A stretch of 47,659 nucleotides of DNA from Iphinoe sp. HA4291-MV1 (GTDB lineage: Bacteria; Cyanobacteriota; Cyanobacteriia; Cyanobacteriales; Nostocaceae), in NCBI GenBank assembly GCA_019359415.1, contig JAHHHH010000059.1, forward strand, positions 1 through 47,659. The letters run 5' to 3'. A program made the translations under genes and the position numbers. Under the pieces are notes generated by a model. It made no database searches. It had not been told where the DNA came from and saw only the letters and a program-made list of their open reading frames with translations. Positions within the stretch are counted from its first letter, which is position 1. Every line of letters starts with the position of its first letter. Below are positions 1 to 47,659 of the stretch, piece after piece.

Positions 1-217
1 ACCCGAATTTACGCTTGTGGACAAGTAGGAGCCGACTCCCTTGGTAGAAGCAAGAAGCAGACCCTCTGAAGGAAACTTTCGTTGAATGGCTAGCTTTGAA
101 CAAGTTTAGTCAAGTTCTGTATAGCAGCGAATGAAAATCAGGCGTTGGTGGAGAGGGCTATCCTACATCCACCTATTCTTTTATTTATTAGTTATTTGAC
201 TGAAATACACATCTACT

Positions 218-248
218 GTAGGGTGGGCATGTACAATGCCCACCCTAC
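218..248. repeat. GTAGGGTGGGCAT palindrome, possible terminator
   Basis: A perfect 13-bp inverted repeat with a 5-nt loop (GTACA) lies just beyond the stop of the methyltransferase gene on the minus strand. GTAGGGTGGGCA...TGCCCACCCTAC is a palindrome I know as dispersed in filamentous cyanobacteria. It could end the methyltransferase transcript, but no T-run follows on that strand. The rest of bases 1-260 shows no gene. Confidence 0.6.
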
Positions 249-260
249 TTAATTCCAGAG

Positions 261-950
261 CTACAATCTCCAGGAAGGATGAAAATATTCCCGCACCCAG
301 GAGGTAAACATGATTGGCAAAGAATTCCATCGGGAAATCTCAGGAGATTTTATTGCGTCTAATCTCCATAACCCCAAAGATTTATCAGGATTCTTGCCTG
401 TGTCGTCACTAGGATCGCTCAGTAGCAGCTGGGGAGGAAAAAAATGAAAAGGTGGCAAGCAAAGATTTAGGGATCTCCAAGAACCAATTGCAGTGTCTAT
501 GTTTTTAGTCGTTTCAGGATAAGTTGTGATCAGCAAATATCTGGCTCCGCTCTTTTTGAACTGCTTCAAAGCACAGCATCCATACAAAAACGGCAGATGA
601 ACCAAACAATCTCGACAGATAATTAAATCAGCTTGGGGTAAATCGTTGCTAGTAATGTCTCCTGTCATAAAACGGATACTCGAAGTGCCGTACTGTTGTT
701 GATTCTGCTCTATAATTTCTGGCACTACGTCAATTCCAGTGTAAGTTATGTTTGATAGCGGTATGTGACGCATCCAATTAAAATCTCCGCATGGTGCATC
801 CAGGATAGACTTAACACCTAACTCTTCAAACAAACCAGGTAGAGACGCTCTCAGCGTTACAGTGCAAGCTAATTCAGAGCCTCTGCCCGAAACCGACTCT
901 TTACTTTCCCACAGATTGCTCTGACTAATGTAACTGAAGACTCGTTTCAT
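261..950 (-). CDS. class I SAM-dependent methyltransferase
   Basis: A 229-residue protein with a Rossmann-type methyltransferase core. Motif I reads ILDAPCGDFNWM (about residues 49-60), and the acidic residue after beta-2 is in YTGIDVVPEII (about 70-80). RFMTGDIT and ADLIICRDCLVHLP follow as motifs II and III. The sequence resembles small cyanobacterial methyltransferases annotated only at family level. The C-terminal third is rich in Pro, Ser and Trp and may shape the acceptor site. The substrate cannot be read from the sequence. It is transcribed alone, away from the next gene, and a palindrome lies immediately downstream. The ATG start gives a normal N-terminus before motif I. Confidence 0.75.
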   Translation of the reverse strand: MKRVFSYISQSNLWESKESVSGRGSELACTVTLRASLPGLFEELGVKSILDAPCGDFNWMRHIPLSNITYTGIDVVPEIIEQNQQQYGTSSIRFMTGDITSNDLPQADLIICRDCLVHLPFLYGCCALKQFKKSGARYLLITTYPETTKNIDTAIGSWRSLNLCLPPFHFFPPQLLLSDPSDDTGKNPDKSLGLWRLDAIKSPEISRWNSLPIMFTSWVREYFHPSWRL

Positions 951-1277
951 TTGATTTAAATAAATACAATATTTAGCAGTTGCAAATTAAAGGTAATAGT
1001 AAAAATCCTGGGTTTGTTTGGTATTTAAGAATACTGCCTTACCTACAGCCATAAAAGTATTAATAAATCATTAAAATTTGCCCAAAAACAAGGTAGCGCT
1101 CATCAGGAACTCCCTTCACCCTGCTTGAGGTGATATTGCATTAATAGAGGCTTTATCATCCTTCAGCAGAATCAGCCTTGATTTTTCGTTTCACTGCGTA
1201 AGTCCTTTTTCTACCAAAGTCGCCCAGTAGACATTCCTTAGTTGTGCTAGGGAACGAGAAATGAGGAGCGTGAAACA
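951..1277. other. intergenic region between divergent genes
   Basis: Contains the leaders of the methyltransferase (minus) and the repeat protein (plus). No open frame, RNA gene or clear repeat was recognised. AGGAG about nine bases before the ATG at 1278 is the likely ribosome binding site of the plus-strand gene. Confidence 0.5.
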
Positions 1278-1778
1278 ATGTTTTGGAAATTCGTAGTTAG
1301 TACTTTACTGTTACCCAGTTGCCTTGGATTTGAGGTAGCCACAGCATCACTCCAAAAAGGAGTTCAAACACAGCCAAAGTCTGAGGAATTGGGAGCACAA
1401 GTTGCTCAAGTTGGAGATTATTCGTTAACTGAGGCAGATTGGGAAGCTGATGCTGAACAGCTAAAACACCATAAATATCGACACCATTACAAGTCTCGTC
1501 GATACCATCGTCATTATAGATCTTGCCCACGAAGCTACAGATCTCATTACCGTCGCAGATACCGTCCACAGTACATTCATTACCGCAGACGACATCACAA
1601 CCACCACAGGTCTTACTATCACAGGCGCTATCGTCCCCAATACATTCATTACCGCAGACGGCATCACAACGATCACAGGTCTTACCATTACAGGCGCTAC
1701 CATCCCCAGTACATTTATGACCGCTCTATATATCGTAACCCGTACAGATATTACCGTCACGGGCGCTACCATCACTGA
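1278..1778 (+). CDS. secreted Tyr/His/Arg-rich tandem-repeat protein
   Basis: A 166-residue protein of unknown function. Residues 1-23 look like a signal peptide (MFWKFVVSTLLLPSCLGF). A normal segment to about residue 60 follows, then a low-complexity tail dominated by Tyr, His and Arg. The tail holds about three 23-residue units beginning RYRPQYIHYRRRHHN; at DNA level these are 69-bp units starting near 1569, 1638 and 1707. The third unit has diverged. The tail is strongly basic and could bind metal, polyphosphate, nucleic acid or polysaccharide, but that is inference. AGGAG nine bases before the ATG supports the start. Overlapping frames in this region are by-products of the repetitive DNA. 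Confidence 0.6.
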   Translation: MFWKFVVSTLLLPSCLGFEVATASLQKGVQTQPKSEELGAQVAQVGDYSLTEADWEADAEQLKHHKYRHHYKSRRYHRHYRSCPRSYRSHYRRRYRPQYIHYRRRHHNHHRSYYHRRYRPQYIHYRRRHHNDHRSYHYRRYHPQYIYDRSIYRNPYRYYRHGRYHH

Positions 1779-1806
1779 TGAGGTGTTAATACTCCCCGGC
1801 TTTTAA

Positions 1807-2577
1807 TTACCCAATTCCCATCAACTGGCTTAAAACATAAGCCAGTACAGCACTACCTAAAGGAACTGTCAAATTATCAATACCAAGAAACGAAACAACT
1901 TCTAAGCCAGTAGCGACTAAAGCAACCGTCAAAGATATCAACCAAGTTTGCCAAAGGTTCCCTTGTACACTAACTAAAATCGAACTACTGATGAGGAAAC
2001 TAACTACACTCATCGTCAGGGAACCTTCCCAACTTTTTTGTCTACCAAAGACCTTGTATTTATTTTGACCAAATCGCTGTCCAACCAAAGCTGCTAGTCC
2101 ATCTCCCCATGTCATAACTAAAATTCCTAATACAGCATACTGGGGTTTTTGTAACGTCCAGAACCAGGCAATTAAAACACCAATACTAACAGCATAGAAA
2201 AATGTCCCAAAACTTTTGCGTCCAACGCTATTAATACCAGGGAGAATAGGAAATCGGTAAGACAATAAGGTTACTGCGCTTGCTAAAATCGAAGCGGTAA
2301 TGCCTACAATTGGGGGGATATCTAACCACCAAGCAAGTAAAATCACATTGCCTGTGCCAATGTGAACTATCTTCCGTACAATTTCTGGATCTTTACTGGC
2401 GAAGCGATTGACTAGCCATGCAACGAAAAGTATGAGTGACACCCAAATTGCAACCGCAGCAATTTGCAGCCAAAAAGGGGGAATAGACTCTAAATCAAGG
2501 AATGGATTCAGCAACGATACAACAAAATGGAGAACTATAACCTTTGTTACTACTTTATTAGATCTAGGTGACAGCAA
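1807..2577 (-). CDS. phytol/dolichol kinase-like integral membrane protein
   Basis: A protein of up to 256 residues with seven or so hydrophobic segments, resembling the VTE5/Slr1652 phytol kinase branch of the CTP-dependent polyprenol kinase family. The diagnostic stretch is about residues 157-187: [15 protein letters not shown], then [14 protein letters not shown] (the KSxEG signature). In cyanobacteria such enzymes phosphorylate phytol released from chlorophyll for tocopherol or chlorophyll salvage; the exact substrate here is inferred. The longest frame starts at a TTG that shares its base with the start of divergent yidD, so translation probably begins at an internal TTG or GTG. The start is therefore uncertain by several tens of residues. 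It converges on the repeat-protein gene with a short gap. Confidence 0.72.
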
Positions 2578-2837
2578 TGAAATTATTATTGATTTTGCTG
2601 ATTCGCTTCTACCGAATGTTTATCTCGCCGCTGTTTCCTCCAACTTGTCGCTTTCAACCAACTTGTTCAATGTATGCCATCCAAGCAATTGAACGATTTG
2701 GAGTATGGCGCGGTAGTTGGTTGGCAATTCGGCGTATCTTGCGGTGTCATCCATTTCATCCGGGAGGTTACGATCCAGTACCAGAAGCGTTAGGAACAGC
2801 AACAAAACAGTCGTCTTGCTGTCAACATCACGAATGA
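2577..2837 (+). CDS. yidD: YidD membrane-insertion efficiency factor
   Basis: An 86-residue protein that matches the YidD family. It has an N-terminal amphipathic or hydrophobic helix ([20 protein letters not shown]), then the Cys-containing core [17 protein letters not shown] and the end motif [13 protein letters not shown]. YidD assists YidC-dependent insertion of membrane proteins. The ATG at 2577 is preceded by AGGTGA with a 5-base spacer, which favours it over the GTG at 2568. The last codons overlap the next gene by four bases (ATGA), suggesting translational coupling. In many bacteria yidD lies beside rnpA/yidC; here it is beside a dipeptidase. Confidence 0.88.
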
Positions 2838-3541
2838 GACCTTATCATAAAATACCAATAGTCGAGTGTGGTGAACTGGTAGTAGAGATTCCTTTAGAAG
2901 TGTTTGCGGTGGAATCTCCCCATCCTTATGAAAAATTAGGTGCGCCTTATGGCGATCGCTCTCCTTATTTTCTTCGCCAAAGCGTAGTTGACAACTTAAT
3001 AGCAGCCCAAAATAATCTCCAGCTGCTGCTTCCCAAATGGCGTATCCAAATTTTTGATGCCTATCGCCCTGTTGCTGTGCAAAAGTTTATGGTAAATTAC
3101 GCTTTTGCTCAAGCTTTACAAATGACGGGACTCACTGAGGCTGAGTTATCACCAGACAAAAGCCAAGCCATCTGGGAGGAGGTTTATAAAATTTGGGCTG
3201 AACCCAGTCTGGATGAAAAAACTCCACCTCCTCACAGTACGGGCGCTGCTGTCGATGTGACACTTGTAAATGATACGGGAGAAATTGTAGATATGGGTTC
3301 GCCCATAGATGAAATGTCAGCGCGATCGCATCCAGACTACTTTGCCAATTCTTCCGATCCACTAGCAAAACAGTATCATGCCAATCGCCAGCTATTGTGC
3401 CATGTTATGGAAGAAGCTGGATTTAAACGCAATCCTAGAGAGTGGTGGCATTTTTCCCTAGGCGATCAAATGTGGGCTTGGCTGAATAATGAAACCAACC
3501 CAAATAACCCCGTAGTTGCACGTTACGGACGCATTGTGTAA
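2834..3541 (+). CDS. D-alanyl-D-alanine dipeptidase (VanX/DdpX-like, M15D)
   Basis: A 235-residue zinc peptidase. The zinc and catalytic set of the M15D family is complete: HSTGAAVD supplies His134 and Asp141, and REWWHFS supplies Glu203 and His206. FDAYRP (about 74-79) carries the conserved substrate-site Arg. VanX/DdpX enzymes cleave free D-Ala-D-Ala; in non-resistant bacteria they probably recycle cell-wall dipeptide. The frame stays open upstream to 2717, but the ATG overlapping the yidD stop gives the family N-terminus. There is no signal peptide, so it is likely cytoplasmic. No vancomycin-resistance ligase or sensor genes lie nearby, so a housekeeping role is more likely than resistance. 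Confidence 0.85.
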
Positions 3542-3550
3542 GCAACACAT

Positions 3551-4024
3551 CTACGCATCTTGAGGGTTAAGCTGGATTAATTCCTCAGTCGTGTAGGTTC
3601 CAACTGGACTCCAAACCAAATATGGGACAAGTAGCAACGCCGCTAGTTTAGAAATCGGTAGAACAGAGAGTGTGAGCAGCACACCTAAGATGACACCAAC
3701 TGATCCAAGAATTTCCCCAACTCTCAGGCTCCGCCACCTCAGCATGACTGGGATGTAGGCGATGGTGATAATTTCTAGCAGAAGGTATAAACCCATTAGC
3801 ACCCAGGTTATCAAGCTTCCCGGATTTTTCTGCCAGATTATATTGGCAGAAGCAGCACCGCAAATGAATATAACAGTCCAGATGAGCGGAATCAGCGGCT
3901 CAAAAACTAGCCACTGGGGGCGAGTTAACTGTGCAAACCACTTAACATCACCAGGCGTGATGAAAAAACTACCAACCATAATAAGAAAAGTCACAGCCCC
4001 AATTACCATCCAAGATTGAATCAT
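3551..4024 (-). CDS. TspO/MBR family protein, copy 1
   Basis: A 157-residue membrane protein with five predicted transmembrane helices. The Trp/Pro-rich TspO signature is clear: ITPGDVKWFAQLTRPQWLVFE, then PLIWTVIFICGAASANIIW. TspO proteins bind tetrapyrroles and have been linked to porphyrin and stress responses in cyanobacteria. The frame extends to a TTG at 4063, but the ATG at 4024 aligns residue for residue with the second copy and gives the same length. It lies downstream of copy 2 on the same strand. Both copies end in RLNPQDA or QLNPQDA, consistent with a gene duplication. It converges on the dipeptidase gene with a 9-base gap. Confidence 0.85.
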   Translation of the reverse strand: MIQSWMVIGAVTFLIMVGSFFITPGDVKWFAQLTRPQWLVFEPLIPLIWTVIFICGAASANIIWQKNPGSLITWVLMGLYLLLEIITIAYIPVMLRWRSLRVGEILGSVGVILGVLLTLSVLPISKLAALLLVPYLVWSPVGTYTTEELIQLNPQDA

Positions 4025-4120
4025 AGTTGATGCACTTTTTGATAATTTTGTCAATGTCTTCAAGGCAATTGTGACAATTTAGGGCATGAGTTTAATCAGC
4101 CGTAGGTTGGAATATTTAGA

Positions 4121-4251
4121 TCAGTTATCAGTTATCAGTTTGAAGAAGAATTCAGAATACAGTATTCAGTAGGAAGAAATAAAGAATTTAGTTTTCTGAC
4201 GACTGACGTCACGACTCCTTGTTCACTGTTCACTGTTCACTGTTGACTGTT
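4121..4251. repeat. STRR-type repeats between the tspO copies
   Basis: TCAGTTATCAGTTATCAGTT (4121-4140) and GTTCACT-type heptamers (about 4221-4251) occupy the gap between the two tspO genes. The second array runs right into the stop codon of copy 2. These are short tandemly repeated repetitive sequences typical of filamentous cyanobacteria. Confidence 0.75.
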
Positions 4252-4725
4252 TTAAGCATCTTGAGGATTGAGTCGAATCATTGCCCAAGTGGTGTATGTT
4301 CCTATTGGACTCCAAAGCAAGTAAGGAACGAGGAGTAGTGCTGCCCAAAGCGAAACAGGTAAAACTGCAAGTGTTAATATAATGCCTACAATAAAACCCG
4401 CGCCACCAAGAATTGTACCAACCTTGAGACTGCGAAGGCGGAACATGACAGGGGTGTATGCAATAGTAAGAATTTCCACTAGTAGGTACAATCCCATTCG
4501 CACCCAAGTTATGGTGGTTCCTGGGTTCTTTTCCCAGACAATATAAGCAGACCAAGCACCGCAAACAAATATAATAGTCCAAATAACTGGAATCGCTGCT
4601 TCAAAAGTTAACCACCTAGGTCTTTGTAGACGTTTGAACCACTTGCGATCGCCTGGAGTAATGAAGTTAGCACCTAACGCAACTAAAAAAGTCACTCCTG
4701 CAATTACCATCCAAGATTTAATCAT
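4252..4725 (-). CDS. TspO/MBR family protein, copy 2
   Basis: A 157-residue TspO-family membrane protein and close paralogue of the downstream copy. Matching landmarks are MIKSWMVIAGVTF at the start, FITPGDRKWFKRLQRPRWLTFE, PVIWTIIFVCGAWSAYIVW and the C-terminal LLWSPIGTYTTWAMIRLNPQDA region. Five hydrophobic segments fit the family. It is the upstream member of the pair, so it may share a promoter with copy 1, although STRR DNA separates them. TspO binds porphyrins and lipophilic ligands; no partner is visible here. Copy 2 is more basic around the first loop (RKWFKRLQRPRW) than copy 1 (VKWFAQLTRPQW), which may mean different ligand or lipid contacts. Confidence 0.87.
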   Translation of the reverse strand: MIKSWMVIAGVTFLVALGANFITPGDRKWFKRLQRPRWLTFEAAIPVIWTIIFVCGAWSAYIVWEKNPGTTITWVRMGLYLLVEILTIAYTPVMFRLRSLKVGTILGGAGFIVGIILTLAVLPVSLWAALLLVPYLLWSPIGTYTTWAMIRLNPQDA

Positions 4726-5094
4726 GCCTTCTCACCCTTTGCATGGCTCTTTTATCACGCCATATAGTGAGATTTTCTCAGTTTGAAGGCTGATTTCTCA
4801 TCATACCTGAGTGGGAAGTGGTTAAAAGTCTACATCCTGAAGGGGGTAACAAAGAGGCTACAAAGCAGACTGGATAAGAGACATAGCACATAAACCACGA
4901 CAGAAAACCTACTCCAATCTATCTATGAGGCTTGAGCAAAACCACGTTGACCAGAAACATCTTTAGATAAAATGGCAATTACTTCTGTTTCATTAAATTT
5001 AATTTCCATACAGAGTTATCACAAAATACAAAATTTTATTATATAAATATAATTTGGAATTTAACATGATGGTCTTTTAATCCGTCACAGAGGT
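4726..5094. other. intergenic region left of the MITE
   Basis: No gene seen. Bases 5085-5094 (TCACAGAGGT) are the left copy of the target duplication of the adjoining insertion. Before the insertion this DNA would have been the immediate upstream region of the AT-rich gene, so its original promoter probably lies here. Confidence 0.5.
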
Positions 5095-5313
5095 CAGGGC
5101 AAACGCATCTTGTCAATAAAAACGCCTGATTCTCAATAAATGAGAAAAAGATTGCATTAAGCTCTAATTATTGAGAATAAATAAGATGGAATTTTTTACC
5201 TTTAATCTACGGATAAAAAAATAAGATTAGCGATAAATCTTATTTCTGCGTCACATACACAAGTTACGTTTTTTGTCCATTTAGTTTTGTGAATTTTAGA
5301 TGCGTTTGCCCTG
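5095..5313. mobile_element. 219-bp MITE with 16-bp terminal inverted repeats
   Basis: The ends CAGGGCAAACGCATCT (5095-5110) and AGATGCGTTTGCCCTG (5298-5313) are perfect inverted repeats. They are flanked by a perfect 10-bp direct repeat, TCACAGAGGT (5085-5094 and 5314-5323), as expected for a target duplication. The AT-rich interior has two further inverted repeats, 5129-5139/5168-5178 and 5219-5228/5236-5245, and no transposase frame. End length and duplication size would suit a non-autonomous IS4-type element, but the family is inference. It inserted just before the start of the next gene. Confidence 0.85.
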
Positions 5314-5317
5314 TCAC

Positions 5318-5323
5318 AGAGGT
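5318..5323 (+). promoter_or_regulatory. ribosome binding site inside the MITE target duplication
   Basis: AGAGGT, five bases before the ATG at 5329, is the only good Shine-Dalgarno for the AT-rich gene. It is part of the duplicated target site, so the insertion kept a working ribosome binding site but moved the old promoter about 230 bp away. Confidence 0.6.
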
Positions 5324-5328
5324 ACAAA

Positions 5329-7320
5329 ATGAAGTGTTCCCGAACCTTATTTTTTGTTTTGGTAATAGCTACTTTTTTGGCAAGCAACTTTAATGCTAGA
5401 TTGAATGCTCAAAATTATAGAAAATTTGGAACAAATGAGATAGTCAAACAACAGCCTGCTTCAGTAAAAATATCTGTTAATGAACTAACTGCACAAAATG
5501 CAGCTATTAAAGATTCGGATTCTTCAGATGAAAAGCCTGCACGAGTACCATTTTGGAAGAACCCAGCAGTAATAGCAATATTACTATTATTCGGTGGTTT
5601 AATAGACCGTCTTATTTATTTTCTAAACGCTATTGGTTGGAATTTAACGCATATTCCAAAAGCATTAATAAATTATTACGATTGGCGAAAGTCAAAGTCA
5701 ATATTAGAGTCTTCAAAAGAACATGAAAATAATCAAAGAACTAAAAAACAAAAAATCGAAAATAACATGAAATTATGTCTTAGGTTAAAGGAAAACAAGC
5801 AATTATCTAATAGAAGGCTGAGTCAAATAGTTAAAGTTCTAATTGAATATCAACTTTCACAAGAAAAGAAAGATTATACTGAAAATGAACAAGAAGAAAT
5901 TGCTAAAGACATTGCTTATATTATTAAAAATGAGTCAGAAATAGAAGAATCTAATAAATTATTGGAGCAATCGTTATACACCGCTGGATACGATTCAAAA
6001 ATAATTAATCAAGATATAAGACTTTGTATTAAAGTAAAAAATAGATTAGAAAGTGAAAATCAAAAGATAATAAAATTACTTAATGTGGTCAAAATTCTTA
6101 TCGAATATGAAATACTTAAAGGAAAAACACCTGATGAAAACGAATTAACAGGAATAATTAACAATGAAAAAGAAATATCAGTAGAAAACTGTTTTGTAAT
6201 ACACAAAAAATCAGAGCGGATTACAAAATATCTTGAAGCTATAGAAGCTATAGAGAAAGATGCAAAGTTTTATTGCTATGTAACAGTTAAAGAAGGATTT
6301 ATAGCTCCACTTTATCTCATAGCTGGTCCTTTACGTTATTTTGAGGAAGATTGGCCAAAATTAGTTAGAGAATACAAATATTCTATACAAGAAGGAGATA
6401 ATTACTTTAAAAATCAAGATTTAGGAACGTTTAAATCATCTATTTTTACTACTTGGATTGGCTGGGGACCGAGTATTCCCGTCTGTTCCTGCTATAAATG
6501 GCAAAAACAAATAACCCTTCAATATGGCTATGGTGATGAAAATAACTCAATTCCCATTCTTATTCCTAATGACCAAAAAAGAAAAGATGAATACAAAACA
6601 GTTTTTTTTCAAAATCAAACTGAGATTGTAAAACAGATTGAAGTAACAGCAAAAATTGCTCTAATTTCTCAGTCAACATCTGCTTCAAAAATACAGGAAA
6701 TAGCAGAAGCACAGGAAGAACTTAGAGATCCTATCCGTCCTGAAATTGTCCTCACAGATGTAAAAAGCTATAATATTCCAAATACTATAACACACTACTA
6801 CTCTGCTTACCTTTGGATTTTATTTGGAATAACTAATCAACAATCTTTTGATTCTTCATCTTTTAGGACAAAAATAGACCAGGCAAAAAATATAAATCTT
6901 CAACCAACAAATCATTTCAACGGACCAACTATCTGGCACGATATGTTGCCGTTCTTTGAACATATAAATATCGCCAGTAAATACTCATATGACATCCATA
7001 AAAAAATATTTGCACGGCAAGTATTAGAATCTTTGAAAGCAATATATGATGCTTTATCTGATAAGGTAAAAAACGAAATTAGATTCGTATATTTTTGCGC
7101 TTTCGATGACTGCAATTGCGGTATGGATAACCCCTTAATTTCTGAGTCACTAAAGCAAGATTTAATAAAGCAGTGTTTGCAAGATTTTATAGACGAACCA
7201 AACAGCACATGGCACCCGATGAAAAATGTAATTGTATTAGATCGCTCAGATATTCTACCTGCTTGTGAATTACCCAACATAATTAACAAGCTAAATAGGC
7301 ATATGCAAAACAAAAAATGA
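5329..7320 (+). CDS. AT-rich orphan membrane-anchored protein
   Basis: A 663-residue protein I do not recognise. Residues 5-22 are a signal-like hydrophobic stretch, and a clear transmembrane helix lies near 79-98 (AVIAILLLFGGLIDRLIYFL). A Lys/Glu-rich, probably coiled-coil region runs from about 120 to 310. In it two units match: 147-195 (KLCLRLK ... VKVLIEY) and 230-279 (RLCIKVK ... VKILIEY), an internal duplication. The C-terminal half (315-663) looks globular, with Cys-rich spots CSCYKW and CAFDDCNCGMD. It is visibly richer in A/T than its neighbours, uses many AAA/ATA codons and has few HIP1 sites, which suggests acquired DNA. Function is unknown; a membrane-tethered sensor or a defence-type protein are only guesses. 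Confidence 0.7.
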   Translation: MKCSRTLFFVLVIATFLASNFNARLNAQNYRKFGTNEIVKQQPASVKISVNELTAQNAAIKDSDSSDEKPARVPFWKNPAVIAILLLFGGLIDRLIYFLNAIGWNLTHIPKALINYYDWRKSKSILESSKEHENNQRTKKQKIENNMKLCLRLKENKQLSNRRLSQIVKVLIEYQLSQEKKDYTENEQEEIAKDIAYIIKNESEIEESNKLLEQSLYTAGYDSKIINQDIRLCIKVKNRLESENQKIIKLLNVVKILIEYEILKGKTPDENELTGIINNEKEISVENCFVIHKKSERITKYLEAIEAIEKDAKFYCYVTVKEGFIAPLYLIAGPLRYFEEDWPKLVREYKYSIQEGDNYFKNQDLGTFKSSIFTTWIGWGPSIPVCSCYKWQKQITLQYGYGDENNSIPILIPNDQKRKDEYKTVFFQNQTEIVKQIEVTAKIALISQSTSASKIQEIAEAQEELRDPIRPEIVLTDVKSYNIPNTITHYYSAYLWILFGITNQQSFDSSSFRTKIDQAKNINLQPTNHFNGPTIWHDMLPFFEHINIASKYSYDIHKKIFARQVLESLKAIYDALSDKVKNEIRFVYFCAFDDCNCGMDNPLISESLKQDLIKQCLQDFIDEPNSTWHPMKNVIVLDRSDILPACELPNIINKLNRHMQNKK

Positions 7321-7340
7321 GAATGAAATATTTAACAATT

Positions 7341-8753
7341 CTATCGAAACCTCATCAAGCCATCAGGAAACAAAGCAACCTGTGCTTCCAACTTCTGATA
7401 GCTGGGATATTTCTGTGGTTGCTTTATACTGTAAACAACCTGAAAAATATGTGCGATCGCATCCAGAAATTCACTACATTTAACCTTAGGCGTTCCATAA
7501 ACACGACCGAAGGGCTTATAGAATAATCTTATTTGCGAACCAACTTGCATCTCTGTTAGAGGAGGCTGTTCGTATTCTACATCCACCTCATAAAAACCCA
7601 TCCGCAAAAAAGGAGAACGCTTCTTTGCCAAATCGGTTTCAATGTACCATCCCTCTGCATTGTTTGGATGTCGATCCTGGAGCATTTGTTGTTCCATTCG
7701 CGCTAGCAGCGATCGCACTCGCCAAGTTCCTTGTAAAGAACCTTCAAAGGCGACATAGCCACCAAAACCTGCGCTTGGGAACGAGAAGAAAGAAGCCATT
7801 CCCTCTACTTTTGCATCTGCTGTAGTACGAATTGCCCATAGGTGATAAGTACAATCAGGTTGTTGGGCTAAAGCAAGAGCTTGAGCGAAGTCCTCTAGCT
7901 TAATCGTCAGGAGATTAGGAGGAAAAGCATTTTGATAGACTGACATGACAGCAGAAAAATCTGCATCTGCTGTACTAGTCACTTCGCGGATGTCCATTGG
8001 TTTGCAGGGATCGTAGCCAACATAGCAATCAAGGGGCAGGAGGTTAACTTTCTGTTGTCCATTGAGAAAAGCCGCCATCTCCTGGTACTCGGAGCAATTT
8101 TCTGGTGTCTCGATCCGCATAGCCCAGCGTAAATATTCATGGACGATTACTTTGACTATTTGGCTGGGAATTGCTTTAGACCACTCTTTTTGGAATATCT
8201 TGGTAATCAGTATCAAATTGAGGACAGATTCTTGCTCTTCGGATAACGCTGGCTGAACGTAGGGAAAATCTAAACCATAGTAACCCCATTTATTCCAAAT
8301 AAGGCTGCGCTTAACGGGATCGAGGTTATCTTGAACTTTAGTTGGTTTAAACGGATCGTTCATCTCACAGACAATTGCTCCGAGATCACGTCCTAACTTT
8401 TGTTTGGCATCATTAACTAGTAGGTTTTCGGTAGCTGCAAGGATCGCTTTACCCATTCCATTCTGACGAAAGAGGGGCGATACTACCAAAAACTCTATCA
8501 CTCCAGCATTGGCTTCGGCGAAAAAATCGGCGATCGCTCCAGCTATTAATTTTCCAGCTTCGACAGCGATAATGATGTGGTAGTTGTTTTTGCCGTACCA
8601 GCCTTGGGCTTTTAATTCTAAATACTGCTCCATGTTCTCCAAAGATTCCCGCTCATCTGCATCGGGAAACTCAGGTACATACAATTCCTGGTAGAAGTAC
8701 CGTAGTAGTTTCTTATCTTCTCTAGAGTGAGTCAGTTCAACATAATCAATCAT
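7341..8753 (-). CDS. GNAT family N-acetyltransferase, long two-part form
   Basis: A 470-residue protein. The N-terminal 150 residues form a GNAT domain: IIIAVEAGKLIAGAIADFF, then motif A VIEFLVVSPLFRQNGMGKAIL, whose acetyl-CoA pyrophosphate loop RQNGMG is at 96-101. The rest includes a second region (about 230-420) that may be a degenerate GNAT-like fold, without a clear Q/RxxGxG loop. The length is about three times that of a simple GNAT. The substrate is unknown. It converges on the AT-rich gene with a 20-base gap. A 20-bp tandem duplication lies upstream of its start. Confidence 0.75.
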   Translation of the reverse strand: MIDYVELTHSREDKKLLRYFYQELYVPEFPDADERESLENMEQYLELKAQGWYGKNNYHIIIAVEAGKLIAGAIADFFAEANAGVIEFLVVSPLFRQNGMGKAILAATENLLVNDAKQKLGRDLGAIVCEMNDPFKPTKVQDNLDPVKRSLIWNKWGYYGLDFPYVQPALSEEQESVLNLILITKIFQKEWSKAIPSQIVKVIVHEYLRWAMRIETPENCSEYQEMAAFLNGQQKVNLLPLDCYVGYDPCKPMDIREVTSTADADFSAVMSVYQNAFPPNLLTIKLEDFAQALALAQQPDCTYHLWAIRTTADAKVEGMASFFSFPSAGFGGYVAFEGSLQGTWRVRSLLARMEQQMLQDRHPNNAEGWYIETDLAKKRSPFLRMGFYEVDVEYEQPPLTEMQVGSQIRLFYKPFGRVYGTPKVKCSEFLDAIAHIFQVVYSIKQPQKYPSYQKLEAQVALFPDGLMRFR

Positions 8754-8784
8754 TGGAAGATGTTAAGTCAGAGATTTGCTCGTT

Positions 8785-8824
8785 CAAAATTCCTGTACCA
8801 AATACAAAATTCCTGTACCAAATA
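8785..8824. repeat. perfect 20-bp tandem duplication
   Basis: CAAAATTCCTGTACCAAATA occurs twice in immediate succession, 32 bases upstream of the GNAT start. The remaining sequence to 9176 has no gene. A possible -10 box, TATAAT (8991-8996), would read toward the ScyD/ScyE-like gene, but no good -35 is visible. Confidence 0.7.
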
Positions 8825-9176
8825 AAGGTTACTTTAAAACGGTGACATTCCTCTAGATCAACTGCTTCAGCCCCTTTGTCACTCTTTTGGTCTACATCCT
8901 TGAAACCTTATTTAGCGCAGCTTTCTAAAAAATTGGTATTAATTCATTTTAAATATAATTACACATCTATCAAAAGAAAGAAAATATATCTATAATACAG
9001 ACACAAATTATAGTCCTTTAGTTATGTCCCAAGATAGTTGCACCTGTTAAGTAAAAAAGCAAAGTATAACCTACATAATCATCTATTGACAGTACCCGCA
9101 TTCACCAAGCCAATAAACACTTCAACAAGCCAGTGATTGCAATAACAAGTTACACCAAGTTTTGTTAGGAGGATTA

Positions 9177-10388
9177 ATGCTCAAAAAACTCTCCATAGCT
9201 GTGGTGGGAGCAGCATTGATGAGTGTTGGTATCGCACCAGCAGTACAAGCAGCAACATTTAACATTGAGGTTTTGGCTAATGGTCTTGACAGTCCCAGAG
9301 GGCTTACCTTTGGTTCAGATGGTGCCCTCTATGTGACAGAAGCAGGTCGAGGTGGTGGTGGTGCTTGCATTCCCTCCCCCAGTCAGCCAGGTGCTGAGTT
9401 ATGTTACGGTGCAACCAGTGCTTTGACACGCATTAAAGACGGTAAAAGTGAGCGGATTGTTACAGGTTTACCGTCTTTAGCATTACCGGATGGTAGTGAC
9501 GCCTCTGGGGCACATGACATAGCATTTGATTCCACTGGAAAACCATATATTCTGTTTGGTTTAGCTGGTAATCCACGCGATCGCGAGAATTTATTAGGTA
9601 TTCCTGACTTCGGACAGTTGTTCGCTTTTGATAAGTTAAACACAGACGCTGCGCGCAGACCGATTGCCGATTTAGCAGCTTATGAAGGTGCAAATAATCC
9701 GGATGGTGGAGACGTTATTAGCAACCCCTATGCTTTCTTAATTAAGGATAACACCGCTTTTATTGTGGACGCAGGTGCAAACGACCTTTTGCGTGTGGGA
9801 CTGGATGGAAGTGGGCTAGCAGTGCAGTCTGTGTTTAGTACACGCTTAGTGCCTAATCCCTCTGGTGGCGCTGATATTCCCATGCAACCAGTACCCACCT
9901 CTGTCGCCATTGGTCCTGATAATGCCTTTTATGTGGGCCAGCTCACAGGAGTTCCTTTCCCAAAAGACGGGGCACGTATTTATCGAATTGATTCTAATAA
10001 TCAGCCAGAAATTTACGCTGATGGCTTCACAAATATTATTGATTTGGCTTTCGATTCCACAGGTAATTTGTACGTCCTAGAATACGCAGCTAATTCAATA
10101 TTATCTGGCGACACAACTGGTGCTTTAATTCGCATTGCACCTAATGGAACTCGCACAACGATTGCCAGTTCAGAACTCATTTCTCCTACTGCTCTAGCAC
10201 TTGGTTCTGATGGTGCAATTTATATTTCAAATAACGGCTTTAACGCTGGAAAAGGACAAATACTTAGGCTTGTGTCTCAGGATAATTCAATTTCAGTTTC
10301 CGAATCGAATCCGACATCAAGTCTATTAATATTTGCGACTTGTGCCATGCTTTCATTGCTAAGGTACAAGCAGAAATTAACTACTTAA
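9177..10388 (+). CDS. ScyD/ScyE family secreted beta-propeller protein
   Basis: A 403-residue protein. It has a signal peptide (MLKKLSIAVVGAALMSVG ... VQAA), then a repetitive NHL/SMP-30-like propeller. Its blades show GLDSPRGLTFGSDGALYVTE, AHDIAFDSTGKPYILFG, VAIGPDNAFYVGQ and LAFDSTGNLYVLEYA. This is the ScyD/ScyE family, first named from scytonemin clusters, but no other scytonemin gene is here, so the role is open. The C-terminus has a hydrophobic helix (SSLLIFATCAMLSLL) followed by RYKQK, preceded by ESNP. It resembles a degenerate PEP-CTERM sorting tail. AGGAGGA (9167-9173) just before ATG 9177 fixes the start; the frame stays open to a TTG at 9162. Confidence 0.82.
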   Translation: MLKKLSIAVVGAALMSVGIAPAVQAATFNIEVLANGLDSPRGLTFGSDGALYVTEAGRGGGGACIPSPSQPGAELCYGATSALTRIKDGKSERIVTGLPSLALPDGSDASGAHDIAFDSTGKPYILFGLAGNPRDRENLLGIPDFGQLFAFDKLNTDAARRPIADLAAYEGANNPDGGDVISNPYAFLIKDNTAFIVDAGANDLLRVGLDGSGLAVQSVFSTRLVPNPSGGADIPMQPVPTSVAIGPDNAFYVGQLTGVPFPKDGARIYRIDSNNQPEIYADGFTNIIDLAFDSTGNLYVLEYAANSILSGDTTGALIRIAPNGTRTTIASSELISPTALALGSDGAIYISNNGFNAGKGQILRLVSQDNSISVSESNPTSSLLIFATCAMLSLLRYKQKLTT

Positions 10389-10397
10389 CTCAAGTTG

Positions 10398-10509
10398 CTA
10401 TACTTCGCACGGTCAGAAACTGAGCTTTTTTGATTCAGCCAAAAGCGATACTAACTCAAGGTACTAACCTTGGGTTTAAAAGCGCAATCTGTGCCCGTGC
10501 GAAGTATAG
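10398..10509. mobile_element. 112-bp MITE-like element with 15-bp inverted ends
   Basis: CTATACTTCGCACGG (10398-10412) and CCGTGCGAAGTATAG (10495-10509) are perfect inverted repeats. TA dinucleotides at the outer edges would allow a TA target duplication, as in IS630/mariner-type elements, but this is not provable here. The interior is too short to code. It begins ten bases after the ScyD/ScyE-like stop and could also act as a terminator. Bases 10510-10848 hold no other gene that I trust. Confidence 0.6.
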
Positions 10510-10848
10510 TTATCAAAAAACGCCTCAAACTCTGTACTCAACTCAAAATTTTTGTACTTTTTAGTACGAGAAAAGACCAGATATGTATTATTAAAGTACA
10601 TTTTGTGGCATTAACTAGCAACTTACGTTACTTAACACTACCCCTGTTAAGATGAGCATCTGTACTCACAACAATATTACTTTTCGTTCATGTATTGCTT
10701 TAAATTCTTAATCCTTAACCACTATCAAGTTATAACTCGATATATTAAGTTTTTAATAACACTTGTGTCAGCCTCTACATTCAGACCGGAAGCCCTACCA
10801 CAATTGTGTATCCTGAAAACAGCTAGGCTAATGTTTAATGGAGGTCTG

Positions 10849-11067
10849 ATGACTCCTAAGATTATGCGTCAGCTTTGGTCTGTAGTGGAAACTACACAAG
10901 CTAAAACGCTATTGCAGCTCGATGATGCTAGCTTGGTACAGTGGTTGGTAAAACAACTTAAAACCCAAGCCTTGCTAGATTGCCATGAAACCGATTTTCT
11001 CTGTGACTACATCCAATCCCGGCTGGCGCTGATCCGCGATCTTGCCCAAGAACGTCAGTATTCCTAA
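10849..11067 (+). CDS. small conserved cyanobacterial protein
   Basis: A 72-residue, mostly helical, soluble protein starting MTPKIMRQLWSVVETTQA and ending LALIRDLAQERQYS. I recognise it only as a type of small conserved hypothetical protein found in cyanobacteria. GGAGG at 10840-10844, four bases before ATG 10849, decides the start. The longer upstream frame to 10690 is unlikely to be translated. There are no membrane segments or metal motifs; two Cys residues flank HETDF. It is followed closely by heptamer repeats and the end of ribD on the other strand. No function is proposed. Confidence 0.65.
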   Translation: MTPKIMRQLWSVVETTQAKTLLQLDDASLVQWLVKQLKTQALLDCHETDFLCDYIQSRLALIRDLAQERQYS

Positions 11068-11101
11068 AAGTCAAGGGTCACAAGTCAAAAAGTAACAACT
11101 G

Positions 11102-11129
11102 ATGACTCATGACTCATGACTCATGACTC
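11102..11129. repeat. STRR heptamer array (ATGACTC x4) overlapping the ribD stop
   Basis: Four perfect ATGACTC heptamers. Read on the minus strand, they supply the last codons of ribD (Ser-His-Glu-Ser-stop), so the repeat has spread into, or trimmed, the gene end. Confidence 0.85.
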
Positions 11130-12292
11130 GGCAAATAACCTTCTACCAAACAATCGGAACCAACTACCCGTATCTCTACACGCTCCAAAGATAGCGCCTC
11201 AGTCATGGTGGTAAAACCTAAATCACCTACAGGTGTAGGAGCATGAACACCACCAACGATTTTAGGAGCAATAAAAGCAAAAACTTTTTGTACCGCTCGC
11301 CCTGCGATCGCACTAGCAGCTAAGAGACCACCGCACTCCCACAACACGTTGCAAAATCCCCGCTCATATAAGTACGCCATCACTTGATCTGGTATGAGTG
11401 GTGTTAACTCCACCACTTCCACCCCCAGCTTGCGCAACAGTTCCTGAAAATCGGCGTTAGCTCCTTTTTCTGTGAAAACCAAAGTGGGAGCCTCTGCGAT
11501 TTGCCATAGATGAGCTTTTTGAGGTAAATCGAGACTGCGGCTCATAACCACTCGTAGGGGATTATTTGCCCCTTCGCGATGGCTGGTCAAATGGGGATTA
11601 TCCTGTCTGACTGTATTTCCACCAACAATAACCGCATCACAAGCGGCTCGCAGTTGATGAACTTCGCTGCGGGCATCCTTATTTGTGATCCAAGCACTAT
11701 GACCTGTCGTCGTCGCAATTTTACCGTCCAAAGTCATAGCATATTTCAAAATGCCAAAAGGTCGATGATGGAGAATACGATGGATGAAACCTTCATTTAG
11801 CTTTTGACAGGCTTGTTCTTCCACGCCCACTAACACTTCTATCCCTGCAGCGTGTAGACGGGCGATACCACCACCAGCAACAAGTGGATTCGGGTCAACC
11901 ATCCCAACCACCACTTTTGCGACCCCAGCTGCTATCAACGCTTCTGAACAAGGGGGAGTGCGTCCGTAGTGATTGCAAGGCTCAAGGCTAACGTAAATGG
12001 TTGCTCCACGAGCATTTTCACCTGCTGCCTTCAGGGCAAAAACTTCTGCATGCGGCTCACCAACATGCGGATGAAACCCTTCTCCAATTATCTCGCCATC
12101 TTTGACAATCACTGCCCCCACCATCGGGTTTGGGGAGGTGCTTCCCAAAGCGTGACGGGCCAATTCTATACACCGCTGCATCATAGCACGGTCCAAGTCA
12201 GTTCCTACTGTTTCCTTTAGATTTGAATTATCCTGAAATCTTGACCCTACGACCAAAGTATCTGGTTGAGTGACCACTGGCAAATTATCCAT
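11114..12292 (-). CDS. ribD: riboflavin biosynthesis bifunctional deaminase/reductase RibD
   Basis: A 392-residue bifunctional enzyme: deamination of 2,5-diamino-6-ribosylamino-pyrimidinone phosphate, then reduction of the ribosyl side chain. The N-terminal deaminase has the zinc motif HAEVFALKAAG (His81, Glu83) and PCNHYGRTPPC (Cys106, Cys115). The reductase half shows KYAMTLDGKIAT, SAWITNKDAR and DAVIVGGNTVRQDNPHLT. The frame stays open upstream to 12331, but the internal Met of MDNLPV (12292) is the more natural start. About 37 residues precede the conserved deaminase, longer than in E. coli. The C-terminus is made by STRR DNA. It is transcribed alone. Confidence 0.92.
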   Translation of the reverse strand: MDNLPVVTQPDTLVVGSRFQDNSNLKETVGTDLDRAMMQRCIELARHALGSTSPNPMVGAVIVKDGEIIGEGFHPHVGEPHAEVFALKAAGENARGATIYVSLEPCNHYGRTPPCSEALIAAGVAKVVVGMVDPNPLVAGGGIARLHAAGIEVLVGVEEQACQKLNEGFIHRILHHRPFGILKYAMTLDGKIATTTGHSAWITNKDARSEVHQLRAACDAVIVGGNTVRQDNPHLTSHREGANNPLRVVMSRSLDLPQKAHLWQIAEAPTLVFTEKGANADFQELLRKLGVEVVELTPLIPDQVMAYLYERGFCNVLWECGGLLAASAIAGRAVQKVFAFIAPKIVGGVHAPTPVGDLGFTTMTEALSLERVEIRVVGSDCLVEGYLPSHES

Positions 12293-12814
12293 AATTCTTA
12301 GCAACAAAGTAATGATTCTGTAGCTGCACAAAAGTGTTTCACCAAAACAGCGCTGGGTGTTCCATGAGTGCTAATTAGTCTCAAAGAAATTTGGAAAAAG
12401 CTACTTAGGATTCATTGTATGAAACTCAGTACTTTCATAGAATTCAAAACTCAGCACTGATGAATTAACTCTAGCTTGAATTCTTATAGCTATAAGGATG
12501 CCTAGATTCCAGAAAAATTTAGGAGTGAGGGTCAACTGATGAGACACCTCACTCCTTTGGGGTTTAGACCCAGATTATCCACACTCCGCACTCGGTTCTT
12601 AGTTAGAACATTTTGAACAAAAAAGAACGAAGGCGTCAGTCGTCAAGAGCCAGAATGGTGAGTGTATAACGCTCGGTTGAGTAGAGGATCCAGTCCCCCA
12701 CTGATTGAATTCTGAATTCTGACTTCTTCTTCAATGAGATCGCAACGCTATCGCTCAGAGCGCTAAGCGCAAAGCGCTCAGCATGAGCGTTCGTGATTTT
12801 AAATTTTGAATGAT
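12293..12814. other. intergenic region between mreD and ribD
   Basis: Contains the likely mreBCD terminator (12521-12556) and a GC-rich inverted repeat, GAGCGCT/AGCGCTC (12758-12764/12773-12779), of dispersed-repeat type. A 71-residue frame at 12636-12851 crosses the end of mreD and looks accidental. Confidence 0.5.
12521..12556 (-). terminator. likely terminator of the mreBCD operon
   Basis: AGGAGTGAGG (12521-12530) and CCTCACTCCT (12547-12556) are perfect 10-bp inverted arms. On the minus strand the hairpin is followed by AAATTTTTCT, giving the expected U-run. It lies downstream of mreD and upstream of ribD. Confidence 0.6.
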
Positions 12815-13432
12815 TCACGACTGTTCCGCTAATTTTAGCTGCTGCCACCACCGATTTAGGGGAAAATAAACTACTGGTGCCCAGAGGCTACTGAGAATAG
12901 CAGAGGCAAGGGCTACTTTCTGAAAATATGCCCAGATATCTGCCGCATTGCGATCGCCCATTAAAATCAACTGCCACGCAAAAATGGTCTCAGAAAAGAC
13001 TGCCATACCAAAGACAATTAAGGCAATAGAAATAAAGTCTTCTTGTATGAAACGCTGCTTTTGCAACAGACCAGTCAGACCTCCTACCACCCCCAAACTC
13101 AAAGCATGAGTCGGGTCAGGTGAGGTCATAGCATCTTGCATTAGACCCAAAACAACACCTGCCACTGCACCACCAAAGGCTGTGCGCTTGACACTCCAAG
13201 CAACTACCCAAATCACAGCCCAGTTTGGTCCAATTCCCAATAATTCCATACCTGGGACTCGAATTAGCAGTATCAGTAAGCATAACATGACTGACCCAAC
13301 CGTTACTGCCCAATCAGCAAGTAGACGTAAGCGCGGGTGCCAACGAGAAAGGGGACTAATTTGAATTTTGGATCTTCGCCTTGGCGATTTTGGCTTTTTC
13401 TGCCTACCGCCCTGTAATTGAGGCATCCTCAT
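12815..13432 (-). CDS. mreD: rod shape-determining protein MreD
   Basis: A 205-residue integral membrane protein with a basic N-terminus (RQKKPKSPRRRSK) and five or six hydrophobic segments. The first is VMLCLLILLIRVPGMELLGIG. MreD links MreC and MreB to the membrane part of the elongation machinery. Length and topology fit cyanobacterial MreD. It starts three bases after the mreC stop, so the two are co-transcribed and probably coupled. Identification rests on operon position as well as sequence, because MreD is weakly conserved. Confidence 0.88.
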   Translation of the reverse strand: MRMPQLQGGRQKKPKSPRRRSKIQISPLSRWHPRLRLLADWAVTVGSVMLCLLILLIRVPGMELLGIGPNWAVIWVVAWSVKRTAFGGAVAGVVLGLMQDAMTSPDPTHALSLGVVGGLTGLLQKQRFIQEDFISIALIVFGMAVFSETIFAWQLILMGDRNAADIWAYFQKVALASAILSSLWAPVVYFPLNRWWQQLKLAEQS

Positions 13433-13435
13433 TGT

Positions 13436-14248
13436 TTAATTAGATTTTTCTAAGTGTTGATTTACAGATCCGATATTTTCTTCTGACTGCGGGTTTTCTG
13501 GTTTGGGATATACCGTCACCCAATCCAAAGAGCGTATCGGCGGGAAAAGTTCCACTTTCGCCACTGATGCTGGAAGTTTCTTCAAATCCAGTGACTTCAC
13601 CCGTCCTACAGCCAATCCCGAAGGAAACTTCTGACTATAGGTAGATGTGGCAACTACGTCTCCAGGTTTTACATTTGGAACTTTTTCATAAAATTCCAAA
13701 ACTGCTTCAGCCGAGGAATCTCCTCGCAAAACACCTTTTGCCCCTGTGCGACTGACTGTGACACCAACTTGACTCTTGAGGTCACTAATTAACAGCACGC
13801 GGCTGGTATTAGGAGTTACACTTTCTACCAAACCCACCAATCCACCATCAGCCTTAACAACATAACCTTCCTGGAGACCTGCAAGACTTCCACGATTGAG
13901 AGTCACTTGTTGCCACCAGTTATCAGCACTACGTGCAATCACACGCGCAGGGATTGGACGCGATGACAAAGGTTCTTTTTCCACATAGCCTAGTAACTCT
14001 TTTAACTTTTTATTTTGGCTTTCGAGTTCTACGAGTCGGGTTTGCAGTTCTAAAAACCGAGCATCCTTGAAACGTTCTTCTTGAGGAGGTGGTGTCTGCA
14101 ACATCTGGATTGGACGAGTTATTCCTTGATATATCTCAAACAGAAGCGCACCTTGAGTTTGTCGAAGTATCCAGGCACTACCAACGACTATCCCTAATAA
14201 CCCTATTTGTAACCCTCTGCGCTCCCACCAGCGACGTGCCGTAAACAT
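13436..14248 (-). CDS. mreC: rod shape-determining protein MreC
   Basis: A 270-residue bitopic protein. It has one N-terminal transmembrane helix (GLQIGLLGIVVGSAWILRQ), a coiled coil at about 65-90 (FLELQTRLVELESQNKKLKELLG), then the periplasmic beta-barrel pair. Typical barrel sequence is IPARVIARSADNWWQQVTLNRG and GLVGLVESVTPNTSRVLLISD. MreC scaffolds wall synthases along the cell. It lies between mreB (80 bases upstream) and mreD (three bases downstream). The C-terminal tail is rich in Glu, Asn and Ser and probably disordered. Confidence 0.93.
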   Translation of the reverse strand: MFTARRWWERRGLQIGLLGIVVGSAWILRQTQGALLFEIYQGITRPIQMLQTPPPQEERFKDARFLELQTRLVELESQNKKLKELLGYVEKEPLSSRPIPARVIARSADNWWQQVTLNRGSLAGLQEGYVVKADGGLVGLVESVTPNTSRVLLISDLKSQVGVTVSRTGAKGVLRGDSSAEAVLEFYEKVPNVKPGDVVATSTYSQKFPSGLAVGRVKSLDLKKLPASVAKVELFPPIRSLDWVTVYPKPENPQSEENIGSVNQHLEKSN

Positions 14249-14328
14249 AAGAAACCTTTTCTAAAAGCTGTAATATAACTTAAGATATTGGATTCCCTAC
14301 CAAACCCAATATCTAAACATTGCTTGTG

Positions 14329-15372
14329 TTACATATTGCGAGAACGTCCGCTGAAAACCCTTTCCAGCTGCTTGAAATTTTCCAACACACGACCTGTTCC
14401 CAGTACAACACAGCATAATGGGTCAGCCGCGACATGTGTTACAATCCCAGTCTCATGGCTGATTAAGGTATCTATCCCTTTGAGCAGCGCACCTCCACCA
14501 GCGAGCATAATTCCTCTGTCAATAATGTCTGCTGCCAATTCTGGAGGTATGCGTTCCAAAGTCCGCTTCACTGCTTCGATAATCACCAACAACGGTTCCG
14601 ACATACTTTCACGTATTTCGGGTCCTTTAACTGTGACAGTTCGCGGTAAACCGGAAAGCAGATGCAAACCTCGGACTTCCATCATGGCATCATCATCATC
14701 ATGAGTGGGATATGCCGAGCCAATGCGAATTTTGATGTCCTCAGCAGTACGTTCCCCTATGACTAGGTTATGAACTTTTTTCATGTACTGCATGATGGCT
14801 TCAGTTAGCTCATCTCCAGCAATGCGTACGGATTCAGAAAGTACTGTCCCTTGGAGGCTCAACACAGCAACTTCTGTTGTGCCACCACCAATATCGATGA
14901 TCATATTGCCTGTTGGTTCAGCCACAGGTAATCCTGCCCCAATTGCTGCAGCCACAGGCTCATCAATTAAGTAAACTTCTCTTGCCCCTGCTTGAGAAGC
15001 AGCATCCATGACAGCTCTTCTTTCTACACCTGTGACCCCACTGGGAATCCCAATGACAATTCTAGGTAAAACTAGGGATTTGCCCTCATTTACTCTCTGG
15101 ATAAAGCTTTTTAGCATCAGCTCGGCTGTATCGAAGTCAGCGATTACACCATCGCGTAAGGGGCGCAGCGCAATCACATTCCCAGGTGTCCGACCGAGCA
15201 TTTTTTTTGCTTCTTCTCCAACTGCTAATGCGACCTTTTCGTTTTGGTCAATCGCCACTACGGAAGGTTCTTGCAGAACAATGCCTTTACCTGATACATA
15301 AACGAGGGTGTTAGCGGTACCGAGGTCGATACCCATATCCCGCGATAAGGAAAATCTACTAAAAAGACCCAC
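14329..15372 (-). CDS. mreB: rod shape-determining protein MreB
   Basis: A 347-residue bacterial actin that organises lateral wall synthesis. Nucleotide-binding motifs are intact: phosphate-1 GIDLGTANTLVY (14-25), phosphate-2 MIIDIGGGTTEVAVLSL, and the adenosine motif GIMLAGGGALLKGI. The N-terminal MGLFSRFSLSRDM is a likely amphipathic membrane-binding helix. It is the first gene of mreBCD and is divergent from ssb across a 331-bp gap. The length is standard. Confidence 0.96.
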   Translation of the reverse strand: MGLFSRFSLSRDMGIDLGTANTLVYVSGKGIVLQEPSVVAIDQNEKVALAVGEEAKKMLGRTPGNVIALRPLRDGVIADFDTAELMLKSFIQRVNEGKSLVLPRIVIGIPSGVTGVERRAVMDAASQAGAREVYLIDEPVAAAIGAGLPVAEPTGNMIIDIGGGTTEVAVLSLQGTVLSESVRIAGDELTEAIMQYMKKVHNLVIGERTAEDIKIRIGSAYPTHDDDDAMMEVRGLHLLSGLPRTVTVKGPEIRESMSEPLLVIIEAVKRTLERIPPELAADIIDRGIMLAGGGALLKGIDTLISHETGIVTHVAADPLCCVVLGTGRVLENFKQLERVFSGRSRNM

Positions 15373-15703
15373 GCGTCTGGTCGCCCCCTAATTTCGATAC
15401 TTTTTGACTACTACTGCAAGTAAGAATTGTGCAGGATTTTATTACGTTTTTTAACCTGAGTCTAGTAAACTGATTATCTTTTCATATATTTTTTATAATC
15501 TTTAACCAGTCTCAAGCTTCTACTGTTTTATATTCTCCGGCTGCGTAAGCGTATCCGTATTGTTTTGGAGTTTTCACAGAGTGAGCCATATCACTTGTCT
15601 AAGTAATTATAATTGTTTTTTCTTTAACGCTCTGCTACTAGTATTCTAGTAATTCGCTATTATAGTATTCACACTGCAAGTACTTTTGTACTGGAAAACA
15701 CAT
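15373..15703. other. divergent promoter region between mreB and ssb
   Basis: Should hold promoters for mreBCD and ssb. AT-rich -10-like stretches occur near 15600-15670, but none has a convincing -35 partner, so no promoter is called. No gene or large repeat is visible. Confidence 0.45.
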
Positions 15704-16066
15704 ATGAGCATAAATATTGTCACCCTCATCGGTCGTGTAGGAACTGACCCAGACATGAAGTATTTCGAGTCTGGAAGCGTTAAGTGTAAATTGACACTGG
15801 CTGTTAATCGACGCACAAAAGACGGCGACCATACTGATTGGTTTAATCTCGAATTATGGGGAAAAACAGCGCAAGTAGCGGGTGATTACGTACGTAAAGG
15901 AAAACAAATTGCTGTCAAAGGTTCCTTAAAATTTGACACTTGGAGCGATCGCGCCACAGGAGCCAATCGCTCCACACCCGTCATCCATGTGGATCAGCTG
16001 CAACTGTTAGGTTCTAAACGAGATGCTGAAGAAGCTGACGTAGATATAAACCCTGAGAATTTCTAA
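15704..16066 (+). CDS. ssb: single-stranded DNA-binding protein, tail-less form
   Basis: A 120-residue OB-fold protein: MSINIVTLIGRVGTDPDMKY, KCKLTLAVNRRTKDGDHTDWFNLELWGK and AGDYVRKGKQIAVKGSLKFDTW. It binds single-stranded DNA in replication and repair. The usual acidic tip DDDIPF is absent; the protein ends DVDINPENF soon after the fold. From memory, Anabaena alr0088 beside mreB is likewise short. ATG 15704 gives the family N-terminus; the frame stays open six codons further. Single gene, divergent from mreB. Confidence 0.92.
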   Translation: MSINIVTLIGRVGTDPDMKYFESGSVKCKLTLAVNRRTKDGDHTDWFNLELWGKTAQVAGDYVRKGKQIAVKGSLKFDTWSDRATGANRSTPVIHVDQLQLLGSKRDAEEADVDINPENF

Positions 16067-16092
16067 GGAGTGTGGTCAATCATTTGTTGCTT

Positions 16093-16201
16093 GGCAATGG
16101 GCAATGGGCAATGGGCAAAACAATTCAAAATTCAAAATTCAGAATCCAATTCCCGCTTTCCAATTTCCGATTCCCAATTCCCAATTCCCAATTCCCAATG
16201 A
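16093..16201. repeat. STRR arrays (GGGCAAT and TTCCCAA heptamers)
   Basis: Three GGCAATG-type units, then AATTCAAA units, then about four TTCCCAA units, running into the end of the SIMPL gene. Typical cyanobacterial tandem heptamers filling a gap between convergent genes. Confidence 0.8.
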
Positions 16202-16954
16202 CTAATAACTAATTTGTAATGTTACCGTAGCCTCCACCTGTTGCTGGGCACCAACTATAGGGGTGGAAGCATCTTGTGCTGCCATCTTACCATACTCAGC
16301 ACGCAATACAGGTCTTGGTGGCGGTGGAGGTGAGCTTGCACCATCTACTTGAATGTTGACGACTTCTAAGGGGTGGAAACCCAAAGCACTAAAAACAGCT
16401 TGAGCTTGCTGTTGAGCATCAAGGGTTGCTTCTTTTAATGCTTGTTGTCGAGCAAGGGCGATCGCTTCATCGCTAGCAACAAAACTAATACCGCTAATTT
16501 GAGTTGCACCAGCTTTGACAGCTTCATCTAACAGAGTTCCAGCGCGGTCAGTCGGAATGCGAAAACTCACAACGTTAGAAGCAGCATACCCTGTAATACG
16601 CTGCACTTTATTGTCGTAACTATAAACTGGGTTGAGAGTAATGCCAGTGGTTTGTAATTTTTCCACATTACGGCTCTTCAGTAAAGCTACCACAGCCGAC
16701 GACCTACGAGCAGCTTCTTGTTGTACCTCTTGTGCTGTTTTTCCTTGAACCTCAACTCCCAAACTGACTTGAGACACAGTTGTAGGAATTGTCTCCATTG
16801 CGCGCCCATTGACAGTCAGAGTACGCAACATTCTCTCTTTCTCCTGCGCCAAAGCAGGTTGGGTACAACTGACATATACAAGCAAAACTAAAGATAGAAA
16901 TTTCCACCAGTTCCTAGTATTGAACAAAGAACCAAACACAGCATTTGTATTCAC
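16202..16954 (-). CDS. SIMPL (DUF541) domain exported protein
   Basis: A 250-residue protein with an N-terminal signal peptide (KFLSLVLLVYVSCTQPALAQ) and one SIMPL domain: RTLTVNGRAMETIPTTVSQVSLGVEVQGKTAQEVQQEA, ITGYAASNVVSFRI, GISFVASDEAIALARQQALKEA. The family includes E. coli YggE and is associated with oxidative stress and the cell envelope; the biochemical role is not settled. The start is probably GTG 16954 with GAGGAG upstream. The last codons adjoin repeat DNA (ACTAATAACTAA). It converges on ssb. Confidence 0.82.
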   Translation of the reverse strand: MNTNAVFGSLFNTRNWWKFLSLVLLVYVSCTQPALAQEKERMLRTLTVNGRAMETIPTTVSQVSLGVEVQGKTAQEVQQEAARRSSAVVALLKSRNVEKLQTTGITLNPVYSYDNKVQRITGYAASNVVSFRIPTDRAGTLLDEAVKAGATQISGISFVASDEAIALARQQALKEATLDAQQQAQAVFSALGFHPLEVVNIQVDGASSPPPPPRPVLRAEYGKMAAQDASTPIVGAQQQVEATVTLQISY

Positions 16955-17265
16955 AAAACGTTCACTCCTCTAAAAGTTATTAATTTATGGAAATTAGGTA
17001 AGTTATGCGAAGTAGTGAGTGGTTAGTTATTGGTTACAGCTAACCACTCATTGCTAACAACACACAACACACACTCTCTATTCCTTCGAAGAAAACACAG
17101 CTAGCAGTGCCTTTCTACAGAAGGTATGTTTTTACTTTGACACGATTACAGTCAAAAATCTGAGCAGTTACATTTTTAGAAACTAAAAAATAGAAACTAA
17201 AAAATTGCTATTAGTTCATTGTTAAGTCTTAACTGTTAACTGTAAACAATTGAAGGAGAATATTT
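16955..17265. other. intergenic region with weak repeats
   Basis: Divergent gap between the SIMPL and EVE genes. It contains GTTAGT/TAACCAC-type repeated words (about 17010-17050) and TTAACTGTAAAC words near 17235. The sequence AAGGAG (17252-17257) is the ribosome binding site of the EVE gene. No gene seen. Confidence 0.45.
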
Positions 17266-17679
17266 GTGGCATACTGGCTGCTGAAAACAGAACCCGAAGA
17301 GTATTCTTACTGCGATTTAGAACGGGATGGCAGTACAGTTTGGGATGGAGTTAGCAATCCGTTGGCTCTGAAGCATCTGCGTACAATGGAAATTGGTGAT
17401 TTGGTGCTCATTTATCACACAGGTAAAGAGCGGCGAGTGATAGGTATAGCACAGGTCGTCACTCAACCTTACCCCGACCCAAAATTGGATGATGCCAAAC
17501 GCGTGGTTGTCCAGATACGAGCTGTACGAAGAGTACCTCAGTCAGTCACCCTAACCCAAATTAAGCAGGACAGAAATTTTGAAGGTTTTGACTTACTACG
17601 CCTAACTAGACTATCCGTAGTGCCAGTATCAGAATCTCATTGGCAGCGCCTTCTCCAATTAACAGGCGACATGAATTAA
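17266..17679 (+). CDS. EVE domain-containing protein
   Basis: A 137-residue single-domain EVE protein of the PUA/YTH-like fold. Landmarks are MAYWLLKTEPEEYSYCDL, TVWDGVSNPLALKHLRTM, GDLVLIYHTGKERRVIGIAQV and FEGFDLLRLTRLSVVPV. EVE domains bind modified nucleobases; stand-alone members are widespread and their ligand is mostly unknown. Translation starts at GTG with AAGGAG nine bases upstream. No restriction or modification gene lies nearby, so a general role in RNA or DNA base recognition is more likely than a defence role. Confidence 0.85.
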   Translation: MAYWLLKTEPEEYSYCDLERDGSTVWDGVSNPLALKHLRTMEIGDLVLIYHTGKERRVIGIAQVVTQPYPDPKLDDAKRVVVQIRAVRRVPQSVTLTQIKQDRNFEGFDLLRLTRLSVVPVSESHWQRLLQLTGDMN

Positions 17680-17723
17680 TTTATCAATGCTTTGTGTAGC
17701 GCGTCTATGATAGTAGCTTTCAA

Positions 17724-17844
17724 CTGAGATCTTGCACTATTCTCAAGAAGGGTTGAAAAACCGGGTTTCTACAGGGTAAATTAAGGGTTCCAAGCTTCAC
17801 AATTTGCAAGAAACCCGGTTTTTGATACTGGTGCAAGATCTCAG
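17724..17844. mobile_element. 121-bp MITE with CTGAGATCTTGCAC ends
   Basis: The inverted ends CTGAGATCTTGCAC (17724-17737) and GTGCAAGATCTCAG (17831-17844) are perfect. A 6-bp direct repeat, TTTCAA, flanks them (17718-17723 and 17845-17850), as a target duplication would. Inside, AAAAACCGGGTTTCT (17756-17770) and AGAAACCCGGTTTTT (17809-17823) form a second inverted pair, so the whole element can fold into a long hairpin. No coding capacity. It sits between the EVE and antiporter genes. Confidence 0.75.
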
Positions 17845-17891
17845 TTTCAACGAACTTGTAAATTAAAGGGAAGGATTTTCCAAAATAACCG

Positions 17892-19319
17892 ATGCAGTTA
17901 GATCTCATAACCTTCTCATTACCCTTATTGGCAACCGCGACAGAAATAGCGGATAGTTCACTGGTACTAGCAGCAGTGCTGCTCAGTATAGTAGTCATTT
18001 ACCTTGCCAGTAAAGTTGGCGGGGAACTATCAAACCGCTTCGGTTTACCGCCCGTTTTGGGGGAACTGGTAGGTGGTGTAGTGGTAGGTATTTCTGTTCT
18101 ACATCTGTTGGTGTTTCCAGAAGGGGGGGCAGATAGTTCCAGTTCCTTAATCATGACCTTTCTTCAAACCACTGCTGGTCTGAGTCCAAACGCTGTAGAT
18201 GCTGTCTTTACAACGCAGTCTGAGGTTGTTTCCATATTGGCAGAATTAGGTGTCATCATTCTGCTGTTTGAAATTGGTTTGGAATCAAACATAAAAGACT
18301 TAGTAGCTGTTGGTATCCAAGCGACTGTAGTAGCAGTAGTAGGGGTGACGGTACCCTTTGTTGCTGGTACGGTAGGGTTAATGACTTTGTTTGGCATTCC
18401 AGCTGTACCAGCGATTTTTGCTGGGGCAGCTTTGACTGCTACGAGTATTGGTATCACTTCCAAGGTACTATCAGAACTTGGGCGTCTCAATTCAAAAGAA
18501 GGGCAAATTATTTTAGGTGCTGCTGTTATTGACGATGTCTTGGGAATTATCGTTTTGGCAGTGGTGGCAAGTCTTGCAAAACAAGGGTCAGTGGATGTCG
18601 GCAAAGTCATTTATCTAATCATTAGTGCCAGTAGTTTCCTGTTGGGCGCAATTGTTCTAGGAAATCTTTTTAGTAATACCTTTGTAGCAATTGCTAACAA
18701 ACTAAAAACTCGTGGTGGATTAGTGATACCAGCATTTATCTTTGCCTTTGTGATGGCATACTTTGCTGCTGCCATTCAATTAGAGGCAATTTTAGGTTCT
18801 TTTGCCGCTGGTTTAGTCTTAGACGAAACAGATGAGCGTGTAGAACTGCAAAAGCAAGTTGTCCCTATTGCCGATATGCTGGTGCCAATTTTCTTTGTGA
18901 CTGTTGGCGCAAAAACTGATTTAGGAGTTTTAAATCCAGCAATTAAGAGTAATCAGGAAGGTTTAGTGATGGCGATTTTTTTGATCGTTGTTGCCATCCT
19001 GGGTAAAGTTGTCACTGGCTTGAGTGTGTTTGGTCAACCTCAACTCAATCGCTTGGCAATTGGTGTGGGCATGATTCCTAGAGGCGAGGTAGGATTGGTG
19101 TTTCTTGGCATTGGCTCCTCCATTGGCATTCTCTCGAAACCTTTGGAGGCGGCAATTATGATGATGGTCATCCTGACAACCTTTCTAGCGCCTCCCCTTT
19201 TGCGGTTCGTATTTCCAGAACCAAAAACGGCAGCTACAGTAACAGAGGAACTGCTTTTAGACGATTCTTCCGGAAAATCGTTGGTTATGGAACCACCTGA
19301 TCCTCAGGACGATAATTAA
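17892..19319 (+). CDS. CPA2 cation:proton antiporter, NhaS3-like
   Basis: A 475-residue membrane protein with about 12-13 hydrophobic segments and the NapA/CPA2 fold. The N-terminal region VVIYLASKVGGELSNRFGLPPVLGELVGGVVVG is typical. The ion-binding acidic pair is in LGAAVIDDVLGIIVLAVV (about 213-230). The C-terminal repeat shows GVGMIPRGEVGLVFLGIG. It resembles Synechocystis NhaS3, an essential Na+(K+)/H+ antiporter reported in thylakoids; that location is inferred here. The tail is short and acidic (DPQDDN), without TrkA domains. The upstream gap contains the MITE, so the native promoter may have been displaced. Confidence 0.85.
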   Translation: MQLDLITFSLPLLATATEIADSSLVLAAVLLSIVVIYLASKVGGELSNRFGLPPVLGELVGGVVVGISVLHLLVFPEGGADSSSSLIMTFLQTTAGLSPNAVDAVFTTQSEVVSILAELGVIILLFEIGLESNIKDLVAVGIQATVVAVVGVTVPFVAGTVGLMTLFGIPAVPAIFAGAALTATSIGITSKVLSELGRLNSKEGQIILGAAVIDDVLGIIVLAVVASLAKQGSVDVGKVIYLIISASSFLLGAIVLGNLFSNTFVAIANKLKTRGGLVIPAFIFAFVMAYFAAAIQLEAILGSFAAGLVLDETDERVELQKQVVPIADMLVPIFFVTVGAKTDLGVLNPAIKSNQEGLVMAIFLIVVAILGKVVTGLSVFGQPQLNRLAIGVGMIPRGEVGLVFLGIGSSIGILSKPLEAAIMMMVILTTFLAPPLLRFVFPEPKTAATVTEELLLDDSSGKSLVMEPPDPQDDN

Positions 19320-19493
19320 CTCATCCCACCTTGTGAAACTGTCACTTCTCCTGTCACCAGACGCGCAAGGGACGTTCAGTTTCATGAAAAGCCGGGAGGA
19401 AATCGAAGTCATTAGTCCTTAGTCATTAGTAGTTTTTCATGATTTTTCGTGGCGTATCATACTAATGACTATTGACCAATGACTAATGACTAA

Positions 19494-19547
19494 GACGGCG
19501 AGCGGCAATTCATCCCATCCCTAGAAGGAATGGGCTTTCTCGCCGTC
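19494..19547. repeat. GACGGCGAG...CTCGCCGTC hairpin, IS200/IS605-end-like relic
   Basis: The outer 9-bp arms GACGGCGAG and CTCGCCGTC are perfect. The inner sequence GGCAATTCATCCCATCCCT...AGGAATGGGC forms a second stem. The text AATTCATCCC...AATGGGCTT resembles right-end hairpins of cyanobacterial IS200/IS605 elements. No tnpA or tnpB is present, so this would be a solitary end, or simply a terminator for the antiporter (TTTCT follows). Confidence 0.45.
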
Positions 19548-20365
19548 TTTCTGTAAAAATCTAGAGTACAGACGCATTCTTGACAGCGTCTGTACTTATC
19601 TCTGTACTGAGTTCTCATCAAATGACAATATGAATAATTGTAACTTTGCTATTACCAATGGAAACTTTTATCCCTAAATCTTCGTCCCCTAAAATTATTA
19701 AAATTTTAAGGAGTTTGTTCTTTAAACGACTAACATTGAGAATGTTATTTGGTGAGAATGTTATTTTGTTCTATCTTCCTTTTTGCTCACTCATCTAACC
19801 TTGGATATTTCTTTCTTCTGTTATACAGGTGCACCTATAAGTCAACACCACATCACCAAAACAGGAACGGCATTATCTTATCAGTTAGTGCATTGACTAC
19901 CACCAATCAGACAATATAAAAAATTCCTTTTTGAAGGATGAGATTTGAAGGATGAGGTGTTGTGTGGCGACCAATAGACACTTTAAACGTCAGTTGTACG
20001 CCACTTGAACTCTTTGCGAGGAAACCCTCAAGAGCGTAGTGACACCTTGTGGGAAGCTCTCCAGAGGACGTCCTACAATCTAAAACTCAACATCTAACAA
20101 ATCTAAAATGCCATAACGGCAGGAAAAACTATTGGCGGCGTGCTAGAATTTGACGCCACTAATTCATCTGGTATTCCTGATAAGGATTAATACAGAACAA
20201 CATCTACTCCTAATGGTAAAACCTTAATAGATAGGTATTAGGTAAATGATACGCTTTCCTATCACCCAAGTCGGATTGTATCCAAAAAATAACCACTATA
20301 ACTGTGTCTTTATGAGAGCAGAAAATGATGCTTGTGCCACCAAAGCCAAGGTGTGGGTGGTGATA

Positions 20366-20391
20366 GTGTGAGGATTTACCAAAACTTTGAC
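20366..20391 (+). promoter_or_regulatory. conserved leader element of amiC1
   Basis: GTGTGAGGATTTACCAAAAC plus TTTGAC recurs upstream of amiC2 (23121-23146) with one mismatch in 26 bases. It lies 183 bases before the amiC1 start but only 67 before the amiC2 start. The extra DNA in amiC1 is STRR sequence. Confidence 0.55.
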
Positions 20392-20411
20392 CAACAAATA
20401 ACTCAAAATTC

Positions 20412-20480
20412 AGTTATCAATTATCAGTTATCAGTTATCAGTTATCAATTCACTGTTCACTGTTTACTGATAACTGTTCA
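20412..20480. repeat. STRR array in the amiC1 leader
   Basis: Repeated TCAGTTA units followed by TTCACTG/TTTACTG units. The array separates the conserved leader element from the ribosome binding site of amiC1; the paralogous amiC2 leader lacks it. Confidence 0.8.
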
Positions 20481-20548
20481 CTGTGTTGAGTTCTGGGTGC
20501 TTCTCAAATCATGACGGCTCTCATAAATATGAATCAGGAGAAAACACT

Positions 20549-22498
20549 GTGAAAACCCACTGGTTACTACCTGGTACTTTTGTAACGACTAGTCTGTTGA
20601 TGCTATCGTCGCCTGCTCAAGCAGCACAAGCAGCGAAACTGCTATCTTGGCGTTTTGATGCCAATCAAAACCGATTAGAAATCAATACTCAAGGTCCAGT
20701 TCAACCCCAGGCGCAACTCGTCTTCAATCCCACGCGATTGGTCATTGATTTGCCAGGAATTGGTTTTGGGCGTCCGCAGTTGACGCAGTCGGTAGGCGGT
20801 GCAATTCGGTCTGTTCGTGTTGGTCAATTTGACCCACAAACAACTCGTATAGTTGTTGAACTGAGTCCGGGTTATACCCTCGACCCTAAGCAGGTAAAAT
20901 TTGAAGGGAAAACTGCTAGTCGTTGGACAGTACAATTACCAACACCACAAACTGAGGGAGTCGCCTCCTCACCTCCATCTCCAAGCCCAAAAACTCCAGA
21001 CTCAAAAAATGAAGAAGTCGTCATCCCGACACCAAAAAATGTCTACAATGTGGTGACAATAGATTCTGCAAGTGAGAAAAAAACTGAGTTCTCTAAAGCT
21101 GTTGTCGTTGCAGAAGGAACAATTCAAGTTGAGAGTCTGAAAGTCACAGGAGACGGCTTTTTTCTGCGCACTAATGGTGGGAATCCTCAGACTCAGATCA
21201 TTCGCAGCCGCGATCGCAAGACCATCTTCATTGACATTCCTGGTGCCACTTTGTCACCTAATTTTGGCGATCGCGATAGATCTATAAATAAGCATGGTGT
21301 CAACCGTGTTGAAGTGATTCAACTGAAAAAAACACCACCTGCTGTCCGGATGACGCTACGGGTAGACAAAGACACCCCTGACTGGCGCATAAGCACAAGC
21401 AGTTCTGGTAGTTCTAGTGGTTTGGTAGTTCTACCCAATCGTTATGCTAGTAATTTGCCCAGAAATAATTATTCCAACACTTCATCAGACAATCCTTCCA
21501 ACGCTGTAGAGGTACCAACAGGCAACGAAATCTCCACAATTGAGTCTGTAGAACTAGCTGCGACTGGTACACAACTCTTAATTAAAGCAGACCAACGTCT
21601 ATCACCCGCCAATACTGGTTGGGATAAGTCATCTGATCTGTACCGCATCACCATTCCCAATGCGAAGTTAGCTTCTTCCGTCAAAGGTCCCAATTTTGAT
21701 GCTAGTAGCCCAATTCTCCGCGTCCGCTTACAACAACAAGATCCTCGTACCGTTGTCGTCTACGTCCAACCAGCAGCAGGAGTGCGAATTGGGCAAATCA
21801 ATCAACTGAGTGGTCGGCTTCTGTCTTTAGGATTAGAGCGTACTCGTTCAATAACACCTCCAATTGCTTTACCTGCCATACCACGACCAAATCCACATCC
21901 TTTGGCATCACCGAACATAACAAGCAATCCCCCAGCCCGGAATTCGCGCGTTCCCAAAGGACGAGTCGTCATCGTCATTGATCCTGGACACGGCGGTAAA
22001 GACTCTGGAGCACTTGGTATTGGAGGAATTCAAGAGAAAAATATTATTTTGCCAATAGGCAAAAGGGTGGCAGAGATTTTGCAGCAAAATGGTGTACAAG
22101 CGATGCTAACCCGCGATAGTGACTATTTCGTGACTCTTCAAGGACGGGTTGACATAGCGGAGCGAGCCAATGCTGATGTCTTTGTGAGTGTCCATGCTAA
22201 CTCAGCAGGTGATGATCGTCCGGATGTCAGTGGTTTAGAAACGTACTATTATGACAGCGGTTTGAGTCTAGCTCGTGTCGTTCATAACAGCATTCTCCGA
22301 AGTGTCAATGTGAGAGACCGTGGCGTGCGCAAAGCCAGATTCTATGTTCTAAGAAAAAATTCTATGCCCGCAATTTTGGTGGAGACAGGCTATCTCACTG
22401 GTCGAGAGGACGCTGCTAAACTGCAAAACAAATTGTATCAAAATCAAATGGCAGAGGCGATCGCTCGTGGTGTCCTTCAGTACTTAAAGCAAAAGTAA
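20549..22498 (+). CDS. amiC1: N-acetylmuramoyl-L-alanine amidase AmiC1
   Basis: A 649-residue exported cell-wall amidase. It has a signal peptide (LLMLSSPAQAAQA), then AMIN-type targeting domains with the phrase LEINTQGPVQPQAQLVFNPTRLVIDLPG. A Pro/Ser-rich linker leads to the C-terminal Amidase_3 domain, about 470-645. Zinc and catalytic residues are visible: IDPGHGGKDSG, VFVSVHANSA and AILVETGYLT. In Nostoc/Anabaena, AmiC enzymes cut septal peptidoglycan to make nanopores for cell-cell communication and are needed for heterocyst differentiation. GTG 20549 with AGGAG matches the amiC2 start exactly; the frame stays open to 20483. A terminator follows. It is paralogous to the next gene. Confidence 0.9.
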   Translation: MKTHWLLPGTFVTTSLLMLSSPAQAAQAAKLLSWRFDANQNRLEINTQGPVQPQAQLVFNPTRLVIDLPGIGFGRPQLTQSVGGAIRSVRVGQFDPQTTRIVVELSPGYTLDPKQVKFEGKTASRWTVQLPTPQTEGVASSPPSPSPKTPDSKNEEVVIPTPKNVYNVVTIDSASEKKTEFSKAVVVAEGTIQVESLKVTGDGFFLRTNGGNPQTQIIRSRDRKTIFIDIPGATLSPNFGDRDRSINKHGVNRVEVIQLKKTPPAVRMTLRVDKDTPDWRISTSSSGSSSGLVVLPNRYASNLPRNNYSNTSSDNPSNAVEVPTGNEISTIESVELAATGTQLLIKADQRLSPANTGWDKSSDLYRITIPNAKLASSVKGPNFDASSPILRVRLQQQDPRTVVVYVQPAAGVRIGQINQLSGRLLSLGLERTRSITPPIALPAIPRPNPHPLASPNITSNPPARNSRVPKGRVVIVIDPGHGGKDSGALGIGGIQEKNIILPIGKRVAEILQQNGVQAMLTRDSDYFVTLQGRVDIAERANADVFVSVHANSAGDDRPDVSGLETYYYDSGLSLARVVHNSILRSVNVRDRGVRKARFYVLRKNSMPAILVETGYLTGREDAAKLQNKLYQNQMAEAIARGVLQYLKQK

Positions 22499-22550
22499 AA
22501 CACTTGAGATACCAGACTACCAGTTGGTTCTGGCTTGATCAAGCTCCTTT

Positions 22551-22570
22551 ACCGGAACTTAAGTTCCGGT
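22551..22570 (+). terminator. terminator of amiC1
   Basis: ACCGGAACTTAAGTTCCGGT is a perfect 20-bp palindrome directly followed by TTTTATTT. It lies 53 bases after the amiC1 stop, so amiC1 and amiC2 are probably separate transcripts. Confidence 0.8.
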
Positions 22571-23187
22571 TTTTATTTGTGAAATTGTTTATGGAGGGTG
22601 TAAGGGAATACTATTTTAAGTTGTCTTCTCTTCTTACCCCTATTTAGATACAAGACACAGTGTCTCCAGCCTTTTACCAACTGACATCGAACATTGGCTT
22701 ACCTGAAACTACTCTTTTTTTTAAATATTAAATATAATTTTTGACAAAATGAGTCGTCTGTTTATGCAATTGAGCAGAGCTTACTACCGTACGTCTATCA
22801 ACCCTGCCAGGAGGAGGCAATCGCCCTACGCCCTAGATTTTACTCTAGACAATATGTCCTGTTTACTACATCTGTTGACAACCTCTAAGATATCTAGGAA
22901 TCATACAAATTAATATAAAGTTCTCACAAAGTTAAGCAAAAATGACCAATATTGACTACTCTATTATTTTTAGATTGATGTAACAATCATGCTTTGCAAA
23001 CTGCATTTTCTGTGCCAGAAAAGCATATAAAAATGAGAGGGTCATGCCACAGCTGAGCATTATTAACATCTTTGATACTAGCTCACAACGGATTTGCAGC
23101 AAAGGTTTGAGCGGGGAAGTGTGTGAGGATTTACCGAAACTTTGACATCTTGACATTTCTCACAAATACGAATCAGGAGAAAACACT
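22571..23187. other. amiC1-amiC2 intergenic region
   Basis: About 0.6 kb with no gene. The last 70 bases are the amiC2 leader and share the conserved element with amiC1. A short AGGAGGAGGCAATCGCCC segment near 22810 resembles dispersed cyanobacterial repeats. Confidence 0.5.
23121..23146 (+). promoter_or_regulatory. conserved leader element of amiC2
   Basis: GTGTGAGGATTTACCGAAAC plus TTTGAC is the counterpart of 20366-20391. The next segment (CACAAATACGAATCAGGAG and the GTG start) is also shared with amiC1, so the 5' leader was duplicated with the gene. Confidence 0.55.
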
Positions 23188-25146
23188 GTGAAAATAAACT
23201 GGTTATTACCTGTTACTGTTGCAACTACTGCTATCTTCATGCTATTATCGCCTGCTCAAGCAGCGAAACTGCAATTCTGGCGTTTTGATGCCAGTCAAAA
23301 CCGATTGGAAATCAACACCGAAGGTTCTGTTCAACCTCAAGCGCAACTCCTCTTTAACCCTACGCGATTAGTTATTGACTTGCCTGAAACTGACTTTGAA
23401 CGTTCGCAGTTAATTCAGCCAGTAAATAGTCATGCAATTCGTACCGTTCGTGTTGGTCAGTTTGATGGACAAACAACTCGTATAGTCATCGAGCTGAATC
23501 CAGGTTATACCCTTGATCCAAAGCAGGTGAAATTTGAAGGGAGAACTTCCAATCGCTGGACGGTACAATTACCAACGCCACAAGCTGAACAAGTCCCTTC
23601 ATCTTCTCCCAACACTTCTTTCAATATTTACAGTGTGGTGAGGTCTGGCTCTAACTCCACAGCAAATAAAGACACAGTTGTCAATACTATTAATGGGTCA
23701 ACTCAAAAAGAAACACTTATTAGCAATGCTCAAGGATTAACTCAAATTGAGAGCTTAAGCGTTACAGGCGACGGTTTGTTTGTCCGCACAAGTGGCATAA
23801 ATCCTCGAATCCAGATATTTCGCAGCAGTGACAAGAGCGCTATTAATATTGATATGCTTGGTACTGCTCTCTCACCACGTTTATCGCAGCAGAATGTGCT
23901 AGTCAACAGGTATGGTATAAAACGTATTGAATTTACTCAACTCAAAACAACACCACCTAGTGTTCGGATGACGCTGTGGGTAGACAAAAATAGCCCTGAC
24001 TGGCGAGTGAACACAGGCAATTATGGCGGTTTGGTCATTCTGCCTAATGGTGATACGAGCAAATTGTCCAGAGATACTACAGACAATAGAAGTTCACTTC
24101 CTAACTCAGACACAACTGAGAGTATAAACCCCCCGATCCCGAACTCCAACCCAACCTCACCAGCCAATGACTCACTATCTACAATTACGTCTGTAGAACT
24201 GACGACTAATGGTACGCAACTGCTCTTTAGAGGCGATCAACCTCTCTCATCTGCTAATACTGGTTGGGATAGGGCTTCTGGTCTATATCGCATCACTATT
24301 CCCAATGCTAAGTTAGCTGCTACTGTCAGAGGTCCAAATTTTGATGCTAGTAGCCCTGTTCTCCGCGTACGCTTGCAACAACAAGATCCCCGTACTGTTG
24401 TCGTCTACATCCAACCAGCAGCAGGAGTGCGAATTGGGCAACTCAATCAACTGAGTGGTCAGCTTTTGTCTTTGGAATTACAACGCTCGTTTTCTCCGTT
24501 AACTCCCCGTGTTGGTTTACTTCCTTTGCCACAATCAAACCCACGACCATTACCGCCAATGATGAACAATCCCCTGCAGCCACAGCGAAGTCCTCGGGTA
24601 CCTGACGGACGAGTTGTCGTCGTTATTGACCCCGGACACGGTGGTCATGACTCTGGCGCTCCTGGTTTGGGTGGATTGCTGGAAAAAGACGTTGTTTTAC
24701 CCATTGGCAGAAGAATCGCGTCTGTTTTACAGCAAAATGGCATCCAGGTAGTGCTAACGCGCGATACTGACTATTTCGTCACGCTTCAGGGACGGGTGGA
24801 CATAGCAGACCAAGCGAATGCTAATTTATTTGTCAGCGTTCACGCTAATTCTGTTAATAGTCGCCCTGACGTGAGTGGGTTGGAAACTTACTACTATGAC
24901 AGCGGTTTAGGTTTGGCTCGTGTCGTCCACAGTACCATTCTTCAAAGTATCCCTACTCTCAAAGACCGAGGAGTACGCAAAGCAAGATTCTATGTTCTCA
25001 GAAAAAGTTCTATGCCCTCAATTTTAGTAGAAACGGGTTACATGACTGGTCAGGAGGATAATCCTAGATTGGGAAGCCCTGAATATCAAAATCGAATGGC
25101 AGAGGCAATTGCAAATGGTATACTACTATACCTGCGGCCAAGATAG
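23188..25146 (+). CDS. amiC2: N-acetylmuramoyl-L-alanine amidase AmiC2
   Basis: A 652-residue paralogue of AmiC1 with the same order: signal peptide, AMIN domain (LEINTEGSVQPQAQLLFNPTRL), a second AMIN-like segment (SVELTTNGTQLLFRGDQPL), Pro-rich linker and Amidase_3. Catalytic motifs IDPGHGGHDSG, LFVSVHANSV and SILVETGYMT are intact. The linkers differ strongly from AmiC1 while both ends are close, as expected for duplicates under shared constraint. AmiC2 of Nostoc punctiforme is known to perforate septa and is needed for intercellular communication. It starts at GTG after AGGAG. STRR DNA follows, then murI. Confidence 0.92.
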   Translation: MKINWLLPVTVATTAIFMLLSPAQAAKLQFWRFDASQNRLEINTEGSVQPQAQLLFNPTRLVIDLPETDFERSQLIQPVNSHAIRTVRVGQFDGQTTRIVIELNPGYTLDPKQVKFEGRTSNRWTVQLPTPQAEQVPSSSPNTSFNIYSVVRSGSNSTANKDTVVNTINGSTQKETLISNAQGLTQIESLSVTGDGLFVRTSGINPRIQIFRSSDKSAINIDMLGTALSPRLSQQNVLVNRYGIKRIEFTQLKTTPPSVRMTLWVDKNSPDWRVNTGNYGGLVILPNGDTSKLSRDTTDNRSSLPNSDTTESINPPIPNSNPTSPANDSLSTITSVELTTNGTQLLFRGDQPLSSANTGWDRASGLYRITIPNAKLAATVRGPNFDASSPVLRVRLQQQDPRTVVVYIQPAAGVRIGQLNQLSGQLLSLELQRSFSPLTPRVGLLPLPQSNPRPLPPMMNNPLQPQRSPRVPDGRVVVVIDPGHGGHDSGAPGLGGLLEKDVVLPIGRRIASVLQQNGIQVVLTRDTDYFVTLQGRVDIADQANANLFVSVHANSVNSRPDVSGLETYYYDSGLGLARVVHSTILQSIPTLKDRGVRKARFYVLRKSSMPSILVETGYMTGQEDNPRLGSPEYQNRMAEAIANGILLYLRPR

Positions 25147-25149
25147 AGT

Positions 25150-25300
25150 CAAGAGTGGGTAGTGGGTAGTAGTGAGATAGTGGGTAGTAGTGAGAAGAAC
25201 TAACCACTAACAACTACCAGCTGATAGCTACTAATTAGCCACTAACTAACTAATCACTAATAGCCAGAAATTAACAACTAACCACTAACAACTACCAAAT
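25150..25300. repeat. STRR arrays between amiC2 and murI
   Basis: GTGGGTAGTAGTGAG-type repeats (about 25155-25195), then AACTACCA/CTAACTAA-type repeats to about 25300. They fill almost the whole gap. Confidence 0.75.
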
Positions 25301-25309
25301 TAACGATAT

Positions 25310-26176
25310 TTGCCTGTGTTTCCATCTTCTGCCTTTGAAGGCAATCTTTACGATTTTTCTGAAGCACCCCAACGTGCGCCAATTGGAATTTTTGACAGTG
25401 GTGTAGGTGGTTTAACAGTACTACGCCAACTCTACCGCCAACTCCCTAATGAATCAGTTATTTACTTTGGGGATACAGCTCGACTTCCATATGGTATTCG
25501 CTCGCAAGCAGAGATTATACAATTTATGCGAGAAATCCTCACCTGGCTGCAACAGCAGCGTGTAAAAATGGTCGTTATGGCTTGTAATACCAGTTCGGCA
25601 CTGGCGCTGAAGGTGGTACGTGAGGAATTTTCTTTACCAATCCTCGACATTATCCTACCAGGGGCAAGGGCAGCAGTACGAAGTGGAAAGCGCATTGGTG
25701 TGATTGCCACTCCCGCAACAGCCAAAAGCAATGCCTATCGCCATGCTATCTTAGAGATAAATCCCGATGTCCAAGTGTGGCAAGTCAGTTGCCCTGAATT
25801 TGTGCCGCTTGTTGAGCAAAACCGCATTCATGACCCCTACACTGTAAAGGTAGCACGCTCATATCTAGAACCACTCCTACAGCATGAGATAGACACATTA
25901 GTTTATGGCTGTACTCACTATCCTCTCTTGGCTCCAGTACTGCGATCGCTTCTCCCTTCTTACGTGAAACTAGTTGATCCAGCAGAATATGTCGTTGCTG
26001 CTTGTGCCCAAGATTTAGACATCTTGGGCTTGAAAAACACCTATCCACCTCTGCCAACTTGCTTTGCCGTCAGTGGATGTCCACAACAATTTGCCCAATC
26101 CTCTATACAGTGGCTGGGTTATGCCCCAGTCGTTGAGGTGGTGCAATTGACAAATATGGCAGTTTCTAGTATATAA
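25310..26176 (+). CDS. murI: glutamate racemase
   Basis: A 288-residue cofactor-independent racemase making D-glutamate for peptidoglycan. Both catalytic Cys regions are present: VVMACNTSSALA and LVYGCTHYPLL. The N-terminal IGIFDSGVGGLTVLRQL and YFGDTARLPYG are diagnostic. The start is a TTG (25310) or a GTG two codons later; no strong Shine-Dalgarno is visible and repeat DNA precedes it. It lies downstream of amiC2 in the same direction, a linkage I also recall from Anabaena. Confidence 0.95.
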   Translation: MPVFPSSAFEGNLYDFSEAPQRAPIGIFDSGVGGLTVLRQLYRQLPNESVIYFGDTARLPYGIRSQAEIIQFMREILTWLQQQRVKMVVMACNTSSALALKVVREEFSLPILDIILPGARAAVRSGKRIGVIATPATAKSNAYRHAILEINPDVQVWQVSCPEFVPLVEQNRIHDPYTVKVARSYLEPLLQHEIDTLVYGCTHYPLLAPVLRSLLPSYVKLVDPAEYVVAACAQDLDILGLKNTYPPLPTCFAVSGCPQQFAQSSIQWLGYAPVVEVVQLTNMAVSSI

Positions 26177-26253
26177 TCTTTTGTCATTAGCTATAAGTCA
26201 AAGGTCATAAGATTTTGACATTTTGACTCATAGTTAATAATGACTAATGAACG

Positions 26254-26451
26254 CTAATGAACGCTTGTTGCTTCAGTAACCTTCGGTCTTATTGTAGTTT
26301 CCTGCTTGTGCTTTCCTTGAGAAGCCAAAGAAACACCTGTAGGAGTGGTTTTTTTTCCGGTTCTCTTTGCTAGTGCTAATAGTAGGTAAACTGCTAACAA
26401 ATAACCAGAAGCTAATGTAAAAATCATCATAGGTATTTTTCCGTAAATCAT
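26254..26451 (-). CDS. small single-pass membrane protein (hypothetical)
   Basis: A 65-residue frame from ATG 26451 (a GTG five codons earlier is possible). One hydrophobic helix at about 8-27 (MMIFTLASGYLLAVYLLLAL) is followed by a basic, Thr-rich cytoplasmic-type tail (KRTGKKTTPTGVSLASQGKHKQ). I do not recognise the family. Length, topology and position between two conserved genes make it plausible. The ribosome binding site (GGTAG) is weak. Confidence 0.45.
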   Translation of the reverse strand: MIYGKIPMMIFTLASGYLLAVYLLLALAKRTGKKTTPTGVSLASQGKHKQETTIRPKVTEATSVH

Positions 26452-27531
26452 TTTTTCTACCAGCACTTCTGTCTAGGGAATATAAAATTGAATAAGATTA
26501 GCAGACTGACAGCTACATAAACTTACTTTTAATAGCTGTTTGTGCACTGCCAAACCCTAGGTAGAACTCTATCTCTGTGCTAAACTCGCTTCTATTCACT
26601 TTTTCTTGCAGACTATACCTACAACAGCAGTCAAATGACTAAACAGCATCTTTGAACTACTGCTGCAGCAATTTACCCAGCCTGCATTTTTCCGCAAACA
26701 CTTTACCTTGTACAGTAAGATATACGCTCTTGCTACGCTAAACAAACGCAGCATTTTTCCTCACGGAAAGCGCATGGTTCTAACCTTAGAGGTTTGCACA
26801 CGAGACTCTAACCAATGAGATATCTCCCTTGGCTGTAGCCCACGATACTCTATTGCGACTCACAACACCAGATGAACAAAAACACCGAACGGTGATTTTT
26901 TCTGGTGAGGTGAATATCTCGAAGTTTTAAATCCCTTGATTTTAGCGTAACACAACGACCCTGACTTTTTCGCCAATTTTTCTGCTAGATTTTAAATCTT
27001 CTAGTGTAAGTTATACAAGATTTAGCTTAATTCTTCTCTGAAAAAATAAGTCATGTGTCATAGATGATGAGTAGAGAGTGCAGGACTTTTCAGGCTTAGT
27101 TTTCACCTTTACTTGAAGAGTTTATAGTAGAAGATAAAGTTTTTGTAAAAATACAGAGCTTTTGTCTACTGTATAGCGACTCTTGTCTTATGTGTAACAA
27201 GTAGCAAAAGTGTCACATGTGCTAGAGAATATATTTACAAAAGCGTTAGTATATTTTTTTCTCTAACTTGAGAAAATGAGAAAATATGTCAAAGTTATGT
27301 TGACAAAACTCTTTGAATGTGGGCTTGAATCCTTTGTGCTGTTTGACCAGAAATCTCATTTAATGGGCAATGGGCAATTCCCAATTTCCATTTGTATCAA
27401 TGATTAAAGTGAAACGGTATGAGTTGGTGAGTTCTTTCTTGGTCATGAAAACTTTGCGCTGGCACAGGGTTATCTTAAAATGAGTATAGGATCTGTAAAC
27501 TTTCGTAACTAAAGCCAGAGTCTGCCCATCC
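26452..27531. other. 1.1-kb intergenic region upstream of sds
   Basis: No protein gene that I trust. It contains the hairpin at 26866-26907, a partial tRNA-like string near 26785-26845 (rejected as a tRNA), and GGGCAAT/TTCCCAA repeats near 27361-27390. AT-rich DNA around 27140-27300 may carry the sds promoter. Confidence 0.5.
26866..26907 (+). ncRNA. hairpin with T-run, candidate small RNA 3' end or terminator
   Basis: The nested inverted repeat CACCAGA...(CACCG AA CGGTG)...TCTGGTG has complementary A and T tracts between its arms (AAAAA and ATTTTTT). The inner CACCGAACGGTG followed by ATTTTTTC is a classic intrinsic terminator on the plus strand. No plus-strand gene ends nearby (murI ends 0.7 kb away), so it may end an unannotated small RNA. 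The 5' end of such an RNA is unknown. Confidence 0.4.
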
Positions 27532-28503
27532 ATGACCCCAGCCACCTCCCTTTTTTCCCCAGTGGAAGCCGACCTGCAAATACTAGCAGACAATTTGAAA
27601 CAGCTAGTTGGAAACGGTCATCCCATTCTTTGTGCAGCAGCCGAACATCTATTTGGAGCTAGGGGAAAGCGCATAAGACCGGCAATCGTCCTCCTCGCAT
27701 CGCGGGCAACTATGCTCGAACAAGACATTACGCCTCGTCACCGACGTTTAGCTGAGATTACGGAAATGATTCACACAGCTAGCTTGGTGCATGACGATGT
27801 GGTAGACGAATCTCAAATGCGGCGTGGCGTTTCCACAGTTCACAGTTTATTTGGCAACAGAATAGCAATATTAGCAGGAGATTTTCTCTTTGCCCAATCT
27901 TCCTGGTATCTAGCCAATCTAGACAATTTGGAGGTGGTGAAACTGCTGTCGGAGGTGATTATGGATCTAGCTACTGGCGAGATTCAGCAGGGATTGAATC
28001 GCTTCGATACAAACATCTCGATTGACACTTACCTCGAAAAGACCTACTACAAAACAGCGTCATTGATTGCTAACAGTTCAAAAGCAGCTGGATTACTGAG
28101 CGATGTTTCCCAAGAAACAGCCGAACACTTGTATAGCTACGGGCGTCATCTTGGTTTAGCGTTCCAGATTGTAGATGACATTTTAGATTTCACAAGTTCG
28201 ACAGATATCTTGGGTAAGCCAGCAGGATCAGATTTGAACAGTGGCAATCTCACTGCGCCAGTTTTATTCGCATTAGAAGAAAAACCCTACTTGGAAGTCC
28301 TGATAGACAGAGAGTTTGCTCAGGAAGGCGACTTAGAGCAATCCATGTCCTTAATACACGACAGTCGAGGTATTCAGCGCTCAAGAGACTTAGCCGATCA
28401 CCACGCGAAGCTAGCTGTTGAGCATCTTGTAGATCTTCCACCCTCTGAATCTCGGCAAGCCCTGATTAAGATGGCTGATTACGTACTGAGTAGGCTCTAT
28501 TAG
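27532..28503 (+). CDS. sds: all-trans polyprenyl (solanesyl) diphosphate synthase
   Basis: A 323-residue trans-prenyltransferase. The first Asp-rich motif is in LVHDDVVDESQMRRG (about 85-99) and the second in FQIVDDILDFTSSTD (about 210-224), with GKRIRP and the KTASLIANS region between expected partners. Residues before the first motif are small (HTAS), permitting a long product. In cyanobacteria this enzyme makes the C45 side chain of plastoquinone. ATG 27532 gives the standard N-terminus. It is transcribed alone; 0.5 kb of repeat-containing DNA precedes it. Product length is inferred by family. Confidence 0.9.
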   Translation: MTPATSLFSPVEADLQILADNLKQLVGNGHPILCAAAEHLFGARGKRIRPAIVLLASRATMLEQDITPRHRRLAEITEMIHTASLVHDDVVDESQMRRGVSTVHSLFGNRIAILAGDFLFAQSSWYLANLDNLEVVKLLSEVIMDLATGEIQQGLNRFDTNISIDTYLEKTYYKTASLIANSSKAAGLLSDVSQETAEHLYSYGRHLGLAFQIVDDILDFTSSTDILGKPAGSDLNSGNLTAPVLFALEEKPYLEVLIDREFAQEGDLEQSMSLIHDSRGIQRSRDLADHHAKLAVEHLVDLPPSESRQALIKMADYVLSRLY

Positions 28504-28543
28504 GAGAAATGGGAAAGTCATCTAAAGATGAAGAATAAAGTAT

Positions 28544-28600
28544 ACCCCACGGATAAATCCGGGGGCGTCCTTCTTTCGGTCAGTTCCCTTTCGGGGAAAT
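28544..28600. repeat. double hairpin downstream of sds
   Basis: CCCCACGGATAAATCCGGGGGC and TTCCCTTTCGGGGAA form two adjacent stems. ACGGATAAATCCG with TTCGGTCAGTTCCC resembles end hairpins of cyanobacterial IS200/IS605-type elements. It may be a relic, now possibly acting as the sds terminator. No transposase is present. Confidence 0.4.
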
Positions 28601-28672
28601 TCAAAATTGTTTTTGAATTTTGAACTTTGAATGAGCGAATTTGAGCTTGTCTCCCTCGCTCTCACTGCTCTT

Positions 28673-29146
28673 CTACGCAATATCTGGAGGAATTTGTCTT
28701 TTTACTCGGTTTTGCTGCAACTGCTGTTGAATTAAGTGTTGCAGGTCAGTTCGTCGGATTTCAACGCTCGTGGTGGTGATCCCAGAGGTTTCAAAAAAAA
28801 CTATACTATCTACGGGTTCCATTGCTACCAATTGGAACAAAATGTGAGTGACAGGGATAAGTGCAGCTATCAATTGAGGGTCAAGCCCAGCAGATGATCC
28901 CAGTGGGACATCCTGTATTGTAGGAAAAGCATAAATGACGCACTTTTCCAACTGTGGATTCGCGTGATTGCTCAATGTAGTCAAAACCCAGACCTCTTCC
29001 ATGTTTTGGAGAATATAGTACTGGGAATGGCGTAATTTCCGAGCGATCGCGCTAAGGACAGGAGCGATTGCTGTGACAAGTTGCGGAGTAACACCATCTT
29101 GGGGTGCATTGTCAATGAGCAATTGAATTTGTGCTTGTAAGTCCAT
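28673..29146 (-). CDS. conserved cyanobacterial protein upstream of hetZ
   Basis: A 157-residue soluble protein starting MDLQAQIQLLIDNAPQDGV. It reads as an alpha/beta protein: VLSAIARKLRHSQYYILQNMEEVWVLTTLSN, then LEKCVIYAFPTIQDV and DSIVFFETSGITTTSVEIRR. I recognise it as a conserved cyanobacterial hypothetical that, from memory, also lies next to hetZ elsewhere. The frame extends 19 codons further to 29203, but the internal Met gives a more natural start. There is no signal or membrane segment. It is divergent from hetZ, sharing a 220-bp gap. No function is assigned. Confidence 0.7.
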   Translation of the reverse strand: MDLQAQIQLLIDNAPQDGVTPQLVTAIAPVLSAIARKLRHSQYYILQNMEEVWVLTTLSNHANPQLEKCVIYAFPTIQDVPLGSSAGLDPQLIAALIPVTHILFQLVAMEPVDSIVFFETSGITTTSVEIRRTDLQHLIQQQLQQNRVKRQIPPDIA

Positions 29147-29366
29147 AATGACCTGTAAACTGATGAATGGGTAATGGCGATAACATCTATGAAGAGCGAA
29201 CAATCAAACGAAATTTGGGCAAACAAAATTTGGCAATAGTAAATTCAGCCCTTACCTATAACACATGATTTAGGCACGTTTGACTTGTACGCAAAATCCT
29301 TAACCCAATGCCCTCAGTCTTACAGGTGGTACATAAGTATGATAGGGTCTTTCTAAACATCAGACT

Positions 29367-30557
29367 ATGAATTCAGCCGCAACCATAACAATTCAGGGAG
29401 TAAGTTCTATCGGCGTGGAGGCGATATTTCAACTCCTTTTCAAGGAGCTTCAGCAATCAACCAAAGCTTCGGAACAAAATTGCCACGATGTGGCAACGCG
29501 AATTGCTGCCGAAGTTTATAGAATTTGCAGTGAAAGCAAGCGTATCCAAGCTGCTGGTACTGTGGAAAATTCTGCAATAACCCTTGCTCGACATCGATTG
29601 CAACAGTGTCTTAGATACTACGAGTTGGGTTCCAATCGGGGCAGAGTAGAGTTACATAGTACTTTGAGTGCGATTATTTATCGCTACATCAATCCTCCCC
29701 AAAGACAATTGAGTTATCAAGGGCGGCTCGTCGTCATCGAAGATTTTTTGCAGAGTTTTTACCTAGAGGCATTAAACGCCTGCCGACGGGAGAATCAGCT
29801 GGGTACTAGCTATCGTCCCCAAACACTTTTGGAGTTGGCAGAATACATGGCATTTACCGAACGCTATGCCAAGCGAAGAATTCCTTTACCAGGACGTCAA
29901 CAACAGCTGATTATTCTCCGGGCACAAACATTTTCTCAACAACAACCGCCAGAAACCTGCGTAGACATAGAACAAGCAGCGGAAGGTAGTGGCAACGAAG
30001 CTGATGGCTCTTGGGAAGATCCAGCAGTGCAGCAATTGCGAAGTGCGATGGCAACACAACCAGAGCCAGAACCTCAAGAAGATACGTTACGCTCTGTCGT
30101 GATTACCGAACTCATGAATTATCTGGAAGAGCGGCAACAATCAGATTGTGCTGATTACTTTGCTTTGCGCCTCCAGGACTTATCAGCACAGGAAATTGAG
30201 TCAATTTTGGGGTTAACTCCTCGCCAGCGGGATTATTTACAGCAGCGCTTTAAATACCATTTAATTCGGTTTGCCTTATTGCATCGCTGGGAGTTGGTTC
30301 ACGAGTGGTTGGAAGCAGATTTGCACACAAATTTGGGCTTAACTCCTCAGCAATGGGAGGTGTACACAGCGCAACTGGACGAAAAACAGCGATCTCTATT
30401 AGAGTTGAAACAACAGGGTCATCCGGATGAAAAAATTGCCAAAACTCTAGGATTGTCAATGGCACAATTGCAAAAACGTTGGTTTAAAATTCTTGAACAA
30501 GCTTGGGAAATTCGTAACTCTTTAATTTCCGGATCAGGTTCACCTATTCATGAATAG
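29367..30557 (+). CDS. hetZ: heterocyst differentiation regulator HetZ
   Basis: A 396-residue protein matching HetZ of Anabaena (alr0099). HetZ acts early in heterocyst commitment, is under HetR control in Anabaena and binds DNA. Segments visible here are RGRVELHSTLSAIIYRYINP, LLELAEYMAFTERYAKRRIP and a region that fits a helix-turn-helix, DLSAQEIESILGLTPRQRDY (271-290). A second helix-turn-helix-like stretch follows at about 353-373 (DEKIAKTLGLSMAQLQKRW). A low-complexity Glu/Gln-rich segment lies near 190-240. The stop overlaps the start of patU by eight bases, so the two are coupled. The length matches the family. Confidence 0.93.
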   Translation: MNSAATITIQGVSSIGVEAIFQLLFKELQQSTKASEQNCHDVATRIAAEVYRICSESKRIQAAGTVENSAITLARHRLQQCLRYYELGSNRGRVELHSTLSAIIYRYINPPQRQLSYQGRLVVIEDFLQSFYLEALNACRRENQLGTSYRPQTLLELAEYMAFTERYAKRRIPLPGRQQQLIILRAQTFSQQQPPETCVDIEQAAEGSGNEADGSWEDPAVQQLRSAMATQPEPEPQEDTLRSVVITELMNYLEERQQSDCADYFALRLQDLSAQEIESILGLTPRQRDYLQQRFKYHLIRFALLHRWELVHEWLEADLHTNLGLTPQQWEVYTAQLDEKQRSLLELKQQGHPDEKIAKTLGLSMAQLQKRWFKILEQAWEIRNSLISGSGSPIHE

Positions 30558-31530
30558 TGACTCAGAATCCTTACAACACCAGTTAATTGCTTGGTTGTTG
30601 GTAAAAAATACCCAAACAGACGAGCACAACTTGGTCAATTGTGAGGAAAATGAAGGAGTAGAAATTTTTAATGAAAAAGTCGCCGCCCTAAATGGTGGCG
30701 CTTTTGAGTTAAGATGTATACCCCAAACCTTTCAACTGGGAGAAATTCCTACTGTGCAAGAACGTTTCCAAGCCGTCCTTAAACGTCGGTTACAAACTCA
30801 AATTCAAAATCATCCACCGTTATTCCCTTGGGAAGCACAACTTACAGACTATCCCGAGTGTCTAGACAAACCATCGCTTGAGTTGGTTCCAGTATGGGGC
30901 TGGGCAGCACAGCAATCGAAGCTGAATCTGCCGATTCCATTGCCGGAAAGAGTTTTCCAGCAATTGCTGGAGAAGTGTCAAGCGATCATTGCCTCTTCTG
31001 TGCCGTTAGGGGCAAAACTTGTTCAGACTGTGGAGAACCTCTTTCCTGACGATTCCCAAACATTGAACGACTTAGCAGGATTAGTGCTAAGAACTCCCTC
31101 TCGTTCTGTGGATGCTCTAGAAACAATGCCGAATCTAGAGAGTGATTACTCAGATTTACAACCACGTCAACAAATGGCGCTGTCGTTACTAGCGGCAAAA
31201 CAGCTGCTAGAAAATCTGACTCTGCCTATTTCAGCTACCAATCGAGTAGTAGAAAGGCAATGGCTAACGAGTGCAGGTGTTCTAACCTTGAAAGTAGAAT
31301 ACCAAACTCAAGATCAAGTGACGAAGCTAAGAGTTCAAAGTGAATTGCCCTCTAAAGCGATTGTGAAACTCCAAGGAGATGCCTCGCAAGCAACAGCTGA
31401 GTCATCAAGTCCGGGATGCTTGAGTGTAGAATTACACAATACTCAGCCAAACCAGACTTATACCTTGGAAGTTGAGTTAAAAGAAATAGACCAACAGCCG
31501 CTTGTATTCGTGATTGTTCCCACTGTGTAA
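30550..31530 (+). CDS. patU: heterocyst pattern protein PatU, undivided form
   Basis: A 326-residue protein directly after and overlapping hetZ. Its N-terminal part (QHQLIAWLLVKNTQTDE ... FELRCIPQTFQLGEIPTVQERF) and C-terminal part (DLQPRQQMALSLLAAKQLLENL ... VFVIVPTV) are in one frame. In Anabaena PCC 7120 the gene is split into patU5 and patU3; here it is whole, as in Nostoc punctiforme. PatU influences heterocyst spacing; its biochemistry is not established. The ATG sits inside the last codons of hetZ (CATGAATAG). Confidence 0.85.
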   Translation: MNSDSESLQHQLIAWLLVKNTQTDEHNLVNCEENEGVEIFNEKVAALNGGAFELRCIPQTFQLGEIPTVQERFQAVLKRRLQTQIQNHPPLFPWEAQLTDYPECLDKPSLELVPVWGWAAQQSKLNLPIPLPERVFQQLLEKCQAIIASSVPLGAKLVQTVENLFPDDSQTLNDLAGLVLRTPSRSVDALETMPNLESDYSDLQPRQQMALSLLAAKQLLENLTLPISATNRVVERQWLTSAGVLTLKVEYQTQDQVTKLRVQSELPSKAIVKLQGDASQATAESSSPGCLSVELHNTQPNQTYTLEVELKEIDQQPLVFVIVPTV

Positions 31531-31837
31531 ATTAAATTTGCCATCGCTAGCAATTTACGTTGATAAATGCCATTGATATGGAATGAGTATCCTGGTTTTG
31601 AGAAAATCCCCCATTTGTACAAAAGCGATCATTAGGGTGTCTACAGAAAGCTGCTATGAGGAATATACTCGCGAGTTCGGTTTTACCGACTCGTTTTGTG
31701 TCTGTGGCGTCCATATCTTTACTTGACTTACATACCCATAGACTGCTTTCTCATTAAGATGGTTAACAAATCCAGGATAGGTTGGCGTCTAAGCTGCAAG
31801 TCTTTTCTAGCGGCAAAATATGCAGGAGTCGCCGTTG

Positions 31838-32351
31838 ATGGAAATGGAAGGTTTGATTACTTTACGGGTGCTCGTGCTAGCGTTGGTAATTATAGGAGTT
31901 GTGGCGACTGAATATTGCTGCTGAGACTAAATTCAGTCTTTGGTTGGTATTGCTTTCGGTGGTGAGTGCAATTTGGAGTTACTATTGTCGCCACAATCGT
32001 AATGTCTCGGTTAAGTTCTGTATCGCCATAAGAATGTTGGCAGCACTGAGGGCTTTTTTTGGACAATTGTTTGGCGAGTTGAATGACACGCGGCTGGCTT
32101 TAGCGGAGTTATTAATTCAGCTCCTTTGTCTTTCACAGTTTTGATAAGCCTCGCCGCAAAGACTTAGGATATTCAATTATTATCAAATTGATATTACTTG
32201 GTGTGCCGTTAAGCTGAGTCAAATAGCATTCGTCCCAGTGCTGCTGTTATTTCTAGCAATTATCCTACCAACCCTAGTGCTTGATTCCCCTTCATGCCTC
32301 GGCTTGCAGTTACTAAAATCGTTCTTGGGCTTATGCCTGAGAACGAGATAA
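31838..32351 (+). pseudogene. decayed transglutaminase-like (TgpA/DUF3488) membrane gene
   Basis: The start looks intact: AGGAG nine bases before ATG 31838, then MEMEGLITLRVLVLALVIIG. Joining frames restores a familiar membrane region: VVATEIAAETKFSLWLV, ... LFGELNDTRLALAELLIQL, LHSFDKPRRKDLGYSIII, LSQIAFVPVLLLFLAIILP, TLVLD. This needs three single-base frame changes: extra bases near 31912 and 32131-32133, and a lost base near 32213. Similarity ends around 32315 and the catalytic transglutaminase domain is absent. Such proteins are normally several hundred residues longer. It is therefore a truncated, frameshifted relic. The family call is from memory of cyanobacterial homologues. Bases 31531-31837 hold nothing recognisable. 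Confidence 0.7.
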
Positions 32352-32525
32352 AAATAAAAAATCATCTTCTGAAAGTCATATTTTTGGTTAAATTGCTTTT
32401 GTTGGGGTGTTAACAAAGCGTAATCAATTAGGGATCGCATATCCCACTGAAAGCGATCGCAAAGTGAAGAAGAAAGAATTAGCAAGCTTCAAGTCATGAA
32501 GTCGGCTGTGGACATGGGGTAACAG

Positions 32526-32612
32526 ATGTTGGCAAACAAGCGCCGCCGGCTGACCGCTACTGAACAGCAATTGCTGGAGCTAAGAGTTCCCATCTTGAGA
32601 GAGACGGGTTGA
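32526..32612 (+). CDS. possible 28-residue mini-protein
   Basis: A short frame, MLANKRRRLTATEQQLLEL and nine more residues, with GGGGT before the ATG and a strong terminator 22 bases after the stop. The basic start followed by an amphipathic helix is protein-like. It could equally be a gene remnant or chance. Listed because the terminator otherwise has no gene. Confidence 0.2.
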   Translation: MLANKRRRLTATEQQLLELRVPILRETG

Positions 32613-32633
32613 GCAAGTTGCTATTCTCTATAG

Positions 32634-32665
32634 ACCGCCTTGGTTCAACAGTGAGCCGAGGCGGT
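32634..32665 (+). terminator. strong intrinsic terminator-like hairpin
   Basis: ACCGCCTTGGTTCA and TGAGCCGAGGCGGT form a 14-bp stem with two G-T wobbles and a 4-nt loop (ACAG), followed by TTGGTTTTC on the plus strand. On the minus strand it lies 21 bases after the E2 stop but lacks a U-run there. It may be bidirectional. Confidence 0.65.
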
Positions 32666-32686
32666 TTGGTTTTCATATCACTCAAA

Positions 32687-34006
32687 CTACAGCATCAAAG
32701 ATTCGGAATTCGTTTCAATTAACTTCGCCAAATCTTGCAAGAATGCTGCAGCATGAGCACCGTAGATAATGCGGTGGTCACAGGTAATATTCACCTGCAT
32801 CTGTTGCTTGACGCCAAATAGACCTTCAGCTGTTGCTACAACTTGGGGACGAGATGCACCAATTGCCAAAATAGAACCTTGTCCGGGTGGAAGAATTGCA
32901 TCAAATCTGTCTACACCGAACATTCCTAAGTTTGATATTGTAAAGGTGCCGCTGTTGTACTCCTCTGGTTGCAGCTTTTTAGCTCTGGCGCGATCTACTA
33001 AAGACTTCCAATTGCGCGATAAAGAGTATATATCCACCATGTCTGCGCTCTGTAATACTGGTGTAATCAATCCCCCATCATCCATTGCCACCGCCACGGC
33101 AATATTAATACTGGAGTGGTACACAATTCCTTGTTCTGAATAGCTGGCATTAAGCAGTGAGTGTTTTTGCAATGTCACCGCCACGGCTTTTGCCAGTAGA
33201 GCCGTCATAGTCACGCCTTTAGACTTAATTTGTTTATAAAGCTTGTCGAGCGCATCAGTGGTAATAGTGTATCCTACATGGATGACTGGCACAGAGAGGC
33301 TAGCTACCATGTTCCGCACTACAGCATTTTGTAGAGTCGTCAAAGGTACTACCTGACCCGGAGCTACGGCGTTTGCCCCTTGGGGTGCTGTTCCTTGCCC
33401 AATCACTGGTGTTGGTGCGAGTGCAGGAGTGCCTTTGGCAGGTTTAGGTGCGACTGAGGTGACTGTGGCGGGTTGTTTGCTAGATTTTCCAACTGCTGCT
33501 TCTACATCTTGGGCGACAATGCGACCATGGGGACCACTACCAGAAATACCGTTCAAATCAACTTTCAGTTCCTTCGCTAACTTGCGAGCACGGGGTGAAA
33601 CTACGAGCCGACCATTTGTACGGGCTTTGGAGCCGTTTTGAGAAGCAGCAGGTGTTGCAACTGTGGTTGTCTGTGGTACTTTTCCAGAAATGGCAGCACT
33701 TGCTTCATCAATAGCCGCAGTACTTTCAGAATTCGCTTGAGCAATTGCAGTTTCGATTTCAGCTTCGGTTTCTGCCAACAAGGCGATCGCAGATCCAACG
33801 GAGGCTGTTTCACCAGCTTGCACGATGATGTGAGCAAGATATCCTTCATAAAAGGATTCCACATCCATATCTGCTTTATCTGACTCGACAACCACCACTG
33901 TTTCGCCTTTTTCCACTTTGTCTCCAGGAGATTTTACCCAAGAGACGATTTTACCTTCGGTCATGGTGGAACTTAGCGCCGGCATAAATACTTCGTTAAT
34001 GCTCAT
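32687..34006 (-). CDS. dihydrolipoamide acetyltransferase (pyruvate dehydrogenase E2)
   Basis: A 439-residue E2 of the 2-oxo-acid dehydrogenase family. The N-terminal lipoyl domain has its acceptor Lys44 in ESDKADMD. An Ala/Ser/Pro linker leads to the peripheral subunit-binding domain (VSPRARKLAKELKVDLNGISGSGPHGRIVAQDV). The catalytic domain ends with the active-site CDHRIIYGAHAAAFL (His411). The common DHRxxDG reads DHRIIYG here, which I recall as usual in cyanobacterial E2s. It transfers acetyl to CoA in the pyruvate dehydrogenase complex; no E1 or E3 gene is adjacent. It starts at an ATG with the usual MSINEVFMPALSSTM terminus. Confidence 0.93.
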   Translation of the reverse strand: MSINEVFMPALSSTMTEGKIVSWVKSPGDKVEKGETVVVVESDKADMDVESFYEGYLAHIIVQAGETASVGSAIALLAETEAEIETAIAQANSESTAAIDEASAAISGKVPQTTTVATPAASQNGSKARTNGRLVVSPRARKLAKELKVDLNGISGSGPHGRIVAQDVEAAVGKSSKQPATVTSVAPKPAKGTPALAPTPVIGQGTAPQGANAVAPGQVVPLTTLQNAVVRNMVASLSVPVIHVGYTITTDALDKLYKQIKSKGVTMTALLAKAVAVTLQKHSLLNASYSEQGIVYHSSINIAVAVAMDDGGLITPVLQSADMVDIYSLSRNWKSLVDRARAKKLQPEEYNSGTFTISNLGMFGVDRFDAILPPGQGSILAIGASRPQVVATAEGLFGVKQQMQVNITCDHRIIYGAHAAAFLQDLAKLIETNSESLML

Positions 34007-34433
34007 ATAGGTGGTTTGGGGAATCGAGAATTAATGGACTTTTATAGCTTATGTCAGATCGAATTGTATCTTGACCTCGCTCCCCTCAGGGCGGAGTTTA
34101 GGGAAACGTGGATGTAGGATATAGGGTAGTCATCAGCAAGGATAAAGAAAAAAGGATTTTATCCTTTATCCTTTCTTTGGTCATTGTCAAATTTTAACAA
34201 GATGATCATAAATAATATTCTTGTTTTTCCTGATACTCTTACACCCTGATACCTCTAATTGCTTAAGAGTGGTGAGGAACTATATTAAAACCACAAAGTC
34301 TATTTATTTGTATTTCTCATCACGGCTGGTCAAAATCTAAAATTCCACTCAAAAGCAAGAAGAGGAAGGACAGTCCTCAATATAAAATTCAAAATTATAA
34401 TATTTAACCTGTTTGAATTTTCTGTTAAATTTT
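34007..34433. other. intergenic region with a nested inverted repeat
   Basis: Divergent gap. AAGGATAAAG (34138-34147) pairs with CTTTATCCTT (34164-34173), and AAAGGAT/ATCCTTT pairs inside it. This could be an operator-like or transcript-end structure. No gene seen. Confidence 0.45.
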
Positions 34434-34958
34434 ATGTCGGCAAAGTTGAAGTTGTTTTTGATTGTGGTACTCAGTATCTTTGCCACTGCTGCTACTGGTG
34501 TTTACATCACCCAACGCCAACCATCTGAAGTGGTTTCTGATATGAGCAACAGGCAACCGCCACAATTTTCAGATGTGAATATAGCAGAGGAGGTTGTTAA
34601 CCCGGAACGGGCAAATTATAACTCTGTACCTCTGGAAAGTATCAGTTCTCCTCTCCAAGGCAGTGATCCTGCTGATCTTGCGCTCAATGCCTTTAACGAT
34701 ACGGACTCAACCAAAGAAACTCGCAAGGTCGAGGTTTTTTATCCTTACCCCAATCAAGCGTTGGTCACAATTACGCAAATAGAACCAGCAAAAAATTCTC
34801 TCAAAGCAATTAAACATCGAGTTGAACTAACAACCTTTGGGCGATCGCTTTTGGTGAGCTCCCCTCGAGTGTGGCAAATTGTTTGGGCTGGCTCCCAGAT
34901 ACAATGTATACCTGGAAGCGTCCAACAAATACCACACTCAAGCCAAACATGTCAATAG
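34434..34958 (+). CDS. conserved membrane-anchored protein of unknown function
   Basis: A 174-residue protein: MSAKLKLFLIVVLSIFATAATGVYI is an N-terminal anchor or signal sequence. It is followed by a low-complexity spacer and a compact C-terminal domain from about 85 (ALNAFND ... VEVFYPYPNQALVTITQ ... VELTTFG). The end has two Cys (IQCIPGS and SSQTCQ) that could form a disulphide outside the membrane. I recognise the pattern only as a cyanobacterial hypothetical. The ATG at 34434 is preferred over a TTG at 34413 in the same frame. Single gene, divergent from the E2 gene and converging on the YlqD gene. Confidence 0.62.
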   Translation: MSAKLKLFLIVVLSIFATAATGVYITQRQPSEVVSDMSNRQPPQFSDVNIAEEVVNPERANYNSVPLESISSPLQGSDPADLALNAFNDTDSTKETRKVEVFYPYPNQALVTITQIEPAKNSLKAIKHRVELTTFGRSLLVSSPRVWQIVWAGSQIQCIPGSVQQIPHSSQTCQ

Positions 34959-35012
34959 TTATTTGTCTTTAGTCTGAGTTACTATACAACAACTAATGAA
35001 CTTTGGACAAAT

Positions 35013-35462
35013 TTAAATATCACCACGAATTTCTTCGACAACACCATCGCGTAGCACAATTTCTACCTGTAATTTGCTAATTAAGTTATCACCTGGTTCC
35101 ACGCGGAAAAAGCCTTCCATTTGGAATTGGTTAACTTCTTGATCCAACTCTAGAAACTGCACTTGCTGGAGGTTTTGCAGACTTTGATTTTTCTGCTCCA
35201 GGAGTTCACTTTTCTTTTGATTAATTTGACCTTGAATATTCTCAATTTGTTGCAGAGTTTGAGGACCAGGTGGTTGCAAACTCTGCTTTTGAACTGCTGA
35301 AATGGCTCGCTGTCCTTCCATGTCGATTTGTTGCAGTTGCTGGTCAATTTCATTGATTTGTTTTTGTAGTTGCTGTTGCACCTCCTCTTTCCAAAGGGGA
35401 GTTACGATCGCTTTGACATTAACAACGCGTTTTAGGAGCAGTTGAGATTTGGAGGGATCCAT
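35013..35462 (-). CDS. YlqD family protein
   Basis: A 149-residue protein. It opens with MDPSKSQLLLKRVVNVKAIVTPLWKEE, has a long Gln-rich coiled coil (about 25-95), and ends with a small beta domain (FRVEPGDNLISKLQVEIVLRDGVVEEIRG). This is the YlqD arrangement seen in firmicutes and cyanobacteria; function is unknown. It lies 40 bases downstream of the acyl-CoA synthetase on the same strand, so they may share a transcript. The ATG start gives the family N-terminus. No signal peptide. Confidence 0.82.
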   Translation of the reverse strand: MDPSKSQLLLKRVVNVKAIVTPLWKEEVQQQLQKQINEIDQQLQQIDMEGQRAISAVQKQSLQPPGPQTLQQIENIQGQINQKKSELLEQKNQSLQNLQQVQFLELDQEVNQFQMEGFFRVEPGDNLISKLQVEIVLRDGVVEEIRGDI

Positions 35463-35502
35463 AAATGTTTCACGTTCACTCTATAGTTTGCAGGTAGAAT
35501 AA

Positions 35503-37497
35503 TTAGGCAAACATTCCGTTAATAATATCGCGATAGCGCTCCATCACGACGTGTCGCCTAATTTTCAGTGTTTGTGTCATCATGCCATTTTCTATAGAAA
35601 ATGGCTCCAGAATTAACTTGAACGGACCAATGCGGTCATCTGGTCGATAGCCTGGACGATTTTGCACTTCCCGAATCAATTCTTGCCGATATAAATCCTG
35701 AACTATTTTACTCTCCAGGCGGACCTCCGCGTGGGCTGCTGAATCTTCAGTACTTATTTGTTTGGTGGCTTCATCACCCAGACGTAGATGCAGATTTTGA
35801 GCTTCTGCCCATTTTTGCAGGGCTTCCAAATTGGGGACTATCAATGCACCGAGACTACGTTGGTCTTGTCCAACAAGCATTATCTGATCTATGTAGGGCG
35901 ATCGCAAACACGCATCTTCAATCGGCTGCGGTTCGATATTTTCCCCATTGGTTAATACAATGGTATCCTTTGCTCGTCCGGTCAGTACCAAATCGTTTTC
36001 TGGTGTCACCCAACCCAAATCACCGCTATCAAACCAACCATTTGCGTCAATTGCTTTCGCCGTTGCTTCTGAATTTTGGTAATAGCCCTGCATAAGTTGT
36101 GGCCCTCGCAGCATTACCAAACCTCGCTCTCCAACTGGCAAAGGTGTGCGAGTTTCAGGATCTACTATTTTAGTTTCTGTACCTGGTATTGGTTGCCCAG
36201 ATGAACCGCGCAAATTACGATAAGGACGACGCACATGAGTGACGGGAGAAGTTTCCGTCAAGCCATAGCCCTGCAAAATCTCTACACCAATGATTTCAAA
36301 AAAGTCATCTATATGCTTAGGGAGCGCACCGCCACCACTAATCACTTGCTTAATTCTTCCCCCTGTTGCTTCCCGTACCTTGGCATAAACTAATCGTTCT
36401 CCCAAAGCATGCAAAGGGAACAAAGCGGATGCTTGTATACTAGCTGCTAATTGCTCGACCATTGAGGAATTCAGATTTTCTAAACTCAATCCTTGGGCAA
36501 TTTGCCGTGCTTTGATATACTTTTCGCTAACGCTTAGAAAGTAGTTAATAAGGCGTTGTTTGTTTGCGCTTTGTTCGCGGAACTGCTTTTGCGCTCCTTC
36601 ATAGATCGATTCCCATAGACGCGGTACACCCAACATATAATTGGGTTGAAATTCTTTCAAATCCCGTTTGACAGAGCGTAAGTTAGTGTAAATTTGTGTA
36701 CAACCTTGAGAAAGTAAGAAATATTCAACTGTCCGTTCGTAGACATGCCAACTCGGGAGGATGCTGAGAACAATATCTCCTGGTTGCGGCTGCAAGACTA
36801 TCCCGAACACTGTCACTTGGTGCATCAAATTACCGTGAGAAAGCATCACGCCCTTAGGTTTGCCTGTGGTGCCAGAAGTATAAATTAGGGTTGCCAGAGT
36901 ATCAAGGGTTTGCTTAACTGGTTGTAAAGTATGCTTTGCTCCAATTTCCATCAACTGAGTAAAGTTAACTATTCTCAGCTTTTCGTCTTCTGGTGGTACT
37001 TCATCGCAAAGCAAGATGACTAGTTGAATTGGCAAATCCTGAAGACGTTGTATAAGCTTGTTGAAAGTTTTTAAATCTTCTACCACCAACGCCGTACTAC
37101 CACTATTTGCCAAGATAAACAAAAGTTCTTCCTGTTCTGCCTGAGAACTACGCACTGCATCAACCGCCCCAGCAGTCATAATGCCTTGATCTGCAATGAA
37201 CCAGCGAGGACTATTATCCGAAATGAGGGAGACACGCTCTCCTGCTTTCACCCCCAATGCTTGCAAGCCAGCAGCAAAATATTGAATTTTTTGAACTAGT
37301 TGCGTATATGTCATAACAACTTCGCTTTGAGCATGAGGATCGCGAAGAGCGACAGTATCACCACATCGCTTTGCTACCAACGACCATATTTCTGGCAGCG
37401 ATGTCAAGTTGGAATAATCTGCTAAATGCTTTAATCCTCGGCGCTCTAGCTCAGTAACGTTAGAGATTATAGAAGAAAGATCGTATGTTTTCGACAT
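35503..37497 (-). CDS. long-chain acyl-CoA/acyl-ACP synthetase
   Basis: A 664-residue AMP-forming enzyme that activates free fatty acids. Motifs: the P-loop LIYTSGTTGKPKGVMLSHGN (about 205), GYGLTETSP, DSGDLGWVTPENDLVLTGRAKD, and the C-terminal Lys region at KIRRHVV. It closely resembles the single cyanobacterial Aas (slr1609 type), which recycles fatty acids onto acyl carrier protein; symbol aas is likely but not given. GGGGA seven bases before ATG 37497 supports the start; the longer frame to 37578 is unlikely. The YlqD gene follows at 40 bases. Confidence 0.9.
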   Translation of the reverse strand: MSKTYDLSSIISNVTELERRGLKHLADYSNLTSLPEIWSLVAKRCGDTVALRDPHAQSEVVMTYTQLVQKIQYFAAGLQALGVKAGERVSLISDNSPRWFIADQGIMTAGAVDAVRSSQAEQEELLFILANSGSTALVVEDLKTFNKLIQRLQDLPIQLVILLCDEVPPEDEKLRIVNFTQLMEIGAKHTLQPVKQTLDTLATLIYTSGTTGKPKGVMLSHGNLMHQVTVFGIVLQPQPGDIVLSILPSWHVYERTVEYFLLSQGCTQIYTNLRSVKRDLKEFQPNYMLGVPRLWESIYEGAQKQFREQSANKQRLINYFLSVSEKYIKARQIAQGLSLENLNSSMVEQLAASIQASALFPLHALGERLVYAKVREATGGRIKQVISGGGALPKHIDDFFEIIGVEILQGYGLTETSPVTHVRRPYRNLRGSSGQPIPGTETKIVDPETRTPLPVGERGLVMLRGPQLMQGYYQNSEATAKAIDANGWFDSGDLGWVTPENDLVLTGRAKDTIVLTNGENIEPQPIEDACLRSPYIDQIMLVGQDQRSLGALIVPNLEALQKWAEAQNLHLRLGDEATKQISTEDSAAHAEVRLESKIVQDLYRQELIREVQNRPGYRPDDRIGPFKLILEPFSIENGMMTQTLKIRRHVVMERYRDIINGMFA

Positions 37498-37760
37498 AAC
37501 ACATCCCCTAAATATAAAGCTTATTATATCTTCAGCATATTCCGATATGGGGTTCAAATAGCAAACTTCAAATGACACATTTCCTTCTGTCTATAGCAAT
37601 ATCCAGAACTTGATAAACCTATTTCTTAACAAAAATTTATGTTATAGTGAATTTATCTAACATAAAAGCAAGGCAAAATTTTGCTTTTCATTTATGACAT
37701 CAATATTGCTTTTGAATTGAAGCAGTAAGTACGTAATTTGTAAAATTAAAGTGATGGTCT

Positions 37761-38006
37761 ATGCGTTTGATAGATATTTTACTCTTAACGCTGATAAATA
37801 TTGCTTTTTGTCTTGCCTTTCCCAAAATTTTATCTATTATTCTGGCTTTTCAAACAAAGTATAGTCGGTTGTCGCAGACTGCTTCAAAAAGACAAGAAAA
37901 CAAAACTGAAATTACCAGTTTCCCGTATTGTACAAGTTACGCTTTGACAAAAAGTCCATTTTGTAAATTTCGTCCCAATTTTTGTGACAGGTGTTCCCCT
38001 GGTTAA
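37761..38006 (+). CDS. small membrane protein with Cys-rich tail (hypothetical)
   Basis: An 81-residue frame with one N-terminal hydrophobic helix (ILLLTLINIAFCLAFPKILSIILAF). The tail contains four Cys (FPYCTS, FCKFRP, NFCDRC), a spacing that might bind metal. I do not recognise the family, and the Shine-Dalgarno is weak. The hydrophobic helix and Cys pattern make it more likely real than chance, but no more than that. Divergent from the acyl-CoA synthetase gene. Confidence 0.42.
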   Translation: MRLIDILLLTLINIAFCLAFPKILSIILAFQTKYSRLSQTASKRQENKTEITSFPYCTSYALTKSPFCKFRPNFCDRCSPG

Positions 38007-38381
38007 TGTCTGTCTGTTATCAGTTAACATTTTTATAAATTAATATGTAATATGTTTTTGTAGATATAGCGTTTTTCAATAGACTGAAATAAGCTGTTAT
38101 GGCGACAAGTTGCACTATGGGAATTGAGGGAGTGAGCCAGAGGGTTTGACATTTTTTTTCAAACTTAAAAATATGCAGATTAAACGCGCGACAGCTTACA
38201 CAATGTTCGGTTAAGGGTAGTTCGCGTGCTTAGAAACCCGGTTTCTCAAAGAAACCGGGTTTCTGTACAGGTGAAATTCCTGTGATGAAACACTAATTTC
38301 TATGAGAAACTAGGTTTTGAATCGGAAAAAATCAGTCTACAGTGCGAATGAAATTGGTGAATTTTTGGCAATGAGGCGGTG
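38007..38381. other. intergenic region upstream of the hydroxyacid oxidase
   Basis: No gene. It contains the hairpin at 38232-38264 and the leader of the oxidase, whose GAGG (38373-38376) precedes the ATG by five bases. Confidence 0.5.
38232..38264. repeat. AGAAACCCGGTTTCT hairpin, left copy
   Basis: AGAAACCCGGTTTCT, CAA loop, AGAAACCGGGTTTCT: a perfect 15-bp stem. Each arm is itself nearly palindromic. The same design occurs after the oxidase (39578-39610) and inside the 17724-17844 MITE. Confidence 0.8.
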
Positions 38382-39506
38382 ATGGAGAAACTAAAATCGT
38401 TTAAACCGCTTAATTTATTTGAATACGAACAACTAGCTACTGAATGCTTGTCTCAAATGGCTTTGGACTACTATGCTAGCGGTGCTTGGGATGAAATCAC
38501 GTTGCGGGATAACCGGGCTGCTTTTGAAAGATTGAAATTTCGCCCGCGAGTGCTAGTAGATGTTAGCGATCGCAACTTAGCAACTAAGATTTTGGATCAA
38601 CCGCTTCAAATACCTCTGTTGATTGCTCCGATGGCATTTCAATGTCTTGCTAATCCACAAGGAGAAGTTGCAACGGCAAAAGCAGCAGCAGATGCTGGTG
38701 TTGGCATGCTGTTGAGTACCCTTTCTACTAAAAGCATAGAAGAAGTCGCGGCAGTGTGTCCCGACACAAATCTTCATGCTCCCCAATGGTTCCAGCTTTA
38801 TATCCACAAAGACAGAGGACTCACTCGTGCTTTGGTAGAAAGGGCTTATGCTGCAGGCTACAAAGCACTTTGTATCACGGTAGATGCTCCTATTTTAGGA
38901 CGGCGAGAACGAGATAAGCGGAATGAATTTGCTCTGCCACCAGGTCTACAATTAGCTAATCTTACCAATTTATCAGGGTTGAACATTCCCCATGAAGAGG
39001 GGGAATCTGGATTATTTACTTATGTTGCTGGGCAACTCGACCCTGCGGTCACATGGGATGATTTGGAATGGTTTCAGTCTTTATGTCCGCTGCCTTTGGT
39101 ATTAAAAGGAATTTTACGAGGAGATGATGCTGCTCGTGCTGTAGAATGTGGAGTAAAGGCGATTGTTGTATCTAATCACGGTGGTCGTCAATTAGATGGA
39201 GCGATCGCATCTCTTGACGCTTTAGCGGAAGTGGTAGATGCTGTAGGCGATCGCGCTGAAGTTTTGTTAGATGGTGGTATTCGTAGAGGAACTGATATTC
39301 TTAAAGCTTTAGCATTGGGAGCAAAAGCTGTACTTGTGGGGCGTCCTGTATTATGGGGATTAGCCGTAGCTGGAGAAGCTGGTGTTGCTCATGTCATTGA
39401 AATTCTGCGAGATGAACTAGATGTGGCTATGGCGCTCAGTGGTTGTGCAAGTTTGGAAAAGATTGATTCTAGTTTGTTATTTTGTGAAAAACATCACTTT
39501 GCATAG
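38382..39506 (+). CDS. FMN-dependent alpha-hydroxyacid oxidase (lactate/glycolate oxidase family)
   Basis: A 374-residue TIM-barrel flavoenzyme. Visible family motifs: LIAPMAFQCLANPQGE, WFQLYIHKDR, ITVDAPILGRRERDKRN, and the active-site SNHGGRQLDGAIASLD with the catalytic His at about 266. DGGIRRGTDILKALALGAKAVLVGRPVLWG binds FMN phosphate. The closest known group is the cyanobacterial enzyme that acts as an L-lactate oxidase in N2-fixing species; substrate preference is inferred. Translation may start at GTG 38379 or the adjoining ATG. It is flanked by two matching hairpins and no other gene shares its strand here. Confidence 0.9.
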   Translation: MEKLKSFKPLNLFEYEQLATECLSQMALDYYASGAWDEITLRDNRAAFERLKFRPRVLVDVSDRNLATKILDQPLQIPLLIAPMAFQCLANPQGEVATAKAAADAGVGMLLSTLSTKSIEEVAAVCPDTNLHAPQWFQLYIHKDRGLTRALVERAYAAGYKALCITVDAPILGRRERDKRNEFALPPGLQLANLTNLSGLNIPHEEGESGLFTYVAGQLDPAVTWDDLEWFQSLCPLPLVLKGILRGDDAARAVECGVKAIVVSNHGGRQLDGAIASLDALAEVVDAVGDRAEVLLDGGIRRGTDILKALALGAKAVLVGRPVLWGLAVAGEAGVAHVIEILRDELDVAMALSGCASLEKIDSSLLFCEKHHFA

Positions 39507-39577
39507 CAAATCAAACACTTTCACAACTCTAGTGTTTTAAGTAGGAAGACATAATTAAACGTAAAATGCGCTGCGTC

Positions 39578-39610
39578 AGAAACCCGATTTCTTTAAGAAA
39601 CCGGGTTTCT
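39578..39610. repeat. AGAAACCCGATTTCT hairpin, right copy
   Basis: AGAAACCCGATTTCT, TTA loop, AGAAACCGGGTTTCT: the same 33-nt design as 38232-38264 with one changed base. It lies 71 bases after the oxidase stop and could end that transcript. Confidence 0.8.
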
Positions 39611-39640
39611 TATGTGTTAAGTTTATTTTGGTGGACTTAC

Positions 39641-39734
39641 TTATCGCATTAATTCTGAAGGTTACGGGTGGTTAGATTCCCGACTTCGCAGAAGTTGTCG
39701 GGAATCTTGCAGCCCCTCATAATTAATGCGATAA
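39641..39734. repeat. 94-bp inverted-repeat element at the NRPS gene end
   Basis: TTATCGCATTAATT (39641-39654) and AATTAATGCGATAA (39721-39734) are perfect 14-bp inverted ends. Inside, GATTCCCGAC (39675-39684) pairs with GTCGGGAATC (39697-39706). The element begins four bases after the NRPS-like stop on the minus strand. It is either a small MITE or a complex terminator. No target duplication is clear. Confidence 0.6.
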
Positions 39735-39738
39735 ACCA

Positions 39739-42700
39739 CTAAAATACCTCCGAATTTTGCCAAGTCCGAGCGGGTAGGAAACCGTTACGAGTGTAATAAG
39801 AGAAATAAGTACTCAGCAATTTGAAATTTACTGGTGGACAGACGATGGAAGTACCAGCCAATCCATCCAAGGTATTTTGATAGTCGAATGTCTGAGACAC
39901 AAGCGCGGATGTCTCAAGATAAGTCTGTTGTTTAGGAGATATCTTTTCAGTAAAGAGAGATACTACAGGACTCAAAGCATTTTCTTGCGAAATATCCTTA
40001 TTTAAGAGCTTTGCTTGCCACTGTTCATTGCTCATGAACCGAACAGAATAACCAAGAGCGTTGATACTCATTACTAGCTGGCGCATAGACAACGGCTGAG
40101 GATTTCGTATATGAAAAGCTTTCCTAACAGATGCTTTTTGTCTTGACAAGTGTGCGATCGCTCTACTGACATAGTCTACAGGAGTCAAATTGAGAGTCAA
40201 ATCCAAGTCAGGAGCACTCTTGAGATGGATAAAACTTTTGAGTATTCTGGATATCAGGTCATTGGTTTGAGAAGCACCTGTTTGACTATGCCCTACAATT
40301 GTGCCTAATCTATAGATACAAACAGGAATGCCGCGTTCTCTTGCTGTCATCACCAACTTCTCACCGACCCATTTACTTTGGGCGTAGCCATCAAAGAGTC
40401 CTTCACAATGAGCGAGTTCGTCTGACTCCAAAATCACCTTCATTTCACGATAAGTCGGTGATTGGAAGACATCCAGAGTAGAGATGAAATGTACAGGTAT
40501 TACCTTGCAAAGACTTGCTAATCTCAGGATTTCCTGAGTTCCCAGAACATTGGCTGCTCGTAGTTCAGTGTAGGGATAAATTAAATTAACAAACGCCCCA
40601 TTGTGATAAATAATATCAATTTCCCTCGCCAACTCGCTAAACAGTTGTTCATTTAGCCCCAAACGTGGTTGCGATAAATCCCCAACAACTGGAACAATCC
40701 GGGAGTTTAATTCGTCGTTCCAGAGTAAATAGCGCTCTAGGTTTTGGCGAATTTTCTGCTTACCGATCTCAGCACTAGTCGCACGAACCAAACAATAAAT
40801 ACTAGCTTGAGGGAATTCTCGAACTAATTCGCGGAGTAAAAAAGCTCCAATGAAACCTGTTGCTCCAGTCAGGAAAAGCCGTTGGGGTTCAGTTATGGGT
40901 TGATTAGAAGTCGTATCGGGACGGATTGCTTTATCTAAGACAGCTTCAGCATATAAATCTGTAGAATCCCCTCGCCCTTTTAGAGCTTCAACAAGTCCAG
41001 CTATAGTCGGTGCTTGAAACAGACTCAACAAAGGCGACTCCACTTGAAAAGTTTCTCGCACTCTCGCCAGCATCTGCACTAGTAGTAAAGAATGTCCTCC
41101 CAACTCAAAGAAGTTGTCATGTATCCCTACTGACTCAATGTCCAGAACCTGAGTCCAAATTTGAGCGAGTTGTCGCTCAACTTCGGTACGGGGTTCAACA
41201 AACGCCTCCTTTGATCTGTCTTGACTGTAGCGATGAGACAGCGAGTAGTTTTCTGGAGGGTTTCCCTCTCCTGACGGAGACGCTAGGCGTTGGCGCAGCC
41301 TGTCCGCAGGACTTACCGCAGGCGACTGCGAATGGGGAGCATGTCCAGAGAAGGTACCCAAAGGGCTTCTCGACAGAAATCGCCGGTCTACTTTACCATT
41401 GGGCGTAAGTGGCAAAGAGTCCATCAAGACAAAAGCATATGGAATCATGTATTCGGGCAATTTCGTTTTCAGAAAAGAGCGCAAATGCGTCAGATATAAT
41501 TTTTGGGTTGTGATGATATGCTCCACATTATGTTCGGTTACCAGATAAGCAACCAAGCGCTTGTCTCCAAAATAGTCTTCTCTGGCGACAACCACAACCT
41601 CTCTCACATCAGGATGCTGGCTCAGGGCTGACTCAATATCCCCCAGTTCAATGCGAAAACCGCGAATTTTGATTTGATGATCGATCCGTCCGATGAACTC
41701 TATCTTGCCATCCGGCAAATAGCGAGCCAAGTCTCCAGTTCTGTAAAGGCGAAGTGCGCGATCGCGCCCCGCTTCTCTACGAGAGGCTCCGCCAACGCTA
41801 ACGCCCGACTTATCGCTAAAAGGATTGGGAATAAATTTTTCGCTGTTTAATTCTGGTAGATTGCGGTAACCTCTAGCCAAACCATCACCACCAATTAATA
41901 CCTCTCCCGGAGTACCAATAGGCACTTGTTTCAATGGGTCTGACTGACTGAGTTGCTCGGGTTCCACCAAATAAATTTGCGTGTTGTCAATAGGTTTGCC
42001 GATTGATACTTGCATGTTCCCAGGCTCTACCTTGTCAACAGCCGACCAAATGGTGGTTTCCGTTGGTCCGTACATATTCCAAAGGGAGTTAACCCTTTCT
42101 AGTAGCTGATTTGCTAGTCCTGGGGTTAATGCTTCTCCACCACATAAGATTTTTAGCTGTTTATTTCCTTGCCACCCTGCTGCTATAAGCAGTCGCCAAG
42201 TGACTGGAGTTGCTTGCATAACTGTAGCACCAGATGTTGTCAGGAGCTTGCTTAATTCTTCTGGGTTACTAGCAACTTCACGTCTGGCTAATACAACCCG
42301 AGCACCTACAATCAATGGTAAGTAAAGTTCCAGACCAGCAATATCAAAGCAGATAGTCGTCACCGCCAGGAGAACATCTTCCTCTGTCAGTCCTGGCTCT
42401 TTACGCATGGAATTTAAAAAATTGACGACAGAGCGATGCTCAATTTGCACGCCTTTGGGTTTACCAGTAGAGCCGGAAGTATAGAGTATGTAAGCTAAGT
42501 TTTCCGGAGTGACTGTTGTTTTAGGATTTTCCTCGCTTGCTAGAGCAATGATTTCCTCGTCAGTATCAATGCAAACGACTTGTGCTTGATGTTTTGGCAG
42601 CCGCTCAAGGAGATTCTGTTGGGTTAATAGCACGCTAGCTTGTGAATCTTCTAAAATTAATTCTAAGCGCTCCTGGGGATATGCAGGATCTAATGGCACA

Positions 42701-43053
42701 TAAGCTCCACCAGCTTTGAGAATTCCTAAAAGCCCAATCAATAGGTTTAGCGATCGCTCTAAGCAAATCCCCACTAAAACTTCAGGTTTCACATTCAAAG
42801 TCTGCAAGTGGCGAGCTAGTTGATTGGCTCGGCGGTTGAGTTCCCTGTAAGTCAGCTGTTCGTCTTCAAAAATGACTGCGACTTTATCAGGTGTCAGTTC
42901 TACAAAGCTCTCAATCCACTGATGAATACATAAACGCTCTGGATAATCTGCTTGAGTTTGATTCCACTCCCCAAGCAACAGATGCGATTCTGCTGTAGTC
43001 AAAAGCGACAAATCTAAAGGTTGCCCTACTAGATTGCCAACCGAACTAGCCAT
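39739..43053 (-). CDS. stand-alone adenylation-PCP-thioester reductase (NRPS-like)
   Basis: A 1104-residue enzyme. It begins with the linker that usually follows a condensation domain (LLTTAESHLLLGEWNQTQ), but no C domain is present. Adenylation domain: YILYTSGSTGKPKG, FDIAGLELY, NMYGPTETTIWS, YRTGDLARYLPDG, ending NGKVDRR. Carrier domain: DNFFELGGHSLLL (Ser near 650). Reductase: RLFLTGATGFIGAF (about 725) and YAQSKWVGEKL (about 889). Such A-PCP-R proteins activate an amino or carboxylic acid and release it as an aldehyde or alcohol using NAD(P)H. My reading of the ten specificity positions is D-I-L-Q-I-C-M-I-W-K, close to glycine-type codes; this is tentative. Two stretches (about 412-430 and 565-612) are encoded by in-frame dispersed repeats. 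No other biosynthetic gene or phosphopantetheinyl transferase is adjacent. Confidence 0.9.
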   Translation of the reverse strand: MASSVGNLVGQPLDLSLLTTAESHLLLGEWNQTQADYPERLCIHQWIESFVELTPDKVAVIFEDEQLTYRELNRRANQLARHLQTLNVKPEVLVGICLERSLNLLIGLLGILKAGGAYVPLDPAYPQERLELILEDSQASVLLTQQNLLERLPKHQAQVVCIDTDEEIIALASEENPKTTVTPENLAYILYTSGSTGKPKGVQIEHRSVVNFLNSMRKEPGLTEEDVLLAVTTICFDIAGLELYLPLIVGARVVLARREVASNPEELSKLLTTSGATVMQATPVTWRLLIAAGWQGNKQLKILCGGEALTPGLANQLLERVNSLWNMYGPTETTIWSAVDKVEPGNMQVSIGKPIDNTQIYLVEPEQLSQSDPLKQVPIGTPGEVLIGGDGLARGYRNLPELNSEKFIPNPFSDKSGVSVGGASRREAGRDRALRLYRTGDLARYLPDGKIEFIGRIDHQIKIRGFRIELGDIESALSQHPDVREVVVVAREDYFGDKRLVAYLVTEHNVEHIITTQKLYLTHLRSFLKTKLPEYMIPYAFVLMDSLPLTPNGKVDRRFLSRSPLGTFSGHAPHSQSPAVSPADRLRQRLASPSGEGNPPENYSLSHRYSQDRSKEAFVEPRTEVERQLAQIWTQVLDIESVGIHDNFFELGGHSLLLVQMLARVRETFQVESPLLSLFQAPTIAGLVEALKGRGDSTDLYAEAVLDKAIRPDTTSNQPITEPQRLFLTGATGFIGAFLLRELVREFPQASIYCLVRATSAEIGKQKIRQNLERYLLWNDELNSRIVPVVGDLSQPRLGLNEQLFSELAREIDIIYHNGAFVNLIYPYTELRAANVLGTQEILRLASLCKVIPVHFISTLDVFQSPTYREMKVILESDELAHCEGLFDGYAQSKWVGEKLVMTARERGIPVCIYRLGTIVGHSQTGASQTNDLISRILKSFIHLKSAPDLDLTLNLTPVDYVSRAIAHLSRQKASVRKAFHIRNPQPLSMRQLVMSINALGYSVRFMSNEQWQAKLLNKDISQENALSPVVSLFTEKISPKQQTYLETSALVSQTFDYQNTLDGLAGTSIVCPPVNFKLLSTYFSYYTRNGFLPARTWQNSEVF
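41250..41345. repeat. dispersed repeat inserted in frame, A-PCP linker
   Basis: GGAGGGTTTCCCTC and GACGGAGACGCTAGGCGTTG belong to a GC-rich cyanobacterial dispersed repeat. GGAGGGTTTCCCTC recurs outside the gene at 43777-43790. In the protein it yields an unusual Ser/Pro/Arg-rich stretch between the NGKVDRR end of the adenylation domain and the carrier domain. Confidence 0.65.
41745..41815. repeat. dispersed repeat inserted in frame, adenylation domain
   Basis: GCTTCTCTACGAGAGGCTCC with a GCGATCGC site and GCCAACGCTAACG is of dispersed-repeat type. It adds about 19 residues (SGVSVGGASRREAGRDRAL) between FIPNPFSDK and RLYRTGDLARY, where homologous domains are short. Confidence 0.65.
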
Positions 43054-44082
43054 TAGAAATGCTCCTTTATTGTCGGTGATAATATCCCGTATTGGCTGTA
43101 CAAAGACATGAAAATCTTACGCCAACACTAAGTAATGTCGGTCAAATATCAAACAGGTTATGAATTAGTTTTCTATTACAAATAATGAATAAAGAACTAT
43201 TGCTCAACACATAGTCAGCTAGACGCATAGTAATAATGGCATCGCCGACGTCTAAATGACTACTCTCTGTTCGATATGAAATAACCGAAATGTTGTGGTA
43301 ATGCACCTTATAAGATAGGAGGCTTTTAATTGGGAACAGCGTAATATCTTTATACTTATCTTAAGATAGACTTGCGTATAAATATATAGTACTCCCTAAA
43401 AGCAAGAGAAACTTTTTAACTGATTTGGCGGAATTCAAGAGTCCACCTATGCGGTGGGGTAGTTCACATTCTGATAAAGTAGGGAACACAGAAGAAGGGA
43501 AAGAGGTATTTCTTTCATTCGTAACGGGTGGCACGCCGCCCGTGGGGTTGCTCTTAACAGGTGTCCACATCACCCGTCCGATATTCAGGGCGGGCAAGAT
43601 GCCATACGTGTCAAGTTAACCTGAAACCCTTATTGTTAGGTCAGATCATGCCTTATTCTACTCGTCCACAATTGTCGCTTCACCTCACCCCGGTTTTGTC
43701 TGGCGCCAAAACCTCCCCTCCCCTTACTAAGGGGAGGGGATGTAAAGCGTAGCTTTACGGTGAATCCAGCGCTGCAGGAGGGTTTCCCTCCGTAGGCGAC
43801 TGGTGAACCCGAAGGGGGGTGAGGTCAAACCAACGTGGATTCAAGGCTTAAACGTGATTGTTGACACCAATGTCGTGTCGCCCATCCCACAATATGGATA
43901 ATTTATTTCTTGGTTGTCCCTTACGGGGGTGGGGTTCACAGACTCCGGAAATATAGCTAATTATGTCAACAAATTTTACAAACAAGCACTCTTTGCGTAT
44001 AAAACCTGATATTAATACTCTCAGTTACAATTTCACTCATCTTAATTACAGTATTTTTTCCAACTCTATTATTCAAAATTTC
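43054..44082. other. 1-kb intergenic region rich in dispersed repeats
   Basis: Divergent gap between the NRPS-like gene and the exoprotein. Bases about 43685-43835 hold CTCCCCTCCCCTTACTAAGGGGAGGGGA, the palindrome GTAAAGCGTAGCTTTAC, and GGAGGGTTTCCCTC with GTAGGCGACTGG. Bases 43505-43600 carry ACGGGTGGCACGCCGCCCGT, also repeat-like. Open frames here are short and repeat-derived. No gene called. Confidence 0.55.
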
Positions 44083-47000
44083 ATGCTGAGAATAAAACAG
44101 GTGCGCCACACACTCTTTTTCTTCACCTTACCCCTAGCAACTCTAGCAAGCTTTGCTTACTTCACCACTGCAAGAGCACAAATCACTCCCGATAACACGC
44201 TGGGTGCAGAGAACTCCCGCGTCACACAGGATGTGATTAAAGGTATTCCTAGCGACAGGATTGATGGCGGTGCAACTCGCGGAGCGAACCTGTTTCATAG
44301 TTTTCAGGAATTTAATATAAATGCTGGTAGAGGAGCTTATTTTTCCAATCCGGCGGGAATTGCAAACATACTCAGCAGAGTGACTGGAGGTAATCCCTCA
44401 AACATTCAGGGTATCTTAGGTGTGTTGGGCAAAGCTAACTTGTTTTTTATCAACCCCAATGGAATTATCTTTGGACCAAATGCCCGGTTAGATGTGGGTA
44501 GTTCTTTTTTCGGAAGTACGGCAAATAGTTTGATATTTAAGGATGGGTTTGAGTTTAGTGCAACGAATCCGCAAGCACCACCGCTGTTAACTATCAATAT
44601 TCCAAATATTCCCATTGGAATGAGATTTCGGGAGAATCCGGGAAATATCACCAATCAGTCTAGAGCCGTTGATACGAATGGAAATCTTGTTGGTCTTACT
44701 GTTCCTTCTGGGAATTCTTTAACACTGGTAGGCGGTAATGTCAGCTTAGATAATGGAATACTGTTTGCACCAGGAGGACGGGTTGAGTTAGGAGGATTAT
44801 CTGCAGCCGGGACGGTGGGACTCAATGGTGATGGGAGCTTGAGTTTTCCTGTGGGAGTGCAACGAGCTGATGTATCGCTGACAAATGGTGCAGAAGTTGC
44901 TGTTACCTCTGGCGGGGGTGGTAGTATTGCAGTCAACGCCCGGAATTTAGATATTTCAGGAGGAAGTGGGTTATATGCGGGAATAGGGCAAGGTTTGGGG
45001 TCAATTGGTAGTCAGGCAGGAGATATTACGCTGGATGCGACAGGGGAGATAAAAGTTGTAGGGAGCGGTGTACTCAATAATGTGGCATCGCAAGGAGTGG
45101 GTAATAGTGGCAACATCAATATTACAACTGGCTCCTTCTCTTTAACCGATGGAGCTCAAGTGTCTGCCAGCACATTTGGGCAAGGGAATGCAGGTAATGT
45201 GTCGGTGCGAGCGACAGATTCTGTTGAGCTTGCAGGCAGTAACACTAGTATTTTCAGCGCAGTGGAAGCAGGAGGTGTGGGCAAAGGTGGCAATATCGAC
45301 ATCAATGCTGCTTCACTTTCACTCAAAGATGGCGCTCAACTGGTAACCATAGTTCGTGAAGCATCTGGTAACCAGCTAGCCGGACAGGGGGATGCAGGCA
45401 ATGTCACTGTTAATGTCACAGGACCAGTGACAATTGCTGGAGTAGGGATAAAAAGTGGAAATCCCAGTGCGATTTTCAGCTCGGTGAACACAGGAGCAAT
45501 GGGCAATGGGGGGAATATTACGATTTCCTCTGGCTCCTTCTCTTTAACCGATGGAGCTCAAGTGTCTGCCAGCACCGATGGAAAAGGAGATGCAGGTAGT
45601 GTGTCAGTACGAGCGTCCGGTCCTGTTGAGCTTGCAGGCAGTAACACTAGTATTTTCAGCTCGGTGGACACAGGAGCAATGGGCAATGGGGGGAATATTA
45701 CGATTTCCTCTGGCTCATTCTCTTTAAGCGATGGTGCTCAGCTAATCGCCAGCACTTTTGGACAAGGGAATGCAGGCAATGTCACTGTTGATGTCACAGG
45801 TCCTATAACGATTGTTGGCGTCAACGACAAATTTTCCAGTGCCATTCTCAGCGCTGTGGAAGCAGGAGGTGTGGGCAAAGGAGGCAACATCAACATTAAA
45901 GCGGCTTCACTTTCTCTCAAAGATGGCGCTCAACTGGTAACCATAGTTCGTGAAGCATCTTCTACCCAGTCAGGCGGAAGGGGAGATGCAGGCAATGTCA
46001 CTGTTAATGTCACAGGACCAGTAACAATTGCTGGAGTCAAGAACGGATTGCCTAGTGGGATTCGCAGCTCAGTGGGTACAGGGGCGACGGGCAATGGGGG
46101 GAAGATTACTATTTCTTCTGGCTCCTTCTCTTTAACCGATGGTGCTGAACTATCCGTCAGTACCTTTGGACAAGGGAATGCAGGTAGCGTATTGGTGCGA
46201 GCAAAAGATTCTGTTGAGCTTGCAGGCAGTGGCACTTACATATTCAGCAATGTAGAATCAACAGGTGTGGGCAAAGGTGGCAACATCAATATCAACGCTT
46301 CTTCACTTTCCCTCAAAGATGGCGCTCAATTGGTTGTCAGTACATTTGGACAAGGGGATGCAGGCAATGTCACTGTTGATGTCACAGGTCCTGTAACGAT
46401 TGTTGGCGTCAACGACAAATTTTCCAGTGCGATTGCTAGCACAGTGGAAGCAGGAGGTGTAGGCAAAGGTGGCAACATCAACATCAATGCTGCTTCACTT
46501 TCCCTTAGAGATGGTGCTCAACTGCTAACCATAGTTCGTGAAGCATCTTCTACCCAGTCAGGCGGAAGGGGGAATGCAGGCAATGTCACTGTTAATGTCA
46601 CAGGACCAGTAACAATTGCTGGGGTCAAGAACGGATTGCCTAGTGGGATTCGCAGCTCAGTGGGTACAGGGGCGACGGGCAATGGGGGGAAGATTACTAT
46701 TTCTTCTGGCTCCTTCTCTTTAACCGATGGTGCTCAACTGGAAGCTAGCACATTTGGGCAAGGAGATTCAGGTAATGTTACAGTTAATGTCATAGGACCA
46801 GTGACAATTACTGGTCAAAAGGATGGACTTTTCAGTGGGATTTTCAGCCTTGTGCAAACGGAGGCGAGGGGCAATGGGGGGAACATTACTATTTCCTCTG
46901 GTTCCCTATCTTTAAGTGATAGTGGCAGACTGTCCGCTAGCACCTTGGGACAAGGGAATGCAGGCAATGTCACTGTTGATGTTAAAGGTCCTGTTACGAT

Positions 47001-47659
47001 TACTGGGGTCAAGAACGGATTCCCTAGTGCGATTTCCAGCGGTGTGGACACGGGGGCGACAGGCAATGCAGGTGGCATCGATATCACAGCGCGATCGCTC
47101 TCTGTTACCAATGACGGTATAATCTCTACGAGTAATTTCGGTAATGGTGCAGCAGGCAATATAACAGTTACGACTACTAAAGATATCCGCCTGGACAATC
47201 AAGCATCTATTAATGCCGATACCGGAGGGGGACAAGGCAACATTACCCTGAATTCTCGCGACTTAATCCTGCGCCGCAACAGCAACATCACCACTAACGC
47301 CACGGGCACAGCAAGGGGAGGCAACATTACTATTAATACTGGTAACCTAGTTGCCTTGGAAGATAGTAATATCACAGCTAATGCAGAAAGAGGCTTTGGA
47401 GGGGAGGTCATCATTACAACCACCGGAGGTAGATTTCTTTCCCCAGACAGCGATATCACTGCCTTTTCTGAAGCCGGTCCGCAGTTTAGTGGTACTGTGC
47501 AATTCAATACACCTGATACTGACCCGAGTCGAGGGTTATTTGAATTGCCAGAAACTGTCATCGACCCCGCACAGCAGATAGCTCAAAATCCCTGTCTACG
47601 AGGAGATGGCGAATTCGTCATCACTGGACGTGGCGGATTTCCAACTAATCCCAGTCAAA
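44083..47659 (+). CDS. two-partner-secretion exoprotein, filamentous-haemagglutinin-like (3' end outside window)
   Basis: An open frame of 1192 visible codons reaches the window end without a stop. A signal peptide (about 1-33, FFFTLPLATLASFAYFTTARAQ) is followed by the TPS/haemagglutination activity domain: ITPDNTLGAENSRV, LFHSFQEFNINAGRGAYFSNP, LFFINPNGIIFGPNARLDVG (about 120-140). Then come many beta-helix repeats of GNAGNVTV, GPVTIAGV, GGNITISSGSFSLTDGAQ type. The end NPCLRGDGEFVITGRGG is the usual C-terminal segment in cyanobacterial members, so about 100 residues may be missing. Such proteins are exported through a TpsB pore and sit on or leave the cell surface. ATG 44083 is preferred; an in-frame ATG at 43963 would add 40 residues. 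Confidence 0.88.
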   Translation, partial: MLRIKQVRHTLFFFTLPLATLASFAYFTTARAQITPDNTLGAENSRVTQDVIKGIPSDRIDGGATRGANLFHSFQEFNINAGRGAYFSNPAGIANILSRVTGGNPSNIQGILGVLGKANLFFINPNGIIFGPNARLDVGSSFFGSTANSLIFKDGFEFSATNPQAPPLLTINIPNIPIGMRFRENPGNITNQSRAVDTNGNLVGLTVPSGNSLTLVGGNVSLDNGILFAPGGRVELGGLSAAGTVGLNGDGSLSFPVGVQRADVSLTNGAEVAVTSGGGGSIAVNARNLDISGGSGLYAGIGQGLGSIGSQAGDITLDATGEIKVVGSGVLNNVASQGVGNSGNINITTGSFSLTDGAQVSASTFGQGNAGNVSVRATDSVELAGSNTSIFSAVEAGGVGKGGNIDINAASLSLKDGAQLVTIVREASGNQLAGQGDAGNVTVNVTGPVTIAGVGIKSGNPSAIFSSVNTGAMGNGGNITISSGSFSLTDGAQVSASTDGKGDAGSVSVRASGPVELAGSNTSIFSSVDTGAMGNGGNITISSGSFSLSDGAQLIASTFGQGNAGNVTVDVTGPITIVGVNDKFSSAILSAVEAGGVGKGGNINIKAASLSLKDGAQLVTIVREASSTQSGGRGDAGNVTVNVTGPVTIAGVKNGLPSGIRSSVGTGATGNGGKITISSGSFSLTDGAELSVSTFGQGNAGSVLVRAKDSVELAGSGTYIFSNVESTGVGKGGNININASSLSLKDGAQLVVSTFGQGDAGNVTVDVTGPVTIVGVNDKFSSAIASTVEAGGVGKGGNININAASLSLRDGAQLLTIVREASSTQSGGRGNAGNVTVNVTGPVTIAGVKNGLPSGIRSSVGTGATGNGGKITISSGSFSLTDGAQLEASTFGQGDSGNVTVNVIGPVTITGQKDGLFSGIFSLVQTEARGNGGNITISSGSLSLSDSGRLSASTLGQGNAGNVTVDVKGPVTITGVKNGFPSAISSGVDTGATGNAGGIDITARSLSVTNDGIISTSNFGNGAAGNITVTTTKDIRLDNQASINADTGGGQGNITLNSRDLILRRNSNITTNATGTARGGNITINTGNLVALEDSNITANAERGFGGEVIITTTGGRFLSPDSDITAFSEAGPQFSGTVQFNTPDTDPSRGLFELPETVIDPAQQIAQNPCLRGDGEFVITGRGGFPTNPSQ
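45755..46150 (+). repeat. near-identical internal repeat of the exoprotein, unit A
   Basis: Matches 46343-46738 at an offset of exactly 588 bp (196 codons) with only scattered base changes. Shared words include ACGGATTGCCTAGTGGGATT and TCTACCCAGTCAGGCGGAAG. A more diverged unit begins about 594 bp earlier (AGCAGGAGGT at 45267). Confidence 0.85.
46343..46738 (+). repeat. near-identical internal repeat of the exoprotein, unit B
   Basis: Second copy of the 588-bp periodic block. The frame is preserved because the period is a multiple of three. Similarity breaks off at GATGGTGCTCAACTGGAAGC, where unit A has a different sequence. Confidence 0.85.

Follow-up and report, generated by a model that had tools for sequence, protein, structure and literature searches.

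A probable ISAs1-type MITE with a target duplication over the Shine-Dalgarno motif of a nearly orphan cyanobacterial gene

Genes and repeats at the locus

The window, a stretch of 47,659 bases from Iphinoe sp. HA4291-MV1 whose sequence style suggests a filamentous cyanobacterium, is the entire contig C75 of a 7.36-Mb draft genome in 140 contigs. A TspO/MBR family gene and a divergent gene for a 663-aa protein flank a non-coding element of 219 bp (Table 1). Its 16-bp inverted ends agree at 16/16 positions (0 mismatches) and are bracketed by the perfect 10-bp direct repeat TCACAGAGGT. The element ends 15 bp before the ATG; the right-hand repeat copy and the spacer ACAAA (5324–5328) fill the interval. 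The original prediction had read this arrangement as a MITE with perfect ends and a perfect target duplication that retained AGAGGT five bases upstream of the start codon at 5329 and displaced the old promoter by 219 bp plus the duplication. Our coordinates agree with it on the repeats and the motif and put the shift of the upstream DNA at 229 bp.

Table 1. Features of the insertion site in the window.
Feature	Position	Strand	Basis or remark
TspO/MBR family gene, divergent upstream neighbour	4252–4725	-	frame and domain match
Best guess for old -10 box, TATAAT	5048–5053	+	candidate; weak -35 AATACA at 5025; 9/12
Left target duplication copy, TCACAGAGGT	5085–5094	.	direct repeat, 10/10 bases
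MITE	5095–5313	+	219 bp, non-coding
Left TIR, CAGGGCAAACGCATCT	5095–5110	+	end search
Subterminal inverted repeat arm, ATTCTCAATAA	5129–5139	+	core ATTCTCAA invariant in 7-sequence alignment
Partner arm, TTATTGAGAAT	5168–5178	+	core ATTGAGAA invariant in 7-sequence alignment
Right TIR, perfect	5298–5313	-	end search
Right target duplication copy, TCACAGAGGT	5314–5323	.	direct repeat; includes AGAGGT
Shine-Dalgarno-like AGAGGT	5318–5323	+	5 nt before ATG
663-aa gene	5329–7320	+	frame intact; A+T-rich; no Pfam, NCBIfam, PHROGs or PADLOC match

A search for the ends that allowed two mismatches returned only these two in the 47,659 bases, against a mean of 0.01 in shuffled sequence. The direct repeat is detected as 11 nt (GTCACAGAGGT, 5084–5094 and 5313–5323) because the right end closes with a G, the same base as the flanking G5084; siblings show 10 bp. 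Only one frame of at least 50 aa touches the element (61 aa, minus strand, 5202–5387). The Rfam search gave one match, sub-threshold and outside the element, and the reading as an RNA element was rejected.

The 663-aa frame begins with a signal-peptide-like stretch, which supports the start at 5329. Searches of Pfam, NCBIfam, PHROGs, PADLOC, PDB sequences, viral contigs and phage records gave no match to the protein, and its single-sequence fold has a mean pLDDT of 35.8. The gene is absent from 149/149 relatives and from all seven genus mates, and a two-sequence profile detected it in 0/385 other genomes of the phylum, a sample from a larger group. We also identified a weak 73-residue match in Bacteroides fluxus and a hypothetical protein that is a distant relative, encoded on a Novosphingobium plasmid (25.5% over residues 277–579, E 2e-22). 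Given the plasmid relative, the gene comes close to being an orphan without strictly being one: the earlier description of it as an orphan holds across the relatives and the phylum sample and fails at Novosphingobium. The gene lies in an A+T-rich block (window 5000–7499; 28–34% G+C versus 37–47% around it) that is a probable acquired island, and the gene itself is probably rare and horizontally acquired. On the far side of the TspO gene, between it and a TspO-like neighbour identified by eye, window positions 4120–4255 are a dispersed repeat with 38 to 60 match rows in each of eight genomes of the genus; among the rows listed, most fall at query positions ~576–711.

Copies in the same genome and relatives in other genomes

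Comparison of the 219 bp with its own genome gave 15 rows, 11 of which match the outer 68–71 bp of the left end; one is a near copy (87%) on contig C86. The degenerate end CAGGGYAARCGCATCT, searched with at most one mismatch, occurs 74 times in the genome, and the reversed-pattern control occurs on neither strand (0 matches). On these counts and the shuffle mean of 0.01, we rejected a chance origin of the repeats. From the list of 74 ends we matched up by eye 15 MITE-sized pairs spanning 219 to 401 bp, leaving out three loci with only one recognisable end each (L004, L008 and L011). A perfect 10-bp direct repeat brackets 11 of the 15 pairs; the other four are without a duplication and were counted against the MITE reading. 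The elements fall into several internal types (e.g., 224 and 266 bp) and the 219-bp element is therefore one subtype.

The closest copy, on C86 (L002, G000:C86:24992-25254), has no target duplication. Close to its left end it also carries ~44 additional bases with many ACACCC-type repeats. Another own-genome element (L012, G000:C138:138464-138791) has an extra segment of ~104 bp with a long inverted repeat of its own, AAAATGTCCCGCCG...CGGCGGGACATTTT; this segment resembles a smaller palindromic element lodged within the MITE.

Relatives of the element extend beyond this genome: the 219 bp had a DNA match in 51 of the 150 genomes searched (own included). The near-full-length relatives (214–219 bp) are in genomes G006 (82%), G005 (81%) and G071 (77%), and their direct repeats match at 9/9, 9/10 and 9/10 bases, respectively. 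Scanning 29 loci from relatives yielded 18 end pairs, one of them a span of 1525 bp. Ten of the 18 have a duplication and eight do not, the latter again counted against the MITE reading. An alignment of seven members (two without the left end) keeps the subterminal inverted repeat ATTCTCAA...ATTGAGAA and has a strongly conserved right end. The 219-bp relative in G005 (L084, G005:C171:95829-96047) lies between two frames of 495 and 453 aa on the same strand, and the first start codon of the second frame falls inside its right end; this locus is possibly a gene split by a MITE.

Source of the transposase

The original prediction had proposed a search for a full-length insertion sequence with like ends, and we found two. 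Contig C7 carries a 1652-bp element with closely similar ends and broken transposase frames that match PF13808, PF01609 and NF033564 (ISAs1-family). The second (L113), in genus mate G007, is intact: it measures 1643 bp, has an open frame of 388 aa and is flanked by the 10-bp duplication ACCTGCGGTC. Its ends, CAGGGCAAACGCATCT and CAGGGCAAACGCACCT, are identical to the 16-bp MITE end on one side and match it at 15/16 positions on the other. Ends of this kind bound elements that bear an ISAs1-family transposase. Furthermore, the transposase-distal end of L113 aligns with the right end of the MITE past the TIR, a short and modest similarity whose score was reached by 19 of 2000 shuffles. As to an origin of the MITE by internal deletion from one particular IS, no parent matching both MITE ends was present among the inspected loci.

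ISAs1-family transposases were found in 43 of the 60 genomes searched (own included). In the draft genome itself, the 16 match rows to NF033564 included no complete intact transposase gene. At least ten contigs start or stop 109–127 bp inside an end of this kind. Four of the inspected contig ends (L026, L039, L040 and L042) have the same sequence, which can be aligned to the C7 element's left end with 88 identities, 25 mismatches and six gaps; a fifth (L062) differs. This pattern in the contig sequences suggests that further multi-copy, full-length elements may have been lost in assembly. The simplest reading is probable mobilisation in trans by such a transposase.

Empty sites

For the window insertion and nine siblings, we fused the two flanks and searched with the resulting junctions, counting a junction as spanned only when at least 30 bases matched on each side. 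Five of the nine sibling junctions have uninterrupted sites. Those of L005 and L012 lie in six genus mates each, with a match for L012 in the own genome too; L009 has them in seven genus mates, L010 in two, and L035 in one and also in the own genome. Some of the L012 matches must be paralogues, because one genome can have more than one. For L035, one uninterrupted paralogue in its own genome agrees with the junction at 120/120 positions and another at 119/120. Alignments to empty sites in G006 gave 108/120 for L012, without gaps, and 98/121 for L010; those to G007 gave 94/110 for L009 (one gap) and 142/173 for L005 (eight gaps). Junctions L003 and L052 were not spanned, and L007 and L051 were excluded since one side matched together with only ~20 bases of the other. 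The flanks of a further element (L014) lie ~4 kb apart in G006. The siblings with empty sites are other internal subtypes having the same ends.

An uninterrupted window site would read ...CCGTCACAGAGGTACAAAATG without the 219 bp. This junction was not spanned in the joined-flank search because the region is strain-specific: homology with the genus covers the TspO gene to ~4830 and then stops, and 5314–8753 has no match in any of the seven genus mates. Likewise, no match spanned the junction of a 219-type relative (L083). The comparison with strains lacking the element, as originally proposed, gives empty sites for siblings with the same ends and none for the window insertion or for the 219-bp subtype. 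The original prediction had named a missing second copy, or relatives with neither direct repeats nor an empty site, as arguments against a MITE. We found instead further copies, direct repeats in the three near-full-length relatives and empty sites for siblings.

The repeats could conversely have come together by chance or form a static regulatory hairpin instead of a mobile element, an idea that agrees with the lack of an empty site at the window position. Dozens of like ends, the sibling duplications and the sibling empty sites contradict it, and we regard it as almost certainly wrong.

Interpretation and comparison with known elements

We put at about 0.93 the probability that window positions 5095–5313 are an ISAs1-type, non-autonomous MITE that moved in trans and left a 10-bp duplication over the Shine-Dalgarno motif of the gene. 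This reading rests on observed features: the ends, the duplication, the sibling copies, the like-ended transposase elements and the sibling empty sites. Against it stand the lack of an empty site for this insertion, the end pairs without a duplication (the closest own-genome copy among them), the different internal subtypes of the siblings with empty sites, the lack of a complete intact transposase gene in the draft genome and the modest subterminal similarity to the intact IS. In the order of events that we infer for the window site, an ISAs1-family transposase supplied from elsewhere in the cell would recognise the shared CAGGG... ends, the element would insert with a 10-bp stagger and host repair would duplicate TCACAGAGGT. 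The target would lie over the Shine-Dalgarno motif by chance, and the right-hand copy would keep AGAGGT in place so that the gene could still be translated. Any old promoter would be pushed 229 bp back, and its transcript leader would be longer by the same amount.

MITEs are established in cyanobacteria (PMC10969869, PMC3542288, PMC3049150). Anabaena sp. 90 is described as having 147 mostly intergenic MITEs with no evident similarity to the IS ends of that genome (PMC3542288); on that description they are unlike the window MITE, whose ends match an IS. The same source lists ISAsp2, an ISAs1-family element of 1627 bp (PMC3542288). L113 has like ends and a 10-bp duplication, whereas the window element has 219 bp and no transposase gene. 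Nezha is another cyanobacterial MITE, for which ISNpu3-like elements are the proposed movers (PMC3049150). The Nezha and Anabaena sp. 90 elements resemble the window MITE in being short and multicopy with inverted ends; for Nezha, the likeness concerns this general description. Among the papers listed in searches for ISAs1 together with MITEs, no title or abstract opening describes the 219-bp element.

The analysis describes a 219-bp MITE subtype of ISAs1 type, related forms of which occur in several genomes of one family. The locus also offers a clear example of a mobile element that hits a ribosome binding site without destroying it; the site survives because the element's own target duplication restores it. 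The insertion is clean but ordinary and changes no general picture.

Correia elements of Neisseria are likewise MITEs, often immediately upstream of genes, and their ends, we presume, differ from those of the window element. Promoters and an IHF site are reported for them (PMC10969869); neither is shown in the window element.

Effect on the downstream gene

Since the duplication regenerates the ten bases that precede the spacer, both the reading frame and the Shine-Dalgarno motif are retained, and we infer a small effect on translation. The DNA that once lay upstream has been shifted 229 bp away from the ATG. With it moved the best-looking candidate for the old -10 box, TATAAT at 5048, which is now ~275 bp before the ATG; several other candidate sites score 8–9/12. 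The original suggestion that the element may provide or block transcription found no support: consensus scans of 4726–5500, which can miss such an effect, returned no promoters and no terminator-like sites (0 and 0), and a looser promoter scan gave only weak sites (8–9/12), which fall on either strand and both within the element and beyond it. The insertion might have silenced the gene and left it to decay behind the displaced promoter. The distance of the 5048 box fits this scenario, as does the gene's absence from relatives, to which it is therefore dispensable. The intact 663-codon frame and the lack of a terminator-like site in the element speak against it, and we consider silencing unlikely.

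We also predicted how accessible the Shine-Dalgarno motif is when the element is present and when it is removed. Transcription starts assumed at 5055 and 5062 give close values (0.50 with the element versus 0.47 without it, and 0.51 versus 0.52), whereas for 5070 and 5080 the element raises them from 0.07 to 0.47 and from 0.05 to 0.52. Assumed starts inside the right end give low values (5290, 0.12; 5300, 0.07; 5308, 0.10). The strand from 5085 to 5340 folds better than its shuffles (z -4.75), mostly through end-to-end pairing. On these models, the element could leave expression unaffected, help it mildly or harm it.

A frame of at least 100 aa begins within 20 bp of an end, reading outward, in 3 of 25 elements. 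One is the window element; in the other two, L084 and L013, the first start codon of the frame falls within the element. Relatives are represented among the 25 only by the ten of 18 pairs that already had a duplication, two of which (L098 and L100) have identical flanks. These counts give no clear sign that capture of a ribosome binding site is a habit of the family, and the insertion onto this one looks like chance.

Such data bear on whether the element now works as a 5' regulatory region, either a promoter or a structured leader, and hence keeps its ends and duplication perfect. Its position only 15 bp from the ATG, the strong fold with its largely end-to-end pairing and the raised accessibility for starts at 5070 and 5080 are consistent with such a role, as are the promoters reported in other prokaryotic MITEs (PMC10969869). 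Set against this are the empty consensus scans for promoters and terminators, the nearly equal accessibility for 5055 and 5062 and its low values for 5290, 5300 and 5308, and the lack of a clear habit of lying before start codons. We therefore judge a regulatory role very unlikely. A more specific proposal, which we rate lower again as a long shot, is that a horizontally acquired, A+T-rich gene received the MITE between its promoter and its ribosome binding site and that the MITE became its regulatory leader, the duplication preserving translation and the end-to-end hairpin insulating the Shine-Dalgarno motif from upstream RNA.

At the inner edge of the left TIR, the minus strand has TTGACA (5110–5115), an outward-pointing, -35-like box. 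By eye it forms no hybrid promoter with the flanking bases present here. The box is common to the relatives in G006, G005 and G071 in the alignment and could build hybrid promoters with other flanks.
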